Of a DNA stretch of 64,000 nucleotides, positions 1 through 64,000 are shown piece by piece. The position numbers and the translations under genes are program-made. The notes under the pieces are model-generated. The model saw nothing but the letters and a program-made list of their open reading frames with translations. It was not told where the DNA came from and did not search any database. The stretch's first letter is position 1, and the number at the start of each line of letters is the position of its first letter. The DNA lies in contig CAJYXJ010000013.1 in the NCBI GenBank assembly GCA_913778085.1, positions 62,001 to 126,000 of the forward strand. Reading direction: 5' to 3'. The DNA comes from an uncultured Chryseobacterium sp. Lineage in GTDB: Bacteria; Bacteroidota; Bacteroidia; Flavobacteriales; Weeksellaceae.

Positions 1-562
1 GGTTCGCAGCGATCTGAAGCCCCATAAACAGGGTCGTAACGATGAATCCCCAGATGTATTGTTTCCGGATATAAACCAGCAGGATCCCGGCTAATAACGG
101 GGCAAAATACTCGATGGTATTAATTTTACCGTTATGTCCGGCTGCAATAGCGATATAAAAATAAGTGGAAAGGCCGAAGAAAGTGGCTCCCAGAAGGGCA
201 TATTTCCAGTTTCTCACCACCACCATCCCCAGCAGGAAAAAACCTGCGGCAAGTAAGAAAAGATAATTGACGGGCCGCGGGAAAAAGTTCAGCTTGGAGT
301 CGATATTTTTAATAATATCCCCTTCAAACCGGCTTCCCATCTGGTACGTCGGCATCCCGCCGAACATAGAGTCGCTCCAGTAGGTTTCCTTTCCGGCAGC
401 ATCCCGGTAATCCAGGAGTTCTTTGGCTCCGCCGCGATACTGCACGATGTCATGCTGAAAAAGCTGTTTTCCCGTAATGACAGGGGTGGAGTATAAAAAT
501 GCTAAAACGATAAATACAACTAATGAAATTGCAATATAAATCAGGTTTTTATTTTTCGCCAT
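1..562 (-). CDS. YfhO-like polytopic membrane protein, N-terminal part (runs off the left edge)
   Basis: The minus strand is open from an ATG at 562 to the window edge, giving 187 N-terminal residues. It starts MAKNKNLIYIAISLVVF with a membrane anchor, then a periplasmic stretch containing QHDIVQYRGGAKELLDYR and SMFGGMPTYQMG, then several hydrophobic helices. This arrangement is typical of the large YfhO-type membrane proteins (often 800 or more residues) of flavobacteria, whose relatives act in cell-surface glycosylation. The exact role here is unknown. The DUF4834 gene lies just upstream at 596-820 on the same strand, a pairing I recall from other flavobacteria. The C-terminus is outside the window, so integrity cannot be judged. 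Confidence 0.75.
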   Translation of the reverse strand, partial: MAKNKNLIYIAISLVVFIVLAFLYSTPVITGKQLFQHDIVQYRGGAKELLDYRDAAGKETYWSDSMFGGMPTYQMGSRFEGDIIKNIDSKLNFFPRPVNYLFLLAAGFFLLGMVVVRNWKYALLGATFFGLSTYFYIAIAAGHNGKINTIEYFAPLLAGILLVYIRKQYIWGFIVTTLFMGLQIAAN

Positions 563-595
563 GTGGATGGTTATGATCTTTACTTTTCGGAATGG

Positions 596-820
596 TTATT
601 TTTTGTCCTTGTTTTCTTTTACCTCTTCATAGTCTACGGTTTCTGCATCCCAGTTGAGGCCCTGGTTATTCTTGTCAGAGTTTTGTAAATCCGGCTTGCT
701 ATTATTGTTCTGGTTGTTGAACCGGTAACTGTAGAACGTCTTGAAGAATACCCTTTTCAGAATATTCCAGACGAAGAAAATAATAATGGCGCTGAGTACG
801 AGCTCAAGAATATATTTCAT
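596..820 (-). CDS. DUF4834 family small membrane protein
   Basis: This 74-residue protein has one N-terminal transmembrane helix (about residues 5-20, LELVLSAIIIFFVW). A basic stretch and a polar tail rich in Asn, Asp, Glu and Lys follow. The pattern MKYILELVLSAIIIFF...FYSYRF fits the DUF4834 family of Bacteroidota, which has no known function. It is on the same strand as the YfhO-like gene, 33 bases upstream of it, so the two are probably co-transcribed. The family call rests on the overall pattern and on the neighbour. Confidence 0.7.
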   Translation of the reverse strand: MKYILELVLSAIIIFFVWNILKRVFFKTFYSYRFNNQNNNSKPDLQNSDKNNQGLNWDAETVDYEEVKENKDKK

Positions 821-914
821 AATTTTTATGTAAGGTTTTACGTTAAAGTCCGGTTTTGCAGACCGCCGGTCAGGCGGTTACGCGCTCAAACTCTTCAACC
901 CTAAAGTCCTGTAT

Positions 915-1967
915 TTATTTAGCCGTAGGGTTTACCATCACGGAAGAATTGGAAACACTGGTCATCGACTGTGATTCTTTTCCTTTCGAAATGCTTTCAA
1001 TCTGGGTGGTCTTTACGGAAATGTTCTGGTTCTTGATCCATCCTGTATTCTGGTCAAACTTAATGGTTCCATTCTGGGCCAGTTCGCTGCTTAAGCTATG
1101 AACCACATCACCTTGGTTTTGCTTTTCCACCTTTTTAGGAATTCCTCCCGTTACAGAAATTTCCACCACCCCGTTTCCTGCGCTTTTCAGCGTATAATTT
1201 GAAGTTACTTTAATTCTTCCCTGCGCATCGGCATTTTCACTGTTGGACCATTTTCCGCCGATCTTGGCTCCTTTTTTAGGGATGATCGTCAGGTTTTTGG
1301 TAAACTGGTCTTTCAGTACTTTTTCATTAAAAGATTCTTTAAGACTGGCCACTACGCTTTCTTTCTGATTTTTGTCTTTTATAAGCGTTCCTACGGAATT
1401 GGCCACTTTATTGTAAATGGGATCGAAGCCGGTAATGGAGATCACGTTTCCTTTCGTATCCATTTTCATGTTCAGCTTATTTCCTGTCAGTGCCCGGTTG
1501 ATGTTCCAGATCATTTTCAGGTCGTCTTCTTTCGGGATCGGCAATTTGGTATCTACAACAAGGGTTTTCCCCTGAGCCGTCTGCGAGTTTCTTTTAGCAA
1601 TAAGATTCAGGGTAATGTCGTAAACATTTCCTTTGATGTCATTTACCGTAAAAGACATTTCGTCCGTAGATTCGTTGGTGGCATTGATGGTTTTTCCGTT
1701 AGGATCCGTCATGGTTTTGGTATCCCTCTGATAGGTCGTCAGAGGATAAGTTTTTCCTTTTTCCAGTTTAAAAGTCTGGGTATAAATACCTGCAGAATCC
1801 TTGATGGCAGGATTTTCTTCCACTTTCGCCACGGAGTCGGCCGGAACTTCCACCGTAATGGTTTTTCCCGTTTTAGGATCAACTTTCGTTATTTTTGCCG
1901 TTTCTTTTTTGTTGCACGAAACTAAAGCTATGGTTGAGATCAGCGCAAATGCTGCTATGTTTTTCAT
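915..1967 (-). CDS. DUF6263 family lipoprotein
   Basis: The 350-residue protein starts with a lipoprotein signal peptide ending in the lipobox IALVSC (Cys about residue 18), so it should be lipid-anchored in the cell envelope. The mature part starts with a Lys/Thr-rich linker. A beta-rich region follows with phrases such as YPLTTYQRDTKTMTDPNGK and IIPKKGAKIGGKW, consistent with the DUF6263 family of Bacteroidota. Its function is unknown. It lies 24 bases downstream of rlmB on the same strand and may share its transcript. The start follows an A/T-rich leader with no obvious Shine-Dalgarno sequence. Confidence 0.7.
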   Translation of the reverse strand: MKNIAAFALISTIALVSCNKKETAKITKVDPKTGKTITVEVPADSVAKVEENPAIKDSAGIYTQTFKLEKGKTYPLTTYQRDTKTMTDPNGKTINATNESTDEMSFTVNDIKGNVYDITLNLIAKRNSQTAQGKTLVVDTKLPIPKEDDLKMIWNINRALTGNKLNMKMDTKGNVISITGFDPIYNKVANSVGTLIKDKNQKESVVASLKESFNEKVLKDQFTKNLTIIPKKGAKIGGKWSNSENADAQGRIKVTSNYTLKSAGNGVVEISVTGGIPKKVEKQNQGDVVHSLSSELAQNGTIKFDQNTGWIKNQNISVKTTQIESISKGKESQSMTSVSNSSVMVNPTAK

Positions 1968-1991
1968 TTAAATTTTTTTAATGTTGTTAAA

Positions 1992-2744
1992 TTAATTGAC
2001 TTTCGTAAATTTCTGTCGTACCGCTTCATATAAAATTGCTCCGCAGGCAACAGAAACATTTAAAGACTGTGTTTTTCCTTCAATCGGAAGTTTTATTTTT
2101 TCATCGGCATGATGAAGTACTTCTTTGGAAATTCCTGTTTCTTCATTCCCCATCACGATGGCTGAAGGCTCGGTGAAATCGACGTCGTAAATCAGTTTTT
2201 CGGCTTTTTCACTGGCTGCATAAACGGAAATTCCGCTTTGCTGAAGAAAATCTACGACATGAGCAAGGTTAGGAGCCTTACATATTTTCACGTTATATAA
2301 AGCGCCTGCTGATGTTTTAATAGCATCCGAATTAATAGGTGCCGCTCCCTTTTCAGGGATAATCACCGCATCCACTCCTACACATTCTGCGGTTCTGCAG
2401 ATCGCTCCGAAATTTCTGACGTCGGTCAGGCGGTCTAAAATCAGCAGGAATGGCGTTTTTCCTTCTTCAAAAAGCTGAGGCACGATATCCTCCACTTTGT
2501 GAAAAGGAACATCCGAAATAAAGGCCACAACCCCTTGGTGGTTCTTTCTGGTAAAACGGTTCAGTTTTTCAACCGGAACGTAGTTGGGACGGATTTTATT
2601 TTGAGCTAAAATAGCTTTAAGTTCAGCATAAATCGGTCCCTGTAGCGCATTCTGCACGAAGACCTTGTCAATTGTTTTTCCCGCTTCAATAGCTTCAATC
2701 ACGGGACGTAATCCAAAGATGAAATCGTCTTTTTTATCTGTCAT
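1992..2744 (-). CDS. rlmB: 23S rRNA (guanosine-2'-O-)-methyltransferase RlmB (TrmH/SPOUT family)
   Basis: The 250-residue protein has the N-terminal substrate-binding domain (FIFGLRPVIEAIEAGK) and all three SPOUT motifs. These are DRLTDVRNFGAICRTAE near residue 104, IVMGNEETGIS near 195 and IEGKTQSLNVSVACG near 220. The family uses S-adenosylmethionine to methylate the 2'-O of a guanosine in 23S rRNA (G2251 in E. coli). Length and motif order are normal for RlmB. Other TrmH-family rRNA methylases are possible, but the N-terminal domain favours RlmB. An inverted repeat lies just upstream (2769-2830). Confidence 0.88.
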   Translation of the reverse strand: MTDKKDDFIFGLRPVIEAIEAGKTIDKVFVQNALQGPIYAELKAILAQNKIRPNYVPVEKLNRFTRKNHQGVVAFISDVPFHKVEDIVPQLFEEGKTPFLLILDRLTDVRNFGAICRTAECVGVDAVIIPEKGAAPINSDAIKTSAGALYNVKICKAPNLAHVVDFLQQSGISVYAASEKAEKLIYDVDFTEPSAIVMGNEETGISKEVLHHADEKIKLPIEGKTQSLNVSVACGAILYEAVRQKFTKVN

Positions 2745-2768
2745 TTTGATATTTTAAATAATGAATGG

Positions 2769-2830
2769 TCAATGGTCAACTTTACTTCGTAAGTCAATTG
2801 TATTTTTTAAAATTCACATTTGACCATTGA
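2769..2830. repeat. Short intergenic inverted repeat
   Basis: Perfect 11-base arms, TCAATGGTCAA at 2769-2779 and TTGACCATTGA at 2820-2830, flank an A/T-rich 40-base spacer between rlmB and the DinB gene. Simple repeats of this kind recur in other spacers of the window. It has no T-run, so it is not a typical terminator. Confidence 0.6.
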
Positions 2831-2854
2831 CTTGCAAAGCAAAATTCACTTGAA

Positions 2855-3328
2855 CTATCTTCCTTTTTCTCCTAAAATTGCTCTTTTCTGCGCCAACGCA
2901 TATCCATAGTGCAAACCTTCATGCATATTGTTAAAGATAATTGCATCCTGGATGCTTTTCAGGTCCATTCCGAAGCTGGTGGTGTAAGGCGTGTAATCTG
3001 AAAACAGGTCGCTGTCGTAATCCTTCATCAGGATTTTCGAGGTTTCTGTCAGCAGGAATTCCAGATCTTCTACTTCCGACTTCTGGACGTCCAGATTCGG
3101 CAGAGTTCCTTTTTTATAGGTCTCGATCCAGTACTTATCGATTCTGAAAGGGTTTCCGCTCAGGTAATAATGCAGGAGCTGCTGGGTAGCAACCGTATGG
3201 GCAATGTTCCAGTACAGGTTGTTATTGAAACCATCGGGAATCAGCAAAAGATCTTCGTGCGAAGTATTCTGTAAAATATCGAGAAGATTCTTCCGGACCT
3301 GACGGTGCGCTTGAAAATGATAATTCAT
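2855..3328 (-). CDS. DinB family protein
   Basis: The 157-residue protein fits the DinB/YfiT four-helix-bundle family, putative metal-dependent enzymes in which three His residues bind the metal. The helix starts and His positions match: NLYWNIAHTVATQQLLHYYL has the first His and MHEGLHYGYALAQ near the C-terminus has the last. The substrate is unknown; relatives include thiol transferases. It is a single gene with its own promoter box (3349-3379) and stands apart from rlmB. Confidence 0.75.
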   Translation of the reverse strand: MNYHFQAHRQVRKNLLDILQNTSHEDLLLIPDGFNNNLYWNIAHTVATQQLLHYYLSGNPFRIDKYWIETYKKGTLPNLDVQKSEVEDLEFLLTETSKILMKDYDSDLFSDYTPYTTSFGMDLKSIQDAIIFNNMHEGLHYGYALAQKRAILGEKGR

Positions 3329-3348
3329 TTTGCAAATTTTTTAATCAC

Positions 3349-3379
3349 CAAAAATAGTTTAATAAACTGGAAATGACAA
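3349..3379 (-). promoter_or_regulatory. Bacteroidota-type promoter of the DinB gene
   Basis: On the minus strand a TTG (3379-3377) is followed after exactly 20 bases by TATTTTTG (3356-3349). This matches the -33 TTG / -7 TAnnTTTG promoter of Bacteroidota. The DinB start codon lies 20 bases downstream of the box. Confidence 0.6.
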
Positions 3380-3580
3380 TTTTTGAAAGGAGCATTAAAG
3401 TAAAATTTATATATTTTTATGAAAAACGGAAATCATGCTCCTGAATTCTAAGGGATACACCCGTTTGGAATCTTGCAGTAGAGCTGGAACATTTAACAAA
3501 CTTTAACTTAAAGATGGCATTTTTTGTGTTGATTAATGCAAGTATTTATTAGAAATTTACCAATTATTTTAAATAAGACT

Positions 3581-4585
3581 ATGTCAGATACATATCAGGC
3601 GGATGATATTCGTCAGCTCACGGAACAGGTAAAGGAAGCCAACTTCTATTTTTCCCGTCTTCGCGAAGAAATCAACAAAGTAATTATCGGTCAGGAATAT
3701 ATGATCGACCGCCTTTTAGTAGGGCTTTTAGGGAATGGTCACGTTCTTCTGGAAGGGGTTCCGGGACTGGCAAAAACCCTGGCCATCAAAACCCTGGCGG
3801 ATGCGGTACACGGACAGTTTTCGAGAATCCAGTTTACGCCGGATCTTTTGCCTGCAGACGTTGTGGGAACCATGATCTATAATGTGAAAGACAACGATTT
3901 TTCCATTAAAAGAGGTCCTGTATTTGCCAATTTCGTATTGGCGGATGAGATCAACCGGGCCCCGGCCAAAGTACAGTCGGCGCTGTTGGAGGTCATGCAG
4001 GAAAAACAGGTGACTATTGGTGATGAAACCATGAAACTGCCGAAGCCTTTTCTCGTATTGGCTACCCAAAACCCGATCGATCAGGAAGGAACCTACCTGC
4101 TGCCGGAAGCACAAAGCGACCGTTTTATGCTGAAATGTACCATCGATTATCCTAAGTTTGAGGACGAAAGGCAAGTAATGCGGATGGTTTCCACTTCACA
4201 TCAACCGACGGTAAAACCGGTGATTTCCCTGGAGCATATCGTTGCTGCCAAGGAGCTGATCAACCAGATTTATCTTGACGAAAAAATTGAGAAATATATC
4301 CTCGATATGGTGTTTGCCACCCGTTTTCCTGAAAATTACGGCTTGGCCGAACTGAAAAACTATATCGGCTTCGGGGCTTCTCCGAGAGCATCGATTAACC
4401 TGGCCATCGCTTCCAGAGCGTATGCATTCCTGAAGGGAAGAGCTTTCGTTATTCCTGAAGACGTTAAGGCTTTGGCCAAAGATGTGCTGAGACACCGAAT
4501 CGGCCTAACCTTTGAGGCGGAAGCGGAAGAAATTTCATCAGAAGAAATCATCAACAGAATTTTAGCGAAAATCCAGGCTCCGTAA
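3581..4585 (+). CDS. MoxR family AAA+ ATPase
   Basis: The 334-residue ATPase has a Walker A motif GVPGLAKT (residues 59-66), a Walker B in VLADEINRAP, and the sensor region ATQNPIDQEGTYLLPEAQSDRF. MoxR ATPases act as chaperones for assembly of partners with von Willebrand A (vWA) domains. Here it heads a run of DUF58 and vWA (BatA, BatB) genes, the classic MoxR-Bat arrangement. I chose the ATG at 3581 (MSDTYQADD); the reading frame stays open to an ATG at 3536, but that extension (MQVFIRNLPIILNKT) looks unlike the family. The stop overlaps the next start by one base, so it is probably the first gene of the operon. Confidence 0.9.
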   Translation: MSDTYQADDIRQLTEQVKEANFYFSRLREEINKVIIGQEYMIDRLLVGLLGNGHVLLEGVPGLAKTLAIKTLADAVHGQFSRIQFTPDLLPADVVGTMIYNVKDNDFSIKRGPVFANFVLADEINRAPAKVQSALLEVMQEKQVTIGDETMKLPKPFLVLATQNPIDQEGTYLLPEAQSDRFMLKCTIDYPKFEDERQVMRMVSTSHQPTVKPVISLEHIVAAKELINQIYLDEKIEKYILDMVFATRFPENYGLAELKNYIGFGASPRASINLAIASRAYAFLKGRAFVIPEDVKALAKDVLRHRIGLTFEAEAEEISSEEIINRILAKIQAP

Positions 4586-5043
4586 TGGATGAAGTAAGGA
4601 TAAGAAAGGCAGTCCGCGAAGACTGTGCGCCAATGCTGGATCTCATTAAGGAACTGGCTGAATACGAAAAGGCGTTGCATGAAGTTTCGTTAACACTTGA
4701 ACAGTTTACTGAAGACGGGTTCGGAACGGCTCCGGTCTGGGGTGCATTCGTTGCAGAGGCTAATGGGAAAATTGTCGGGATTTCATTGTACTATGACCGG
4801 TATTCTACCTGGAAAGGCAGAAGGCTATACTTAGAAGATCTGGTAGTAACCGAAGAGATGAGGGGAAAACAGATCGGCCGGAAATTATTTGAAGCCACGA
4901 TGGAATACGGAAAGTCAAGGAATTACAGCGGAATGGTTTTTCAGGTGCTGAACTGGAACGAACCGGCTATTAATTTCTATAAAAAATATAGTCCGAAATT
5001 CGATGAGGAATGGTTGAATGTTTCCATTGAGTTCAAAGTTTAA
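4585..5043 (+). CDS. GNAT family N-acetyltransferase
   Basis: The 152-residue protein has the acetyl-CoA binding motif DLVVTEEMRGKQIGRKLFE (R/Q-x-x-G-x-G/A type) and the C-terminal NEPAINFYKK typical of GNAT acetyltransferases. It resembles the diamine/spermidine acetyltransferase-like branch (LYLEDLVV, GMVFQVLNWNEPAINFY). The acceptor substrate cannot be read from sequence. Its ATG overlaps the moxR stop codon, so it is translationally coupled to moxR. That is odd company for a Bat operon. Confidence 0.85.
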   Translation: MDEVRIRKAVREDCAPMLDLIKELAEYEKALHEVSLTLEQFTEDGFGTAPVWGAFVAEANGKIVGISLYYDRYSTWKGRRLYLEDLVVTEEMRGKQIGRKLFEATMEYGKSRNYSGMVFQVLNWNEPAINFYKKYSPKFDEEWLNVSIEFKV

Positions 5044-5151
5044 TGTTCAAGGTTTAAATTTTTATCATTTGTGCTAAAAATTTTCAAACTTAGAAAATTC
5101 CAACTAAAAACGCTGAACCCAAAACATTGAACTTCAAATAAATTAAGTGCT

Positions 5152-6015
5152 ATGCAAATAAAAGATATTGTAAAAAAAGTAAAGCAGATTGAAATCCGTA
5201 CGCGAAAGAAAACGGAGGCTACTTTGATGGGGCAATATCACAGTGCTTTTAAAGGTCAGGGGATGACTTTCTCGGAAGTCCGCCCGTACCAGTTCGGTGA
5301 CGAGATCCGGAGAATCGACTGGAACAAGACCGCCCGTTTCCGCGAACCTTTCGTAAAAGTGATGGAAGAGGAGCGGGAACTGACCATGATGCTGCTCGTT
5401 GATATTTCGGCATCGATGGATTACGGAACCAAAACCCAGCTGAAAAGGGAATATGTAGCAGAAATTGCTGCAAGCCTCGGTTTTTCAGCAGCGGGGAACA
5501 ATGATAAAGTCGGACTTATCCTGTTTGCGGATAAAGTCTATAAAGTTATTCCCCCACAGAAAGGAAGGAAGCATATCCTGTCGATCATCAGTATGATCCT
5601 GACGGCAGATTATGTGCCTGCCGTTTCCAAAATAGATAAAGCGCTGGAATATATGATGGGTATTTTCAAAAGGAAATCTCTGGTTTTTCTTTTTTCAGAT
5701 TTTGAAGATGAATACGATTCCAAAATGCTGCGGGTGGCTTCTAAGAAACATCAGCTCCTGGGGATGCGAATCTACGATGAAAAGGATAATGAAATTCCGG
5801 ATGTGGGCTATACGCTGCTTTATGATGCGGAAACAGGGAAACAGGTCTGGGCAAACACTTCAAGCGCAAGATGGAGGTATACCTTTGCAGAAGCGCAGAA
5901 GCAAAAGCTGAAAGTATTGGAAGAAGATTTTTCCAACAGTTCCGCCAGTTTTATGAATGTGAATACGGGAGCCGATTATTCCAGACTGCTGTATGGTTAT
6001 TTTCAGAAAAAATAA
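5152..6015 (+). CDS. DUF58 domain protein of the Bat locus
   Basis: The 287-residue protein has the DUF58 signature VRPYQFGDEIRRIDWNKTAR (about residues 43-62) followed by a vWA-like fold with the MIDAS motif DISAS (84-88). DUF58 proteins are regular companions of MoxR ATPases and BatA/BatB and probably form part of the same envelope complex. No membrane segment is evident, so it should be cytosolic. The 108-base gap after the GNAT gene holds simple degenerate TTCAA-type repeats and no clear promoter. Confidence 0.88.
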   Translation: MQIKDIVKKVKQIEIRTRKKTEATLMGQYHSAFKGQGMTFSEVRPYQFGDEIRRIDWNKTARFREPFVKVMEEERELTMMLLVDISASMDYGTKTQLKREYVAEIAASLGFSAAGNNDKVGLILFADKVYKVIPPQKGRKHILSIISMILTADYVPAVSKIDKALEYMMGIFKRKSLVFLFSDFEDEYDSKMLRVASKKHQLLGMRIYDEKDNEIPDVGYTLLYDAETGKQVWANTSSARWRYTFAEAQKQKLKVLEEDFSNSSASFMNVNTGADYSRLLYGYFQKK

Positions 6016-6052
6016 ATTCACCGGAAGTGGGCAAGGCTCATTTTAAAATGTA

Positions 6053-6955
6053 TTGAAATTGAAAAAATTAATAGTATTATTCTGTTTTTTAATCTGTGCA
6101 AATGCTTTTTCACAGATCCTTTCCTCCAGCGTGGAAAAGAAAACCATCGCCTTGGGAGAAGTAAACCATATCGTTGTGACGATCAATAATATCCACAATG
6201 AAAAAGTTTCCGCCGCTCCCCAGAACGAACTGCTTCCTTTTCATTTCGAGGAAATTAAAGACAGTATTGCACAGACGCAGGATGTTTATTACAGAAGGAT
6301 CGAATTTACTGTTTTTGATGAGGGGAAATTTACGATTCCTGAACTGGAATTTAAAGTAGGAGGAAAGGTTCTGAAGACTATTCCTTACGAAATTGATGTC
6401 ATCAACACGGCTCAGAAAACAGACCCGATCAATGACATTATGAACAATAAAGAAGTAAAGCTCGAAGTAACCGATTACTGGGAACTGTACAAGTTTTATA
6501 TTCTGGCGGCCATTGCGCTCATCTGCCTGATTATTGCCATCATTATGTTTGTAAGATATGGGCGTAAGAAAAAAAGTTCTCCGGTGGTCACTACAAACCA
6601 GACGCTGAAAGAACTGGATTCCCTGAAAAAGAAAAAATATGTGGAAACCGGAAACTACCGCTCGTTCTATGTGGAGCTGATCGATATTTCAAGAAAATTT
6701 ATCTCCACCCAATACCGTCTGCCGGCAGATGTTCTGCTTACCGATGACCTTATAGATCTGATGAAGAAGAACAATACCATTTCCCAGGAAAATGAGCGCG
6801 TGGTGGAAGAAGTTTTTGTAAGAGGCGATCTTGTGAAATTTGCAAAGACCTTCCCGGACCAAAAGATTATGGAAAAGGATCTCGCGGATATTACGGCATT
6901 TGTGAAGCGGTCATCAAAGGATTTGGAATTTGAAAACCTGAGGAAAGATGCTTAA
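6053..6955 (+). CDS. Bat-locus membrane protein (DUF4381/BatD-N-like)
   Basis: The 300-residue protein has an N-terminal signal peptide (KLIVLFCFLICANAFSQ), a beta-rich extracytoplasmic domain resembling the start of BatD (SSVEKKTIALGEVNHIVVTI), one transmembrane helix (about residues 149-167) and a cytoplasmic helical tail. In MoxR/Bat loci a protein of this design sits between the DUF58 gene and batA. No ATG fits this frame; the start is probably TTG at 6053 or 6059. The end overlaps batA by 8 bases, supporting coupling. Confidence 0.75.
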   Translation: MKLKKLIVLFCFLICANAFSQILSSSVEKKTIALGEVNHIVVTINNIHNEKVSAAPQNELLPFHFEEIKDSIAQTQDVYYRRIEFTVFDEGKFTIPELEFKVGGKVLKTIPYEIDVINTAQKTDPINDIMNNKEVKLEVTDYWELYKFYILAAIALICLIIAIIMFVRYGRKKKSSPVVTTNQTLKELDSLKKKKYVETGNYRSFYVELIDISRKFISTQYRLPADVLLTDDLIDLMKKNNTISQENERVVEEVFVRGDLVKFAKTFPDQKIMEKDLADITAFVKRSSKDLEFENLRKDA

Positions 6956-7940
6956 TTTTGAATTTTACAGTCCGTGGTTTTTATTGCTTTTTATCCTGTT
7001 TATTCCGCTTCTGTTTAGGGATATCAGCAAACAGAAAAGGAAAGGCATCAAAGTGCCGACAGTTAAAAATATGGGTGACAGCAGTGGAATCCATATTGTG
7101 ATGTTTTTCCTGAAGATTTCGAAATACCTGATCCTGTCGGCTCTGATCATTGCCATGGCAAGGCCAAGAACCTTCACAATTTCTCAGGATCGGGACGATA
7201 CTAAAGGAATCGATATTATGCTTTCCGTAGACGTTTCGTTAAGTATGCTGGCCAAGGATCTTTCGCCGGACCGTTTGACAGCTTTAAAAGATATCGCCAT
7301 TAAATTTGTTAATAAAAGACCGAATGACAGGATCGGTTTGGTGGCTTACTCCGGAGAAGCTTTTACAAAAGTCCCGGTAACTTCCGACCATCAGGTGGTT
7401 GTAGATGAATTGAACAGCCTTAATCCGCTGGAATTACAGCCGGGAACGGCAATCGGTGAAGGTCTTTCCGTAGCCGTCAACCATTTGAAGAACAGTAAAG
7501 CTAAAAGCAAAATCATCATTCTGATGACGGATGGGGTCAATACGATAGAAAATGCGATGCCGCCTGCCATAGCAGCGGAACTTGCCAAGAATAACGGGAT
7601 TAAAGTCTATTCCATCGGAATCGGAACCAACGGATATGCGCTGATGCCCACGCAACAGGATATCTTCGGAGATCTGGTTTTTACGGAAGCGGAAGTGAAA
7701 ATCGATGAACCGGTTTTAAAGGAAGTGGCCCAGATGACGGGTGGAAAATACTTCAGGGCCACATCAAACAGCAGTCTCGAAGAAGTATATGACGAGATCA
7801 ACCAGTTGGAAAAATCGGACGTGAAAGTGGCAAAGCTCTTTAATTATCAGGAATATTTTAAGATTTTCCTTTGGGTAGCTTTGGGCTTGCTTTTTCTGGA
7901 CGCTTTACTGAGATGGGTATTTTATAAAATTTTAAGCTAA
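6948..7940 (+). CDS. batA: vWA domain membrane protein BatA
   Basis: The 330-residue protein has N-terminal hydrophobic helices (about 8-23 and 54-70), a vWA domain with MIDAS motif DVSLS (95-99) and LMTDGVN, and a C-terminal transmembrane helix (about 306-325). BatA is an inner-membrane protein whose vWA domain faces the periplasm; Bat proteins were linked to aerotolerance in Bacteroides. It overlaps the previous gene by 8 bases and batB by one base. Confidence 0.88.
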   Translation: MLNFEFYSPWFLLLFILFIPLLFRDISKQKRKGIKVPTVKNMGDSSGIHIVMFFLKISKYLILSALIIAMARPRTFTISQDRDDTKGIDIMLSVDVSLSMLAKDLSPDRLTALKDIAIKFVNKRPNDRIGLVAYSGEAFTKVPVTSDHQVVVDELNSLNPLELQPGTAIGEGLSVAVNHLKNSKAKSKIIILMTDGVNTIENAMPPAIAAELAKNNGIKVYSIGIGTNGYALMPTQQDIFGDLVFTEAEVKIDEPVLKEVAQMTGGKYFRATSNSSLEEVYDEINQLEKSDVKVAKLFNYQEYFKIFLWVALGLLFLDALLRWVFYKILS

Positions 7941-8947
7941 TGGATTGGTATTTAGGGAATTATTGGTATTTATTGCTGCTGCTGCTTTTGCCGCTGCTGG
8001 CTGCCTTTCTGATCCGTTATCTGAAATGGAAAAAGAAAAAAAGGACGGTTTTTGCAGACAGCCAGTTTCATGAGCATTTGTTTGAAAAAAAATCGGGTTT
8101 TACGAAATTCTTTCCTGCCCTGTACCTGCTGGCCGTCTTGTTCCTGATTTTTTCAATCATCGACCTGCTGAGCGGTTCGGAAGAAATAAAGACCAGCCAG
8201 AAACTGAATAACGTTATTTTCATGATGGATGTTTCCAACTCCATGAATGCGGAAGATATTAATCCGAGCCGCCTGACCGAAGCGAAAAACCTGATGCTTC
8301 AGACGATGCAGAAAATGAAGAACGATAAAGTCGGGATCGTAATTTTCGCGGGACAGGCAACTTCGATTATGCCGTTAACCACTGATTACGGCTCAGCGGA
8401 AACCTACATCGGCGGTATTGAAACGAATTCCATGCAGATCCAGGGGACTGACTTTTTAAATGCGATGAAAATAGCCGTCGAGAAATTTAAAAATGTAAGC
8501 AAAGACGGGCGGAAAGTCGTTTTGTTAAGCGACGGTGAAGATAACGAAGGAAATGATGATGCTGCAATTCGATTAGCCAGGAAAGAAGGGATCATGATCA
8601 CTTCCGTGGGAATCGGAACAGAGGAGGGGGCTCCGGTACCGGAATATGTTTTCGGCCAGCTGATGGGATATAAAAGCGATATGAACGGGCAGACCGTGAT
8701 TTCCAAAAGACAGACGGAAGCCCTTAGAAAAATGGCAGATGCTACCGGCGGAACCTATATCGACGGAAATAATATTAATGAAGCACCAGACCGGATTGTG
8801 GATGCTTTAAAAAAGAAATCGGGATCCTCGGAAACGATGGTAAAATCTCAGAATGCCAACCATTATTACCAGTATTTTCTTGCGGTTTCCCTGTTTTTCT
8901 TCTTTCTGATTTATATTTTTAATCCCAAAAGAGATTTTAATCTGTAA
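7940..8947 (+). CDS. batB: vWA domain membrane protein BatB
   Basis: The 335-residue protein has the same design as BatA: N-terminal helices (about 9-26 and 59-75), MIDAS motif DVSNS (97-101), LLSDGEDNEG and a C-terminal membrane helix (about 309-328). BatA and BatB are paralogues expected to work in one membrane complex. The start codon overlaps the batA stop. The order A then B follows standard Bat loci. Confidence 0.88.
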   Translation: MDWYLGNYWYLLLLLLLPLLAAFLIRYLKWKKKKRTVFADSQFHEHLFEKKSGFTKFFPALYLLAVLFLIFSIIDLLSGSEEIKTSQKLNNVIFMMDVSNSMNAEDINPSRLTEAKNLMLQTMQKMKNDKVGIVIFAGQATSIMPLTTDYGSAETYIGGIETNSMQIQGTDFLNAMKIAVEKFKNVSKDGRKVVLLSDGEDNEGNDDAAIRLARKEGIMITSVGIGTEEGAPVPEYVFGQLMGYKSDMNGQTVISKRQTEALRKMADATGGTYIDGNNINEAPDRIVDALKKKSGSSETMVKSQNANHYYQYFLAVSLFFFFLIYIFNPKRDFNL

Positions 8948-9032
8948 AATCCACGATCATTGTCTCAGTTTCAGTCAATTACTTTAACCTAGTTTTAACA
9001 AATAAAACGCTGTTTATTAACATATAAAGGAA

Positions 9033-9040
9033 TAATTTTG
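9033..9040 (+). promoter_or_regulatory. -7 promoter box upstream of batC
   Basis: TAATTTTG matches TAnnTTTG and ends six bases before the batC ATG at 9047. No well-spaced TTTG is seen upstream. It could give batC-batD an internal promoter with almost no 5' leader. The box also contains the TTG codon that would otherwise look like an upstream start. Confidence 0.45.
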
Positions 9041-9046
9041 CACATA

Positions 9047-9793
9047 ATGAATACTAAAATCATTTTTTTGTCGTTTATTACTGCTTTCCTATGCTCAGGC
9101 TTCCTGTTTGGGCAGGAAAACTACCGTACCCTCGTGTATGAAGGGAACGAGAAATTCAACGGCAAAGATTATGACGGTGCCTCTGTAAAATATCTGGAAG
9201 CTATCCGGAAGAACAGCAAAGAATTTACAGGGCATTATAATTTAGGAAACGCATTGTATAAAAGTAAAAAATATGAAGAGGCCAAAGCAGAATTTGAGAC
9301 CGCACAGAAGCTGGCACAGACCCTTCCGGACAAAGCAGCTGCCCTTCATAATCTAGGGAATACGTACATGCAGATGAAGCAGCCGGAAAAGGCAGCGGAA
9401 ACTTACAGGCTATCCCTGAAGCAAAACCCGTACAGCGAAACAACAAGAAAAAATTACGAAATTGCGAAGCTGAAAGAAAAGGAAAACCAGCAAAAGCAAC
9501 AGCAGAAGAATAACTCCGGTAAAGGAGGCGGCGGTGGTAAAGATCAGCAACAGAATGATGATCAGAAAGGAGGCCCTAAAGACCAGAAACAGGATCAGGG
9601 ACAGGGCCAGCAGAATCAGGGGAAAGGTCAGGGTAACGACCCTAACAAAAACCAAAACAATGAAGGAAAAATTCCTAAAGGCCTCGAAAATCAGATACTC
9701 AATAAAGTTAGCGATAAAGAAAGAGAAACTGCCAAAAGGATTTTAAATAAAAATTCTTATTCGATGCCTGAGAGCAACGAGAAAGATTGGTGA
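9047..9793 (+). CDS. batC: TPR protein BatC
   Basis: The 248-residue protein has a signal peptide (FLSFITAFLCSGFLFGQ), then tetratricopeptide repeats between about residues 25 and 140 (GHYNLGNALYKSKKYEEAK, ALHNLGNTYMQMKQPEKA). A low-complexity Gln/Lys/Asn/Gly-rich tail follows. TPRs suggest a periplasmic scaffold for the Bat complex. I chose the ATG at 9047 because an in-frame TTG at 9038 lies inside the -7 box. The stop overlaps the batD ATG (ATGA-type junction), so the two are coupled. Confidence 0.85.
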   Translation: MNTKIIFLSFITAFLCSGFLFGQENYRTLVYEGNEKFNGKDYDGASVKYLEAIRKNSKEFTGHYNLGNALYKSKKYEEAKAEFETAQKLAQTLPDKAAALHNLGNTYMQMKQPEKAAETYRLSLKQNPYSETTRKNYEIAKLKEKENQQKQQQKNNSGKGGGGGKDQQQNDDQKGGPKDQKQDQGQGQQNQGKGQGNDPNKNQNNEGKIPKGLENQILNKVSDKERETAKRILNKNSYSMPESNEKDW

Positions 9794-11532
9794 TGCAGAA
9801 CAGAATAATTTACATATTGCTCCTTTTCACATCCGTAATTTCTTACGGGCAGGTAAATCTTACCGTAACACCGGATAAGACAACCTACAACGGGAAAGAT
9901 ATCGTAAATCTGAGTATTGTTCTGGAAATATCAGGAAGCGAAAATAATCCGCAGACTAAATTGCGTCTGCCGGATTTTTCAAAATTCAACTTAATCGGAA
10001 CGGGCTCCGTAAACAACGCGTTTGTGGATCCGGAAACCAATACTGTCGTTTCACAGTCTGTTACCAGACTTGCCCTTGAGCCCAAACAGAAAGGAAAACT
10101 CAAAATAGGATCATTCCTGATTACCATTAATAACAAGATCTATAAGACCGAACCTTTTGAAATTCTGGTAAAAGATCTTGAAAAAAAGACCTCGGTAGCA
10201 GCCAATACTTCGAAAGATGTATACCTGAACATGGAAATCGAAGACCGTGACGTGTATCAGGACCAACCCACTATTGCTGTGTTGAAGGTGTATTCAAAGA
10301 ATATGGATAATTTCAGAAAAGTTAGAAATATCCATCTTCCCGAACAGGAAAATCTGGATATTTTTCCGATCAGTTTTGCCAAATCGGAGATTGATCCTTC
10401 GGATAACGGAAGTATGGCTTCGCAGATCCTGGCCGTTTTCATGGTATTTCCCAATGAAGCCGGTTATGTAGATATCCCAGGTGTTTCCGCATCTTTTAAT
10501 TCTTATGCTCATAAAGATCATATTGTTTCTAACAAAGTAAAGATCAATGTAAAGAAGCTTCCTGAAGGTTCGCCAGATTGTTTTAAAAATGCAGTCGGAA
10601 ACTTTAACGTAAGCGTCGTTAGTACTTCAAAAGAAAAAGTCGAGGTTAAAAAACCGATGAATGTATTGGTAAAAGTGACCGGCGAAGGAAATCTAAAAAG
10701 CATGGAGCTTCCTAAAATCGCTTCTTCTCCCGACTATGAAGTTTTCGCGCCGAAGATCACTTCAAGGGTCATCGTGGGAACTGAAGGGATGAGAGGAGAA
10801 GTGCTCGCCAATTATCTGGTGATTCCTAAAAAAGCAGGGGAGATTACTATTAAAACAGAGCATTTCGCATTTTTTGATCCATCAGATAAAGAATATGTGG
10901 ACCTGGGTGAACAGTCTCTTGCTGTGAATGCCTTTTCCCATGATCAGATTCTCGAATCGCGTACCACCGTTGAAAAAGTAAATGAATATACCAATACATT
11001 CCTGGAAACGGTTAATACGCCTGTTTTGAAAACAACTTCACTCAAAGTAAAGGAGAAAAGCAAGTTTCACTGGAATATTCTCTTCATAAATATCTCCATT
11101 CTTATAGCCCTTTTTATAGCTTATATCGGATTTAAAACATGGCAAAGAAAAAAAACATCCGTTAAAAAAACTGCAAGTCCTGAACCTATCGGATCCATTG
11201 CGGAAACCGAAAGAGAAATCAGGGAAAGACAAAAAGTGGATATAAATGATTATTTCAGCTATTTGGAAAATCTTAAAGATAATTCGGAATATGATAAGTT
11301 TTTCCTGACTTTTGATGAATTGGACCGGGAAGTTAGAAAACAGTCTGCAGAAGGGTCTTCAGAGGATTTCGCCAATGTTCTGGAAAATCGGGACGGATCT
11401 GCTGTAGCAGAAGAATACAGAAGTCTCATCCAGCGGGTACAGATCGAAAAATATACACCGGTAAAATCGCCGGAAGCTATGGATGAACTGCTGGCAGCTG
11501 TTGTTAATTTATATTCTAAGATTAGCAAATAA
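9793..11532 (+). CDS. batD: BatD family protein
   Basis: The 579-residue protein has a signal peptide (IIYILLLFTSVISYGQ) and repeated beta-sandwich domains starting VNLTVTPDKTTYNGKDIVNLSI. One transmembrane helix (about residues 423-443) and a cytoplasmic helical tail follow. This is the normal BatD (oxygen tolerance family) layout. The ATG at 9793 shares bases with the batC stop; in-frame TTG and GTG codons just upstream are less likely. It ends the core Bat genes; MarC follows after 44 bases. Confidence 0.88.
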   Translation: MQNRIIYILLLFTSVISYGQVNLTVTPDKTTYNGKDIVNLSIVLEISGSENNPQTKLRLPDFSKFNLIGTGSVNNAFVDPETNTVVSQSVTRLALEPKQKGKLKIGSFLITINNKIYKTEPFEILVKDLEKKTSVAANTSKDVYLNMEIEDRDVYQDQPTIAVLKVYSKNMDNFRKVRNIHLPEQENLDIFPISFAKSEIDPSDNGSMASQILAVFMVFPNEAGYVDIPGVSASFNSYAHKDHIVSNKVKINVKKLPEGSPDCFKNAVGNFNVSVVSTSKEKVEVKKPMNVLVKVTGEGNLKSMELPKIASSPDYEVFAPKITSRVIVGTEGMRGEVLANYLVIPKKAGEITIKTEHFAFFDPSDKEYVDLGEQSLAVNAFSHDQILESRTTVEKVNEYTNTFLETVNTPVLKTTSLKVKEKSKFHWNILFINISILIALFIAYIGFKTWQRKKTSVKKTASPEPIGSIAETEREIRERQKVDINDYFSYLENLKDNSEYDKFFLTFDELDREVRKQSAEGSSEDFANVLENRDGSAVAEEYRSLIQRVQIEKYTPVKSPEAMDELLAAVVNLYSKISK

Positions 11533-11576
11533 TCAATTTATTTTCATATTTTTGCGAAATTCTTAATAATAAAACG

Positions 11577-12179
11577 ATGGAAATTTTTAATCATTTTTCT
11601 ATTAAAGAAATAGTAACCTGCTTCATGGTACTTTTTGCCGTGATTGATATTATCGGTTCTATTCCTATTGTCGTGAGCCTTCAGCAGAAATATGGACAGA
11701 TCGAAGCGGAAAAAGCCACAATGACTGCAGGGGCCATTATGTTGGTTTTCCTTTTTGTAGGGAATAAAATCCTGAAATTTATCGGTGTAGATGTTAATTC
11801 ATTTGCCATAGCGGGTGCTTTTGTGATTTTTATCATTGCTCTGGAAATGATCTTGGGCATCGAGATCAACAAAACCTCTGAAGTAAAGGCTGCCTCCATC
11901 GTTCCGATTGCCTTTCCTCTGGTAGCAGGTGCCGGAACCTTAACCACCACGCTCTCCCTGAAAGCTGAATTTCATGATATTAATATTATTTTTGGAATCA
12001 TACTCAATACAATTTTCGTATATTTGGTGCTGAAATCCGCTACTTGGCTGGAAAGAAAAATGGGCGATGCTACATTGGCCATTTTGCAGAAGGTTTTCGG
12101 GATTATCCTGCTGGCGATTTCCATTAAATTATTTACGGCAAACTTTGCACAATTGGTGCAGAATTATATTAATTTTTAA
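11577..12179 (+). CDS. MarC family integral membrane protein
   Basis: The 200-residue protein has about six hydrophobic helices and the family features FAVIDIIGSIPIVVSL near the N-terminus and PIAFPLVAGAGTLTTTLSL in the middle. MarC/YhgN proteins are inner-membrane proteins of uncertain function; an early link to multiple antibiotic resistance was not confirmed. It lies 44 bases after batD and only 5 bases before the next gene, so it is probably in the same transcript. Confidence 0.88.
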   Translation: MEIFNHFSIKEIVTCFMVLFAVIDIIGSIPIVVSLQQKYGQIEAEKATMTAGAIMLVFLFVGNKILKFIGVDVNSFAIAGAFVIFIIALEMILGIEINKTSEVKAASIVPIAFPLVAGAGTLTTTLSLKAEFHDINIIFGIILNTIFVYLVLKSATWLERKMGDATLAILQKVFGIILLAISIKLFTANFAQLVQNYINF

Positions 12180-12184
12180 GAATC

Positions 12185-12379
12185 ATGCAGAAGTTTTATA
12201 AAGTATTTTTGGTAGTGTTTATCGTATTTATCGCGATTAATGTATATGCACTCGACTGGCAGTCGGATATGTTGTCCGAAGATAACTCGAAGTTTGTATT
12301 TTCCATTGCCTCGGCGGTTATCGGCCTGATGTTGCTTTTTGTAATGAATACCTGGAGCAAGATCGGTGTAAAGAAATAA
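12185..12379 (+). CDS. Small two-helix membrane protein, function unknown
   Basis: This 64-residue protein has two predicted membrane helices (about residues 5-23 and 38-57) joined by a short acidic loop (DWQSDMLSEDNSK). It follows marC by 5 bases and is followed directly by a terminator (12406-12436), so it should be the last gene of this transcript. I do not recognise a family. Confidence 0.65.
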   Translation: MQKFYKVFLVVFIVFIAINVYALDWQSDMLSEDNSKFVFSIASAVIGLMLLFVMNTWSKIGVKK

Positions 12380-12405
12380 ATTTGAAAATTTATTCAATTA
12401 TATAT

Positions 12406-12436
12406 ACCTCTTTCAGTTTTGAAAGAGGTTTTTTAT
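12406..12436 (+). terminator. Intrinsic terminator after the bat-marC run
   Basis: Arms ACCTCTTTC (12406-12414) and GAAAGAGGT (12421-12429) form a 9-bp stem with a six-base loop, followed by a T-run to 12436. It lies 27 bases after the small membrane protein gene and closes the plus-strand run. Confidence 0.85.
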
Positions 12437-12532
12437 TGCTCACAGGTTTTACGGATTTGTACAGATTTCCACTGATGAGCTGAGACTTCAAGTATCTCTT
12501 TATATTTGAAGCATAATTTAAAGTACTCCGTT

Positions 12533-13150
12533 TGTCATTGACTGCGTTTAATCTGCGATTTCTTAAGCATAGTATTAAAAAGAAACGTGGAAAGATTCGG
12601 ATTTCGATTCCTCTGGAATGACAAAGCGGAAGGAAAGTTATATTGTAATAATTCATCCTATAATCATATAACACAATGATTGTCATTCCAGGAATCTAAG
12701 CATAGTACTAGCAAATCAATTGGAAAGATTCGGGCTTAGATTCCTGCGGAATGACAAAAGTGGAAGGAAAGTTATATTGTAATAATTAATCCTATAACAT
12801 AATGATTGTCATTCCGCAGGAATCTAAGTATAGTATTAGCGCATTAATTGGAAAGATTCGGGTTTAGATTCATTCGGAATGGCAAAAATGCACGTAAACA
12901 TTATTTACAAAATTCAACACTAAACTTTTCCCGTAGGGAAATTCAATCTAGTATGAGAGAGTCGCATGGAAAGATTCGCGTTTGGATTCCTACCGGAATG
13001 ACAAAGGTGCTGGTAAACATTGTTTAAAAATTCAATATTAACCTTTTCATTGACTTTGTCGAATCTGCGATTTCCCGCAGGGGATCTCAATATAGTATTA
13101 GAGAATCATATAGAAGATTCACGTCTGTGTTTCTATGGATGGTAGATCAT
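12533..13150. repeat. Cluster of five degenerate ~80 bp palindromic repeats
   Basis: This gene-free stretch has about five copies, near 12533-12624, 12681-12757, 12806-12887, 12927-13005 and 13055-13150. The best copies start GTCATTCCGCAGGAATCTAA, contain TAGTATTAG and GGAAAGATTCGGG, and end GATTCCTGCGGAATGACAAA, so each can fold into a long hairpin. The segment between copies 2 and 3 repeats almost exactly the segment between copies 1 and 2, so part of the array arose by tandem duplication. No transposase is nearby. Four related copies lie in the opposite orientation at 50403-50820. Confidence 0.85.
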
Positions 13151-13166
13151 CTCCCCAGAATCTAAA

Positions 13167-14135
13167 TTATAAAACAATAAGGTTTTTCACTACCGCTTCG
13201 GATTTCAGCTCGGTTTCGGTCCATTCTTTTTCAGGGTTACTTTGTGCGGTAATCCCGCCGCCTACAAATACATGAACGGCATTTTGATAAAGCTTCGCAC
13301 ACCGGAGGTTGACGAAGTAATGGACTGTGTCTTCAGTCTCAATTTTGATGTAACCGGCATAGAGTTCTCGCGGGAATTTTTCAAGCTTCTGGATGTTTTC
13401 CTTACAGAATTCTTTCGGAATGCCACAAACTGCCGGCGTAGGATGCAGCTCCTGAATAATGGCATCGAGATCTTCCGGCCGTATCTTTGCCTTAAAATCG
13501 GTACGGAGATGTTTGATATTGCCGGAAATATGATCGTAAGTTCCGGATTCATCGATGTTTTCAGAGTAATTTTTTAAAATATTCCTGATATAGCGGGTTA
13601 CAGGCTTCTGCTCTTCGATTTCCTTTTCCGACCAGCTTTCTGAAACGGGGAGCGTTCCGGCAAGGCTCATGGTTTCAAATTCGTGTGTCTTTTTGCTGAA
13701 TTTTCCCAGCACTTCGGAAAAAGCCCCCATCCAGGATTGTCGGCCATTTATAAAAATATACCTGAAAGCATTCGGATAGGATTGGCAAAGGTTATCAAAG
13801 CTTTTTTTCAAATCAATTTTCTGAAAATCCCTGAAAATTTTTCTTCGGGAATAGACGAGTTTCGGAAGGTCGTTTTCTTCGATCACGCTAATGACATTTT
13901 CCAGTTGATTGAGATATTCCGTTTGGGTTTCAGCAATGAACCCGCTCCGATCTTCCGGTAATGATGTACTTGAAATATTTGTCTTTGCAAAATCTCCGGT
14001 ATTCACTTCAATGATATTCCCGGTAAAATCAATTTGGCTTGACCCGTCAAAGGTATGAAAGCTGATATTTTGCTGTACGGAACTTTCGTCGGTGGAGTAC
14101 AGTTTTTCATCGAAGGGAAATTTAAAGTAAATCAT
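13167..14135 (-). CDS. menF: Isochorismate synthase (chorismate-binding enzyme)
   Basis: The 322-residue protein has conserved motifs of chorismate-utilising enzymes: KLVYSRR near residue 90, ETMSLAGTLP near 155, LHPTPAVCGIPKE near 235 and RELYAGYI near 258. The family converts chorismate to isochorismate for menaquinone or siderophores. The menaquinone role fits flavobacteria, which respire with menaquinone, and fits the MenI-like thioesterase at 18117-18551; an EntC/DhbC-type enzyme is not excluded. It starts 21 bases after the barrel gene on the same strand, so it may also be read from the sigma-factor operon. Confidence 0.8.
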   Translation of the reverse strand: MIYFKFPFDEKLYSTDESSVQQNISFHTFDGSSQIDFTGNIIEVNTGDFAKTNISSTSLPEDRSGFIAETQTEYLNQLENVISVIEENDLPKLVYSRRKIFRDFQKIDLKKSFDNLCQSYPNAFRYIFINGRQSWMGAFSEVLGKFSKKTHEFETMSLAGTLPVSESWSEKEIEEQKPVTRYIRNILKNYSENIDESGTYDHISGNIKHLRTDFKAKIRPEDLDAIIQELHPTPAVCGIPKEFCKENIQKLEKFPRELYAGYIKIETEDTVHYFVNLRCAKLYQNAVHVFVGGGITAQSNPEKEWTETELKSEAVVKNLIVL

Positions 14136-14156
14136 TGTCTAAGGGATTTGCAGAAA

Positions 14157-15056
14157 TCAGAGTTTCGAAAGGATATAGGAAATTCCGAAACTTATTTTTC
14201 TTTCTGCAAAGGTATTATTCGTCTTAAAAATCTCAAAATCAAAGTCAGCATTTTTTAATGAAAAATTCTTTAAAGCATATTGCTGATATTCGGCGGATAC
14301 AAGCCATCTTCGTAAAATCCGGTAGTGAAGTCCTAATGCAAAGCCCAGGTTGGCCTGGTTGGATTTAAAATCATCCAGCCGGTTAAGAACATTGTTTTCC
14401 GGTACCAGAAACTGCATCTTATAGGTGTTGCGATTCACAAGAATGCCGGCAAAAGGACGGATATTTTTCCAGTCATACATGAGTTTCAGCTGAAAGGAAT
14501 ATTCAAAGTGCTTATTGTTAAATCGTTGGAACAAAAGCGGCTGGTTATTTTTCGTAAAATAGTATCCATTAAGAAAAGTATCTTCCTTGTTGGCATCCAG
14601 ATCGAAGGAGGAATTCCAGTGATAGACATTTGCAGAAAGCTGTACTGAAAATTGATTATTAAAAAAGCTTTTGGAAGCCCAAAGTCCCAGATGCTCCCCG
14701 AACTGATTGTTGCCTGAATTTCCTGTATCCCAGCTGGTGTTTTTTAGGCCGGCACCGCCTTCGATTCCGTAAAGAAAAGTAGCTGGTCTTCGTAATTGTG
14801 CTCTTCTGGAAACTCTTTGCCGATCGATTTCTTCTTTGTAAACATTACGTACGAATTTTGTTTCTTCAACTTTCAATTCGGGAAGGATTAGACCTTTCAG
14901 CCTGGACGGTAAAGGTTTGAAACGGTAGACCGTATCATAAACAATTACTTTTTCATAAACATATACCGTGTCCACTTTCTTTTTTTTACGGTGCTGGGCA
15001 AATGAAAAGCTTACCGTTAAGACTGATAATAGCAATACGAGTTTTCTGAGCATCAT
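14157..15056 (-). CDS. Putative outer-membrane beta-barrel protein
   Basis: The 299-residue protein has a signal peptide (VLLLSVLTVSFSFAQ), then a Lys/Tyr/Val-rich linker (KKKKVDTVYVYEKVIVYDTVY). A region of alternating aromatic and hydrophobic residues follows, ending in strand-like segments with C-terminal SFGISYILSKL, as in outer-membrane barrels. It lies 14 bases downstream of the sigma-factor gene, so the two are co-transcribed. The DTVYVY pattern echoes the C-terminal RDTIFVEK of that sigma protein, which may point to a related periplasmic segment. Function unknown. Confidence 0.65.
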   Translation of the reverse strand: MMLRKLVLLLSVLTVSFSFAQHRKKKKVDTVYVYEKVIVYDTVYRFKPLPSRLKGLILPELKVEETKFVRNVYKEEIDRQRVSRRAQLRRPATFLYGIEGGAGLKNTSWDTGNSGNNQFGEHLGLWASKSFFNNQFSVQLSANVYHWNSSFDLDANKEDTFLNGYYFTKNNQPLLFQRFNNKHFEYSFQLKLMYDWKNIRPFAGILVNRNTYKMQFLVPENNVLNRLDDFKSNQANLGFALGLHYRILRRWLVSAEYQQYALKNFSLKNADFDFEIFKTNNTFAERKISFGISYILSKL

Positions 15057-15070
15057 GGTCTGTCGGCAGT

Positions 15071-16168
15071 TTATTTTTCTACAAAGATAGTGTCTCTTTT
15101 AATGATTTTTTTAACGACCATTACTTTTTGTGGTGCTTCTGCTAAAGAATCTCCGGTAATGCCCTTTTTGAAATTTTGCCTGCCGATTACTTTTTCTTTA
15201 TCATTTATTTTGAGGATATTGTTTTGCCCGTCATTTTCAGATGATACTTCTTTTATCTGTCGGTTGGTTAAGCTTTGTATTGAATCTGAACCCGATATCG
15301 ATTTATTAAGCTGTGGATCTTCTATAACGTTATGATTTTTATCGAATAAAGCTGCAGAGGATTGGGATTTATGAACGGTGAAAAAACCGTTTCCAGGCCG
15401 CAATAGGAGAACTGATATTACAATAATGATCAGAACAGTTCCTGCGATTATTCCTTTCTTTTGCAGGGCAGCATTCGAAGATGGAATGACCTGGATTTTT
15501 CCTGTACTGCCGGATGGAATTTCAAGTTTTTTTGAATGGGAAATTGTAAAGTCTGCAAACTTACTTTTGAAAGTCTGTGCCCAAAGCAACCCGCCAAGCC
15601 CGAAGATCACGAAAAGCTGCGCCAGTTTCTTTTTCGGGGTATTCTGGTTGATGGCATTGCTTAGTAAATAATTCTGCACCGACTTTTTAGCCCTCAGCAG
15701 ATGAGATTTGGATGTGTTTACCGTAATGCCAAGCAGTCCGGAAATTTCGGCGTGCGAATGGTTTTCAATGAAAAAAAGGTTAAAAACCGATTTATGGTGA
15801 GGCGGGAGATTGTCTATTGATGATAACAATTCCTCGCGGGTAAAGTCGTAAATGAAGATGTTTTTTTCTTCCGGAAAAGTATGTTCCATTTCTGCGTAGG
15901 TATCTGGGATTTCTGAGGGTTCCGTATCAACGAATGTATTTTTGCTGTATTTGCGGATGTGCTGTAAAGCGTTATTGACAACAATTTTTTTCAGCCATGC
16001 AAATAATGCTTTTTCGTCGTTCAGCTGGTTGTTTTTCTGGATGGCGGTGATAAAGCTGTCCTGCACGATATCTTCTGCTGTATAAATATCCTGGATATAT
16101 CTACGACAAATCCCCAAAAGTTTTGGGGAATAGTCTTGGTAAATATGCTGCCAGTTAATAGTTGACAT
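15071..16168 (-). CDS. ECF sigma factor with a C-terminal transmembrane extension
   Basis: Residues 1-170 form an ECF sigma-70 factor: region 2 (YSPKLLGICRRYIQDIYTAEDIVQD, residues about 13-37, with FAWLKKIVVNNALQHIRK) and region 4 (LPPHHKSVFNLFFIE with ISGLLGITVNTSKSHLLRAK). Unlike ordinary ECF factors of about 180 residues, it continues to 365 residues. Two hydrophobic segments (about 182-198 and 240-257) and a polar tail rich in Ser, Asn and Lys follow. Part of the extension probably crosses the membrane and may act as a built-in anti-sigma or sensor domain; that is inference. The gene starts 3 bases after the upstream lipoprotein gene. Confidence 0.85.
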   Translation of the reverse strand: MSTINWQHIYQDYSPKLLGICRRYIQDIYTAEDIVQDSFITAIQKNNQLNDEKALFAWLKKIVVNNALQHIRKYSKNTFVDTEPSEIPDTYAEMEHTFPEEKNIFIYDFTREELLSSIDNLPPHHKSVFNLFFIENHSHAEISGLLGITVNTSKSHLLRAKKSVQNYLLSNAINQNTPKKKLAQLFVIFGLGGLLWAQTFKSKFADFTISHSKKLEIPSGSTGKIQVIPSSNAALQKKGIIAGTVLIIIVISVLLLRPGNGFFTVHKSQSSAALFDKNHNVIEDPQLNKSISGSDSIQSLTNRQIKEVSSENDGQNNILKINDKEKVIGRQNFKKGITGDSLAEAPQKVMVVKKIIKRDTIFVEK

Positions 16169-16171
16169 AGA

Positions 16172-17212
16172 TTAGTTGGGAATAACGGTGAGACTTCTGA
16201 ATCGGCCATTCTGATTACCGGTATTGGTAGTCGTAAGCACTTCTACATCATTGATGTATACTTTATAATCAACGCCGGAATTATCTTTATGGAGGATTTT
16301 GTAAACATTGTCGTTCAAAACTTTGAAATCATCACAAAACATAAACTGACTTCCGGTTGAGACCAAATTGTACTGAGTATCATTCTTATAATAATACTGT
16401 GGAAGAATATAATATTTGTTACCGTTGTCCCATTCTGCCGTACGAAAATCTGCAGGATTTATGTAGGAAGGGAAAGCCGTATATATATTAGTCGTAAGAT
16501 TGTACTGCTCGAGTGCACCGGTTTGCCGGTGTTTTGCAATTAAATAAACACCTGATGTATCATATAAAAACTTAGAAAAGTTTTTGGTATTCGATAATAA
16601 GTAATAGGTGCCATTTTTATAATAACCTGCGTCATAATTGCCTGAATTATAATTTTTTGTTGCCGTAATGTAGATATCATTGTTGATAATTTCAATATCG
16701 GATTCAGCATTAAGGGTTCCTGCATTATGGGTATGCAGAACCGTCTTATTGCCATTTTTCCAATAACACAACTGGTAAGCGTCATTAGTGGATGTCGAAG
16801 CGGGATTTTTTATGTTTCCTACGATGTATACATCTCCATTTTTAAAGGCCATATCTTTCATCTTGAAATCGTCAGAAGACTGCAGACCAAGCTGCTGTTC
16901 GATATCATACCGAATGTTGTTTTTCCAGTAATAATATTTGAAGGTATAGGTTGACGGATCAATTTTGATTCCCTCTACATACACATCAGTATTATCTACC
17001 GTTACCTTAGTAGCAGTGCATCCTGCTCCTGATGATAACACGGTTTTAGCTGTATTTTTCCAATAGCTGGCTGTATTGTTCTCATCGTTTCCTGCCACAT
17101 ACAGATCGTAGGAGACCGGCGTATTTTTGTTTATAGTTTCATCGGTGCCCGTTTCCCTGCATGAAACTAAGACCATTATCGTTAAAATAAGAAGTAAAAA
17201 TAAATTTTTCAT
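16172..17212 (-). CDS. Lipoprotein with repeated YWK/DVYV beta-propeller-like motifs
   Basis: The 346-residue protein has a lipoprotein signal (LLLILTIMVLVSC, Cys at about 18). Repeating units follow in which an Asp/Asn-Val-Tyr phrase alternates with Tyr-Trp-Lys: DLYVAGND, SYWKN, DVYVEG, YYWKN, DVYIVGN, CYWKNG, DIYITA. This is typical of Bacteroidota surface lipoproteins that fold as beta-propellers. It is the first gene of the operon with the sigma factor, and a TGCAACCTTTTC box lies upstream (17247-17258). It could be a sensor or a target of that sigma factor; binding partner unknown. Confidence 0.7.
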   Translation of the reverse strand: MKNLFLLLILTIMVLVSCRETGTDETINKNTPVSYDLYVAGNDENNTASYWKNTAKTVLSSGAGCTATKVTVDNTDVYVEGIKIDPSTYTFKYYYWKNNIRYDIEQQLGLQSSDDFKMKDMAFKNGDVYIVGNIKNPASTSTNDAYQLCYWKNGNKTVLHTHNAGTLNAESDIEIINNDIYITATKNYNSGNYDAGYYKNGTYYLLSNTKNFSKFLYDTSGVYLIAKHRQTGALEQYNLTTNIYTAFPSYINPADFRTAEWDNGNKYYILPQYYYKNDTQYNLVSTGSQFMFCDDFKVLNDNVYKILHKDNSGVDYKVYINDVEVLTTTNTGNQNGRFRSLTVIPN

Positions 17213-17554
17213 AATAATACCTTTTTATTTAAAGATGAAAAAAAATGAAAAGGTTGCATCAAAAAGATAAAATAAGTTTTAAATGTAAGAATTAATCTTC
17301 GATCCCTTGCGCTTCTCTGAATATTTGAATATCTTCCGGATCAGTTTAAAATAAATATAAGTGGTAAACCTGTTTTAATGGTGGATAAGTTTTTAGATCA
17401 GATTAAAAACTGAATGTCCTGTGAATGCCGATGTTTCCTTAAAAGCAGAAAATTCCGGGGGCATACCGGAATTTTCCATTTCTATATGAAGAAAACTTAT
17501 TTTTTTAGTAATATTTTCAAAGCTAATTATCCGTTGCAGAAAAATCAAAGTCTT
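17213..17554. other. 342-base intergenic stretch upstream of the sigma operon
   Basis: The stretch is A/T-rich with no credible ORF. It holds the 12-mer at 17247-17258, which is probably the start region of the minus-strand sigma operon. It also has a small inverted repeat near 17453-17475 (TTCCGGGG...CCGGAATTTTCC) that may end transcription of the 17555-17986 gene. Confidence 0.5.
17247..17258 (-). promoter_or_regulatory. Candidate ECF -35 element of the sigma operon
   Basis: On the minus strand TGCAACCTTTTC lies 34-46 bases before the lipoprotein start codon. It contains the AAC core common in ECF -35 elements and is followed, after a T-rich spacer, by CATCTTT as a possible -10. The same 12-mer precedes the lipoprotein gene at 17555-17986, which suggests both are read by one sigma factor, plausibly the one encoded in this operon. 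Confidence 0.55.
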
Positions 17555-17986
17555 TCAATTGCAGTTTCCGTTGCAAGGTGAAGTCTGGGTACCATCCTGT
17601 ATTGTAAATGTAAACTGAAACGCCTCAAAATTTTCTTTTTCTGCTGTTTTCGTATAATTTTCATCTCTCATTAAAATATTCCGGCTGTTGTTATCCGTGG
17701 CCTTCCATATTTTAAACCGGTTTTGTTCGTAAACAATTTTTACGCTGTCTGCATAGAAGATGATGTCATCCACAGAGCCGAAATTAAGATCCAGTTCCTG
17801 GCTGTATGTATTTCCTTTACTGATCACATGTTTCGTTTTTTTACCTTGATAGTAGGAGTAGATATCCATATCAGTACTGCTTTCATTGATATAGCTGTAT
17901 TTATTAATGATCCTATAATCTATAATTTCTCTTCCGCAGCTTAACGCCAAAAATAAAAAGGGACTAAAGTAAAATATTTTTTTCAC
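17555..17986 (-). CDS. Small lipoprotein of unknown function
   Basis: The preferred start is a GTG at 17986, giving a 143-residue protein that begins with a normal lipoprotein signal (KKIFYFSPFLFLALSC). The frame stays open to another GTG at 18007. The mature part has no family I recognise; it ends with a Cys pair (SPCNGNCN) and contains alternating strand-like segments. The shared TGCAACCTTTTC box upstream (18049-18060) suggests co-regulation with the sigma operon that follows it on the same strand. Confidence 0.6.
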   Translation of the reverse strand: MKKIFYFSPFLFLALSCGREIIDYRIINKYSYINESSTDMDIYSYYQGKKTKHVISKGNTYSQELDLNFGSVDDIIFYADSVKIVYEQNRFKIWKATDNNSRNILMRDENYTKTAEKENFEAFQFTFTIQDGTQTSPCNGNCN

Positions 17987-18048
17987 AGATACTGGGTTGC
18001 TGAGCACATTGTAAAGAATTAAGTCTTTCCTATAAGAAACAGAAGAAC

Positions 18049-18060
18049 GAAAAGGTTGCA
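18049..18060 (-). promoter_or_regulatory. Second copy of the candidate ECF -35 element
   Basis: TGCAACCTTTTC on the minus strand, identical over 12 bases to 17258-17247 and located 62 bases upstream of the preferred GTG of the small lipoprotein gene. A possible -10 lies in TTCTTATAG about 12-20 bases downstream. The match suggests a common sigma factor. Confidence 0.5.
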
Positions 18061-18116
18061 GTTGATATATAAAAAAAGCCCAAAAAATTTGAGCTCCGTA
18101 TTTTATTCATTTAATC

Positions 18117-18551
18117 TTATTTCCGGATGATGGTATTCGTCATGGTGGTGTGGCTGATCAAGGCGTTTTTTTCATCACGGATTTCGATTTCGGAGACGTG
18201 CATGGTTTTTCCTTTCCGGATAAACCGGGCAACCGCAGTGACCGTTCCGTCCTTTTTGCTTCTCAGGTGGTTGGTATTGATGTTGGTTCCCACACCGAAG
18301 TATTTTTCGCCGTCGATAAAGATATTGGACAGGCTTGATCCCATGGTTTCGGCCAGCACGCAGCTTGCCCCGCCGTGCATAATTCCGAAAGGCTGATGAA
18401 TCCTTGGAAGAACAGGCATGGTAGCGGTTAAGGTTTCATTTTCAACATCAATATCCGTAAAACGGATCTCCAGGGTTTTGGCGAAGGTCTCACCGCCCCA
18501 GCAGTTGATGAACTCCAGTATTTCTTCCTTCGTTTTATCTTTAGTATACAT
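18117..18551 (-). CDS. menI: Hotdog-fold thioesterase, probably MenI (DHNA-CoA hydrolase)
   Basis: The 144-residue protein closely follows the PaaI/YdiI hotdog pattern: LTATMPVLPRIHQPFGIMHGGASCVLAETMGS includes the HGG loop and the catalytic Glu (about residue 68), followed by VGTNINTNHLRS. E. coli YdiI/MenI, which releases 1,4-dihydroxy-2-naphthoate from its CoA ester in menaquinone synthesis, has almost the same phrases as I recall them. An isochorismate synthase lies downstream on the same strand (13167-14135), supporting this role. A broader acyl-CoA thioesterase role is possible. Confidence 0.75.
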   Translation of the reverse strand: MYTKDKTKEEILEFINCWGGETFAKTLEIRFTDIDVENETLTATMPVLPRIHQPFGIMHGGASCVLAETMGSSLSNIFIDGEKYFGVGTNINTNHLRSKKDGTVTAVARFIRKGKTMHVSEIEIRDEKNALISHTTMTNTIIRK

Positions 18552-18593
18552 CTTTTTTTATGGGTAATAAGTAATAGGTAATGAGTAATTTTG

Positions 18594-19196
18594 CTAGTTG
18601 CTAGTGGTGTTTTCAGTATCGGTGCCCATGATATTAGGGTTCCAGTTTTCAGGGATTTTCGGACCGATGTCATTTTTTATATAATAGTCCTGAATTTCCT
18701 GCATAATTTCCGTAAAAGGTAACGAAGCAAGCTTTTCGTAAGGGATGGTGTAACCTAAAAAAATGGTATTTCTTTTAAAATCCCCTGCCGCCAGTACGAT
18801 CGGAACTTTTGCCGCCAGCGCCATATGGTAGAATCCTTTTCTCCATTTCGGAACCCAGCTGCGGGTGCCTTCCGGGGTAATCACCAAGCTGAAATCGTCT
18901 TTTGCAAACTGCTCCGCCACAAAATTAATCAGGTCGTTTTTCCGGCTGCGGTCGATCCCGATTCCGCCCAAAGCTTTGACGATTCCTCCATACCAGGCTT
19001 TGGTATGGGCATCTTTAATAATGATCTTCAGTGGTTTTCCCAACGACCAATAGGCAAGATTCCCAAGGATGTATTCCATGTTGTGGGTATGGGGGGCTAC
19101 AACCAGGATACAGCGGTCCAGGCTTCGTGCATCACCCTGCAGGACGACCTTCCAGCCCATTAATTTTAATATCAGTCTGCCAATCAGCTTTTTCAT
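18594..19196 (-). CDS. Lysophospholipid acyltransferase family protein
   Basis: The 200-residue protein has the family motifs: block I as H-T-H-N-M-E (H-x4-E, in VVAPHTHNMEYILG) near residue 35, IGIDRSRKND near 80, and block III TPEGTRS near 109. It has an N-terminal amphipathic or membrane-associated helix. The family transfers acyl chains to lysophosphatidate or related lipids at the inner membrane. The HxxxxD Asp is Glu here. It lies 42 bases upstream of the MenI-like gene on the same strand. Confidence 0.78.
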   Translation of the reverse strand: MKKLIGRLILKLMGWKVVLQGDARSLDRCILVVAPHTHNMEYILGNLAYWSLGKPLKIIIKDAHTKAWYGGIVKALGGIGIDRSRKNDLINFVAEQFAKDDFSLVITPEGTRSWVPKWRKGFYHMALAAKVPIVLAAGDFKRNTIFLGYTIPYEKLASLPFTEIMQEIQDYYIKNDIGPKIPENWNPNIMGTDTENTTSN

Positions 19197-19217
19197 AATC
19201 TTTCGGTTAAAAACAAA

Positions 19218-19244
19218 AAAGTATAACCAAAGTGGTTATACTTT
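19218..19244 (-). terminator. Intrinsic terminator of the 20-residue peptide unit
   Basis: The 12-base arms 19218-19229 and 19233-19244 are perfectly complementary (AAAGTATAACCA / TGGTTATACTTT) with a three-base loop. On the minus strand the stem is followed by TTTGTTTTT, so it terminates leftward transcription. It lies 26 bases after the stop of the small ORF at 19271-19333 and just before the acyltransferase gene. Confidence 0.8.
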
Positions 19245-19270
19245 ACAAATATATTGAAATATTATCGCTC

Positions 19271-19333
19271 TTAAAACAGACTGCTGATTAAATCAACAAT
19301 TTTCATTACAATTTCTAATGCCAGTTGTACCAT
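19271..19333 (-). CDS. 20-residue amphipathic peptide (small ORF)
   Basis: The ORF encodes MVQLALEIVMKIVDLISSLF. The polar residues Q3, E7, K11, D14 and S17/S18 are spaced 4-4-3-4, so they fall on one face of an alpha helix while all other positions are hydrophobic, giving a strongly amphipathic helix. It has its own -7 box (19383-19390), a leader of about 45 bases and a terminator (19218-19244), so it looks like a complete small gene. The design resembles membrane-active peptides such as phenol-soluble modulins or type I toxins, but I do not recognise a homologue. It could also be a chance ORF in a small RNA. Confidence 0.5.
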   Translation of the reverse strand: MVQLALEIVMKIVDLISSLF

Positions 19334-19382
19334 AATTGTTTAATATTTTTTGTGAGTGTCCGGTTACTATTTTTTTATTACA

Positions 19383-19390
19383 CAAATGTA
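19383..19390 (-). promoter_or_regulatory. -7 promoter box of the small peptide unit
   Basis: TACATTTG on the minus strand matches TAnnTTTG and lies 49 bases upstream of the ATG of the 20-codon ORF. No clean TTTG is present at the expected distance, only TTTAG. Confidence 0.45.
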
Positions 19391-19440
19391 AAAATTTTTA
19401 TTGATATGAAGAACTAAATCTTTACATTTTTTTATTTTCT

Positions 19441-19506
19441 CTGAGAGAAGAAGGGTGTGAATTTCAAACGGTTGAGTTATCCATCCACACCTTCTGCCAC
19501 TCTCTG
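19441..19506 (-). terminator. Hairpin after the PspC gene, possible terminator
   Basis: Arms at 19441-19460 and 19484-19506 pair imperfectly (CTGAGAGAAG-AAGGGTGTGA against TCCACACCTTCT-CTCTCTG) around a loop of about 24 bases. It lies 10 bases after the PspC stop codon. There is no strong T-run on the minus strand, so termination is uncertain. Confidence 0.4.
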
Positions 19507-19515
19507 AATTTTGGG

Positions 19516-21234
19516 TTATTTTGTTTGTATGGAAATTTCGTTTTTGTCCTTATCCACTTTGAAGTCGATGTTGGCGCCTTTCATTTTTTTGATGCTGTGT
19601 TTCATCGAATCGATCACGTGGTCTGCTTCATCGCTGGCAACCTTTTTTCCGTTAACGATGATACTGTCTTGGTCATCGGAATTGTATTCTATGGTAGAAC
19701 CGTTTACCGTGATCTTGTTCTTTTCAATCTTGATGTTGCCGTCCTCGTCTCTGTCCTGGTCGTTGTCATTGATGCCATCTGCATTCAGATCTCCATCGAA
19801 ACTGATCCCGTCCTGTTTTACCGGAATTACGACGGTTTTTAAAGGAAGTACCAGTTCATAATCTACGCTGTAATCCCTGAACCGGTGGTCATAAGGATAT
19901 TTGATGTAATTCGGGAAGATTACCTTATTACCTATAATATCCACGGGAACGTTTACATTTAAAGGAAGATTGTATCCTTTTGCTTCTTTTTTGATGATCA
20001 GATAAGGCGTCTTTACATCGGCTTTTCTTGTCACATCCACATGGATCCAGTCTTTGTGGTAAACCGAAACCTTATCAGAATAAAGATCGTCGTCATACGC
20101 AGTGAAATTCTGGGGAATGGTTACCTGTTTAAAATCTGCATAGATCGTATCGGATTTGGTGTTGATTGAAATTTCTTCCGTATCTTCTTTATGACCTTTG
20201 AAGAACATTTCCCTTTTCGCCATGCTTATTCCAAAATAAGCACCAAGGCCCACTACAGTAAGGAATAGGGCACCCAGAACCCATCCGATGTTTCTCAGCT
20301 TTGTTTTCGGGGAGAAAATCTTAATGCTCAGTACGGTAAAAAGTACGGCAGGAATCAGGGATCCGATGATAATCAGGGCAGAAAATACAGTATATAATCC
20401 GTCGTCGTCAAAAAGGAATTTCATTTCATTGGCTCCTGGAAAGTTGGAATCGATCCCGAACAGACCGAAGAGTACAAATACCCCGATAATGCTTCCGAAA
20501 GCCATGAGGGCAAAGAACACTCCTACAAGGTATTTGAGTATATTCCAAACACCGCTGCTTGCGTTGCTGATGTACGGTTTGTTTTCGATGTAGATTTCGC
20601 CCGCTCTTGTTGTGGTTTCATTCGCAAACTGGACCAGTTTGCTGGATTCTTCCTTTAGGTTATCAAAATTCAATGGTTTTCCCTTCATTTTAAGGAAGTC
20701 GGAGGCGGTTTCCGCTTTCGGTAACACCGCCCAAAGGATGAAATAAAGAAGGATCACCAGAAAGGAGGATCCCGGTGCTACCCAAAGGAACAGGAATGCA
20801 CCCACCCAAATCAGCCTCATTACTGTAAGATCCATTCCGAAATAAGCGGCCAGGCCGGCACAAACCCCGGCAATCTTCTGTCTTTCAGGATCACGGAACA
20901 GCTGCTTTTTATCGGAATATTCGGTTCCTGCGCTGCCTGTTCTTTTCGTGTTTTTCTCAGAATAGTACGCTTCTTCCTGTTCTTCGATCTTTTCCGGGCT
21001 TCCGATCTGGGCAATCACCCTTTCTACATCCGAATCGTTGATCACTTCACGTTTTGCCATGGAATCCCTGAAGATTTCCACCATTCTGATTTCGATATCG
21101 TGCATTACCTCATCCGCTTCCGAAGCATCCAGAGAGCTTCTCAGCGCATTCAGGTAATCGCTCAGTTTTATATAAGCATGTTCTTCTATGGTAAAAGAAA
21201 AACCGGCAAGTCCTATTGAGAGTGTTTTGTTCAT
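19516..21234 (-). CDS. PspC domain membrane protein
   Basis: The 572-residue protein begins with a helical region, then a PspC domain (LFRDPERQKIAGVCAGLAAYFGMDLTVMRLIWVGAFLFLW, starting about residue 110) with its membrane helix. Several more hydrophobic helices follow (about 145-170, 230-255, 280-305, 320-345). The C-terminal part is a beta-rich and acidic region with a DLNADGINDNDQDRDEDGN-like patch (about residues 480-500) that resembles Ca-binding loops. PspC proteins respond to membrane stress. It is downstream of a PadR regulator by 10 bases, a common pairing in Bacteroidota. Confidence 0.82.
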   Translation of the reverse strand: MNKTLSIGLAGFSFTIEEHAYIKLSDYLNALRSSLDASEADEVMHDIEIRMVEIFRDSMAKREVINDSDVERVIAQIGSPEKIEEQEEAYYSEKNTKRTGSAGTEYSDKKQLFRDPERQKIAGVCAGLAAYFGMDLTVMRLIWVGAFLFLWVAPGSSFLVILLYFILWAVLPKAETASDFLKMKGKPLNFDNLKEESSKLVQFANETTTRAGEIYIENKPYISNASSGVWNILKYLVGVFFALMAFGSIIGVFVLFGLFGIDSNFPGANEMKFLFDDDGLYTVFSALIIIGSLIPAVLFTVLSIKIFSPKTKLRNIGWVLGALFLTVVGLGAYFGISMAKREMFFKGHKEDTEEISINTKSDTIYADFKQVTIPQNFTAYDDDLYSDKVSVYHKDWIHVDVTRKADVKTPYLIIKKEAKGYNLPLNVNVPVDIIGNKVIFPNYIKYPYDHRFRDYSVDYELVLPLKTVVIPVKQDGISFDGDLNADGINDNDQDRDEDGNIKIEKNKITVNGSTIEYNSDDQDSIIVNGKKVASDEADHVIDSMKHSIKKMKGANIDFKVDKDKNEISIQTK

Positions 21235-21244
21235 AGCTTTGTTT

Positions 21245-21574
21245 TTAATGTTTTTGAGTGATTTGGTTAACTGAATCTGTCAATTCGTTCCAGGTATTTT
21301 GAAGTTCGTTTAGGAACAGTTTCCCCTTTTCCGTGATCTGGTAATATTTTCTTGGGGGTCCTCCTGTAGATTCCTCCCATCGGTAGGAAAGGAACTCTCC
21401 GTTTTTTAATCGGGTTAAAAGAGGGTAGAGGGTTCCTTCCACGACATCCAGCTTTCCTTTTTTCAGCTCATCGATCAGGTCGGAAACATACATTTCACGG
21501 TGGTTGATCAGGCTTAAAATACAGAATTCCAGAATCCCTTTCCGCATTTGCGCTTTGGTATTTTCGGTATTCAT
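21245..21574 (-). CDS. PadR family transcriptional regulator
   Basis: The 109-residue protein has the PadR winged-helix pattern: EFCILSLINHREMYVSDLIDEL, VVEGTLYPLLTRLKNGEFLSYRWEE and PPRKYYQITEKGKLFL. PadR proteins are usually repressors that respond to ligands or membrane stress. It precedes the PspC gene on the same strand with a 10-base gap, so it probably controls its own operon. The upstream 217 bases (21575-21791) are A/T-rich and should hold the operator; I see no clear palindrome. Confidence 0.88.
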   Translation of the reverse strand: MNTENTKAQMRKGILEFCILSLINHREMYVSDLIDELKKGKLDVVEGTLYPLLTRLKNGEFLSYRWEESTGGPPRKYYQITEKGKLFLNELQNTWNELTDSVNQITQKH

Positions 21575-21791
21575 CTTTAATAAGTTTTGTTAATTAGTTA
21601 TATAATCTTCGAATCGGGAACCCGGCCAGCAGAACCTTCTTCGATTTTACATTACAAAGATATGTAATTAAAATGGTATTATGCAATACAAAGTAGTGAA
21701 AAAATATTTATTTATTGTGTAAGTTATTGAAAATCAATTTAATTATTTTTAATGTTGAAATTCGGGAACTACTTGTTTCTATGAAATCGGA

Positions 21792-23126
21792 TTAAATTTT
21801 AACGATTTTACCAAGCAGGCTGGTGGTTCTTAAAGTAACCAGCGCTTTTTCCTCTAATCTTTCCTGATAAGATTCAAAATGGTATTTTTTATAGAATTTA
21901 CGGACGATCAGGGCCATTTCCATCATGGCAAAATGTTCGCCGATGCAGAGGCGGGGCCCGGCTCCGAAAGGATAATAGGCAAAATTACGGGCATTTTCAT
22001 CATCGAAACGCTCCGGAATAAAATCATCAGGACGATTCCAGTATTTCGGGTTCCGGTGAAGGCCGGAAATATAAAGGATGATTAAAGTCCCTTTTTCCCA
22101 CGAATACTCTTTGAACCGGTCGTCCTCCAGGGCCTGGCGGTCCATAGCCCAAGCCGGGGAATGCAGCCGCATGGCTTCTTTAATGACATTGGCGGTAAAA
22201 GATTTTTTCATCAGGCTTTCCGTCGTAAAAGCATGTTCCCCTTCTTCCTCAATTTCCTGCCGTAATTTCTTTTCCGTTTCCGGATGTTGGCTGATCTCAA
22301 AAAAGATAAAGCTTAACGCATTGGCCGTAGTTTCATGGCCGGCGATAAATAGGATCAGCATTTCATCCACCAGTTGCTGATCAGACATAGGCAGCCCGGT
22401 ATCTTCGTATTTTGAATGGATAAGCATATCCAGAAGATCATTCTTTTCTTCACCTAAGTTTCTACGTTTATCTAGAACATTCTGAATAATGGCTTTCGAC
22501 CTTTCGCTTTTTCTGATGGTTTTCCCGATAAGACCGAACGCTTTCAGGATCTGCGTGTAAAACGGAATCCTTACTTCTTTTGCAAAAACTTCCTGGACTT
22601 CCGTAATGATTTTCCCCAATTCCTTTATTTCAGTTTCACCGATATCCGAACTGAACAGGGTTTTGGCGACGATGTTGAAAGCCAGTGTATGAAAAAAGCC
22701 GTAAAGGTCTATTTCCGGCTCCTGGCCAAACGAACGGAATGATGTATTGATTTCCTCGTCCATAATGGAGACCAGATTGGCAATTTTGACTTTGCTGAAT
22801 CCCGGCTGAATCAGCCTCCGTTGTTGGAGCCAGTCTTTTCCGTTGTTGGTGAGCAGACCGTTACCAAGGTATTTCCCCAGTGTGATGGATTGTATTTCCG
22901 ATTTGAAATAGTTTTTATGATTCTGCTTTAAAATATATTCGATGAATTCCTGATCCTGCGTGAAGATGAATTTTTTATCTGTAAAAGAAGCTTTCAGATA
23001 ATAGCTGTCTCCTAAGATGGCGTGATTTCCGCTGATAATGCCCAGCGGATCCTTGACTCCGTTTAAAAGGGCGTATAATTTTCTTTTTCCTGTAATTTCC
23101 GGTGGATAACTGAATTTCGGAGCCAT
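21792..23126 (-). CDS. Cytochrome P450
   Basis: The 444-residue protein has the I-helix motif AGHETTANAL (about residue 255), the E-x-x-R motif (KEAMRLHSPAW, about 305) and the heme loop FAYYPFGAGPRLCIGEHFA with the Cys ligand (about 385-400). It is a soluble bacterial P450, a heme monooxygenase. No ferredoxin or reductase gene is nearby, so redox partners must come from elsewhere. The substrate is unknown. It stands as a single gene with A/T-rich spacers on both sides. Confidence 0.9.
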   Translation of the reverse strand: MAPKFSYPPEITGKRKLYALLNGVKDPLGIISGNHAILGDSYYLKASFTDKKFIFTQDQEFIEYILKQNHKNYFKSEIQSITLGKYLGNGLLTNNGKDWLQQRRLIQPGFSKVKIANLVSIMDEEINTSFRSFGQEPEIDLYGFFHTLAFNIVAKTLFSSDIGETEIKELGKIITEVQEVFAKEVRIPFYTQILKAFGLIGKTIRKSERSKAIIQNVLDKRRNLGEEKNDLLDMLIHSKYEDTGLPMSDQQLVDEMLILFIAGHETTANALSFIFFEISQHPETEKKLRQEIEEEGEHAFTTESLMKKSFTANVIKEAMRLHSPAWAMDRQALEDDRFKEYSWEKGTLIILYISGLHRNPKYWNRPDDFIPERFDDENARNFAYYPFGAGPRLCIGEHFAMMEMALIVRKFYKKYHFESYQERLEEKALVTLRTTSLLGKIVKI

Positions 23127-23306
23127 GCTGAATATTTACCTTAAAATTACAACTAATCTCCCATAATAAACATGAAATTTTAAGGGATTAGATGATTTAC
23201 ATACAAGTCCTTCAGCAATATTCTCGATTTTTCTTGCTGCTTTGCAATTTCCAATTTCAGAAATGAAGACAAATGGCATTTGAAATAGAGGGTATTTTAA
23301 AAGCCG

Positions 23307-23314
23307 TATTTTTG
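23307..23314 (+). promoter_or_regulatory. -7 promoter box of the HD-domain gene
   Basis: TATTTTTG matches TAnnTTTG and lies 33 bases upstream of the ATG at 23348. A TTTG at 23279-23282 is 24 bases upstream, slightly more than the usual spacing. Confidence 0.45.
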
Positions 23315-23347
23315 TAAAAATTACCATTACGTAAAACAAAGCAAGCA

Positions 23348-23938
23348 ATGAAAATCCAGAAAGAAATCGATTTTATCCTGGCGGTAGACGCCCTGAAAAA
23401 TGTACAGCGAAGAAATTATAATGCCGATGATTCACGAAGGGAAAATACGGCGGAACACTCCTGGCAGATTATTATTCTTGCCCAAATTCTTTTTCCGTAT
23501 GCTAAAAACCGAGCAGATATCGATTTGCTGAGGGTGATCCGCATGCTGTCCATTCATGACCTGGTGGAAATTGAAGCCGGGGATACTTTTATATTTGACG
23601 AAGCGGCGATGGTCGGGAAATTTGAACGGGAAAAAATTTCAGCCCAGAAGATTTTCGGTATTCTGGATGAACCGTTGCGGTCCGAATTTTTTAACCTTTG
23701 GCTTGAATTTGAAGAAGAGCAGACGCCGGATGCCATTTTTGCCTGTGCGATCGACCGCATTATGCCTTTTATCCTGAATTCGCATACCTCGGGAAAGAGC
23801 TGGACCGAAGCGGGTGTAACGGAAAAACAGATCCGGAATATGCTGGAAAATGCCATTAGCCGGGCATCTGATGAATTGGGAGAAGCCTTCCAATTCCTAT
23901 TGATTAAAAACCTGGAAATGGAAAAAGTGGTGAAATAG
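23348..23938 (+). CDS. HD domain protein (YfbR/HDDC2-like phosphohydrolase)
   Basis: The 196-residue protein carries the metal-binding residues of the HD superfamily: H37 in TAEHSWQ, H70-D71 in IHDLVEIEAGD and a later Asp in CAIDRIMPF. The HSWQ and HDLVEI-GD phrases fit the YfbR/HDDC2 group, whose members remove phosphate from 5'-deoxynucleotides. It is a single plus-strand gene followed by two hairpins (24020-24096). Confidence 0.82.
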   Translation: MKIQKEIDFILAVDALKNVQRRNYNADDSRRENTAEHSWQIIILAQILFPYAKNRADIDLLRVIRMLSIHDLVEIEAGDTFIFDEAAMVGKFEREKISAQKIFGILDEPLRSEFFNLWLEFEEEQTPDAIFACAIDRIMPFILNSHTSGKSWTEAGVTEKQIRNMLENAISRASDELGEAFQFLLIKNLEMEKVVK

Positions 23939-24019
23939 ATGGGATGAGGGAAGCTGGAGACTGGAAGTTTTTTCCGGTCTATATCACAATGAATATCGTC
24001 GAGTTCCTATTTAAATAAA

Positions 24020-24048
24020 AGTTTCGGCGGGCAAAGCCCGCCGAAACT
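24020..24048. terminator. Strong hairpin, bidirectional terminator
   Basis: Perfect arms AGTTTCGGCGGGC (24020-24032) and GCCCGCCGAAACT (24036-24048) with loop AAA. On the minus strand it is followed by TTTTATTTAAAT, so it should stop the thioesterase transcript. On the plus strand it lies 81 bases after the HD gene. Confidence 0.8.
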
Positions 24049-24072
24049 CCTTAAAAAACATGAGAAGTATGG

Positions 24073-24096
24073 GTTCCGGCAAAAGGTTGCCGGAAC
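24073..24096 (+). terminator. Second hairpin between convergent genes
   Basis: Perfect 10-base arms GTTCCGGCAA (24073-24082) and TTGCCGGAAC (24087-24096) with a four-base loop, followed on the plus strand by TTTATTTAG. With the hairpin at 24020-24048 it insulates the convergent HD and thioesterase genes. Confidence 0.65.
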
Positions 24097-24101
24097 TTTA
24101 T

Positions 24102-24485
24102 TTAGAGGATTTGGATGGGCTTCTTAAATTCATCAATCGCCACAAAGGTAAAATCACCTACGATGGCCCGCTCTCTTTCATAAGAGTACATCTGCTCCGT
24201 GTAGATTTCCACATTTACTTTCAGGCTGGTTTTTCCTACATGCACTACTTTTCCGATCAGTTCCACAATAGTTCCTGCCGGAATCGACCTTTTGAAATCG
24301 ATCTTGTCGCTGCTTACGGTTACCACGCGTTTTCTGGCAAAGCGGGTGGCTGCGATAAAAGCCACTTCGTCCATCAGCTGCATGGCCGTACCTCCGAAAA
24401 GTGTGTCGTAATGGTTGGTGGTATTGGGAAAAACCGCTTTGAAAATGCGGGTTTCGGACGTTTTAATTCTTTCTTCTGTCGTCAT
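24102..24485 (-). CDS. Acyl-CoA thioesterase (hotdog fold, YciA-like)
   Basis: The 127-residue protein has the acyl-CoA thioesterase pattern: VFPNTTNHYDTLFGGTAMQLMDEVAFIAATR with the catalytic Asp in MDEVAF, then RSIPAGTIVELIGKVVHVGKTSLKV. It hydrolyses acyl-CoAs to free acid and CoA in the cytosol. A cobalamin riboswitch ends about 120 bases upstream on the same strand and no other gene lies between them, so this gene appears to be its target, which is unusual. Intrinsic terminators follow at 24020-24096. Confidence 0.82.
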   Translation of the reverse strand: MTTEERIKTSETRIFKAVFPNTTNHYDTLFGGTAMQLMDEVAFIAATRFARKRVVTVSSDKIDFKRSIPAGTIVELIGKVVHVGKTSLKVNVEIYTEQMYSYERERAIVGDFTFVAIDEFKKPIQIL

Positions 24486-24605
24486 ATTTCATTATTAATT
24501 AATGCGAAATGAAATAGATCAATACAACAGCAAAGCAGAGATGGAAATCTCCGGGGTCTGTCCGATCAATAAACTTCAAATCGCGAAAGTTTTATGGTAA
24601 AGAAA

Positions 24606-24770
24606 AAGGCAGGTCTCCTGACTTGTAACATCTTTATCTCCTTCCCATCCGTTGATCCGGACAGTGGACTGTTAATAAAGACTTCAGTTACTTACAGTTG
24701 CGCGACAGTTCGTGATTTGCACACGATTCCCTTTTAATCTGCAGCTAAGCAGAACCGGTTTCCTGGAAAG
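24606..24770 (-). ncRNA. Cobalamin (B12) riboswitch
   Basis: Read on the minus strand the RNA has conserved cobalamin-riboswitch blocks in order: AAAGGGAATCGTGTGC with its paired TCACGA, the core ACTGTCGCGCAACTGTAAG, the B12-box region GTCCACTG, the GGGAAGG block, and the closing GTCAGGAGACCTGCC (24622-24608). These riboswitches bind adenosyl- or methylcobalamin and usually repress B12 uptake, synthesis or B12-independent enzymes. The next gene on this strand is an acyl-CoA thioesterase 120 bases away, so either this is an unusual regulon member or the original target was lost. The exact 5' edge is approximate. Confidence 0.92.
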
Positions 24771-24836
24771 TCCAAAATACAGCTGTTAAGCCGATAGAAA
24801 GGCTTTCCGGTGACAAAAGTAATGATTATTGATGAA

Positions 24837-25637
24837 TTATTCAGGATTTTTGAAGATGATCTGGCTTTCGGCCTTTCCCTGCTTGATGGTCCAGATCGTG
24901 GTATAACGGTTCTGTCCGGAACCATTGATCATATAAAGGAAAATATGGTCGTTGTCGATGGCCGTTACGCCCACATTATTGAAATCCATGGTTGGCTGAA
25001 ACATATTCTTGATGGCATCCCTTACGAAAACGGAGCCCCGTCCCGGCTGCTGAACCCGTACGGATTTGATTTCGGTTAGGTCTTCAGGAAGTTCTTTTCC
25101 TACGCCCCATGCTTTTACCTTATCCACTTTAAGGATATTTCCTTCCGCATCTTTCTCCTGCTTTTTGATCTTTGCATAAGAAGGGTAGACATCGATAATA
25201 ACTTTGGTCCGTTGATTTCCCGGAATTTTCGGGTTGGAATCATCGGTAAAGATCAGGGATTTGCCGTTCTTGGATTTGGAGGGGGTAAATTGTGGAAGCT
25301 TGTCTACGAAAACCACCCGGTTCTTATTCACCATGCCTTCTTTGGTAATGCTGTCGTACCGTACGAAAGGTTTTTCGGTGTCTTCTCTCTCAGGATATTT
25401 GATCCAGATCCACTCGGTTTCTCCCGGGGCCGGCTTTTCGTAAATAAACACATCACCCGTCTTCATGCGGATCTTATCGACGATTTTCCGGTAATCATCT
25501 TTATGGACCCGTACCATAGCATAGCCTTCTTCAGCTTTTACCACCCCGAAAGGAACTTTGTTCTGGCCTTTGGCAAAAGCCACGGAAAAAATACTGAAAA
25601 CGGATATATACAATGCTTTAGATACGGAAATCATCAT
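24837..25637 (-). CDS. Secreted protein of unknown function
   Basis: The 266-residue protein has a signal peptide (KALYISVFSIFSVAFAKGQ) and so is probably exported. The rest is polar and strand-rich, with phrases such as GDVFIYEKPAPGETEWIWIKYPE, VVFVDKLPQFTPSKSKNG and HIFLYMINGSGQNRYTTIWTIKQG. I recognise no family. It ends 67 bases before the cobalamin riboswitch on the same strand; the riboswitch is downstream and does not control it. It has its own -7 box (25655-25662). Confidence 0.65.
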   Translation of the reverse strand: MMISVSKALYISVFSIFSVAFAKGQNKVPFGVVKAEEGYAMVRVHKDDYRKIVDKIRMKTGDVFIYEKPAPGETEWIWIKYPEREDTEKPFVRYDSITKEGMVNKNRVVFVDKLPQFTPSKSKNGKSLIFTDDSNPKIPGNQRTKVIIDVYPSYAKIKKQEKDAEGNILKVDKVKAWGVGKELPEDLTEIKSVRVQQPGRGSVFVRDAIKNMFQPTMDFNNVGVTAIDNDHIFLYMINGSGQNRYTTIWTIKQGKAESQIIFKNPE

Positions 25638-25938
25638 GAAATTTTTTAATAGTCCAAATATATAAATTAAACTTGTTTAAACTTTTTATTCCACCACAAA
25701 AGTCACAAAAGATTTAGATTTTATTTGAAATTAAATGCTGCAAAGGATAAAAAAATATGCAGCCGTTTGAAAATTTTTGATTTTTAATGATGAGAATACT
25801 ATTCAAAAGTCTGCGTCTTGTTATTTTAATAAAAAAGTTAGATCATTTGATATCCAGGAACATCAACCGCTATGCTGACCAGATCAACTTCCGGTATCCC
25901 GCATTTTTTCAGTCTGTTACCTGATTTCCACCGCAGAT
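25638..25938. other. 301-base intergenic stretch
   Basis: The stretch is A/T-rich with no credible ORF. It contains a minus-strand -7 box TATATTTG (25662-25655) for the secreted protein gene, and an ACCACAAAAGTCACAAAAGA segment (near 25694) of a degenerate type common in flavobacterial spacers. I see nothing else in it. Confidence 0.5.
25655..25662 (-). promoter_or_regulatory. -7 promoter box of the secreted protein gene
   Basis: TATATTTG on the minus strand matches TAnnTTTG and lies 17 bases upstream of the ATG at 25637. No TTTG is seen 20 bases upstream. Confidence 0.4.
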
Positions 25939-26613
25939 TTATTTTACTTGAATACTATTTTCGGGCAGATAATAATGCCGCTGTAATTCATTTAAGTCTT
26001 TAATTCGCTTCAAAGAGCCATCGTGAAGAAGGTAAATGTCGTCTGAAATCTCTATCGAATTCTGCACATCAAAATCTGAAATGATAAATCCTTTTTCTTT
26101 GGATCTTTCTTTTATCATTTTCATTACTTTTTCGGTGAAGATGGGAGAGAGGCCGCTGTAGGGCTGGTCCAGCAGGATAAATTCGGCTTCGGAATGGATG
26201 ACCGTCATTACTTCCGCCAGTTTTCTTTCACCACCGGAAAGATTCTGGGTCGTTCTGTTTAATAAAGGTTTCAGGAGATCAGAATTAAAAAGTTTAAGGG
26301 TATTCTCAGGATTACAGAATAAAGGAATCAGGTTTTTTACTTTAATATTTTTCGGAAACGTCGGACTTTGTGGAAGATAGACGATCTTATTTCGTCTGTC
26401 CGATTGCTTCGTCAGCACCTGTTCGTTGTATTTGATAAATTGAGAATCGCCTTTCATGGTTCCGAAAATAATTTGGAGTAAAGTGGATTTCCCCGAACCG
26501 GTTTTTCCGAGTAAAGCCATAGTTTGCCCTGTTTCACAAGTAAGATAAATGTCCTGTAGAATTTTTTTTGACCCGTAAGATTTTGTAATATTGTCGATGT
26601 GGAGTTTGCTCAT
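25939..26613 (-). CDS. ABC transporter ATP-binding protein lacking catalytic residues
   Basis: The 224-residue ABC ATPase resembles LptB/LivF-type proteins. It has Walker A GKTGSGKS (36-43), a Q-loop Gln in YLPQSP (Gln82), signature LSGGE (125-129) and Walker B FILLD (145-149). The residue after Walker B is Gln150 (codon CAG) instead of the catalytic Glu, and the switch-loop position is Phe181 (codon TTT, in ISDFDV) instead of His. ATP binding should be intact but hydrolysis weak or absent. It overlaps the small membrane gene upstream by 4 bases, so that protein may be its only local partner. Confidence 0.85.
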   Translation of the reverse strand: MSKLHIDNITKSYGSKKILQDIYLTCETGQTMALLGKTGSGKSTLLQIIFGTMKGDSQFIKYNEQVLTKQSDRRNKIVYLPQSPTFPKNIKVKNLIPLFCNPENTLKLFNSDLLKPLLNRTTQNLSGGERKLAEVMTVIHSEAEFILLDQPYSGLSPIFTEKVMKMIKERSKEKGFIISDFDVQNSIEISDDIYLLHDGSLKRIKDLNELQRHYYLPENSIQVK

Positions 26614-26888
26614 AAAAATTTAGAAATCAGATTAATAAAGAATCCGGCTGAAACCGTGGTGACCCAAAGAAAGAGTCTGGAAAATCCGAAATTGGCAAAA
26701 AAGACATATTCATTTTTCAGCCTCAGTTCATATATTAAAAAATGAAACGCCGGGAAAATTACAAAAAAGCAGAATCCGAAATTACGCAGGCTGAAACCTG
26801 CCTGAAAAGAAAATACTATTGAAAATAATACGGTGGGGATCAGCAGTTTTAGGTAAAAGATCCGCAGGATGTTTAGCATTTTAATCAT
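26610..26888 (-). CDS. Small membrane protein paired with the ABC ATPase
   Basis: The 92-residue protein has three hydrophobic segments (about residues 12-30, 34-52 and 65-88), and no family I recognise. It overlaps the ATPase start by 4 bases, so the two are translationally coupled. It is far too small to be a normal ABC permease. A TATATTTG box at 26902-26895 ends six bases before its ATG, giving an almost leaderless transcript. An internal ATG (MLNILRIFYLK) is possible. Confidence 0.6.
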   Translation of the reverse strand: MIKMLNILRIFYLKLLIPTVLFSIVFSFQAGFSLRNFGFCFFVIFPAFHFLIYELRLKNEYVFFANFGFSRLFLWVTTVSAGFFINLISKFL

Positions 26889-26977
26889 ATTTCAAATATA
26901 ATAAAGATAAGTTTTTGATTTAATTCATTATCTTTAGCTTACTTAATAACTTTTGAAAACAATCTAAACCATTAAAT

Positions 26978-27320
26978 ATGATAAAACAATTACTTTTTTT
27001 CTTTATTTTCCTCACAGGAATTTCATTTTTTCAAAGTAAAAATGTACCGGTGCGGGATCCCGGCTACTGCTATCTTTGTGATACGGCGCCCGCGAATGTA
27101 CAGGGACATCAGCATTTATCCCAACCCAGCCTCCGATGTTTTAAATATTTCAGGAGCTGAAGGAACTGAATTTAAAATTAACAATGCAGCCGGACAGCTG
27201 GTAAGTAAAGGGAAAATTTCCGATCAGAAGGTGCCGGTGCGCGATCTGTCAAAAGGGATTTATTTTATCCGGATTAAAGACAAGGAGAATATGACCCAAC
27301 TGAAATTTATTAAAAAGTAA
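26978..27320 (+). pseudogene. Frameshifted mini protein: signal peptide plus T9SS type A sorting domain
   Basis: Two frames join into one gene. The first (from ATG 26978) gives a signal peptide KQLLFFFIFLTGISFFQS and NVPVRDPGYCYLCDTAPANVQ. The second gives the sorting-domain sequence ISIYPNPASDVLNISG through KGIYFIRIKDKENMTQLKFIKK. Removing one G from the GGG at 27103-27105 restores a 113-residue protein, ANVQ-DISIYPNPASD. Type IX sorting domains normally follow a large cargo; here almost no cargo exists. Either a recent +1 frameshift broke the gene or a base-call error occurred. It has its own terminator (27351-27384). Confidence 0.7.
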
Positions 27321-27350
27321 AAAGTTCTGCATTCAATAACAATTAACAGA

Positions 27351-27384
27351 AAGAGCGTATCACTAATGGTACGCTCTTTTTTTA
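27351..27384 (+). terminator. Intrinsic terminator after the mini sorting-domain gene
   Basis: Arms AAGAGCGTA (27351-27359) and TACGCTCTT (27370-27378) with a ten-base loop, followed by a T-run to 27383. Confidence 0.8.
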
Positions 27385-27388
27385 TACA

Positions 27389-27880
27389 TTAATCATTTCT
27401 GAGCTTCGCTTTTATCTTATGGGTTTGAATAATTTTTCTCAGCTCTGAAACCTGATCTTTGGTAAAAAACTTTTTCGGAACCATATTCATGATCTTCGCA
27501 CTTTGATAGATCAGGAACCAGTCTTTATTTTCCTTGACCTTATAAACGGAACTCCAGGCTATTTCTCCGTCAAAAGTCTCTCCCAGAATCCGGATTTTTT
27601 CTTCCGTAAAAGTATAGATAATGTGTTCCTGGATATTCTTGTTTGAATTAAACGCAAACCGTACACTGAAAAAAGAACGTACCACTATAAACAAAAACAA
27701 AATGGTATACCACATCGAAGCAGATTGCAGGAGTTCTCTTTCCGTGCTGCCGTCCACCGATTCTTTGATGATAAAAAATACCAGCAGAACTGATGGAAAT
27801 ACAATGAGGCGAAGCAACGAGCTTTTCACATGGAAAATAAGGAAATCCCTGAAATTGATCTGCGTATTTACCGTTATCAT
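27389..27880 (-). CDS. YcxB-like membrane protein
   Basis: The 163-residue protein has two membrane helices (about residues 20-38 and 56-74) followed by a soluble C-terminal domain with EKIRILGETFDGEIAWSSVYKVKENKDWFLIYQSA, typical of the YcxB-like family. Function unknown. It follows mutS2 by 6 bases on the same strand, so the two are co-transcribed. Confidence 0.7.
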   Translation of the reverse strand: MITVNTQINFRDFLIFHVKSSLLRLIVFPSVLLVFFIIKESVDGSTERELLQSASMWYTILFLFIVVRSFFSVRFAFNSNKNIQEHIIYTFTEEKIRILGETFDGEIAWSSVYKVKENKDWFLIYQSAKIMNMVPKKFFTKDQVSELRKIIQTHKIKAKLRND

Positions 27881-27886
27881 ATAAGA

Positions 27887-30034
27887 TTAAATTCTTTCCA
27901 ACTCATCAGCATTGATCGTCGTCTTAAAGGTTCCGTAATTCACAATGACTTTATTTCTCGAAATCTTTTCAATGGTTCCGACGCTGGTGCTTCCGGTAAT
28001 CCGGACGCGCTGACCTTCTTTCAGCCAAAGTGCACGGTCGGTTTTGCGTTTTTCTTCAAGCTTTTCGTTGGTTTCTGCGATTTTTTCAATCACTTCCTCT
28101 TTTTTCAGCTGCTGGGTAATTTTGCGTTTTACCACCTGAAGACGTTTGCTTTCGTCCTTATCCGCACCGATCTTCCTGAACTTTTCCTGTTCGAGAATCT
28201 TTACAAAATCTTTCACCACATCTTTTCTGGACTTTCCTTTTACATAGCTGTCAATAAAAGCTTCGATCTTATTTCCGAATTGTAGCTTGCGGTGTTCCTC
28301 TTCGTACAGCTTCTGGAAATTGTACAGCTTCTGCTGAAGCTGGTCATTCAGTTTCTGAAGATTATCCCGCTTATCTTCTACGGATTCTTTTCGTTCTGCA
28401 AGATCGGTTTTCAGTTTTTCCACTTCATATTTCTCCTGCTGAAGCTTAACGATGGTTTTGTCCAGGTTGACGATATCATGTTCCACTTTTTTCTTCGCGG
28501 AATGGATGATGAATCTCGGGATTTTATTCTTTTCCGCCACTTCAAAAGTAAAGGAGCTTCCTGCCTGTCCGACTTCCAGCTTATACATCGGTTCCAGCGT
28601 TTCCTCGTTGAAGAGCATAGCCGCATTCTGCGCGTTCGGAAGCTGTTCTACCACTAGTTTAATGTTGGTGTAGTGGGTCGTAATAATCGCAAAACTTTTC
28701 TTATCGTAGAAAAATTCAAGGAAACTTTCTGCCAGGGCGCCACCCAGTTCAGGATCGGAACCCGTCCCGAATTCGTCAATCAGCAATAGGGTATTCGCAT
28801 CGGCCTCACGGATGATCCCGCCCATTTTCTTCAATCGGGAAGAATAGGTGGAAAGGTGGTTTTCAATGGATTGATTGTCCCCGATATCCGTCATGATTTT
28901 ATCGAAGAAAAACATCTCCGATTTCGGATGGGTGGGAACCAGGATCCCGCTCTGGATCATCAGCTGGAGCAGGCCGACGGTTTTCAGCGTGATTGATTTT
29001 CCTCCCGCGTTCGGTCCGGAAATACAGATGATCCGGTTATGGTCCGTCAAGGAAAGTGTCTGAGGGAAAATGGTTTTGTTCTCCGCTTTATTTCTAAGGA
29101 ATAAAAGCGGATGGAAAGCTTCCCGCAGCCGCAGGGTCTTATGACGGTTGATTTTTGGCAATACTCCATTGATCAGTTCCGCAAATTTCGCTTTGGCTCT
29201 TGTTAAGTCCAGGTCAAAAATATATTTCTGGTATCTCCAGAGCTGAGGCTGGAACTCGGCAAGCTCGGCCGTCAGTTTTCTCAGAATTTTATCTATTTCC
29301 TTTTTTTCTTCCTCTTCACTTTCTTTCAGCTTGAAATAATGCTTTACTACTGAATCCGGCTGGATATAAGTGATGGAACCGGTTTTAGACAATCCTAAAA
29401 CCCTTCCAGGAACCCTTTTCTTGAATCCCGATTTTACCGCCAGAACCCTTTGGTCATCAATAATCGTTTCGCGGATATCGTCCAGGAATTCACTTTGCCC
29501 GTAATTGAATAAGGCCCGGTTGAAATTTTCCTGGATCGCTTTTTTGGCTACCTGAATTTCCGTTCGTAATCCTTTTAAAACCGGTGAAGCTTCACTTTTT
29601 ACCTCTCCGAACCGGTTAAAAACTTTATCTACCTTGTCAATGATTTCTTTTTTGAATTCCAGTACCAGCACGTCTTCCATTAGACTAGGGAAGGTTTCCG
29701 GCATGGTAGGGAAGAATTTCTGCAGTTTTCCGATCTGTTCCGTCAGCGTTTTGATTTTCATGAAAGCACTGTTTTCCAGACGGTAATTCTCGATCAGCAT
29801 CAGTTTCAGTTCATTTTCAATATCTTCGTATTCATCAAAAGGTACGGCATTCGAACTTTCAAAACTCGACAAGTATTCAGACGTTTTTTTCAGGGAAATT
29901 TCTGCCTCGTCAATTTCCATCGGACGGAGCTGAAGAATTTTTTCCTTTGTCTTTGGGGAATATGCAAAAGGAGAGATCTCCGCGAGCAATTGCGGAAACT
30001 CTAATTCGTTTAAATCTTCTTTATTTATATACAC
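27887..30034 (-). CDS. mutS2: MutS2-family DNA-binding ATPase without a Smr domain
   Basis: The 715-residue protein has the MutS2 N-terminus (DLNELEFPQLLAEISPFAYSPKTKE), a core helical region, and the MutS ATPase. Walker A is ISGPNAGGKS (about residue 340), with LLIDEFGTGSDPELGGALAESFL and TTHYTNIK. A long coiled coil (about 510-600) and a KOW-like segment at the end follow. MutS2 proteins act in recombination suppression or ribosome rescue. The C-terminal Smr nuclease domain of many MutS2 proteins is missing; the protein ends at NADELERI. The start is GTG at 30034, only four bases after a -7 box. Confidence 0.88.
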   Translation of the reverse strand: MYINKEDLNELEFPQLLAEISPFAYSPKTKEKILQLRPMEIDEAEISLKKTSEYLSSFESSNAVPFDEYEDIENELKLMLIENYRLENSAFMKIKTLTEQIGKLQKFFPTMPETFPSLMEDVLVLEFKKEIIDKVDKVFNRFGEVKSEASPVLKGLRTEIQVAKKAIQENFNRALFNYGQSEFLDDIRETIIDDQRVLAVKSGFKKRVPGRVLGLSKTGSITYIQPDSVVKHYFKLKESEEEEKKEIDKILRKLTAELAEFQPQLWRYQKYIFDLDLTRAKAKFAELINGVLPKINRHKTLRLREAFHPLLFLRNKAENKTIFPQTLSLTDHNRIICISGPNAGGKSITLKTVGLLQLMIQSGILVPTHPKSEMFFFDKIMTDIGDNQSIENHLSTYSSRLKKMGGIIREADANTLLLIDEFGTGSDPELGGALAESFLEFFYDKKSFAIITTHYTNIKLVVEQLPNAQNAAMLFNEETLEPMYKLEVGQAGSSFTFEVAEKNKIPRFIIHSAKKKVEHDIVNLDKTIVKLQQEKYEVEKLKTDLAERKESVEDKRDNLQKLNDQLQQKLYNFQKLYEEEHRKLQFGNKIEAFIDSYVKGKSRKDVVKDFVKILEQEKFRKIGADKDESKRLQVVKRKITQQLKKEEVIEKIAETNEKLEEKRKTDRALWLKEGQRVRITGSTSVGTIEKISRNKVIVNYGTFKTTINADELERI

Positions 30035-30038
30035 AGTA

Positions 30039-30046
30039 CAAATTTA
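30039..30046 (-). promoter_or_regulatory. -7 promoter box of mutS2
   Basis: TAAATTTG on the minus strand ends four bases before the GTG start of mutS2. If used, the transcript would start at or next to the start codon (leaderless). Confidence 0.45.
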
Positions 30047-30119
30047 GTGAGAAAATGTGAATTTAATTTGAAAATGAATTAATTTGGGAATTTGAAAATA
30101 TCTATCAATCAGGTTTTAC

Positions 30120-30127
30120 TACATTTG
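30120..30127 (+). promoter_or_regulatory. -7 promoter box of the GNAT gene
   Basis: TACATTTG ends four bases before the ATG at 30132, predicting a leaderless transcript. A TTTG at 30091-30094 is 25 bases upstream, wider than normal. Confidence 0.4.
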
Positions 30128-30131
30128 AAAT

Positions 30132-30647
30132 ATGAAACTGGAGACCCAAAGATTAGTCGTTAGAGAAATCAACGAAAACCACGTTGAAGATATTCTGAAA
30201 ATCAGGAGCAATGAAATCATCAACCGGTTCGTGCGGAGGAATTCGCCTAAAAACAATTATGACGCCCTGCAGTTTATTCTGACGATTAAAGAACGGACTA
30301 AGAATAACCAGACCTTTTACTGGGGAATTTCTTTAAAAGACCAACCCAATCATCTTATCGGAACCATCTGCCTGTGGAATTTTTCGGAAGACCGGAAAGT
30401 GGCTGAGGTGGGCTATGAATTATTGCCGGAATACCACAGACAAGGATTGATGTCGGAAGCTTTGGCAGCCGTTACAGACTTTGCTTTCCACAAACTGCAT
30501 CTCGAAGAAGTTATAGCTATGACGCATCAGGATAACGAAAACTCCAAACAGCTTCTTTTAAAGCATCATTTTATACTGGAAGAGGGGCGGAAAGACGAAG
30601 GGGTTCCGGAAAATATAGTTTTCAGCCTGAGGACTTTCCATCCGTGA
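30132..30647 (+). CDS. GNAT family N-acetyltransferase (RimJ/RimL-like)
   Basis: The 171-residue protein has the RimL-type start KLETQRLVVREINENHVEDIL and the acetyl-CoA motif VGYELLPEYHRQGLMSEALAAVTDFAF with NENSKQLLLKHHF near the end. This branch acetylates protein N-termini, ribosomal proteins or small substrates; the target cannot be assigned. It is divergent from mutS2, separated by about 97 bases. Confidence 0.85.
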   Translation: MKLETQRLVVREINENHVEDILKIRSNEIINRFVRRNSPKNNYDALQFILTIKERTKNNQTFYWGISLKDQPNHLIGTICLWNFSEDRKVAEVGYELLPEYHRQGLMSEALAAVTDFAFHKLHLEEVIAMTHQDNENSKQLLLKHHFILEEGRKDEGVPENIVFSLRTFHP

Positions 30648-30660
30648 TTTGTAAAATCAT

Positions 30661-30668
30661 TATCTTTG
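30661..30668 (+). promoter_or_regulatory. -7 promoter box of the toxin-antitoxin pair
   Basis: TATCTTTG matches TAnnTTTG and lies 20 bases upstream of the antitoxin ATG at 30689. It gives the pair its own promoter just after the GNAT gene. Confidence 0.45.
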
Positions 30669-30688
30669 TACCAATAAACCGAAACACA

Positions 30689-30886
30689 ATGAATCTGTCA
30701 TCCGAAAAAAGCGAACTTATCAAATGGATCAATTCTCTTGAAAATCCATTCATTATTGCGGAACTCAACAAGATTCGCAAAAGGGAAAACTTTGATTTTG
30801 AAAAAGAATGGGAACGGGGCGTTTCCGGAGAAGAAATAAAAAAACGTACCACAGATTTCCTTAAAACATTGCCTTGGAAAAAATAA
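30689..30886 (+). CDS. Putative antitoxin of a type II toxin-antitoxin pair
   Basis: The 65-residue protein (from ATG 30689) begins MNLSSEKSELIKWINSLENP and ends with RGVSGEEIKKRTTDFLKTLPW. This small, charged helical layout is common for Bacteroidota antitoxins of RelE/ParE-type toxins. Its 3' end overlaps the toxin frame by 13 bases, an antitoxin-first order typical of such pairs. A longer frame starts at 30644, but it overlaps the GNAT stop and the promoter box, so I rejected it. Confidence 0.65.
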   Translation: MNLSSEKSELIKWINSLENPFIIAELNKIRKRENFDFEKEWERGVSGEEIKKRTTDFLKTLPWKK

Positions 30887-31197
30887 CGGTTCAGTATCTG
30901 CCGGAAATAGCAGAATATCTGAATGAATTGACTGTTCTATTGTTTCAGAAAAACTATTTTTCGACACTTGAATCTTCAGTAAGCTATATTGAAAAACTGA
31001 TTGACTTCATTGATCATAAAATCAACCTGTATCCTAAAAGATACACACCTGAACATTTATTGGAATTGGGGTCAAATTATGTATTTTACAGAGCAAATCC
31101 ATCGACATCCTGGTATGTATTCTTTGAAAATTTTGAAAATCAGTATCTCATTACCTACATTACCAATAATCATTCGGAAATCATTAATCTTCTCTAA
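30874..31197 (+). CDS. Putative RelE/ParE-type toxin
   Basis: The protein (up to 107 residues from a TTG at 30874) has the RelE/ParE-like pattern: YLPEIAEYLNELTVLLFQKNYFS, a helix pair, then LELGSNYVFYRANPSTSWYVFFENFENQYLITYITNNHSE. Toxins of this type cleave mRNA on the ribosome or poison gyrase. It overlaps the antitoxin gene by 13 bases and is therefore coupled to it. The TTG start is the only one near the overlap. No C-terminal truncation is visible. Confidence 0.65.
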   Translation: MEKITVQYLPEIAEYLNELTVLLFQKNYFSTLESSVSYIEKLIDFIDHKINLYPKRYTPEHLLELGSNYVFYRANPSTSWYVFFENFENQYLITYITNNHSEIINLL

Positions 31198-31357
31198 AAA
31201 GTTGTTTCAATACCAATAAATGATAAAGGCAAGAAAATTGATGTGATTCTATAAGCGTAATATATTATAAAGAAATAAAATTTTCCGTAAATAACTTATA
31301 TCAATAGAACTATCAAGGAAATTCATTTTCAAATTAAACCATTTCCAAATTAAAATC

Positions 31358-31999
31358 ATGACCTGGACCGAAGTTTTAGCACCAATAAAAAATACACCAT
31401 ACTTTACCAATCTTTGGGAAAAAGTTAAGCAGGAATATGCCACAAACAAAGTATTTCCGCCGAAAAGCCAGATTTTCAGGGCACTGGAAATTACACCTTT
31501 TGATGATATTGAAGTCGTTATCCTCGGTCAGGATCCTTACCATAACGATTACCAGGCGAACGGTCTTTGTTTTTCCGTTTCCGAACAGGTAACGGCACCG
31601 CCTTCGCTGAAAAATATTTTTATTGAATTAAAGGATGATATAGGTGTAGTAAGAACTTCAAAAGAACTGGACGACTGGGGAAAACAAGGTGTTTTGTTGT
31701 TAAATGCCACGCTGACGGTCCGTGCGCACTCGCCAAATTCCCACAAAGATCTGGGCTGGGAAAAATTCACCGACTATATCATTAAAGAAATTTCTGATAA
31801 AAAAGAGAACATTGTCTTTGTGCTCTGGGGAGCCTTTGCACAAAAAAAGGCCGAACTCATTGATCCGGCCAAACATTTTATCTTAAAATCTGCACACCCT
31901 TCGCCTTTTTCGGTTCACAGAGGCTTTTTCGGGAGCAGACCTTTTTCTAAAATTAACGAATATCTGGTTTCAAAAGGAAAGAAGCCTATTTCATGGTAG
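31358..31999 (+). CDS. ung: Uracil-DNA glycosylase (family 1)
   Basis: The 213-residue protein has the catalytic water-activating motif GQDPYH (residues 57-62, Asp59), LLNATLTVRAHSPNSHKDLGW, FVLWGAFAQKKAELI and the DNA-intercalation region HPSPFSVHRGFFGS. It removes uracil from DNA for base excision repair. Length is normal for Ung. Its end overlaps the convergent lipoprotein gene by 14 bases, with no terminator between them. Confidence 0.95.
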   Translation: MTWTEVLAPIKNTPYFTNLWEKVKQEYATNKVFPPKSQIFRALEITPFDDIEVVILGQDPYHNDYQANGLCFSVSEQVTAPPSLKNIFIELKDDIGVVRTSKELDDWGKQGVLLLNATLTVRAHSPNSHKDLGWEKFTDYIIKEISDKKENIVFVLWGAFAQKKAELIDPAKHFILKSAHPSPFSVHRGFFGSRPFSKINEYLVSKGKKPISW

Positions 32000-32483
32000 A
32001 CTGATCGCCACCTTTCGTAATAATAATTCCGATTCTGTACTTTCCTTTCAGGGCTTTTGCTCCATCAACAGCTCCGGGATAAGGCTGAACGTCCGCTAAA
32101 GAGATCGTATAGCCGTTAAATACAGCCGATGCGCTGTAATTTCTGGATTTGTTATCAATTGTAGCAATCTCAAATGTCATCGGCCGGGTTGCGGTTCCCA
32201 TAACTTCAATCTGTGCCACGGCAACGCCCGCCCAAATGCAGTTGACGTCTTTCGGACAGCGGCTGTCCTCGGAGATTCCTTTGAATGTAACATTCATCTG
32301 GTATTCTTTTAGGAAACGGTTTTCACCTTCGTTGAAGTAAAGGATGGTTTTGTCTGATTTACTCACTTGATTCACCTTGGCTTTATCAGTATCCACTTTG
32401 ATCTTATTATTCTTTTTTTGAGCATTGCAGTTCATTAAAAACAGTGAACCCAGGCTTAGAAGTAAGGCTTTATGCGGTATCAT
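31986..32483 (-). CDS. Small lipoprotein of unknown function
   Basis: The 165-residue protein has a lipoprotein signal (ALLLSLGSLFLMNC) and a short Lys-rich linker. A beta-rich domain follows with RCPKDVNCIWAGVAVAQIEV near residue 78, a Cys-containing phrase I have seen in small envelope proteins of Bacteroidota. Function unknown. It lies 11 bases after DUF456 on the same strand. Confidence 0.65.
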   Translation of the reverse strand: MIPHKALLLSLGSLFLMNCNAQKKNNKIKVDTDKAKVNQVSKSDKTILYFNEGENRFLKEYQMNVTFKGISEDSRCPKDVNCIWAGVAVAQIEVMGTATRPMTFEIATIDNKSRNYSASAVFNGYTISLADVQPYPGAVDGAKALKGKYRIGIIITKGGDQSTMK

Positions 32484-32494
32484 AATTTCTTTTT

Positions 32495-32986
32495 TTAAAT
32501 AATATTGAGCATATTGAAAAGTACTATCAAAAACATGGCCACTCCTACGACAAGACTGAATCCCGTTCCGTAAATAAATCCGATGAATGCCCCTTTTGTT
32601 GATTTCCAGGCTTTTGTCATATCCTTGCTGTCATGAAGAAGCTCCCCGATAAAAACCCCTGCAAACATCCCCACAAGAAATCCCAGGGGAATAGGCAAAA
32701 ACATACCGACAATGGTTCCGACAATGGATCCGATGCTTCCCCAGCGCGTTCCGCCGTACTTCTGGTTGGTCTTCGCCGGAATTACGTAATTTAAAACCAC
32801 CGAAGCTGCGGTAAGGATTACAAATACCCAGACATAGATCATCGAAAGGTTTGCATCGGTCCCGAATTTATAGATCAGCAGTCCGCAGATGCTTAATAAG
32901 AGTCCCGGAAGTACGGGAAGGAAAGTTCCTAAAATGCCCAGAAACAGTAAAGCCAAGCAGAGAATTTCAATTAATACGACGTCCAT
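32495..32986 (-). CDS. DUF456 family membrane protein
   Basis: The 163-residue protein has about four or five hydrophobic helices and Gly-rich motifs typical of DUF456: LLFLGILGTFLPVLPGLLLSICGLLIY, YGGTRWGSIGSIVGTIVGMFLPIPLGFLVGMFAGVFIGEL. Function unknown; it is an inner-membrane protein. It precedes a lipoprotein gene on the same strand by 11 bases. Confidence 0.85.
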   Translation of the reverse strand: MDVVLIEILCLALLFLGILGTFLPVLPGLLLSICGLLIYKFGTDANLSMIYVWVFVILTAASVVLNYVIPAKTNQKYGGTRWGSIGSIVGTIVGMFLPIPLGFLVGMFAGVFIGELLHDSKDMTKAWKSTKGAFIGFIYGTGFSLVVGVAMFLIVLFNMLNII

Positions 32987-33015
32987 GAGATTTGATTATA
33001 CTATGCAATATATGA

Positions 33016-33043
33016 AAAAAGCGGCTCTTTTGAAAGCCGCTTT
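33016..33043 (-). terminator. Intrinsic terminator of the 33063-34244 lipoprotein gene
   Basis: Arms AAAGCGGCT (33018-33026) and AAGCCGCTTT (33034-33043), loop of about seven bases. On the minus strand it is followed by a T-run (TTTTTTC). It lies 20 bases after the lipoprotein stop. Confidence 0.75.
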
Positions 33044-33062
33044 CTGTATAAGTTGAAATTCA

Positions 33063-34244
33063 TTAAAGGTTCAGAATAACATACTGCAGGATCACTCCGG
33101 CATTTCCGATGTTTCCGGTAGCGTGGTTGTGGAAGGTCGTGTAATAAATATAACCGCTGCTAGCCGATCCGGAGCAAGGGCCAACTGTTGCGCCCAGTGC
33201 AACCAGATAAGGTACGATGGCCTGTGGAACGGAAAGGCTGATCTGGATATTTCCGGGAAGGGTAATGCAAACCGTTGTGAAAGTAGTAGTGGGAGCATTA
33301 CCGATTGGGGTTGTCGGAAGCCCGGTTGCCGAAAAATGATTGGTCCGGATCATCAAAGCATCATTGGTGGAGGTTTCTTTCACCAAAACTTCCCAGTAAG
33401 CCGGATCGTAACTGATGATTTTCTGCCATGTACCCAGATCGTAATTGATGTTCAGCGTATTGAAGCCTAAAGCAGTGGTAAGACCGGCGTTGGTTACGGT
33501 AGCTCCTAAATTGCCTGAATTTCCGATGTTTTTCGAACATAATTTCGAATCGGGAACAAATCCTCCTGCCGGAGCACATGCGCTGGTGTTACTGGTTCCG
33601 CCTACCAGATAAGATACATCCCAGTCGGAAGCATAGATACTCCCTCCGTTAGCCACAAAAATGGCAAGATTGGCTTCAGCAGCAGCATAAAGTGCAGGAT
33701 TGGATGAATAATTGTTCCGTGAGCCACAGTTAAGGAAAATAATATCATACTGAGCAATTGTGGTGAGGTTGGTAAGGTCGTTATTGGTAATTTCCGTTGC
33801 AGTATATCCCAGGCTTAGAATAATATCCTCGATTTTATCATAACTTCCTTTTACGTAAGCAATTTTTGCCACCTGGTTCAGCTTGGTCTGTCCGGCATCC
33901 AGGCTCAGCGTTTCGTTATTTTTTACCGTAGCATTAATTTCTGTCCGGAAATTACTTCCGTTACCCGTCTGGATGTAAAAGGTATGGTTTCCCACTGGTG
34001 CTTCAAGTGCGAAATTACCGTCGGCATCAGTTGCGGTATAATAAATCTTATACTTTTCGTCAAAGGTAAAAACCGACGCGCCTCCGATGGGTTTCACCCC
34101 GTTTTGTGACATGACTTTCCCGGTAACTTTTCCTGTTTTTACGGTATTGTCAATCGTGATTTCGGCAGGGGTTTCAGATTCCGAACGGCAGGCCCCTAAT
34201 GATAAGAGAATAATGAAAATGAATAGAAGATTAAACTTTTTCAT
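33063..34244 (-). CDS. Lipoprotein with carboxypeptidase-regulatory-like domain
   Basis: The 393-residue protein has a lipoprotein signal (LLFIFIILLSLGAC). A carboxypeptidase-regulatory-like domain (VTGKVMSQNGVKPIGGASVF...TATDADGNFALEAPVGNHTFYI, about residues 40-115) follows. A second, Rossmann-like region resembles a glutamine-amidotransferase-like fold (IAQYDIIFLNCGSRNN, ANLAIFVANGGSIYASDWD). The C-terminal third is strand-rich. It is probably at the cell surface; function unknown. It is a single gene with a terminator. Confidence 0.7.
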   Translation of the reverse strand: MKKFNLLFIFIILLSLGACRSESETPAEITIDNTVKTGKVTGKVMSQNGVKPIGGASVFTFDEKYKIYYTATDADGNFALEAPVGNHTFYIQTGNGSNFRTEINATVKNNETLSLDAGQTKLNQVAKIAYVKGSYDKIEDIILSLGYTATEITNNDLTNLTTIAQYDIIFLNCGSRNNYSSNPALYAAAEANLAIFVANGGSIYASDWDVSYLVGGTSNTSACAPAGGFVPDSKLCSKNIGNSGNLGATVTNAGLTTALGFNTLNINYDLGTWQKIISYDPAYWEVLVKETSTNDALMIRTNHFSATGLPTTPIGNAPTTTFTTVCITLPGNIQISLSVPQAIVPYLVALGATVGPCSGSASSGYIYYTTFHNHATGNIGNAGVILQYVILNL

Positions 34245-34396
34245 AAGCTTTAGTTTTTTGAATTAGGATACTAATTTAGTTATTTTATTGTTAAATGTTT
34301 TATAATTTTAAAATAATTTTAAATAATCCGTAAATTTTGGAATAGATTATGATAAGAAATCCTGTTTTTAAAAGGGTTTTGTGATTCTAATTTTAG

Positions 34397-34404
34397 TAAA
34401 TTTG
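34397..34404 (+). promoter_or_regulatory. -7 promoter box of the MscS-type channel gene
   Basis: TAAATTTG ends five bases before the ATG at 34410, predicting a leaderless or nearly leaderless mRNA. The nearest TTTG (34378-34381) is only 15 bases upstream. Confidence 0.4.
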
Positions 34405-34409
34405 TTCTG

Positions 34410-35669
34410 ATGAAAAACCAGTTAGAAGAAACCAAAGATTTAATACAGGAACTGAGTGAGCCCCTGTATGTTTATATAAGTAAAATTTCGCCGGCAGGGC
34501 TGGAATGGGTATTTCATATCATTGTAAAGCTGGCATTGCTGTGCGTCGTTTTCTTTGTGATCGATTTTGTTCTGAAAATCATCATCAACAGTGTGTTCAG
34601 CATCTTCCGCAATCAGGAGAAATATCCCATCGTCAATTCGGTGTATGCTTCAAAAATTACCAATTCCCTGGCGCATTTAATTGCCCTTCTCATCATTGGC
34701 GGGATTCATGAGTCTATTTTTGCAGGAGCACTTAAAAATACGACCAAATTTATTATCCGTTCTGTAAACCTGGGAATCGTAATGATCTTTGCCGGTATGC
34801 TGTACCGGGGACTGACGGCTTTCAGGAATTATTTTGTGATCAAACAGGATTATTATAAGATCATGGCACTGAATGCTATTTCGGAAACGATGAAGATTTT
34901 AGGGATCTTTATCTTTTCTGTGGTCGGGCTCTGTGTGGTCTTCGGGATCAAAGGTACTACCATCGTTGGAAGTCTTGGGGCGATCACCGCAGTACTGGTT
35001 TTGGTTTTCAGGGATACCATTCTAGGTTTTGTAACGGGGCTGCATGTCGCCACTTCCAAAAACCTGAAAGTAGGGGACTGGGTAAGTATTCCCAAATATA
35101 ACGTAGAAGGAAATATTGCGGAGATCAATCTGTTGACGACCAGGATCAACAATTTCGATAAAACCTTTTCCACGATTCCAACGTATGACCTCCTGACTAC
35201 GGAGATCAAGAACCTGCAGGTGATCTCGGAAAAAAATACGAGAAGGATTAAAAAATCAATTTATTTCAACATCAATTCCTTTAAATTCCTGACGGATCAG
35301 GATATCGAAAGACTGAAAAACATCAATCTTATTTCGGAATACCTGGCGGAAAGCTCCATCAATCTGAAGAAAGAGAAGGAGAACATGGCGCATAAAGAAG
35401 AGATCATCAATGGGCGGCAGCTTACCAACATCGGCGTTTTCCGGATTTATGCCCAGAAATATATCGAAAGGATCCCCGAGCTGGATAAGGAAGGCCCGAT
35501 CATGGTGCGTCAGCTCAACATTACACCGCAAGGATTACCATTAGAGATTTATTCTTTTACCAATGATACGGAATGGGTAAGATTTGAGCAGATCCAGGCG
35601 GATATTTTCGATCATCTGCTGGTCGCTTCAAAAGCTTTCGATCTTGAAATTATGCAGGTAAAGGTGTAA
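34410..35669 (+). CDS. MscS family mechanosensitive ion channel (YbdG-like)
   Basis: The 419-residue protein has four or five membrane helices and the MscS pore and beta domain: GAITAVLVLVFRDTILGFVTGLHVATSKNLKVGDWVSIPKYNVEGNIAEINLLTTRI (about residues 190-250). The length and the insertion-rich C-terminal domain match the YbdG/MscM branch of E. coli. It opens under membrane tension to release solutes. It is a single gene. Confidence 0.88.
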   Translation: MKNQLEETKDLIQELSEPLYVYISKISPAGLEWVFHIIVKLALLCVVFFVIDFVLKIIINSVFSIFRNQEKYPIVNSVYASKITNSLAHLIALLIIGGIHESIFAGALKNTTKFIIRSVNLGIVMIFAGMLYRGLTAFRNYFVIKQDYYKIMALNAISETMKILGIFIFSVVGLCVVFGIKGTTIVGSLGAITAVLVLVFRDTILGFVTGLHVATSKNLKVGDWVSIPKYNVEGNIAEINLLTTRINNFDKTFSTIPTYDLLTTEIKNLQVISEKNTRRIKKSIYFNINSFKFLTDQDIERLKNINLISEYLAESSINLKKEKENMAHKEEIINGRQLTNIGVFRIYAQKYIERIPELDKEGPIMVRQLNITPQGLPLEIYSFTNDTEWVRFEQIQADIFDHLLVASKAFDLEIMQVKV

Positions 35670-35897
35670 GGCGATCATCCAACTGCCGACCTTAATGTAA
35701 AGAGAGTTCAATTAAATTCTATGCGAAATCTCAGTAGCGAAAATCTGCTTTTCATTTTTGGAATCTGTTTTTTATCAATAGCTTTGCAGCGGGATAATTA
35801 TCAACAGAACTGACGGTATTATTTATTATGAATACAAGTGATTATTTTACTTAATGTATTGTCCGTCAGGTTATATTTAAAAATTTATCATTAGAAA

Positions 35898-36617
35898 ATG
35901 ACAAAATTAAGCGTAAACATCAATAAAATTGCCACCTTACGAAATGCAAGAGGCGGTGAAACACCAAGCGTAACCGAAGCCGCAGTGAAGATCCAGGAGT
36001 TCGGCGGACAGGGGATTACCATCCACCCGAGACCGGACGAAAGGCATATTACCAGAAAGGATGTTTATGACCTGAAACCGCTGGTGACAACAGAATTTAA
36101 TATCGAAGGAAATCCCCACCGCCCATTTATTGACATGGTGCTGGAAGTAAAGCCGGAGCAGGTAACGCTGGTTCCCGATGCCGATGATGCCATCACTTCC
36201 AATGCTGGCTGGGATACCAGGAGGCATCTGGATTTTCTTACCGAAATCATCGCTGAGTTTAAAAATGCAGGGATCCGTACTTCCATTTTTCTCGACCCGA
36301 ATCCCGAAATGGTAGAATATGCTGCCAAAACAGGAACCGACCGTATTGAGCTATACACCGAAGCCTATGCAAAACATTATTCCCAAAATAAAGAAGCTGC
36401 CATTAAGCCTTATTACGATACGGCAGTGCTTGCAGCAGATTTTGGACTGGGCATCAATGCCGGACACGACTTAAGCTTAGACAATTTAAAATATTTTGCC
36501 GACCAGATCCCGAATCTTCTTGAAGTTTCTATCGGCCATGCTTTAATCTCCGAAGCTCTGTACATGGGATTGGAGAACACCGTTCAGGCTTATCTGAAAA
36601 GACTGGCGAAATGGTAA
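35898..36617 (+). CDS. pdxJ: Pyridoxine 5'-phosphate synthase PdxJ
   Basis: The 239-residue protein has PdxJ hallmarks: [54 protein letters not shown] and the C-terminal [20 protein letters not shown]. It condenses 1-deoxyxylulose 5-phosphate with 3-amino-2-oxopropyl phosphate to give pyridoxine 5'-phosphate. The length is normal. It is a single gene in a plus-strand stretch. Confidence 0.95.
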
Positions 36618-36624
36618 AATTAGC

Positions 36625-36862
36625 TGGATGACGGGTGATGGAAGCTGGAAGTCTTGTTGTGTGTAATTTTGAATAATGTTCAATATGCTCATCAATTTAA
36701 TTAAAATAACGGACTTAAAATCTTTCAACTGGAATAAATATTTGATATCCCGCACCCATCATCCGTCCAAAAATACCAACATTAAATAAAAAACCGGAAG
36801 CTTAAATTATTGGCCTACCTAAACATCCTGCTTCCAGCATCCATCTTCCAACCCATTTAAAT
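36625..36862. repeat. Inverted pair of degenerate GGAAGCTGGAAG repeats
   Basis: The pdxJ-hydrolase spacer starts with a GATGGAAGCTGGAAG segment (about 36638-36652) and ends with its inverse (CTTCCAGCATCCATC, near 36834-36848). A related copy (GGGAAGCTGGAGACTGGAAG) lies at 23947-23966 after the HD gene. These are low-complexity spacer repeats. I see no gene in the stretch. Confidence 0.55.
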
Positions 36863-36870
36863 ACAGGATT

Positions 36871-37659
36871 ATGCAAATCTTAAATTCAAAAATATTCGGC
36901 GAAAACCTTTCTTCAACACCACTGCTGGTATTCCACGGCCTGTTTGGAATGCTTGATAACTGGGGAACCTTCGGAAAAGATTTCGGGGAATTCATGCCAA
37001 CCCATCTGATCGATCTCCGCAATCATGGAAGAAGCTTTCATTCGGAAGAAATGTCTCACGATGATTTGGCAGACGATATTCTCCGGTATATGGATCATTA
37101 CGGATTGGAAAAAGCACATATTCTGGGGCATTCGTTAGGTGGAAAAGCCGTGATGCAGTTTGCGATAAAATACCCTGAAAAAGTAGAGCGGTTAATCGTG
37201 GTCGATATTTCACCAAAAGCATATCCGCCGCATCACCAGGGAATCATTAAAGCTTTGGAGACCGTAGATTTCGATACGGTAAATTCCAGAAGTGAAGTGG
37301 AGGCGGTGCTGAGCCAGTATATTCCGGAAAGATCCACCATTCAGTTTTTAACCAAAAACCTGTATTGGGATGACAATAAAAAGCTGAACTGGAGATTTAA
37401 TCTGAAAACATTATCGGAAAAATACAACCAGTTTGTATCAAATGCCATAAAATATGGAGTTTTCGAGGGGGAAACTTTATTCATTGCCGGGGAAAAATCC
37501 CATTATATCCTTCCGCAGGACGAATTTTCCATCAGGCAGCAGTTTCCGAAAGCGAAATTCGTTACGGTAAAAAATGCCGGTCATTGGGTGCAAGCTGAAA
37601 ATCCGGTCGATTTTGCAAAGGTGGTAAAAGAATTTTTACAGATCCCATATCCTGCATAA
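36871..37659 (+). CDS. Alpha/beta hydrolase (YbfF-like esterase)
   Basis: The 262-residue protein has the YbfF-type start LLVFHGLFGMLDNWG (oxyanion region), THLIDLRNHGRSFH, the nucleophile elbow GHSLG (86-90, Ser88) and a late His in NAGHWVQAE. Relatives hydrolyse short acyl esters or acyl-CoAs. The substrate is unknown. It ends 106 bases before the first graspetide precursor on the same strand but shares no recognisable function with it. Confidence 0.88.
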   Translation: MQILNSKIFGENLSSTPLLVFHGLFGMLDNWGTFGKDFGEFMPTHLIDLRNHGRSFHSEEMSHDDLADDILRYMDHYGLEKAHILGHSLGGKAVMQFAIKYPEKVERLIVVDISPKAYPPHHQGIIKALETVDFDTVNSRSEVEAVLSQYIPERSTIQFLTKNLYWDDNKKLNWRFNLKTLSEKYNQFVSNAIKYGVFEGETLFIAGEKSHYILPQDEFSIRQQFPKAKFVTVKNAGHWVQAENPVDFAKVVKEFLQIPYPA

Positions 37660-37765
37660 TGCCTCAATTTCAATTGTTAAAATTTTCTTAAAAAAGACAT
37701 TTATTCTTCATGGTGTGAATTTTTTTAATACTTTAGTGACTCCTAAATCACTAAATATTAATACT

Positions 37766-37981
37766 ATGGAAAATAAAAAATCCAAAAAGCCTTTCTTCGC
37801 ATCTTTTCTTGAAAAGCAGATTCAGGACCCTGAGAAAATCAAGGGAGGATCAGGTATTGTTAAGTCAGCGGCAGAAGACAATATCACAGCCGTGCTAAAA
37901 GATACTGTAACGGCTCCGAATCTTGATGCCGTAACGATGAGATATCCGTCCGACAGCGATGCCGCTGAAGATCTGGATTAA
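37766..37981 (+). CDS. Graspetide (microviridin-type) precursor peptide A1
   Basis: The 71-residue peptide has the leader KKPFFASFLEKQ (residues 7-18, compare PFFARFLE of microviridin leaders) and a double-Gly end at 27-28. The core region has ring-forming modules spaced by 8 residues: TAVLKD at 41, TAPNLD at 49 and TMRYPSD at 57. In the last module the lysine of microviridin TxKYPSD is Arg59, so the usual lysine amide cannot form. An acidic tail (SDAAEDLD) offers Asp/Glu partners. I chose the ATG at 37766; an upstream in-frame extension to 37715 does not match the leader family. Confidence 0.88.
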   Translation: MENKKSKKPFFASFLEKQIQDPEKIKGGSGIVKSAAEDNITAVLKDTVTAPNLDAVTMRYPSDSDAAEDLD

Positions 37982-38010
37982 TGGACTCTCACACAATTCT
38001 TTATCAATAA

Positions 38011-38077
38011 AAAACTGTTTCCTTCTCAGGACAGTGTTTCATTTATTCTAGAGGCGAAAGCAAGGGGTGAGAAACAC
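38011..38077 (+). promoter_or_regulatory. Two overlapping hairpins between precursors A1 and A2
   Basis: AAAACTGT (38011-38018) can pair with ACAGTGTT (38031-38038), and GTGTTTC (38034-38040) can pair with GAAACAC (38071-38077). They share 38034-38038, so only one can form. This could set the level of read-through or processing between precursor genes; no strong T-run is present. Role uncertain. Confidence 0.3.
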
Positions 38078-38111
38078 TAGCTTATTATCAAATTAATAAT
38101 CCCACCATATC

Positions 38112-38327
38112 ATGAAAAGTAAAAATTCTAAAAAGCCATTCTTCGCATCTTTTCTGGAGAAGCAGATCCAAGAGCCTCAAAAAGTAAAAGGAGGATCCGA
38201 AACTTCTACCGGCGTTCTCAAAGATGCCGTAACCGCGCCTTTGGCCGACAGCCTTACGAAACCGGGAGAAGATACGGTAAGCATGAAATATCCGTCCGAC
38301 AGTGATGAAGGCGGAAACGAATTATAA
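38112..38327 (+). CDS. Graspetide precursor peptide A2
   Basis: The 71-residue peptide has the same leader (KKPFFASFLEKQ, residues 7-18; KVKGG ending at 28) as A1. The core has four modules at exactly 8-residue spacing: TGVLKD at 33, TAPLAD at 41, TKPGED at 49 and SMKYPSD at 57. In the final module Ser57 replaces the usual Thr, with Lys59 retained. The tail SDEGGNEL supplies acid residues. It is probably a substrate of the two ligases at 38946-40899. Confidence 0.9.
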   Translation: MKSKNSKKPFFASFLEKQIQEPQKVKGGSETSTGVLKDAVTAPLADSLTKPGEDTVSMKYPSDSDEGGNEL

Positions 38328-38365
38328 AAACCAGATTGAAAACAACCATTCAAATTACAAACATT

Positions 38366-38608
38366 ATGAAAAAGAAAGACAAAAAGCCGTTTTTCGCTTC
38401 TTTTCTCGAGAAGCAGATTGAGCATCCTGAAGGCATTCAGGGCGGAGCGACAACTCCGAAGACCGATCTTATTACCATTCCGGAAAGAGATGGAGTAACT
38501 TCCCCTTCAGTGGACGGGCCAATCACTTTGAAATATCCTTCAGACAGCGATGATGGTGGATTTGATCCGGTGCCGCCCGGTGATGACCCTCATACTCCGG
38601 CCCCTTAA
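38366..38608 (+). CDS. Graspetide precursor peptide A3
   Basis: The 80-residue peptide (ATG 38366) has the leader KKPFFASFLEKQ (6-17) and GG at 26-27. Modules are TTPKTD at 29, TIPERD at 37, TSPSVD at 45 and TLKYPSD at 54, so the first three are spaced by 8. The final module keeps Thr and Lys. A Pro/Asp-rich extension (FDPVPPGDDPHTPAP) follows the core and is absent from A1, A2 and A4. An in-frame codon upstream at 38336 is not a likely start. Confidence 0.9.
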   Translation: MKKKDKKPFFASFLEKQIEHPEGIQGGATTPKTDLITIPERDGVTSPSVDGPITLKYPSDSDDGGFDPVPPGDDPHTPAP

Positions 38609-38641
38609 TCGTAAATAAAAGTACAATCAAAATTAAATTAT

Positions 38642-38866
38642 ATGAAAAACAAGAATTCAAAAAAGAAACCTTTTTTCGCATCGTTTTTAGAAAAGCAGAT
38701 TCAGGATCCTGAAAAAATCAAAGGTGGAACAGACGTTTCTTCTCCTCTTCAGGACGGAGTAATTGTTACCAACAAAATTACCGATCAACCTACAAAACCT
38801 ACTTTGGATATGGTTCAGACCATGAAATATCCATCTGATGGTGATGATGATGTTCCTACAGTTTAA
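38642..38866 (+). CDS. Graspetide precursor peptide A4
   Basis: The 74-residue peptide has the leader KKPFFASFLEKQ (8-19) and KIKGG ending at 29. Modules are SSPLQD at 33, TNKITD at 43, TKPTLD at 51 and TMKYPSD at 60. The final core is followed by GDDDVPTV, giving consecutive Asp residues as acid partners. It is the last precursor before a terminator-like hairpin (38902-38931) and the ligase genes. Confidence 0.9.
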   Translation: MKNKNSKKKPFFASFLEKQIQDPEKIKGGTDVSSPLQDGVIVTNKITDQPTKPTLDMVQTMKYPSDGDDDVPTV

Positions 38867-38901
38867 TAAATTTTCAGTACACATTTACAAATTATATCTG
38901 G

Positions 38902-38931
38902 GGGAAACTTATATTCTAAGTTTCCCTTTTT
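38902..38931 (+). terminator. Intrinsic terminator or attenuator between precursors and ligases
   Basis: Arms GGGAAACTT (38902-38910) and AAGTTTCCC (38918-38926) form a perfect 9-bp stem with a seven-base loop, followed by a T-run to 38931. The first ligase ATG is only 15 bases further on. Partial termination here would give more precursor than enzyme mRNA. Confidence 0.75.
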
Positions 38932-38945
38932 AATAAAACGGCTAC

Positions 38946-39902
38946 ATGATTCTCTGCATCACCCACTCACAGGATTTTTACAATATCGATCTGTTCTTTA
39001 ATTATTTATACTCGAAGGGTATTCCTTATTTCAGGCTGAATTCCGATCGTTTGAACCATTTTCAGAAAATCAATCTTCAAGAAGATTTTTTTGAACTGAC
39101 AGATGAATCCGGAAACACCCTTGATTCCAGAACGGTAAAAGCGGTCTGGCACCGGAAGTCCTGGGGGATTTCTATTCCCGAAGAGCTGGATGAAACCTAT
39201 GCTAAAATTTTCCTGAAAGAATATGCTAGCCTCCGCTATAATCTTTTTACTTTATTGGAAGACCTTCCATGGATCAATCCGCTACAGAACGAAAACAAAA
39301 TAGACGGCAATAAAATCCATCAGCTGAAACTGGCGAAAAAGCATAATTTAACCGTTCCGCAGACCCTATTTTCCAATGATCCGGAGAAAATAACGGAATT
39401 TTTCCACCAAAGCTGCAACGGGAAGATGATTGCCAAGCTTCACGGGGTTATTTCAAAATCGATGGGCGGGGAAAATCTTCTTTCCACCCATATTATTGAT
39501 GAAGATTCTCTTGAATATATTGATGATATCGAGTACTGCCCGATGATCTTTCAGCCTTATATTGAAAAAGAATATGAATTGAGAATCGTCTATTTGGACG
39601 GAGAATTTTTTACCGGAAAAATCAACAATAGCGAACATGCGGACTGGCGGATTGCCCGGGGAGATTATTTCTGGTCCGGATATACACTGCCTGAAAATAT
39701 TAAAGCCAACCTTACATCGATGATGAAAGAAATGGGTTTGTACATCGGAGCAATTGATATGATCAGAAGCAAAGACGGAAACTATTATTTCCTGGAAGTA
39801 AATCCGCAGGGAGAATGGGGCATGCTGCAGAAAGAGCTGGGTTTCCCGATTGCGGAAAGGATAGCCGACAACCTTATCAAAAGAATGAAAACCAATGAAT
39901 AA
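38946..39902 (+). CDS. MdnB/MvdC-like ATP-grasp graspetide ligase (amide-forming type)
   Basis: The 318-residue ATP-grasp protein begins ILCITHSQDFYNIDLFFNYL and contains VWHRKSWGISIPEEL. It ends with GAIDMIRSKDGNYYFLEVNPQGEWGMLQ, a metal/ATP-binding region that matches the microviridin MdnB/MvdC branch rather than MdnC/MvdD. In microviridins that enzyme makes the Lys-Glu/Asp amide after the ester rings are set. The PMIFQPYIEKEYELRIVYLDG segment (about 200-220) contributes to the ATP site. It overlaps the next ligase by 8 bases, so they are coupled. The exact rings made cannot be known. Confidence 0.85.
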   Translation: MILCITHSQDFYNIDLFFNYLYSKGIPYFRLNSDRLNHFQKINLQEDFFELTDESGNTLDSRTVKAVWHRKSWGISIPEELDETYAKIFLKEYASLRYNLFTLLEDLPWINPLQNENKIDGNKIHQLKLAKKHNLTVPQTLFSNDPEKITEFFHQSCNGKMIAKLHGVISKSMGGENLLSTHIIDEDSLEYIDDIEYCPMIFQPYIEKEYELRIVYLDGEFFTGKINNSEHADWRIARGDYFWSGYTLPENIKANLTSMMKEMGLYIGAIDMIRSKDGNYYFLEVNPQGEWGMLQKELGFPIAERIADNLIKRMKTNE

Positions 39903-40899
39903 AATTTTAATCATCACCCATACCGGAGATAACTTCTCCGTTGAAAAAGTAACGGAATATATCAGCAAAAACGGATGCGAGGTTATTCGTTTCGATGTTG
40001 ATCTCTATCCTCTGAAAAATAAACTGTCAACCCGTTTTGAAGATGGGGAATGGATTACCATACTCGAAACACCGGAAACAAAATACCGCCTGGATGATAT
40101 TTCAGCCATCTGGTACAGGAGAGCTTACAATATCGGAAACGGACTGAAAGAGGAACTCGACGGAAAATTCCTGGGCGCCGCCTTGGGAGAGATCCGAAAT
40201 ACGCTTTTCGGTTTTTTTGAATCAGCCGATGTATATTCGTTAGGAAAACCGAGCGTTTACAGAAGGCTGGACAGTAAAGAAGAGCAACTGAAAATTGCCG
40301 ATAAGATCGGGCTAAAAATTCCGGAGACCTGCATCACCAATAATCCTGAAGAAGCCAAACAGTTTGTGCTGAAACATCAGAATGTAATTGCCAAAATGCA
40401 GACCGGTTTTGCTATTTACGAAGATGGAGTGGAAAGCGTGGTATTTACCAATGTCATCAGTGAGGAAAAGCTCGAAGAACTGGATACGCTCATGTATTGC
40501 CCCATGCAGTTTCAGAAGAAGATCGAAAAGAAAAAAGAGCTTCGCGTAACCATCGTCGGACGTGATGTCTATGCCTTCGAAATCGATTCCCAACAGTCGG
40601 AGAGGGCGAAAGTCGATTGGAGAAAAGATGGAATCAACCTGATCGATAAGTGGATTCCGACGGAACTTCCCGCAGATATCGAATCGAAATTGCTGGAACT
40701 TTTGGATGTCTACCACGTCGATTACGGAGCAATTGACATGATCGTTTCACCGCAAGACTATTACTATTTCATCGAAATCAATGCAGCGGGAGAATTTTTC
40801 TGGCTGGATAACCTTACGGAAGGCAACCTGATCTCAAAAAGTATTGCCGATGTGCTTTGCGACAAAGCTCCGAGAAGGAACAATATGGTTCTTGTTTAA
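39895..40899 (+). CDS. MdnC/MvdD-like ATP-grasp graspetide ligase (ester-forming type)
   Basis: The 334-residue ATP-grasp protein starts ILIITHTGDNFSVEKVTEYI and has AIWYRRAYNIG, CPMQFQKKIEKKKELRVTIVG and GAIDMIVSPQDYYYFIEINAAGEFFWLD. These match the MdnC/MvdD branch, which installs Thr/Ser-Asp/Glu ester rings and recognises the PFFARFLE-type leader helix. The ester enzyme normally acts before the amide enzyme. A related enzyme from Chryseobacterium is reported to make single and bicyclic esters on multicore precursors (chryseoviridin), which fits the repeated modules here. Confidence 0.88.
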   Translation: MNKILIITHTGDNFSVEKVTEYISKNGCEVIRFDVDLYPLKNKLSTRFEDGEWITILETPETKYRLDDISAIWYRRAYNIGNGLKEELDGKFLGAALGEIRNTLFGFFESADVYSLGKPSVYRRLDSKEEQLKIADKIGLKIPETCITNNPEEAKQFVLKHQNVIAKMQTGFAIYEDGVESVVFTNVISEEKLEELDTLMYCPMQFQKKIEKKKELRVTIVGRDVYAFEIDSQQSERAKVDWRKDGINLIDKWIPTELPADIESKLLELLDVYHVDYGAIDMIVSPQDYYYFIEINAAGEFFWLDNLTEGNLISKSIADVLCDKAPRRNNMVLV

Positions 40900-41305
40900 T
40901 TTACAGCTTTAAACATCCAGGGCTTCAAAATCTATTTAAAATAAAAGGTTTGAACTTTTAAGCTAATTTATATTCTTGCAGATTTGACAGATATAATAGA
41001 TCATATTTTGCATTTATATCTAAGTAATTTCAATATTAAACATTTTCTAACCTTCAAGGTTTCAAAAACCTTGAAGGTTTATTTTTACTATGCAGGGCTG
41101 AACCCTAATCCCTTTTTTAGTTTGCCGATTTCTATATTTTATCGTTATCCTGTTTTATGAATGGAAGCAGTATTCTGTTATAAATTAAAAACGGCTGATT
41201 TTTCAGATAATTTCTTAAAAAAATCTAATTCTCACCATCATTTTTTCAAAGAATGGGAAGGATTATCTAAAAATAAACTTAATTTTATCATCTAAAATGT
41301 GATAG
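40900..41305. other. 406-base intergenic stretch
   Basis: The stretch is A/T-rich with no credible ORF. It contains one strong terminator (41049-41086) and otherwise nothing I can assign. The promoter of the AraC-type gene must be in its 3' half, but no clear TAnnTTTG box is visible. Confidence 0.6.
41049..41086 (+). terminator. Intrinsic terminator after the graspetide ligase genes
   Basis: Perfect arms AACCTTCAAGGTTT (41049-41062) and AAACCTTGAAGGTT (41066-41079) with a three-base loop, followed by TATTTTT. It closes the graspetide locus. Confidence 0.88.
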
Positions 41306-42736
41306 GTGTCTAAATTCTTTTCTCTAATTTTTGTTGCGGTATATGCTCTTGTTTTGGCCGGGACCGGAAGTCCGGAAAAGAATGAACTTTTCACAAAGGC
41401 AGACAGTGAGATCGTTCTGTCTCCGGAACGGACGATGGAAGTGCTGGATTATATCGAAAAGAATTTTCCGCTGGATGATGCAGAGGCAGGCCGGCTGATG
41501 TATCTTCGGGCCAAATCGCTCTATTATCAGAACAATCTTACGGATGCATTAAAAATAATCTCGAAAGAAAATGGGCATTTTTCTCCCGGTATTATTATTT
41601 TAAGAAGAAACATCCTGTATTCATTTAATATTAAAGATACTTTCTCTCCGGAGAATATGCGGGGAAACAGCGATTACCGGTTTTCCGAAAAAGTGGGACA
41701 GCTGCTCAGCCGCCTAGCCGGTAATGGGAAGCCAGTCGGTTCTCCGGAACTGTCGGAGATCCTGAAAGAAATGACGTCGCATCATCCTGAGATACAACGG
41801 GAAAATATGCTTAACCTTACGGAATATCTTGCTCAGCATGATCCCGACGAGCGATACCGGGATTTTCTGAACCGGATCGGAAGCTTCTATCTGAATGATC
41901 CGGCGTTCAAAATGCTGTATGCCAAGTATCTGATGAAAAACAACAGGACTGGTGAGGCAGGGATAATCATAACAGGACTTCCCAAGGAAATTCTGGAGCA
42001 AAGCACAAATGTATACCTTAAATACCGGTATTATGATCTTCTGGTTACTTACTATTCAAAAACCGGTCAGCATCTCGATTATAAGGAATACGTACAGAAA
42101 AAGGAAGCTTTATTCAGTACCATCGACAGGGTGACCTTTTCAGCCAAGAACAAATGGTTCGGCATATTGGAAGAAAATTACAGAAATGAACTGAATTCAT
42201 CAATAATTACCAGACGGTATATTTTATTTTCTGTTTTGGGTATTGCCGTACTGCTGATTACTTTTCTTGCCGTAAGGTTTTTGCAGATCAGAGCCCGGAT
42301 TAAGGAATACGAAAATTTTACCATCAAGCTCAGGTTCAACCAGGATAAAAAAGCAGTTCAGCCTCAGGCGATCTCCGAGAAAACGGAGACCATGCTTATG
42401 CAGAAGTTGAAGGATTTTGAGAAAACTAATGATTTCATTAGTTCCGATATTTCTCTTCAGAACCTTGCCAAAAAACTGGATACCAACACTAAATATTTAT
42501 CGGAAATCATCAACAAGCATAAGCAGAAAAATTTCAATGCCTACATCAACGAATTGAGGATCAATTATATTACCGGTAAATTAAAAGAGAATCCCATATA
42601 CAGGAATTACAAAATAAAATATCTGGCAGAAGAAAGCGGATTTTCCACGCACAGTGCCTTTGCTGCAGCATTTAAGACGGTAAATGGCATATCGCCGGCT
42701 CATTACATCCAATTGTTAAATCATAAAGAAGAATGA
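41306..42736 (+). CDS. Membrane-anchored AraC-type regulator with TPR-like sensor region
   Basis: The 476-residue protein starts at GTG 41306 with a signal-anchor (FFSLIFVAVYALVLAG). A helical TPR-like region (about 25-290), a transmembrane helix (about 300-320) and a C-terminal AraC HTH domain follow (ISLQNLAKKLDTNTKYLSEII near 390 and KIKYLAEESGFSTHSAFAAAFK near 435). This sensor design is common in Bacteroidota. It overlaps the next gene by 4 bases (ATGA junction). It lies between the graspetide locus and a large T9SS protein gene, so it could control either; that is inference. Confidence 0.85.
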   Translation: MSKFFSLIFVAVYALVLAGTGSPEKNELFTKADSEIVLSPERTMEVLDYIEKNFPLDDAEAGRLMYLRAKSLYYQNNLTDALKIISKENGHFSPGIIILRRNILYSFNIKDTFSPENMRGNSDYRFSEKVGQLLSRLAGNGKPVGSPELSEILKEMTSHHPEIQRENMLNLTEYLAQHDPDERYRDFLNRIGSFYLNDPAFKMLYAKYLMKNNRTGEAGIIITGLPKEILEQSTNVYLKYRYYDLLVTYYSKTGQHLDYKEYVQKKEALFSTIDRVTFSAKNKWFGILEENYRNELNSSIITRRYILFSVLGIAVLLITFLAVRFLQIRARIKEYENFTIKLRFNQDKKAVQPQAISEKTETMLMQKLKDFEKTNDFISSDISLQNLAKKLDTNTKYLSEIINKHKQKNFNAYINELRINYITGKLKENPIYRNYKIKYLAEESGFSTHSAFAAAFKTVNGISPAHYIQLLNHKEE

Positions 42737-43884
42737 AGGTACCGCTCTTTATCGTATTGTTGTTATTATGCTTTTCCTGCAGAACGGATGATCCGGCAGA
42801 AGATAGGATGGTGGACCATGCTGAAAAATTAATGCTTTCCGATCCCAGAAAGTCATTTGATCTCGCTCAGGATCTGCTGAAAAACCATTCGTTGGTCCAT
42901 AAAAATAAGGTGCGCAGCTTTTTTGTTCTTGCGAATACATCCAATGTTATGGGGAAGCCGCTGGATGTCATAAAATATGGTCATCTTACGCTGGAGAATG
43001 CTACGGAAGAAATCGATATGATTACGAAGATCAAAGCCCTGACGTTAATAGGAAATACCTATCAGTCTATACAGCTGAATGAAAAATCACGGATGAATCT
43101 GGACCGGGCCGAGCAGCTGCTGTCTTCACCGGCAGTTCCCGATTCAATGAACATCATCCGAGGAAATATATTCTACCTCAAGGCGATGAATTATTTCAGC
43201 AATATGGACGGAAATATTGCTCTGTCTTATTTTGATAAAGCCATTCATCAATATCTTATCTCTAAAGAACCGGTAGCCCGGATCAATCTTAAATTTGCAT
43301 ACGTTAATAAAGGATGGGCACTTATAGACCAGAAACGTTTCAACCTGGCAAAACAGAATTTTGCATTGGCAAAGGCCGATCTGGGATCTGGTTCGAAGAA
43401 ATATCCGCCTTTATTCGTAGAACGGCTGGAAATGACTTCTGCCCTTGCGGAAGCCAAATTGTATTCCGTACAAAATGATCCTGAACGTTCCAATGCCATT
43501 CTTTTTGGCATATTAAATGACCAGAAAAATCCTCAGGTAAAAAAAGAGATCGAAAATGATGTTTATAAACTTTTAGCCGGTAATTTTTTAAAAAAGAATG
43601 ATGTCGGGAAGCACGATTATTATCAGAATCTGTATATGAGCCGTACCGGTAAATATAATCGGACAGCGGCGGATCTGGTGAATCAGCTGATACAGCAGGA
43701 AGGCAAAGAATTTGCGGTAAAGAAAAAAGGATCCGACCGGAAATACTTTTTATTAATAGGTATTATCGTACTGTTTTTCCTGCCCGTTATCCTGTTTTTA
43801 ATGAAAAAGACCACGGAGCTGAACATAAGATACAGGCAATTAAGAAAAGAAGTGCATGGGGTTTTACCTGTTGGAAATCAGTAA
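42733..43884 (+). CDS. TPR-like membrane lipoprotein lacking the AraC domain
   Basis: The 383-residue protein resembles the sensor half of its upstream neighbour: a lipoprotein signal (PLFIVLLLLCFSC), helical TPR-like repeats (about 25-300, e.g. IDMITKIKALTLIGNTYQSIQLNEKS) and a transmembrane helix (about 337-355). It stops after a short cytoplasmic tail (YRQLRKEVHGVLPVGNQ), so the DNA-binding domain is missing. It may be a partner or decoy of the upstream regulator. The ATGA overlap with that gene shows coupling. No frameshifted HTH remnant is visible downstream. Confidence 0.7.
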   Translation: MKVPLFIVLLLLCFSCRTDDPAEDRMVDHAEKLMLSDPRKSFDLAQDLLKNHSLVHKNKVRSFFVLANTSNVMGKPLDVIKYGHLTLENATEEIDMITKIKALTLIGNTYQSIQLNEKSRMNLDRAEQLLSSPAVPDSMNIIRGNIFYLKAMNYFSNMDGNIALSYFDKAIHQYLISKEPVARINLKFAYVNKGWALIDQKRFNLAKQNFALAKADLGSGSKKYPPLFVERLEMTSALAEAKLYSVQNDPERSNAILFGILNDQKNPQVKKEIENDVYKLLAGNFLKKNDVGKHDYYQNLYMSRTGKYNRTAADLVNQLIQQEGKEFAVKKKGSDRKYFLLIGIIVLFFLPVILFLMKKTTELNIRYRQLRKEVHGVLPVGNQ

Positions 43885-43944
43885 TTTAGATTGTTTGTTT
43901 ATCTGCCGGAATCATGAATATTCTTTAAAAACGATATACCTTTC

Positions 43945-43997
43945 TTTGGTGTTTGTAAAATTCAAAGCTATTTTCGTAGAATAAACATCTACGAAAA
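43945..43997 (+). promoter_or_regulatory. Promoter with overlapping palindromic operator
   Basis: TTTG (43945-43948) is followed after 20 bases by TATTTTCG (43969-43976), a good -33/-7 pair. A perfect inverted repeat, TTTTCGTAGA (43971-43980) and TCTACGAAAA (43988-43997) with a seven-base centre, overlaps the -7 box and reaches the ATG at 43998. Such a palindrome is placed like a repressor site; as RNA it could also hide the start codon. Confidence 0.6.
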
Positions 43998-46133
43998 ATG
44001 AAGAAATTCTATCTCCTTAAAAAGCCGTTAAAAGTGGCTTCTATTAAAAGAAATCATGGAAAAGATATCCGGTTTTCCTTCTTTAAATTTCTAACGGTTT
44101 TGGCCGTATTTTTACTGTCGCTGAATGAAAACTGTAAGGCACAGATTATAGCCTACACTTTTTCGCAATCCGCTTCTGCTTATACTCCTGTTGCTAACGA
44201 AACAATATTGGCTGCCGCAACGGATAATACCGCCACGTTGAACCTCAATAGTGTGGTTTCTGCAGTCAATATACCCTTTGCTTTCAGCTTTAATGGGAAT
44301 TCTTATACTTCTCTTAATGTCTCTTCCAACGGATTTATTACTTTCGGTTCCGTTGCGCCGTCTCCTTTTTATACCAGTCCTATTTCAGGGACTACCGCGT
44401 ATCAGGGTGCAATATCCGCATGGGGACGGGATATTTCCAGTTTTTATAATATAAGCGGAAAAACAGGGAAAATTTCATATGGGGTCACCGGGAATGCTCC
44501 TAACCGGGAATTCATTATCCAATGGACCAATTTCAGACCAAATGCCTCCACGGTGAGCACCATTGTTTATTCATTTTCTTTTCAGATTAAATTAAAGGAA
44601 ACCTTCAATATTATTCAGATCGCATATGATCAGGGATCATATCTGGCCGGAAGCACAACGGTAAACGGTACCGCCGAAATAGGGATACGAGGAGCTTCCA
44701 ATGCTGAATTCAACAACCGTCTGAATCCTACGACTGCTGCATTTACAACTTCCGGAGCCGGAACCGCTAGCACTTCAGCCCAGGCCTTCAATACGGTGGG
44801 TACGGTGCCCGGAATGCCGCCCGCAGATCTTGTCTACACCTGGACGCCGCCAAGCTGTTACGCTCCAACCGGTATTTCCGTAAATAATCTTACCTCGGTT
44901 TCTGCAAATTTGTCATGGAATGCCTCTGCATCATCACCGGGAGGATACGATATTTATTACAGTACCAGTTCTACAGCACCAACATCTTCGACGGCCCCTA
45001 CCTTTTCTAATGTTCCGGGAACTTCCTATCAGATCAATAACTTAAATCCTTTAACCACTTATTATGCCTGGGTACGCTCAAACTGTGGTAATGGAAATGT
45101 GAGTGTATGGTCACTTGATACCATGATCTTCACTACAAAATGCAGCAATCCTCCTGCGGCTCCTGCGGTGAATGGAACAACGATTTATCCCAACCATCAG
45201 GCTATTCTTACAGCTAACCCGTCATCATCCGCCAATTACAGCTGGTATGATGCGCCCAATGGTGGCAACCTGATGTTTACGGGAAATCCTTTTACAACAC
45301 CTGCATTAACGGCTACAACCAATTATTATGTGAGTACTTTTACAGGAACTTCCGGAATCCAGACAGGGAGGCCCATTTACACCAACGGAGGTGCATTTAC
45401 GGGTTTTGGAACCACTAACTTCGGACTGGTTTTCGACGCTCTTAGCTATCTGGTGTTAGAAAGTGTAACCGTATATCCTCTCAGTACCACCAGTTCTCCG
45501 GGGACTTTGACTATTGACGTTATCGACTCTAATGGGATTATCGTTAATACAAAAACGGTAAATGTAGTAGGCGCTCCAGTCTCAGCACCTGTCGCCCAGA
45601 CCATCAATCTCGATTTTCCTATTTTTCCGGGAACCAATTACAAATTACGTCCTCGAGGTTATACGGGTATAGACGGTTTGTTGTACGAGTCGAATACCAC
45701 TGCCGGTTATTTCGGATACCCTTACAATGTTCAGAATTTAATAGACATAAAATATGCTACCTTAACGGCAGCTCCCACGAATACGCCCAATACCGGTCTT
45801 TATTACTATTTTTATGACTGGAAAGTAGGCAATAAATGCGAGTCGGCCAGAAGTCCGGTTACAGTAACAGTAAGTTCCATTCTTTCAACATCGGAAGCAG
45901 ACAGGAAGGATACCGTAAAAATGTATCCGAATCCTTTTTCAGATGCAGTGATGATTGACAGGCCTGAATTGATAAGCACGCTGGGTATTTTCGATTCTTC
46001 AGGAAAAGTAGTGATGCAAAACGTAAAAGCTGAGCAGAAGCTTATCCTGAGCCATCTGGTACCCGGAGCATACGTTGTGCAGATTCTCATGAAAGACGGT
46101 ACCCGCCAGTCTGTAAAACTTATTAAAAAATAA
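43998..46133 (+). CDS. Secreted multi-domain protein with fibronectin type III region and T9SS sorting domain
   Basis: The 711-residue protein has a long signal peptide (about 1-48, FLTVLAVFLLSLNENCKAQ) and an N-terminal beta domain with SLNVSSNGFITFG. A fibronectin type III domain follows (about 292-380, APTGISVNNLTSVSANLSWN...TYYAWVRSN), then an Ig-like segment with SWYDAPNGG and a type A T9SS sorting domain at the end (DTVKMYPNPFSDAV...SVKLIKK). The sorting domain predicts export through type IX secretion to the cell surface or medium. Substrate or partner unknown. The palindrome upstream suggests tight control. Confidence 0.8.
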   Translation: MKKFYLLKKPLKVASIKRNHGKDIRFSFFKFLTVLAVFLLSLNENCKAQIIAYTFSQSASAYTPVANETILAAATDNTATLNLNSVVSAVNIPFAFSFNGNSYTSLNVSSNGFITFGSVAPSPFYTSPISGTTAYQGAISAWGRDISSFYNISGKTGKISYGVTGNAPNREFIIQWTNFRPNASTVSTIVYSFSFQIKLKETFNIIQIAYDQGSYLAGSTTVNGTAEIGIRGASNAEFNNRLNPTTAAFTTSGAGTASTSAQAFNTVGTVPGMPPADLVYTWTPPSCYAPTGISVNNLTSVSANLSWNASASSPGGYDIYYSTSSTAPTSSTAPTFSNVPGTSYQINNLNPLTTYYAWVRSNCGNGNVSVWSLDTMIFTTKCSNPPAAPAVNGTTIYPNHQAILTANPSSSANYSWYDAPNGGNLMFTGNPFTTPALTATTNYYVSTFTGTSGIQTGRPIYTNGGAFTGFGTTNFGLVFDALSYLVLESVTVYPLSTTSSPGTLTIDVIDSNGIIVNTKTVNVVGAPVSAPVAQTINLDFPIFPGTNYKLRPRGYTGIDGLLYESNTTAGYFGYPYNVQNLIDIKYATLTAAPTNTPNTGLYYYFYDWKVGNKCESARSPVTVTVSSILSTSEADRKDTVKMYPNPFSDAVMIDRPELISTLGIFDSSGKVVMQNVKAEQKLILSHLVPGAYVVQILMKDGTRQSVKLIKK

Positions 46134-46154
46134 AAGTAAATTATATTGGGAATG

Positions 46155-46186
46155 GCCGTCCGGATTTTATTCGGGCGGCTTTTTTA
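46155..46186 (+). terminator. Intrinsic terminator after the large T9SS protein gene
   Basis: Arms GCCGTCCGGA (about 46155-46164) and TCGGGCGGC (46171-46179) pair with one G-U, followed by a T-run to 46186. Confidence 0.75.
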
Positions 46187-46373
46187 TATTAACCGTCATG
46201 AATTCGGACAACGATCGGAAAATTAAAAATTTTTCCAGTCTATGCTTAGATAATGGCCAACTGAAATTTTATGGTTTTTATCATTTTAAAACCGAATTCT
46301 CCTTTAAAAGTCGCAAATTTGCATAAGGTAGAATATTATCATAATTTAGTCAGCAATCAAGAAAAAAAAATTG

Positions 46374-47387
46374 ATGGTTTTTGTTACGGGTGCAACCGGT
46401 ATTTTAGGCAGGGTGGTGGTTTTGGAACTTCTGAAGAAGGGAAAAAACGTACGGGCTGTTAAGAGGCCGGCAAGCAATTTAAACGAGGTAAGGCATTCCT
46501 ATACCTATTATACGGAAGATCCCGACGGCTTTTTCAATCAAATTGAATGGATCGATGTGGATTTTGATGATATTTATTCCTTGCGGGACGCTCTGGAAGG
46601 AGTGGAAGAAGTATATCACTGTGCGGCAAAAGTAAGCTTTCATCCTAAAGATGAAAAAGAAATGTATCATACCAATATCAGGGGCACGGAAAACCTCCTT
46701 TATACCTGTGAAGGTTCCGGCGTTAAAAAATTCCTTCAGGTAAGCTCTATTGCCGTACTTGATACGGTGAATGAACAGGGAGAAATCGACGAAGATTCCA
46801 GCTTCAATCCCAAGCTTGAACATTCTGCCTACGCATTATCCAAACATCTTTCTGAAATGGAAGCCTGGAGGGCTTCTGCAGAAGGCATGAACATAGTTAT
46901 CATCAATCCCGGAATGATCATCGGAAGTGGAAACTGGGGGAAAAGCAGCGGAGATATCTTTCCGACCTTTGAAAAAAACAGCTTTACCTTTTCCGGCGGA
47001 TCCAGCTATGTCGATGTTAGGGACGTTGCCAGGATAGCGGTAGAACTGATGGAAAAGAACTGCTTCGGAGAACGTTTCATTATTGTAGCCGAAGGCAGAA
47101 GATACACAGAACTGGCAAAGCAGATAAGATCAAAATTGGGATTGAAAGAAGCGAAAGTCCTGTCGGAATTTCAGCTGAATGTGGGAAGATGGGCCAATAT
47201 ACTTTTCGGATGGCTGATTCCTAAGCTGAGAATGATAACAAAAACCAATATCGAAGCCATTTCCAGCCTCCATGTAATTTCCAATCAGAAAATAAAAGAA
47301 ACGCTGGACTATCAATTCACTCCTGTTTCGGAAAGTATTGATTTCCATTTGAATAATTATATGAACGATAAAAAGATGAAGCCATGA
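46374..47387 (+). CDS. NAD-dependent epimerase/dehydratase family protein
   Basis: The 337-residue protein (ATG 46374; an in-frame TTG sits directly before it) has the NAD-binding motif FVTGATGILGR at the N-terminus, HCAAKVSFHPKDEKEMYHTNIRGTENLL, an active-site-type S-x-Y-x-x-x-K (SAYALSKHL, about residue 160) and NPGMIIGSGNWG. It is an extended short-chain dehydrogenase. The substrate is unknown. The stop overlaps the acyl-CoA ligase start by 4 bases, so the two act in one operon and may modify a lipid. Confidence 0.85.
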   Translation: MVFVTGATGILGRVVVLELLKKGKNVRAVKRPASNLNEVRHSYTYYTEDPDGFFNQIEWIDVDFDDIYSLRDALEGVEEVYHCAAKVSFHPKDEKEMYHTNIRGTENLLYTCEGSGVKKFLQVSSIAVLDTVNEQGEIDEDSSFNPKLEHSAYALSKHLSEMEAWRASAEGMNIVIINPGMIIGSGNWGKSSGDIFPTFEKNSFTFSGGSSYVDVRDVARIAVELMEKNCFGERFIIVAEGRRYTELAKQIRSKLGLKEAKVLSEFQLNVGRWANILFGWLIPKLRMITKTNIEAISSLHVISNQKIKETLDYQFTPVSESIDFHLNNYMNDKKMKP

Positions 47388-49150
47388 ATCTTGCAGAGGC
47401 CATTATCCTAAAAAATACAGAAAAACACCCCCTGAAAGCAGCCATCGGTTTCAAAAAGAAAGATGCAGGATGGAAAGAGCTAAGCTGGAAAAAGTTCAGC
47501 GAAATTATTTTTAAAACAGCCAATGCCCTAAAAAATGCAGGGATTGGTGAAAATGATAAAGTAGCCATCTATGCCGACAACTCTTCCGAATGGATGATTT
47601 TCGATCTGGCTGCTATGGCGATAGGAGCGGTTAGTGTTCCTATTTATACCACCAACAATGCTGAACAGGCAGAATATATCGTTAATGATTCCGGGGCCAA
47701 AATTATTCTCGTGGGAGATCAGTCCCAGTATGATGCCGCCCTGCAGATTCTACAGAAAGAAAACAGCCTTGAGACGATCATCGTTTCTAAAAAAGCCGTC
47801 TGGATCAAAAAAGAATTCAGCAGTTACTATCTTGAGGATTTTATTGCCAAAGCTTCGCCTGAACTTGAATGCTGTAAAAAAGAATACGAAGATGTAGCCA
47901 CAATCATCTATACTTCGGGAACCACAGGAACACCCAAAGGGGTAATGCTCACCCACGGAAATTTCATCAGGGCATTGGATGCCCATTTTGAGTTTTTTAA
48001 ATTTAAAAATTTTGAAGAAGAGCTATCCCTGGCCTTTTTGCCACTAACCCACGTTTTTGAAAGAAGCTGGAGCCTGCTGTGCCTGTATGGTGGCGCAAGG
48101 GTGTATTTCCTTGAAGATCCGAAAAATATATCAAAGGCCCTGGAAGAAGTAAAGCCTACCATGATGTGTGCCGTACCGAGATTTTTCCAGAAAGTCTATG
48201 CCGGTGTACTGGAAAAAGCAGAAGAAGGTTCTTCGATGAAGAAAAAGATCTTCAACTGGGCTTTGACAGTCGGCTGGCAGACTGCAGAACTGAGAAGAAA
48301 CGAGAAACCTGTTCCGTTCTGGTTAAAAATAAAGCAAATCATTGCCGATACTTTGGTTTTCAGTAAAATTAAAGACCGGATGGGCGGAAGGCTGTGGTTC
48401 TTACCTTGCGGAGGGGCTTCGTTATCCCCGGAAGTCACAAAGTTTTTCGAGTCCGTCGGAATCCATGTTACGGTGGGGTACGGACTGACGGAAACAACGG
48501 CGACGCTCACTTTATTTCCGTTGACGCATTTTGAACATGGTACGAGTGGCAAGCCGCTACCCGGCGTTGAGCTCAGGATCGGCGAGAATGATGAGATCCA
48601 GGCACGCGGAAACGGAATTATGAAAGGATATTACAACAGACCAGAAGAAACACAAAAAGTATTTACCGAAGATGGCTGGTTTAAAACCGGCGATGCGGGG
48701 AGAATCGATGGCAAAGGAAACCTCGTCATCACCGACCGTTTGAAAGACCTCATGAAAACATCCAATGGAAAATACATCGCCCCGCAGCCGGTAGAAAATC
48801 TTTTAACCAATAATAATTTTATTCAGCAGATCGTCCTGATTGCAGAAGGAAGACAGTTTGTCTCCGCCCTTATCGTTCCCAATTTTGAATTCTTAAAAGA
48901 CCATCTTCAGAAAAACAATATCCCGTTTACCAGCTGGGAAGAAATCGTAAAAAATGAAAAGGTAAATGATTTCTATAAAGAAAAGATCAAGGAACTGCAA
49001 ACCGATTTGTCTGACTACGAAAAGGTAAAACGGTTTACTTTGCTGCCTGCTGAATTTGATATCAATACCGGTGAGATTACACCTACTTTAAAGGTGAAAA
49101 GAGGCGTGGTTCTGAAGAAGTATGCGGATCTCATTGAGGAGATGTATTAG
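47384..49150 (+). CDS. AMP-dependent long-chain acyl-CoA synthetase
   Basis: The 588-residue protein has the AMP-binding motif YTSGTTGTPKG (176-186), LPLTHVFERSW, VTVGYGLTETTATLTL, GWFKTGDAGRID and the lysine-containing KTSNGKYIAPQPVENLL. It activates fatty acids to acyl-CoA through an acyl-AMP. The length and the HVFERSW phrase match the FadD15-like long-chain branch. It is coupled to the epimerase gene by a 4-base overlap. Confidence 0.9.
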   Translation: MNLAEAIILKNTEKHPLKAAIGFKKKDAGWKELSWKKFSEIIFKTANALKNAGIGENDKVAIYADNSSEWMIFDLAAMAIGAVSVPIYTTNNAEQAEYIVNDSGAKIILVGDQSQYDAALQILQKENSLETIIVSKKAVWIKKEFSSYYLEDFIAKASPELECCKKEYEDVATIIYTSGTTGTPKGVMLTHGNFIRALDAHFEFFKFKNFEEELSLAFLPLTHVFERSWSLLCLYGGARVYFLEDPKNISKALEEVKPTMMCAVPRFFQKVYAGVLEKAEEGSSMKKKIFNWALTVGWQTAELRRNEKPVPFWLKIKQIIADTLVFSKIKDRMGGRLWFLPCGGASLSPEVTKFFESVGIHVTVGYGLTETTATLTLFPLTHFEHGTSGKPLPGVELRIGENDEIQARGNGIMKGYYNRPEETQKVFTEDGWFKTGDAGRIDGKGNLVITDRLKDLMKTSNGKYIAPQPVENLLTNNNFIQQIVLIAEGRQFVSALIVPNFEFLKDHLQKNNIPFTSWEEIVKNEKVNDFYKEKIKELQTDLSDYEKVKRFTLLPAEFDINTGEITPTLKVKRGVVLKKYADLIEEMY

Positions 49151-49231
49151 GCTAAGTTTGAGGTTAAGCTAATAGCTTGCAGAATTAATTGATAATAAAT
49201 ACGGTATATATCCGGTAAAAAATATTCCATC

Positions 49232-50293
49232 ATGATGATGACAACACAGGAATTTTTAGGAAAAAAAGAATTTACAATCCATAATCAGACGGTTTCCGAA
49301 AGCTGCCCGTCGAATATTGCCCTGATCAAATATTGGGGAAAGTACGACAATCAGATCCCGGCAAATCCGAGCATCAGCTATACCCTGAACCATTGTAAAA
49401 CGAACACCACCATGGAGTTTACGGCGAATGAACCTTTTTCCGTTCAGACTTTTTTAGCCGGAAATGAAGAGGTGAAATTTGCGGAGAAAATAGAGAAATA
49501 TTTCAGGAATATCGAGCCGTATCTTTCCTGGATTTTACAGGGAAAATACACTATTAAAACAGAAAATACCTTTCCGCACAGTTCCGGAATAGCCAGTTCG
49601 GCTTCCGGCTTCGGAGCCATTGCCAAATGCCTGATGGATCTGGATGAAGCTTTTTCAGGAAAAACCTCGGAAGAGGATTCGTTGAGGAAAGCTTCTTTTC
49701 TGGCGAGACTGGGTAGCGGAAGTGCCTGCAGAAGCTTATACGGTGGCTTGGTGGTTTGGGGCGCCTCTCAGGTAAAGGGCAGTTCCGATCTTTTTGCCGT
49801 TCCGTATCCTGAAGAAGAAATCCATGAGGTTTTTAAAAATTTTAACGATTGGGTTTTATTAATTCATGAAGGCCAGAAAAGTGTTTCTTCCACCGTGGGC
49901 CACGGGTTAATGAATACCAATCCGTATGCAGACCGCAGGTTCCAGGAAGCCCGTGAAAATTTCGGCCCGATGAAAGAAATCCTGGCAGCAGGAGATATGG
50001 AAAAATTCATCAGGCTGGTGGAACACGAAGCATTGACGCTCCATGCCATGATGATGATGAGCGATCCCGCTTTTATCCTGATGAAAACAGGAACCCTGGC
50101 CGTTATCAATAAAATTTGGGATTTCAGGAGAGAAACCGGGTTGCCTTTGTTTTTTACTTTAGATGCAGGTGCCAACGTCCACCTTCTATTTCCGAACGAC
50201 GGCTCCGAAGAAACCGTCAGATCCTTTATCGAAACCGAATTGCTTCAGCATACCCAGAACAATGGAGTGGTGAAGGATGTGATGAAATTTTAG
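49232..50293 (+). CDS. mvaD: Diphosphomevalonate decarboxylase
   Basis: The 353-residue GHMP-family protein has the diagnostic SCPSNIALIKYWGK near residue 24, PHSSGIASSASGFGAIAKC (ATP loop, about 110), GSGSACRSLYGGLVVWG (about 160) and HALTLHAMMM. It decarboxylates 5-diphosphomevalonate to isopentenyl diphosphate, the last step of the mevalonate pathway, which flavobacteria use for isoprenoids. It starts at one of three adjacent ATGs (49232, 49235, 49238). Confidence 0.92.
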   Translation: MMMTTQEFLGKKEFTIHNQTVSESCPSNIALIKYWGKYDNQIPANPSISYTLNHCKTNTTMEFTANEPFSVQTFLAGNEEVKFAEKIEKYFRNIEPYLSWILQGKYTIKTENTFPHSSGIASSASGFGAIAKCLMDLDEAFSGKTSEEDSLRKASFLARLGSGSACRSLYGGLVVWGASQVKGSSDLFAVPYPEEEIHEVFKNFNDWVLLIHEGQKSVSSTVGHGLMNTNPYADRRFQEARENFGPMKEILAAGDMEKFIRLVEHEALTLHAMMMMSDPAFILMKTGTLAVINKIWDFRRETGLPLFFTLDAGANVHLLFPNDGSEETVRSFIETELLQHTQNNGVVKDVMKF

Positions 50294-50402
50294 ATTTTCA
50301 GGAAATACGATCAGTAAATATAGCCTTCTCAAATTGGGAAGGTTTTGTTTAACTTCTTAAAGTTAAAAGCATGACTCTTTTAGCGCGTAAAATATGTAAG
50401 AG
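50294..50402. other. Spacer with weak hairpin after mvaD
   Basis: The segment holds a hairpin near 50321-50345 (CCTTCTCAAATTGGGAAGG followed by TTTTG) that may terminate mvaD transcription. The repeat cluster at 50403-50820 follows. Confidence 0.5.
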
Positions 50403-50820
50403 CTTGTCATTGAATATGCCGAATCGCCATTTCTATAGGATTAGACGCAAATCTTTCCTTAAATCTCTAATACCATGTTTAGATTCCTGCGGCATGACAA
50501 ATGAAATTTATATAAAATATGCAGGAGCTTGTCATTCCGAGGATCTAAACTCGAATTTTTCTATAAGTTCTCTAAGAATACGCTGAGATTCCTGCTGCAT
50601 GACAACTAAGTGTATAAAGGCAGAAGCCTGTCAGTCCGTAGGAATCCAGACCCCGAATCTTTCCAGAAGTTTTTTAATATTACGTTGAGACTCCTGCTGA
50701 AGGACATTTCTCTGCATAATTTATTATATGCGTTTAGTTTGTCATTCCGTAGGAATCCACACTCGAATCTTTCCGTAAATTCTCTAATACAATGTCGAAA
50801 TTCCTGCGAAATGACAAAAA
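50403..50820. repeat. Cluster of four ~80-95 bp palindromic repeats (opposite orientation to 12.5-13.15 kb)
   Basis: Copies lie near 50403-50500, 50529-50605, 50628-50706 and 50738-50819. The best copy starts TTTGTCATTCCGTAGGAATC, contains CGAATCTTTCC and CTCTAATAC, and ends GATTCCTGC..ATGACA. This is the reverse complement of the order seen at 12533-13150. Each copy can fold into a hairpin. Short frames across them are artefacts. No transposase is nearby. Confidence 0.85.
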
Positions 50821-50887
50821 GACATAAACCAGTAAAGATTAACAATATGAGAAATCAAGTATTCGTTAAAAGTGCAGAAATCCACCT

Positions 50888-51973
50888 TTATCCCTCCGTT
50901 ACCACAGCATCCCGCTCTCCGTCTTCCTTTATACCTTCTTCAATCATTTCTTCGGCTTCGGCTTTTTCTTCTTCAGTCGCGTAATCGATTTTTTCTTCCT
51001 GCTTCTTTTCCTGCTCATGGTCGATGAAGAATTCACAGTAGACGGGAAGGTGATCGGAACCGAAGTTTTCAAGGGTTTTCAGGTCTTCGATAAAAATTTC
51101 TTCGCTGTGGAACATCAGATCGATCGGAAACCGCAGCAGCCTGTATCTGGCATGGAACGTTGATACGAAAGAACGTCCGATCCGCGGATCGATCAGGTGG
51201 CTGGTCTTCCTGAACAGGATAGAGGATTTGGACCAGGCTACATTGTTGAAATCGCCAACCACGATTACGGGCTTCTTAATTTCGATCACTCTTTTGGCCG
51301 TGCTCAGCAGGTCTCCGTCCCTTTCTTTGGAGGTTTCCTCTTCAGTTGGGCTCGGCGGCGGCGGATGTACTCCGAAAAATACAAACGAAAAGCCGTCCTC
51401 GGTTTTCAGGTGCGCCTCAATGCTCGGAATATCATCGGCTACAAAATAATGTGTCCTCGATTCTTCCATTTTGATCTTTGAGTAAAAATGCATCCCGTAG
51501 GTATTTTCCAGCGTTACCTTATGCTGGTAAGGATAATCTTTCTCCAGTTTCCGTAAGGCCTGTTCCCAATCTCCGTTGCTTTCCATAGTAAGGAACATCT
51601 CGGGTTGATATTTTCCGATCAGCTGGACAAAACGGTCATAATCCCTGTTAAACTGATAAACGTTGGCGGAAATAAAATGGATCTTGTCCGAAGACTGATA
51701 TTTCTGAGTAAATTTTTTAACGGGGTACAGCGGGGTATACTTTATTAAAATAACACTGTGGTGGATAAAAATCAGCATCAAAAGTCCCTGAAAGTACCAT
51801 AAATATGGGGAAGAACCGACAAAAAATCCTAAGATTATCGTAAAGAGCGTGAAAAAAGTAATCTGTATCTTACCAAATTCCGGAGTACGGAAAACCCAGT
51901 GCGAATGCTGAATTTTAGGCAATAAGGTAAGAATTAATAATAAAACGGTCAGGCTCAGGTAAAGGATCCACAT
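50888..51973 (-). CDS. Endonuclease/exonuclease/phosphatase family membrane protein
   Basis: The 361-residue protein has two or three N-terminal membrane helices (about 3-20, 34-50, 56-75). An EEP domain follows with FISANVYQFNRDYDRFVQLI, MESNGDW (catalytic Glu), FGVHPPPPSP, VVGDFNNVAWS and FGSDHLPVYCEF (Asp-His at the end). An acidic tail (EEEKAEAEEMIEEGIKED) closes it. The family cleaves phosphodiesters; the substrate is unknown. Here the catalytic domain should lie outside the cytosolic membrane face or in the periplasm. Confidence 0.8.
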   Translation of the reverse strand: MWILYLSLTVLLLILTLLPKIQHSHWVFRTPEFGKIQITFFTLFTIILGFFVGSSPYLWYFQGLLMLIFIHHSVILIKYTPLYPVKKFTQKYQSSDKIHFISANVYQFNRDYDRFVQLIGKYQPEMFLTMESNGDWEQALRKLEKDYPYQHKVTLENTYGMHFYSKIKMEESRTHYFVADDIPSIEAHLKTEDGFSFVFFGVHPPPPSPTEEETSKERDGDLLSTAKRVIEIKKPVIVVGDFNNVAWSKSSILFRKTSHLIDPRIGRSFVSTFHARYRLLRFPIDLMFHSEEIFIEDLKTLENFGSDHLPVYCEFFIDHEQEKKQEEKIDYATEEEKAEAEEMIEEGIKEDGERDAVVTEG

Positions 51974-52106
51974 ATTTTTTTAATCAACGGATAAATTTAA
52001 TTCAAATTTCTAAGTTTTCAAACCGATTGGTGTTTAAAATTTATGAATTAAATTAGAATCTATCAATTAATTCTGTATTTTTATCATATAACAAATCCTC
52101 AGATTC

Positions 52107-52547
52107 ATGAAAAAGATATCTGCCGTGGTCCTGCTGATAGGAAGTCTTTGTTTTGGCCAGCAGAATCCGGAAATTGAAAAGCCGGTCCGCAACCTTTTTG
52201 CCGGCATGAAAAATGCTGATGCTGAACTTTTGAAATCGGCATTTTCCGATACGGCCATTCTTCAGACCATTACCAAAGACGGCGTGAAAAATGAAAATAT
52301 CAACGATTTCATTGCCTCCGTTTCAAAGATGGAGAAAGGGTCGCTGGACGAAAGAATTACCATCGAAGCCATTTATACGGACGGAAACCTGGCCAGCGTA
52401 TTTACGCCATATTCGTTTTATTTTAAAGGGAAATTCTCTCATTGCGGAGCTAACAGCTTCCAGCTGGTAAAGCAACAGGACGGAGAATGGAAAATACAGT
52501 ATCTGATTGATACCAGAAGAAAAGATCAATGCAGGGAAATTAAATAA
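52107..52547 (+). CDS. NTF2-like (SnoaL-type) secreted protein
   Basis: The 146-residue protein has a signal peptide (KKISAVVLLIGSLCFGQQ) and an NTF2-like fold: PVRNLFAGMKNADAELLKSAFSDTAILQTI and FSHCGANSFQLVKQQDGEWKIQYLIDTR. The fold hosts many small enzymes and binding proteins; no catalytic residues identify a reaction. It lies 6 bases before the VOC gene and opens an operon that ends with the metallo-beta-lactamase. Confidence 0.75.
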   Translation: MKKISAVVLLIGSLCFGQQNPEIEKPVRNLFAGMKNADAELLKSAFSDTAILQTITKDGVKNENINDFIASVSKMEKGSLDERITIEAIYTDGNLASVFTPYSFYFKGKFSHCGANSFQLVKQQDGEWKIQYLIDTRRKDQCREIK

Positions 52548-52553
52548 AATCAA

Positions 52554-52931
52554 ATGAAAATCCACCACATTGCCATTATATGCTCGGACTATGAAATTTC
52601 TAAAAAATTTTACACCGAAATAATAGGTCTGAACATTCTCCGCGAAGTCTACCGTGAAGAAAGGAAATCATATAAGCTCGATCTTGCCATAGGAGAACAT
52701 TATGTCATTGAACTGTTTTCATTTCCTGATCCTCCGAAGCGCCCTTCAAGACCGGAAGCCTGCGGATTGAGACATCTTGCCTTTTCAGTGGAAAACGTTC
52801 AGGAAAAAAAACAGGAACTGACGCAGAAAGGGCTGGCCTGTGAAGACATCCGCTTGGATGAATTTACCGGAAAAGAATTTTTCTTTACTCAGGATCCCGA
52901 TCAACTATCTTTGGAATTTTATGAAATGTAA
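52554..52931 (+). CDS. VOC family protein (glyoxalase-like, YaeR/SMU1112c type)
   Basis: The 125-residue protein has the VOC metal-ligand pattern KIHHIAIICSDYEISKKFYTEIIGLN, HYVIELFSFPDPPKRPSRPEACGLRHLAFSV and FFTQDPDQLSLEFYE. The GLRHLAFSV and DPDxLxxEFYE phrases fit the YaeR/GloA2 group. The reaction is unknown; relatives include lactoylglutathione lyases and bleomycin-binding proteins. The metallo-beta-lactamase ATG follows after 28 bases. Confidence 0.8.
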   Translation: MKIHHIAIICSDYEISKKFYTEIIGLNILREVYREERKSYKLDLAIGEHYVIELFSFPDPPKRPSRPEACGLRHLAFSVENVQEKKQELTQKGLACEDIRLDEFTGKEFFFTQDPDQLSLEFYEM

Positions 52932-52959
52932 AAATTATATACTGAAAATCAAGTTTAAA

Positions 52960-53820
52960 ATGAAAAAATACCTCCTGTTAGCTGCTGTTTTTTTTACCTT
53001 TTCATCGTATGCGCAAATAGTGAACGAACCCAAAAACCATCCTAAAGAATGGTCGCAACCATATGAGCCGTTCAGAATTGCCGGGAATCTGTATTACGTG
53101 GGAACCTATGATCTGGCTTCCTACCTTATTGTGACCGGTAAAGGAAATATCCTTATCAATACAGGGCTTGCCGATTCACTTCCGATCATTAAGAACAATA
53201 TTAAAAAGCTTGGGTTTAAATATGATGATATTAAAATTCTTTTGCTTAATCAGGCGCACTATGATCACTTAGGAGCAATGGCTGATATTAAAAAAGAAAC
53301 TGGCGCAAAGCTGTATGCAGATGGGGCAGATGCGGAGGTCCTGAAAAGCGGAGGGAAATCGGATTATGAAATGGGAAAGTATGGCGTTACCTTTAAACCG
53401 GTAATTCCCGATTTTATTTTAAAGGACAAACAGGTAATTACCTTGGGAAATACCAGGCTGGAGATGCTTCATCATCCCGGTCATACCAAAGGCTCGTGTA
53501 GCTATCTTCTTGAAACGAAAGATAAAACCAGAAGCTATAAGGTACTTATCGCCAATATGCCGAGCATTATTATCGACCATAAATTCTCTGATGTTTCTAC
53601 CTATCCGGGCATTGCGGAAGATTACGCTTACACGCTCCGGGAAATGAAAAAGCTGGATTTTGATGTCTGGGTAGCTGCCCATGCCGGCCAGTTTGGCCTA
53701 CATGAAAAGCATAAGCCGAAAGACCCGTACAATCCGAAAATCTTCATGGATAAAAAAGAATATTTTGATGAACTTAATGATCTCGAAAAAGAATACCTCG
53801 AAAAAAAATCAGCTGAATAA
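52960..53820 (+). CDS. Subclass B3 metallo-beta-lactamase, GOB type
   Basis: The 286-residue protein has a signal peptide (1-18, ending SSYAQ) and follows the GOB beta-lactamase sequence of Elizabethkingia almost throughout as I recall it (EPFRIAGNLYYVGTYDLASY, ILINTGLADSLPIIK). Zinc ligands are Gln98, His100, Asp102 and His103 in NQAHYDHLGA, His175 in HHPGHTKGS and His241 in AAHAGQF. Gln98 replaces the usual His116, a GOB hallmark, and Met200 lies in the ANMPS motif. It hydrolyses penicillins, cephalosporins and carbapenems in the periplasm. The start is ATG 52960; an out-of-family upstream extension overlaps the VOC gene. Confidence 0.9.
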   Translation: MKKYLLLAAVFFTFSSYAQIVNEPKNHPKEWSQPYEPFRIAGNLYYVGTYDLASYLIVTGKGNILINTGLADSLPIIKNNIKKLGFKYDDIKILLLNQAHYDHLGAMADIKKETGAKLYADGADAEVLKSGGKSDYEMGKYGVTFKPVIPDFILKDKQVITLGNTRLEMLHHPGHTKGSCSYLLETKDKTRSYKVLIANMPSIIIDHKFSDVSTYPGIAEDYAYTLREMKKLDFDVWVAAHAGQFGLHEKHKPKDPYNPKIFMDKKEYFDELNDLEKEYLEKKSAE

Positions 53821-53824
53821 AATA

Positions 53825-54208
53825 TTAATGCGCATAACCCGTAAAGAAGCTGATCGCCATAATTGCCAGAACGATGGAAGAAATGATAACGTAAACATAA
53901 TCCTTTTCCTTTAAGTAACCGATCAGAGCAAAGATAATCCTCATCAATGGGGTAAAGATCAGAAGGAGAATTCCCAGCTGGATGATGGCCATGCCTTCTC
54001 CTTTGCAGAGAGTGGTCCAGAAATGTCCCCATACTTTTTCCGAAGAGCCGCCCATATCGAGAAGCTTATACTTTTTCGGCATCTGGAAACCTTCCATAAA
54101 AAGTTTTACAAAACCTACCAGTGATGTGGTAACCGATAAAATAACACCCAGACGTAAAAGATTACCTACAGAACGGTTAAGATCGGTGTCCGTGAAATTC
54201 TTACTCAT
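53825..54208 (-). CDS. DUF1634 family membrane protein
   Basis: The 127-residue protein has three hydrophobic helices (about 16-36, 73-93, 103-123), and VGNLLRLGVILSVTTSLVGFV and LGILLLIFTPLMRIIFALIGY segments typical of DUF1634. This family commonly sits beside TauE/SafE transporters. It overlaps the TauE-type gene by 4 bases, so it is probably a partner of it. The convergent metallo-beta-lactamase ends 4 bases before it. Confidence 0.85.
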   Translation of the reverse strand: MSKNFTDTDLNRSVGNLLRLGVILSVTTSLVGFVKLFMEGFQMPKKYKLLDMGGSSEKVWGHFWTTLCKGEGMAIIQLGILLLIFTPLMRIIFALIGYLKEKDYVYVIISSIVLAIMAISFFTGYAH

Positions 54209-55035
54209 GAGAAGTTGCTTCTAATTCCGTTATACATCATATACACTGAAAGAATCGTAATTACGATTGCGAAAAATGTTTTCAGTTTTTTTGTCTTGGA
54301 AACCATCAGGGTTTTAGATCCAATGAAACTTCCTACCACAACGCCTACCAGAACCGGTGCTACAATAACGGGAATGATTTCACCCCTCTGGAAATAAATC
54401 AGCGAACTGGCCACGGCCGTTACCCCGATCATGAAATTACTGGTGGTGGTTGAAACCTTGAACGGCAGTCTCATCATATTATCCATGGCCAGAACTTTCA
54501 GGGCACCGGAACCGATTCCCAATAATCCGGACATGGCACCTGCAAACATCATCATGAAAAATCCGGGAACGGTATTTCTTGCCGAATAGCTTTTTAAAAC
54601 CCCTTTATCAGGGAAAGTTCCGTATAATTTCAGCTTTTCTTCCAGGCTTCCCGTAACGACGGGTTCCTGATGATCAGGCTTGCCTTTTAGATTTAAAATA
54701 ACCGTCAGAAGAAGGATGCTGGCGAAGATAATCCCGATGGTATTCGGATTCAGCATTCCGGAAACCAAAGCCCCCACAATCGCTCCTGCGGTGGTAGCTA
54801 TTTCCAGAAACATCCCGATCCTCATGTTGGTGAAGCCTTCCTTAACGAAAGCTACGGCGGCTCCGGAAGAAGTCCCGATTACCGAAATAAGAGAAGCGCC
54901 GATGGCGTAATGCATTGGAACACCGAAGCCCAGCGTCAATAGAGGAATAATAATAACGCCTCCTCCTAAACCGGTCAGTGAACCCAGAAGTCCTGCCGAA
55001 ATTGCTCCAAGGAAGAGAATGATGATTTCTGACAT
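54205..55035 (-). CDS. TauE/SafE family sulfite/organosulfonate exporter
   Basis: The 276-residue protein has about eight hydrophobic helices and the TauE/SafE motifs: GAISAGLLGSLTGLGGGVIIIPLLTLGFGVP at the N-terminus and GAMSGLLGIGSGALKVLAMD in the middle, with GSFIGSKTL late. The family exports sulfite or sulfonates across the inner membrane. A perfect -33/-7 promoter (55040-55071) ends four bases before its ATG. Confidence 0.9.
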   Translation of the reverse strand: MSEIIILFLGAISAGLLGSLTGLGGGVIIIPLLTLGFGVPMHYAIGASLISVIGTSSGAAVAFVKEGFTNMRIGMFLEIATTAGAIVGALVSGMLNPNTIGIIFASILLLTVILNLKGKPDHQEPVVTGSLEEKLKLYGTFPDKGVLKSYSARNTVPGFFMMMFAGAMSGLLGIGSGALKVLAMDNMMRLPFKVSTTTSNFMIGVTAVASSLIYFQRGEIIPVIVAPVLVGVVVGSFIGSKTLMVSKTKKLKTFFAIVITILSVYMMYNGIRSNFS

Positions 55036-55039
55036 GGTA

Positions 55040-55071
55040 CAAATATAAAACTATTGTAACAGTCTGCCAAA
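55040..55071 (-). promoter_or_regulatory. Perfect Bacteroidota promoter of the TauE-DUF1634 operon
   Basis: On the minus strand TTTG (55071-55068), a 20-base spacer and TATATTTG (55047-55040) match the -33/-7 consensus. The box is followed by TACC and the ATG, so transcription should begin at or beside the start codon. It is divergent from the DUF1543 promoter; the two -33 regions nearly touch. Confidence 0.75.
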
Positions 55072-55095
55072 CGTTTAAAAAAGATAAATTTGACG

Positions 55096-55103
55096 TATTT
55101 TTG
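55096..55103 (+). promoter_or_regulatory. -7 promoter box of the DUF1543 gene
   Basis: TATTTTTG matches TAnnTTTG and lies 18 bases upstream of the ATG at 55122. A TTTA at 55074-55077, 18 bases upstream, is the likely -33 region. Confidence 0.5.
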
Positions 55104-55121
55104 CATAAAACAGAATTTTAT

Positions 55122-55673
55122 ATGAAACTATTTTATGTCATCCTGGGAGCCACACCGCCCGGCCGAAATATTGAGCAGCACGATGTCTTCTTTGGGATTG
55201 CCGAAAGCCTCAAAGATCTGGTGGAAGAGATGAAGGCATTCTGGAAAGAAGCTAAGGGGAAAATCCATATCGACTGTTATCAGGAAGTCAGGTTTGTGGA
55301 CGGTTATGAAGTGCAGATTGTCGAAAGGGGAGCGCAGACTTCCGAAGAACAGCTGTATTTCATTAATCTCGGAGGATATAAAAGAGGACACTTTGAAGAA
55401 TTCCATGAGCAGCATCTGGTGGTGGGAAACTCCATGAGTGATGCCGTGAAGAAAGCAAAGTCTACTGAGTTTTATAAAACCATGGGTTTCAAAGGAGCCA
55501 CCAGCCATATTGATGAAAAACTGGGGGTAGATATCGACGATATATTCCCGGTAAAGGAAATCCTGCCTTCCGAAATGAAGCAGCGGTACGCCATTTCCCT
55601 GGTGAAATCCGAAGCGGAGAATCAGGAAAATTTTGTAAGTCTGGGCTATTTAAAAATCGACAAGATTCAGTAG
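55122..55673 (+). CDS. DUF1543 family protein
   Basis: The 183-residue protein fits the DUF1543 layout: FYVILGATPPGRNIEQHDVFFGIAESLKDL, then YFINLGGYKRGHFEEFHEQHLVVG and HIDEKLGVDIDDIF in the second half. Function unknown. I chose ATG 55122 since an in-frame TTG at 55101 lies in the -7 box. The gene is single and diverges from TauE. Confidence 0.8.
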   Translation: MKLFYVILGATPPGRNIEQHDVFFGIAESLKDLVEEMKAFWKEAKGKIHIDCYQEVRFVDGYEVQIVERGAQTSEEQLYFINLGGYKRGHFEEFHEQHLVVGNSMSDAVKKAKSTEFYKTMGFKGATSHIDEKLGVDIDDIFPVKEILPSEMKQRYAISLVKSEAENQENFVSLGYLKIDKIQ

Positions 55674-55910
55674 TTAAAAATGTGTGCTGGATAAAAAGCA
55701 TTAATCTGTTAAAGTGGTTTCAGGCAGCACTGATGCTTCGTTATTATTTTAACACCGTATCTTTTGCTTAGTGAAATGACTTTCCGGACGAAATTATGCA
55801 TCTTAAATAAAATCCTTGCGGACTTTGCGTTTGATCACTAGAGGATACCGGACTTAAAGTTCTTGTAACCGTTATTAAATTAAATCTAACAGAAATAAAT
55901 AAAGTAAAAA

Positions 55911-57023
55911 ATGAAAATTGGAATTTTAGGAGGCGGACAGCTTGGAAGAATGCTGATCCAGGAAGCATTGAAATACGACGATGAATTTTATACCCTGGAC
56001 CCAGCTTCCGATGCACCCTGCCACAATATTTCTTATTTCACCAAAGGCAGTTTTAACGATTATGAAACCGTTCTGGATTTCGGGAAAGACAAAGATGTGG
56101 TGACCATTGAAATTGAACACGTTAATGCTGATGCACTAGCCGAACTGGAAAACCAAGGCGTAAAAGTGGTGCCGAATTCCAATATTATCAAAACCATTCA
56201 ACAGAAAATTCTTCAAAAGCAATTCTATAAAGCCCACAATATTCCGAGTCCGGAATTTGAGGTAATGGATGGCAGTTCTGATGAAATCAAAATGCCTCTG
56301 CCTTTTGTACAGAAAATGAATACCGGAGGATATGACGGAAAGGGCGTGCAGGTAATCCGCAACGAGGAGGATATGAAAAATCTTTGGGTGGAAGATTCGG
56401 TTATAGAAAAGCTGGTAGATATTGATAAAGAACTTTCCGTTATTGTAGCCCGAAATGAAAACGGTGAAACCAGAACTTTTCCCGTGACGGAAATGGTCGC
56501 CGATCCTAAATTGAACCTGTTGGATTTCAATATCTGCCCGGTTCTCCTTTCGGAAGAGATTGAACAGCAGATCGATGCGATTACTGAAAATTTCCTGAAT
56601 GCTATCCAGTCGCCGGGGCTTTTTGCCATCGAGTTGTTCCTTGATAAAGAAGGAAAGGTTTGGGTAAATGAAACCGCACCAAGGCTTCACAACTCCGGGC
56701 ACCAGAGCCAGGAAGGAAATGCGAACTCCCAGTTTGAACAGATGTACCGCGTGGTAAAAAATCTACCGCTGGCGGATACGGATGCCATCATTTACAGCGG
56801 AATGCTGAATCTGGTGGGAGCAGAAGGCTATTCCGGAAAAGTGCTTTACGAAGGCATGGAGGAAGTCCTGAAACTGCCGGAAACCTATATTCACCTCTAC
56901 GGAAAAACCGAAACCAAGCCGGGAAGAAAAATGGGACACATCAATGTGCTGGCCGAATCCCGGGAAGAGCTGATGGAAAAGCTGGTGATGGTGAAAGGCA
57001 TGGTAAGGGTAATTGCAAAGTAA
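55911..57023 (+). CDS. purK: N5-carboxyaminoimidazole ribonucleotide synthase PurK
   Basis: The 370-residue ATP-grasp enzyme begins KIGILGGGQLGRMLIQEALKYD and has DVVTIEIEHVN, LPFVQKMNTGGYDGKGVQVI, AIELFLDKEGKVWVNETAPRLHNSGHQSQEG and YGKTETKPGRKMGHINVL. It carboxylates AIR with ATP and bicarbonate for purine synthesis. Normally purE lies beside it; here purE is 3.9 kb away at 60909. The stop lies in a perfect bidirectional hairpin (57020-57070). Confidence 0.95.
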   Translation: MKIGILGGGQLGRMLIQEALKYDDEFYTLDPASDAPCHNISYFTKGSFNDYETVLDFGKDKDVVTIEIEHVNADALAELENQGVKVVPNSNIIKTIQQKILQKQFYKAHNIPSPEFEVMDGSSDEIKMPLPFVQKMNTGGYDGKGVQVIRNEEDMKNLWVEDSVIEKLVDIDKELSVIVARNENGETRTFPVTEMVADPKLNLLDFNICPVLLSEEIEQQIDAITENFLNAIQSPGLFAIELFLDKEGKVWVNETAPRLHNSGHQSQEGNANSQFEQMYRVVKNLPLADTDAIIYSGMLNLVGAEGYSGKVLYEGMEEVLKLPETYIHLYGKTETKPGRKMGHINVLAESREELMEKLVMVKGMVRVIAK

Positions 57024-57070
57024 AGAATAACGTTAACAGGGCTTTTAGCCCTGTTAACGTTATTCTTTAC
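57020..57070. terminator. Perfect 23-bp bidirectional hairpin spanning both convergent stop codons
   Basis: Arms 57020-57042 and 57048-57070 are perfectly complementary over 23 bases (GTAAAGAATAAC... and its inverse) with a five-base loop TTTTA. The purK stop (57021-57023) lies in the left arm and the antiporter stop (57067-57069) in the right arm, so one element ends both genes. The GC-rich tip (CAGGGC/GCCCTG) makes it strong. Confidence 0.85.
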
Positions 57071-59190
57071 TTAAAAATTTTCTTAATCACATTCCCGATC
57101 TCCATAAAATCGTCATGATTTCCCACGGAACGTTTCTCAGGGTTGTTTTCATCGGATTCCGAGAAAGGGAAAATCAGAAGATAATTGTTGTTGTTCAGCT
57201 TACGGTTTAAGAGTTCCGGGATCAGCCTCATGGCAGGAATATATGATGACATGCCTCTTTTGGCCATAAAAATAATCAGGGCTTCATCGTCTTTGAGCTG
57301 GGATGCCGTTTTTTCACCGTCTTTCCAGGAATTCATGATGATAAATTCCGCTTCAATATTCGCTTTCTTTATGATTCTCTGAAGAATGTCAAGGATTTTT
57401 TCCGAAGCATAAAACACCAATGTGGCTCCCGAGTTTCTCGCAATATTCCAGACCCGGAGAAGCGCATGGAAGAACCCGGCTTCCTGATGGGCATTCTCCG
57501 GAATCATTACCGCATATTTCTTGATGGTCGATAAGGGCTGGGCAGCATGATACACCAGAACGTTAACGTCTCCATTCTGTAAATATCCATTGTACAAATT
57601 ATAGACAAAAGAAGGGGAGAAGCCTTTTTCATCATTAACGGCTATGATCAGATCGGTAATTTTCTGCTCTTTGATCACATTGCTTACCCCGTTAATTACA
57701 TCATTATCATACCTTTTCAGCGACTGTATCTTTACATCTGCCGCCGCCGCCGCATCGGTAGCCGTATGTAGCAGTTTTTCCGCATTTTTTACTGAAGATT
57801 CGTTTTTATCTTCATTAATGATGTTTAATGCATAAAGATGTTCCGTATTGGAATGGGCTTTTATTAAAATCCCGAGATTTACCATACGTTCTACTGTTGA
57901 TTCATAATTAACGGACAGAAGAATATTTTCTTCCTCGTGGCTGTTGCCGGATACGGTGTCTTCATTATCCTGTTCGGCAATTTTCTGGGCACTGGACATC
58001 GATACGAAGGATGAAATGGTACATGAGATCAGGATCAGAAGGATGCTTCCGTTCAGCACGTGCTCGTTTAATAGACGGATCGGTTCTCCGGTTTCAGTTT
58101 CCGAAAGGATAATATTGTAACCCACCATTACGGAAGCCAGAGTCGCTGCAGCGGAAGCCGAGCTAAGCCCAAAAATCAGCTTACCTTCTTCTTTTGATAG
58201 ACGAAAGGTTTTTTGAGTGGCAACTGCAGAAAGGTATTTTCCGCCGATGGACGCCAAGAGCATAATTCCTGCTACTTCAAGGGTTTCCCAGCTTTTGAAA
58301 AAGGCTTTAAAATCAATCAGCATCCCTACGCTGATTAGAAAGAAGGGGATAAAAATTGCGTTTCCTACAAACTCTACCCGGTTCATCAGCGATGAGGTAT
58401 GCGGAATTAGCCGGTTCAGGGCCAGTCCGGCAAAAAAGGCTCCGATAATGGCTTCCACACCGGCCAGCTCAGCGAGTAAAGCAGCCAGGTAAATCATTAC
58501 AAGAACAAAAATATACTGCGAAATCTTATCGTCCACTTTTTTAAAGAACCAACGTCCGATAATCGGAAACACCAGCAGAACAATCAGTCCGAAAATAACA
58601 AAGGAAACCGAAAGCTTTACCCAGAATTCCGTGCCGACGTCTCCCTGCGACATCCCTACGATCACAGCAAGTACTAAAAGAGCCAGAATATCAGTGATCA
58701 TAGTTCCTCCGACAGTAATGTTGACCGCCGGATTCTTAGCGATCCCCAGTTTGCTTACCAATGGATAGGCTATTAAAGTATGCGATGAAAACAGACTTGC
58801 AAAAAGAACGGACGTGAGTACGGAAAAATGCAGGATATAATATGCTCCGAAATAGCCAAGAACAAAAGGAACCGTGAAGGTATAGATTCCGAAGGTAAGG
58901 CTTTTCCATTTATTTTTTTTAAAATCGCCCATGTCGATTTCCAGTCCTGCTAAAAACATAATGTAGAGAAGTCCCGTTGTTCCGGTAACTACGATGCTGC
59001 TGTCCCTCGCAAGGACATTAAACCCGTTCGGACCGATCACGGCTCCGGCAATAATCAGCCCCAGCAGGTGCGGAACTTTGATCTTGTTTAAAAGCAGCGG
59101 TGCCGCGAGGATGATAATTAAAACCAACAGGAATTTCAGTACCGGGTCTTCGATCGGAAGACTCAGGTTGTGTATGCTCAGTAAGTTCAT
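57067..59190 (-). CDS. Cation:proton antiporter (CPA2) with C-terminal UspA-like region
   Basis: The 707-residue protein has about 12-13 membrane helices in residues 1-390 with KefB/CPA2 motifs: LLGLIIAGAVIGPNGFNVL, YIMFLAGLEIDMGDF, FSSHTLIAYPLVSKLGIA and ALLAELAGVEAIIGAFFAGLALNRL. The C-terminal 300 residues form two soluble segments resembling universal-stress domains (LLSVNYESTVERMVNLGILIK, KYAVMIPENAHQEAGFFHALLRVW). It exchanges Na+ or K+ for protons at the inner membrane. The stop is inside the bidirectional hairpin. Confidence 0.88.
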   Translation of the reverse strand: MNLLSIHNLSLPIEDPVLKFLLVLIIILAAPLLLNKIKVPHLLGLIIAGAVIGPNGFNVLARDSSIVVTGTTGLLYIMFLAGLEIDMGDFKKNKWKSLTFGIYTFTVPFVLGYFGAYYILHFSVLTSVLFASLFSSHTLIAYPLVSKLGIAKNPAVNITVGGTMITDILALLVLAVIVGMSQGDVGTEFWVKLSVSFVIFGLIVLLVFPIIGRWFFKKVDDKISQYIFVLVMIYLAALLAELAGVEAIIGAFFAGLALNRLIPHTSSLMNRVEFVGNAIFIPFFLISVGMLIDFKAFFKSWETLEVAGIMLLASIGGKYLSAVATQKTFRLSKEEGKLIFGLSSASAAATLASVMVGYNIILSETETGEPIRLLNEHVLNGSILLILISCTISSFVSMSSAQKIAEQDNEDTVSGNSHEEENILLSVNYESTVERMVNLGILIKAHSNTEHLYALNIINEDKNESSVKNAEKLLHTATDAAAAADVKIQSLKRYDNDVINGVSNVIKEQKITDLIIAVNDEKGFSPSFVYNLYNGYLQNGDVNVLVYHAAQPLSTIKKYAVMIPENAHQEAGFFHALLRVWNIARNSGATLVFYASEKILDILQRIIKKANIEAEFIIMNSWKDGEKTASQLKDDEALIIFMAKRGMSSYIPAMRLIPELLNRKLNNNNYLLIFPFSESDENNPEKRSVGNHDDFMEIGNVIKKIFK

Positions 59191-59197
59191 AAAGTGA

Positions 59198-59767
59198 TTA
59201 TTTGGTGGAACGGACCAATTCTACGGAAAATTTGGCCATGCAGTTATTGTCCGCACTAATGGTTCTGGTACCTCTTATTTTATTGGCGGAAAAATCGTTG
59301 AGGAGAACGTTCATTTCAACCTGTTTTTTCGAGGTGGAATCGGTTTTAAAATTAAGTTTTACCTCATTATTTTCAAACTTCCCGGAATACACCCTCACCA
59401 GATTATTGTTGTTGATGATTTTTGTTAAAAGCTGGATGGAATCGCTGTCGAATTCCCAGGTATCGATTCGCTGGTCGCCCACCACATAATCGCTGCAGTT
59501 GGACTCCGTGCAGATCACTTTTCCTGTCCACAATCCGGCTATCTGGGAAGGCCATACAGCAATTTTTACAGAATCCTTTTTGGTGGCAAAAATACTGTCC
59601 CGCATTTTTAATAACAATTGGTATTCGGTTTCTCTCTGGGCAAATGCTTTTTCTTTTTCCAGCAGCTGCTGTTCTCTCATCGTAAGGTCATTTTCTTTTT
59701 TCCTGTTGTCGCAGCTTATTAAAAAAAATACAACGGCAAGAAAAGCGAATAAAGTGTTTTTTATCAT
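59198..59767 (-). CDS. Lipoprotein of unknown function
   Basis: The 189-residue protein has a lipoprotein signal (TLFAFLAVVFFLISC), a coiled-coil-like stretch rich in Glu and Lys (EQQLLEKEKAFAQRETEYQLLLKMRD, about 33-58) and a beta-rich C-terminal domain (AGLWTGKVICTESNCSDYVVGDQRIDTWEF). I do not recognise a named family. It lies 7 bases upstream of the antiporter on the same strand, so the two are co-transcribed. Confidence 0.65.
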   Translation of the reverse strand: MIKNTLFAFLAVVFFLISCDNRKKENDLTMREQQLLEKEKAFAQRETEYQLLLKMRDSIFATKKDSVKIAVWPSQIAGLWTGKVICTESNCSDYVVGDQRIDTWEFDSDSIQLLTKIINNNNLVRVYSGKFENNEVKLNFKTDSTSKKQVEMNVLLNDFSANKIRGTRTISADNNCMAKFSVELVRSTK

Positions 59768-59855
59768 ATCGAATTAAGGCTTGGAGTAAACAATATAAGA
59801 AAAAATAAGGAAAGACGAAAATCTTCTTTTTGCAGCACTTGGTGATAAGCAGGTC

Positions 59856-60767
59856 TTATTTCTGTCTAATCGTCTGTCTTTTAAACATTTCCCGGTTGTA
59901 GTTGATAATAAAAACGCCCAGGATAATCAATGCAGCAGCAATAATAAATTTAGCGGAGATTTCCTCATTTAAGATCAGCCAGCTCAGGAATATGGAAATG
60001 ATGGTATTCACGTAAGCCAGAATGGAAACCTGTACCGGCGAAACTTTCGTTAAGGCATAATGATAAGCAAAAAATGCAGCTACGGAGCCAAACATGGCAA
60101 GGTAAAGCATGGCGGAAACACTTTTTAGGGACCAGTTTTCAAAATTATAATTTTCAGTAAACATGAAAGCGAAAATAATCTGAATGATTCCGGCAAAGGC
60201 AAACTGATAAAAAAGATTCAGTGAAATATTGCTGCTTTGAATATTCATTTTTTTAGTGAAAATAGTGCCCGATGCCCATCCCAGGATTCCGCAGAACAGC
60301 AGAAATATGCCGAATCGGTAATCGGGATTAGCCAAATCTCTGATCCCGTCCCAGAAAATAAAGGCAATCCCGCTGAAACAGGTCAGGACACCAACTAAAG
60401 CTTTGAATGTAAACTTCTGCAAACGTAAGGCTACGCTCCATAAAAATACGATGATGGGGGAGGTAGCGCTGATCAGTGAAGTGAGGCTGCTGGTGATGGT
60501 TTCTTCGGCAACCGTCGTTAATCCGTTGGCTATAATCAGCATCAGTGAGGCGAAAACAAGCTGATAGCCCAGGTTTTTCCAGCCGATCCACTGAAGCTGC
60601 CTGCGGTATAAAAGGATCATCAGCATAATCACTGCAGCCAGGAACTGCCGGATTCCAGCAACAAACCAGGCCGGTATGGTTTCCACAGCAACCCGTATCG
60701 AGAGAAAAGTGGTCCCCCAGACAATAGCAACGGTAAGGATGGCGAGGGTAAGTTTGTAATCTTTCAA
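59856..60767 (-). CDS. EamA/DMT family transporter
   Basis: The 303-residue protein, taken from TTG 60767 (KDYKLTLAILTVAIVWGTTFL), has about ten hydrophobic helices in two EamA repeats, with FVAGIRQFLAA and SVAAFFAYHYALTKVSPVQVSILAYVNTI. The frame is open to an ATG at 60893, but that adds a basic 42-residue extension not seen in the family, and a -7 box lies inside it. Substrate unknown (amino acids or metabolites in relatives). Confidence 0.82.
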   Translation of the reverse strand: MKDYKLTLAILTVAIVWGTTFLSIRVAVETIPAWFVAGIRQFLAAVIMLMILLYRRQLQWIGWKNLGYQLVFASLMLIIANGLTTVAEETITSSLTSLISATSPIIVFLWSVALRLQKFTFKALVGVLTCFSGIAFIFWDGIRDLANPDYRFGIFLLFCGILGWASGTIFTKKMNIQSSNISLNLFYQFAFAGIIQIIFAFMFTENYNFENWSLKSVSAMLYLAMFGSVAAFFAYHYALTKVSPVQVSILAYVNTIISIFLSWLILNEEISAKFIIAAALIILGVFIINYNREMFKRQTIRQK

Positions 60768-60782
60768 AACAATAGTACTTTT

Positions 60783-60790
60783 CAAAAATA
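60783..60790 (-). promoter_or_regulatory. -7 promoter box of the EamA gene
   Basis: TATTTTTG on the minus strand lies 15 bases upstream of the TTG at 60767, supporting that start over the longer frame. No well-spaced TTTG is seen. Confidence 0.45.
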
Positions 60791-60856
60791 TGTAATTTAA
60801 TACCCGCCGGGCACGATTCCCGGATTTTAGGGTTATGAGAACAAGTTTTACGCCTT

Positions 60857-60888
60857 TTTGGAAGAACCTTATTAATTTTTTATCTTTG
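60857..60888 (+). promoter_or_regulatory. Bacteroidota promoter of purE
   Basis: TTTG (60857-60860), a 20-base spacer and TATCTTTG (60881-60888) match the -33/-7 consensus. The purE ATG follows 20 bases later. Confidence 0.7.
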
Positions 60889-60908
60889 GGCATCTAATAA
60901 ATTGAAGA

Positions 60909-61412
60909 ATGGTAGGAATTATAATGGGAAGTCAGAGCGACTTGCCGATCATGGAACAGGCGGCCAACTTTTTAAAATCGCTGGATATCCCGTATGAGCT
61001 GACCGTAGTTTCCGCGCACAGAACTCCGGAAAGAATGTTTGATTATGCCAAAACGGCTAAAGAAAGAGGTCTGAAAGTTATTGTTGCCGGCGCAGGCGGC
61101 GCAGCACACCTTCCGGGAATGGCAGCAAGCTGTACGACGTTACCCGTTATCGGTGTTCCGATTTTATCCAGCAATTCCATCGACGGCTGGGATTCCGTAC
61201 TTTCAATTCTTCAGATGCCGGGCGGAATTCCGGTGGCTACTGTGGCCCTGAACGGTGCCCTGAATGCAGGGATTTTAGCCGCAAAAATTATCGCAACCTC
61301 AAATGAGCAAGTGGCTGAAAACCTTCAGAAGTACCAGGATGCACTAAAAGATAAAGTATTGGGAACCGTTGATGATATCAAGGCAAAGCATCCCAATCAT
61401 TTTGATCAGTAA
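60909..61412 (+). CDS. purE: N5-carboxyaminoimidazole ribonucleotide mutase PurE
   Basis: The 167-residue protein has the PurE signature VGIIMGSQSDLPIMEQAANFL, VSAHRTPERMFDYA, IVAGAGGAAHLPGMAAS and GVPILSSNSIDGWDSVLSILQMPGGIPVATV. It converts N5-CAIR to CAIR in purine synthesis. It has its own promoter and terminator and is separated from purK by three opposite-strand genes. Confidence 0.96.
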   Translation: MVGIIMGSQSDLPIMEQAANFLKSLDIPYELTVVSAHRTPERMFDYAKTAKERGLKVIVAGAGGAAHLPGMAASCTTLPVIGVPILSSNSIDGWDSVLSILQMPGGIPVATVALNGALNAGILAAKIIATSNEQVAENLQKYQDALKDKVLGTVDDIKAKHPNHFDQ

Positions 61413-61434
61413 TTTTTTTTAATTGAATGATAGA

Positions 61435-61466
61435 AACCGGGGCTCACGAATTTGTGAGCCCCGGTT
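61435..61466. terminator. Intrinsic terminator between purE and the BspA-like gene
   Basis: Arms AACCGGGGCTCAC (61435-61447) and GTGAGCCCCGGTT (61454-61466) form a perfect 13-bp stem with a six-base loop, followed by GTTTTT on the plus strand. It lies between the convergent genes purE and 61471-63144. Confidence 0.88.
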
Positions 61467-61470
61467 GTTT

Positions 61471-63144
61471 TTACTGTTTGATAAATTTCAAGTTTTGAAT
61501 GTTTTTATCGGTAATCAGCTGTAAAACATAGTTTCCTGAAACCAGATTTCCGATATTGATTTTGCCATCGCTCAGTATGCCTTCTAAGACCGTTCTTCCG
61601 CTTTGGTCGAAGATGATAAAATTATTTGCCCTGGCATTATTTACAAAAATAAAATCGATGGCAGGATTTGGGTAAATACTGATGTCCTGTTTGGATTTTA
61701 CATCGGAAACTCCTAAGAAAGACTGACATTCCCCGTTGTAGCTGTCTCCGGAAATCGTCCAGTTTTTGTTGGTAATCAGATAATTTCTTGCGTTTACAGC
61801 TGCCGGATGAGCATAGACAAGAGGAGATACGGAGGAAAGGCTGATATTGGCCGGTGTAGAAGGGTTTTGGCTCCATCCCAGTAATGTACTGTCATAGTTC
61901 TGGCAGTTGATGCCCGAATTCCCCAACATCCCGTCTGCACTGGTAAGACTGCTTAGCTTCCATTTGCCCAGGTTTTGATTGAATTGATTGGCATTGGCAA
62001 ACATCCCCGTCATAGAGATAACGTTTGAAGTGTTCCAGTTTCCAATATCTTGATTGAAAGCCTTTGCATTATAGAACATCTGATGCATATAAATTACTTT
62101 TGAAGTATTCCAGTTTCCGATACTCTGGTTAAAATTATCCGTACCGGAAAACATTCCGCTCATATAAACTACTTCAGAGGTATCCCAGTTTCCGACAGGC
62201 TGGTTGAAAACTTTTGCACCGGTAAACATATTGTTCATCTCGATAACCTTCGATGTATTCCAGTTTCCGATGGGCTGGTTAAAAGCCACTGCATCGGTAA
62301 ACATGAATTCCATATCCGCTACATTAGACGTATTCCAATTTCCGATAGGCTGGTTGAATGCTCTTGCATTATGAAACATAGCTGTCATTTCCGTTACTTT
62401 GGACGTATTCCAGTTTCCAATGGGCTGATTAAAATCGCGGGCCATCAAAAACATTATAGCCATGGAGGTTACATTGCCGGTCTGCCAGTTTCCGATAGGT
62501 TGGTTAAATGCCATGCATCCGTTAAAAAGCCCGATAAAACTTGTCACATTCGATGTATTCCAATTATTAATAGAAGGATTTCCCGATAGATAGGGACAAC
62601 TCATAAACATATATGACATGTCGGTAACGTTGGAAAAATCCGGAATATCTGTAGCAACCATATCTATATTAGTACAGCCGGTAAATGCATACTGCATGGA
62701 AGACCACTTCGTATTTCCCCACTGGTTAATGGCTATGATCTTTGAAGTATCCCCAGTAAGATAGGAAGTATCCGGCAGAGTTGTGGGATCCCTGAATAAT
62801 ATTCTGTGGAAATTCCCGCTTCCGCTGCTTACTTTTACGGTGTAAGTGGCATTTCCGGCATTTGGATTAAGAGGGGTTCCGAAATCCAGCAATACCTGGT
62901 ATACAGATGTCACCCCGGTAAGTGTGGCGTTATGAGACGGATAGCCAACCTCTTCCCATTGAATTGTATAATTGCTTCCCCGAAGCGGAATCCAGGCCTG
63001 CGTATTTGACGAAGGGAAAGGCGGATTGGTGGGAATAGGGTTTTGGGTGTTACCCGGTTTCCAGGTAGTGATGAATTCATTTTGCGCCCGAATGAAATGA
63101 CCGGCCAGCACAAAAAGAAAAGTGATGAGTATTTTTTTAAACAT
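61471..63144 (-). CDS. BspA-like (DUF285) repeat surface protein with T9SS sorting domain
   Basis: The 557-residue protein has a signal peptide (ILITFLFVLAGHFIRAQ) and an N-terminal region with TYTVKVSSGSGNF. About nine repeats of 25 residues follow, of the form M-x-x-M-F-x-x-A-x-x-F-N-Q-P-I-G-N-W-N-T-S (about residues 170-405), the BspA/DUF285 leucine-rich-like family. A C-terminal type A sorting domain (ISIYPNPAIDF...QNLKFIKQ) follows. The repeats suggest a rod-like adhesive surface protein; the sorting domain predicts type IX secretion. Ligand unknown. Confidence 0.88.
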   Translation of the reverse strand: MFKKILITFLFVLAGHFIRAQNEFITTWKPGNTQNPIPTNPPFPSSNTQAWIPLRGSNYTIQWEEVGYPSHNATLTGVTSVYQVLLDFGTPLNPNAGNATYTVKVSSGSGNFHRILFRDPTTLPDTSYLTGDTSKIIAINQWGNTKWSSMQYAFTGCTNIDMVATDIPDFSNVTDMSYMFMSCPYLSGNPSINNWNTSNVTSFIGLFNGCMAFNQPIGNWQTGNVTSMAIMFLMARDFNQPIGNWNTSKVTEMTAMFHNARAFNQPIGNWNTSNVADMEFMFTDAVAFNQPIGNWNTSKVIEMNNMFTGAKVFNQPVGNWDTSEVVYMSGMFSGTDNFNQSIGNWNTSKVIYMHQMFYNAKAFNQDIGNWNTSNVISMTGMFANANQFNQNLGKWKLSSLTSADGMLGNSGINCQNYDSTLLGWSQNPSTPANISLSSVSPLVYAHPAAVNARNYLITNKNWTISGDSYNGECQSFLGVSDVKSKQDISIYPNPAIDFIFVNNARANNFIIFDQSGRTVLEGILSDGKINIGNLVSGNYVLQLITDKNIQNLKFIKQ

Positions 63145-63263
63145 ATCAATATTTTGTGAATTAACTTTTGTAAAAGTAATGAAAAATTCAAAAATATTAA
63201 TTGATTTATTGTTTTAAGTGAAGAATTTTAACCCATATGATTTTTTATTGTGAAAATTGTTAA

Positions 63264-63290
63264 TAAAAAACTCTCCAGAGCGGAGAGTTT
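63264..63290 (-). terminator. Intrinsic terminator of the YiaA gene
   Basis: Arms AAACTCTCC (63268-63276) and GGAGAGTTT (63282-63290) with a five-base loop; on the minus strand a T-run (TTTTTTATT) follows. It overlaps the last bases before the YiaA stop at 63295. Confidence 0.8.
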
Positions 63291-63294
63291 CATT

Positions 63295-63687
63295 TTATTC
63301 CTGAAGCATATTGTCCCGGGTATTTTTCTGTACGGCAATGGCACCGAAAAGAGCGAGCAAAAAGGCAAATCCGTAGAATCCTTTTTCGCTTGGAAGAATG
63401 GTTGCATTCCAAAGCCCGATGGCCAGCAGTACAATCGATGATAGGGTCGCAAACCAGCAGATCCCGTAATAGATATCCGTTACCTTGATGTTTTCCAGCC
63501 GGTCTCTAACAGCCTTTTGTAAGGATACTACAGCAAAAAGCCCGTAAAGCAGGATGGTAAAATAATATCCTTTCTCATTCAGCTGCATTTCCGCCCTGGC
63601 CAATCCTACGATAAAGCCGATCATCCCGGCTCCCAGAGCAATCCATGATGCCGCGACAAAAGCGGTCGATACATTTTGCTTTTTCAT
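63295..63687 (-). CDS. YiaA/YiaB family inner-membrane protein
   Basis: The 130-residue protein has two repeats of a two-helix unit: FVAASWIALGAGMIGFIVGL with GYYFTILLYGLFAVVSLQK, and YGICWFATLSSIVLLAIGLW with GFYGFAFLLALFGAIAVQKNTRD. This is the YiaA/YiaB family, whose function is unknown. A -7 box TATCTTTG (63718-63711) lies 23 bases upstream. Confidence 0.88.
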   Translation of the reverse strand: MKKQNVSTAFVAASWIALGAGMIGFIVGLARAEMQLNEKGYYFTILLYGLFAVVSLQKAVRDRLENIKVTDIYYGICWFATLSSIVLLAIGLWNATILPSEKGFYGFAFLLALFGAIAVQKNTRDNMLQE

Positions 63688-63710
63688 GTTTAATGTTTTT
63701 GTTAATCTCT

Positions 63711-63718
63711 CAAAGATA
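63711..63718 (-). promoter_or_regulatory. -7 promoter box of the YiaA gene
   Basis: TATCTTTG on the minus strand matches TAnnTTTG, 23 bases upstream of the ATG at 63687. Confidence 0.45.
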
Positions 63719-64000
63719 TTAATTTAAATTAAATGTGAACGGCAACTGGAATCTTTAAATTTTATTGTGCAAAGACCGGAGGTAAATGGTCAATCCGCTG
63801 CGCTTGACAATAGTTAATTTAATTGTATAATTTGAGTTTTTAATGAAATGCTAGGTTTTAAACGCTATGTCCGCAAAGTTTTTGATATAAAAAAGATGTT
63901 GTATATGTCCGTTCGCGAAGGCACTTCGTTCAGTAAATGATAGCAATGGATATATAAAAGTTGATTAGTTAATATTGTTAAGCCCTTAACCGAAAATTCC
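63719..64000. other. Right-edge intergenic sequence
   Basis: The stretch is A/T-rich. It has no credible ORF and no strong hairpin. It contains TCCGCTGCGCTTGACA and TTCGCGAAGGCACTTCG segments, low-complexity types frequent in flavobacterial spacers. I see nothing else in it. Confidence 0.5.

Follow-up and report, generated by a model that had tools for sequence, protein, structure and literature searches.

Introduction

The window, that is, the whole 64,000-nucleotide stretch of Chryseobacterium DNA analysed here, carries four short genes followed by those of two ATP-grasp ligases, and it evokes the question of what kind of graspetide is made from precursors built of recurring T/S-to-D modules, and of whether such modules would be set free as separate small rings or remain on one chain. 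It is very likely, in our judgement, that this is a chryseoviridin-type Chryseobacterium graspetide locus, in which the ligase CdnC would form the esters and CdnB an amide in three of the precursors (A2-A4), yielding one multi-ring inhibitor peptide per precursor. The family of the locus, its ligases, its synteny, and the phase of its modules along with the conservation of that phase are direct observations; for every bond, cutting step, export route and target we infer the account given below.

The gene cluster and its ligases

The cluster comprises the following genes, all on the forward strand:

36871..37659, +, alpha/beta hydrolase (PF00561, 95.9 bits), conserved neighbour upstream of the precursors
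37766..37981, +, precursor A1, 71 aa (NF033738 65.2 bits, PF12559 25.8 bits)
38112..38327, +, precursor A2, 71 aa (NF033738 64 bits, PF12559 26.6 bits)
38366..38608, +, precursor A3, 80 aa (NF033738 62.4 bits, PF12559 27.7 bits)
38642..38866, +, precursor A4, 74 aa (NF033738 72.2 bits, PF12559 38.2 bits)
38946..39902, +, CdnB-like ligase of the MvdC family (ATP-grasp, 318 aa), predicted to form the lactam
39895..40899, +, CdnC ligase of the MvdD family (ATP-grasp, 334 aa), predicted to form the esters of both the single rings and the terminal core

All four precursors score above the curated cut-offs of both NF033738, the microviridin/marinostatin family (62.4-72.2 bits; cut-off 26 bits), and PF12559 (25.8-38.2 bits; cut-off 21 bits). 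The two ligase genes overlap and lie 3' of the precursors. CdnC aligns with the crystallised CdnC (7mgv_A) over residues 1-334 of 334, with 646.7 bits, and reaches 474.4 bits against TIGR04184, just under the curated cut-off of 475; the CdnB-like ligase scores 405.7 bits against TIGR04185, under the curated cut-off of 425, and 199.3 bits against AMdnB (7m4s). A phmmer search of the PDB with precursor A2 found nothing. An earlier note on this DNA had recognized multicore graspetide precursors related to chryseoviridin, a reading borne out by the profile scores and by the end-to-end match of CdnC.

The open reading frame list begins A1 at a GTG (37715); the ATG at 37766 was taken as the start, because the leader then has the same length as those of relatives. 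On the 3' side of CdnC, gene 41306-42736 encodes a protein with a C-terminal AraC-type HTH (PF12833, 44.5 bits), and it was left out of the cluster because only 4 of the 79 loci compared have a match to it, some of these loci ending short of its place. A search of the genome for C39 transporters/peptidases gave five matches, the nearest approximately 63 kb off on the same contig, and none adjoining the precursor cluster. A hairpin suspected in the 133 bases between A1 and A2 folds no better than shuffles (z -0.75), and Rfam yielded no match within 37600-41400.

The order pdxJ, hydrolase, four precursors, CdnB, CdnC is common to the window and to C. gregarium DSM 19109 (locus L129), with pdxJ, hydrolase and ligases displaying 78-93% identity (CdnC, 83.8%; CdnB, 78.3%), and the gene ahead of pdxJ in both is one that we take to be mscS-like. 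In 79 loci, taken from the best 80 of 96 matches and with partial matches counted, the hydrolase and pdxJ are present in 79, CdnB in 78 and CdnC in 76, the gaps being loci that are ended by contig ends (L112, L114, L173). Of 174 genomes of the genus, 145, among them that of the window, contain a precursor match, while in a phylum-wide sample NF033738 matched 8 of 395 genomes, seven from Chryseobacterium and one from another family of the same order.

It is of note that contig C69 of genome G000 carries, at approximately 2617-10219 (L004, L189), another ATP-grasp ligase-like gene, with a C39 peptidase match roughly 4 kb off and a neighbour that presumably ends in SPASM-like cysteine motifs; this region is possibly a second, different graspetide-type locus.

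Modules of the four precursors

Alignment of A1-A4 reveals 29 invariant columns, 18 of which lie in the part up to the GG. A PFFAxFLE leader and a GG ahead of the core are present in all four (in A1, PFFASFLEKQ, with the GG at 27-28). Between the GG and the last core, [T/S]xxxxD modules start at residues 41 and 49 in A1, at 33, 41 and 49 in A2, at 29, 37 and 45 in A3, and at 33, 43 and 51 in A4, and the terminal cores start at 57, 57, 54 and 60, respectively. Each of the donor positions given in the earlier note was thus recovered, as were its approximately 15 potential macrocycle sites: 11 upstream T/S-x4-D modules and four terminal TxK/RYPSD cores. When the residues of each GG-to-core stretch were shuffled, the mean was 2.68 modules and the maximum 8, none of 20,000 shuffles reaching 11. 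The spacing had been described as nearly constant, which is fair, as 8 of the 11 donor-to-donor steps measure eight residues, but a strict octad does not hold, two steps being of nine and one of ten; likewise, the microviridin-like TxKYPSD described as the last module does not apply to A1, whose core is TMRYPSD. The rings expected from this pattern are the following:

A1: predicted rings T41-D46 and T49-D54; terminal core TMRYPSDSD (T57), marinostatin type
A2: predicted rings T33-D38, T41-D46 and T49-D54; core SMKYPSDSDE (S57); possible Lys59/Glu66 lactam pair
A3: predicted rings T29-D34, T37-D42 and T45-D50; core TLKYPSDSDD (T54); possible Lys56/Asp63 pair
A4: predicted rings S33-D38, T43-D48 and T51-D56; core TMKYPSDGDD (T60); possible Lys62/Asp69 pair

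Several putative single-ring modules thus precede one microviridin-like core, and this layout distinguishes the cluster from the microviridin class II system of Anabaena PCC 7120. PMC5934393 describes AMdnA as likewise holding several cores per precursor, all served by one ester ligase, but each of its three cores is of the microviridin type and bears up to two lactones, whereas the window's upstream modules appear to be single rings, with one microviridin-like core at the peptide end. Not one of the 270 precursors compared below, the four of the window among them, has the two or more TxKYPSD-type cores that would place it in class II, each having a single one. As characterized in PMC13039773, class III precursors are mostly from Bacteroidetes, with GG leaders, often C39 transporters, and long cores of which only the C-terminus is microviridin-like; the placement of the window precursors in class III is our own reading of that description.

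A close known counterpart is the chryseoviridin locus of C. gregarium DSM 19109, which, according to PMC8939145, has four distinct precursors; the paper also describes four clades over related species, a conserved part, TxxxxDxxxTxKxPSDxD[DE], and a variable part in which one to three further linkages are possible. The events that it finds most often are the tandem copying of whole precursor genes and the duplication or deletion of segments 6-10 residues long. Repeating units in chryseoviridin are also mentioned in PMC12291112 and PMC13003496. The C. gregarium locus and the window share gene order, leader, GG, octad modules, terminal core and both ligases, and differ in module counts and sequences per precursor and in the Arg core of A1, which has no acid seven residues on. 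In addition, the place 3' of CdnC occupied in the window by the AraC-type regulator is taken in C. gregarium by a 337-aa ORF, probably the epimerase named in PMC8939145, and two more small ORFs lie there ahead of pdxJ. In the C. gregarium locus, four modules spaced by exactly eight residues lead up to the core of the first precursor. The octad rule, considered as a novelty, was therefore rejected, since that locus itself has it and PMC8939145 gives the motif; the same applies to the mixture of octads with a final bicyclic-type core, raised in the earlier note, which is already the layout of the chryseoviridin locus.

Conservation of the eight-residue register

If the register matters, it should be kept in orthologues, a check that the earlier note had called for. 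Distinct precursors numbering 272 were gathered from 188 loci by the leader pattern, relatives with other leaders thus lying outside the set; they come from 99 genomes, drawn from the best-scoring part of the 145 with a precursor match, and from the 79 loci, which overlap with these in species, identical sequences being counted once across both sets. Five of the 272 failed the first terminal-core pattern, leaving 267 rows for the analysis of Asp-to-Asp spacing; three of the five, with H for Y, were then restored to give 270 rows, and two truncated precursors were kept out.

In the 267 precursors, successive Asp residues ahead of the core lie eight apart in 477 of 831 cases, compared with 45 in shuffles (maximum 66) that preserve composition only; the other common spacings are 7 (121), 1 (70) and 9 (57). 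As the precursors are related to one another, these register counts do not represent independent events; after thinning to 80% similarity, the 105 precursors left show a spacing of eight in 187 of 315 cases, versus 17 after shuffling (maximum 32). In the same 105, Thr or Ser stands five residues before Asp in 359 of 384 cases, which points to selection on the T/S-D pair, and four residues before it in 179 of 389, so that five-residue rings would be possible at many of these Asp residues.

A walk upstream from the core of the 270 precursors identified 905 modules, two to four per precursor in 269 of them, with steps of eight residues in 664, nine in 228, ten in 12 and seven in one; the phase is thus kept. 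This walk favours six-residue rings and two-residue spacers, and its 904 six-residue rings out of 905 are biased accordingly, while the Asp spacing and the T/S counts at -5 are independent of it. Three-residue spacers are the last spacer in 170 of 228 cases, the final residue of a two-residue spacer is V or I in 576 of 665, and Pro occupies ring position 3 in 571 of 904. Read in this manner, the octad consists of a putative ring of six residues and a spacer of two, and represents a mode rather than a law.

TMKHPSD takes the place of TMKYPSD in three precursors (L067/L133, L108, L145), all of which have four modules in octad phase ahead of it. The two truncated precursors, in L029 (G026) and L156 (C. 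defluvii DSM 14219), have leader and GG and no terminal core, ending in TITWPHIDIPTTS, and are perhaps decaying copies.

These counts bear on the idea that modification in the cell is confined to the terminal core, the repeats ahead of it being spacer or relic. Such a role could account for the loss of Thr from the first module of A1 and for an upstream part that is more variable than the core, as noted in PMC8939145, but it is hard to reconcile with the T/S found at -5 of Asp in so large a share of 105 dissimilar precursors, or with the legend to Fig. 7 of that paper, in which the highlighted positions are experimentally determined linkages; we regard it as scarcely credible.

One chain or separate units

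The earlier note had also proposed that the precursors act as polyproteins whose spacers are cut after cyclisation, each octad being freed as a single-ring peptide next to one larger unit. Modules of near-equal size in an in-phase repeat are what such a scheme would predict; however, the spacers are nearly all of two or three residues, and the preference of the two-residue ones for a final V or I looks like a ligase template rather than a cutting site. No repeated cutting site was seen by eye between modules, and a GG between modules is present in none of the four window precursors. Among the 270, a GG between leader GG and core occurs in 17, and of five that were inspected four have it inside a TKPGGD ring and the fifth has it at the start. 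Chryseoviridin, moreover, has been reported as a single peptide, with four consecutive five- or six-residue rings followed by a microviridin-like core, reportedly formed in N-to-C order with templating elements of two or three residues next to each ring. Release as separate units is thus disfavoured and, in our view, very unlikely, and one multi-ring chain per precursor is the reading retained here.

An arginine core and a decayed module in A1

In A1, Arg replaces the lactam-forming Lys of the core, and the acid seven residues on is gone, leaving TMRYPS; A1 is the only window precursor with a core of this marinostatin type, devoid of the Lys/acid lactam pair. The 260 precursors with core Lys all have Asp or Glu at +7, and the ten with core Arg all have Ala (9) or Ser (1) there, so that in each of the 270 the Lys and the acid are either both present or both absent. 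This pairing would fit the microviridin amide, whose partners are given as Lys40-Glu47 in PMC7823629. On a tree with few columns and many unresolved forks, the ten Arg precursors form one side of a branch (support 92), which amounts to one change; the coupling is therefore suggestive only, reflecting a single joint event, retained in several genomes, rather than ten. Of the 79 loci, seven have an Arg precursor, and every one of these retains CdnB together with one or more Lys siblings.

Comparison with marinostatin, of the PF12559 Inhibitor_I10 family, is instructive. Its residues P4-P4' are F-A-T-M-R-Y-P-S, with a Ki of 1.5 nM for subtilisin (PMC9623506, Table 3), and TMRYPS of A1 equals its P2-P4' residues. 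Marinostatin is described as having no lactam in PMC13039773, and absence of MdnB likely leads to marinostatin according to PMC7823629. A1 would similarly be expected to carry two core esters and no lactam, but it differs in having predicted upstream rings and an operon that retains the lactam ligase.

One octad upstream of its first intact module, A1 carries a decayed one, K33-S-A-A-E-D38 (codons 33-38, window positions 37862-37879). Position 33 is Thr in the nine other Arg-type precursors, three of which are one octad longer and were matched there from the leader and not from the core; A1 has K33 and keeps S34 and D38, and S34 could still close a five-residue ring. The Arg core with its lost +7 acid, and this decayed fourth module, may be new details: in the parts of the literature consulted no mention was found of an Arg-type core with lost acid, and the figures or supplements of PMC8939145 could show one.

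These observations suggest a reading to which we lean by a small degree: that one operon and one ligase pair would give two end types, A1-type precursors having switched from microviridin (tricyclic) to marinostatin (bicyclic) through coupled replacement of K by R and loss of the +7 acid to A or S, with CdnB kept for the siblings and the octad array serving as a ruler that holds the donors in register for CdnC.

A further precursor, of 81 aa, was observed in genome G229, the one from another family of the same order in the phylum-wide sample (L201, 1411-1656, reverse strand). It has a PFFANFLE leader and two TMKYPSD cores, with a module of the single-ring type ahead of each (TSVLSD, TKPSLD), and adjoins an ATP-grasp-like ORF; it is a possible hybrid of the class II and chryseoviridin layouts. 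Both of its cores have Lys with Glu at +7, in agreement with the pairing and adding no independent K-to-R event.

Proposed biosynthesis and product

Biosynthesis would begin with binding of the PFFASFLEK leader by CdnC, which would link the side chain of each upstream Thr or Ser with the Asp at +5, forming six-residue ester rings: three consecutive rings per precursor, or two, perhaps three, in A1. CdnC would next close the terminal core through T-to-D and S-to-D esters, and CdnB could add the amide between Lys and the Glu or Asp seven residues on in A2, A3 and A4, and not in A1. Removal of the leader on export would probably involve a C39 peptidase that cuts at the GG and whose gene lies elsewhere in the genome, and each precursor most likely yields a single multi-ring peptide.

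The expected target is a subtilisin-, elastase- or chymotrypsin-like serine protease, engaged via the terminal core with Met or Leu as P1, and Met or Leu does directly follow the core donor in 253 of 270 precursors. If the upstream rings were to bind as marinostatin does, their Pro would fall at P1', which would be unfavourable for canonical inhibition, and the terminal core is for that reason expected to be the inhibitory part. In C. herbae (locus L183), microviridin went undetected in cells or medium by shotgun proteomics (PMC10459008).

The window cluster is of the already described chryseoviridin kind, encoding probable protease inhibitors, and opens no new class. For the family, comparison over 99 genomes and 79 overlapping loci reveals that chryseoviridin precursors prefer an eight-residue register for their single-ring modules, with V or I before the donor; and A1 (R/A) and A2 (K/E), encoded in the same operon, constitute a natural pair for the residue requirements of CdnB.
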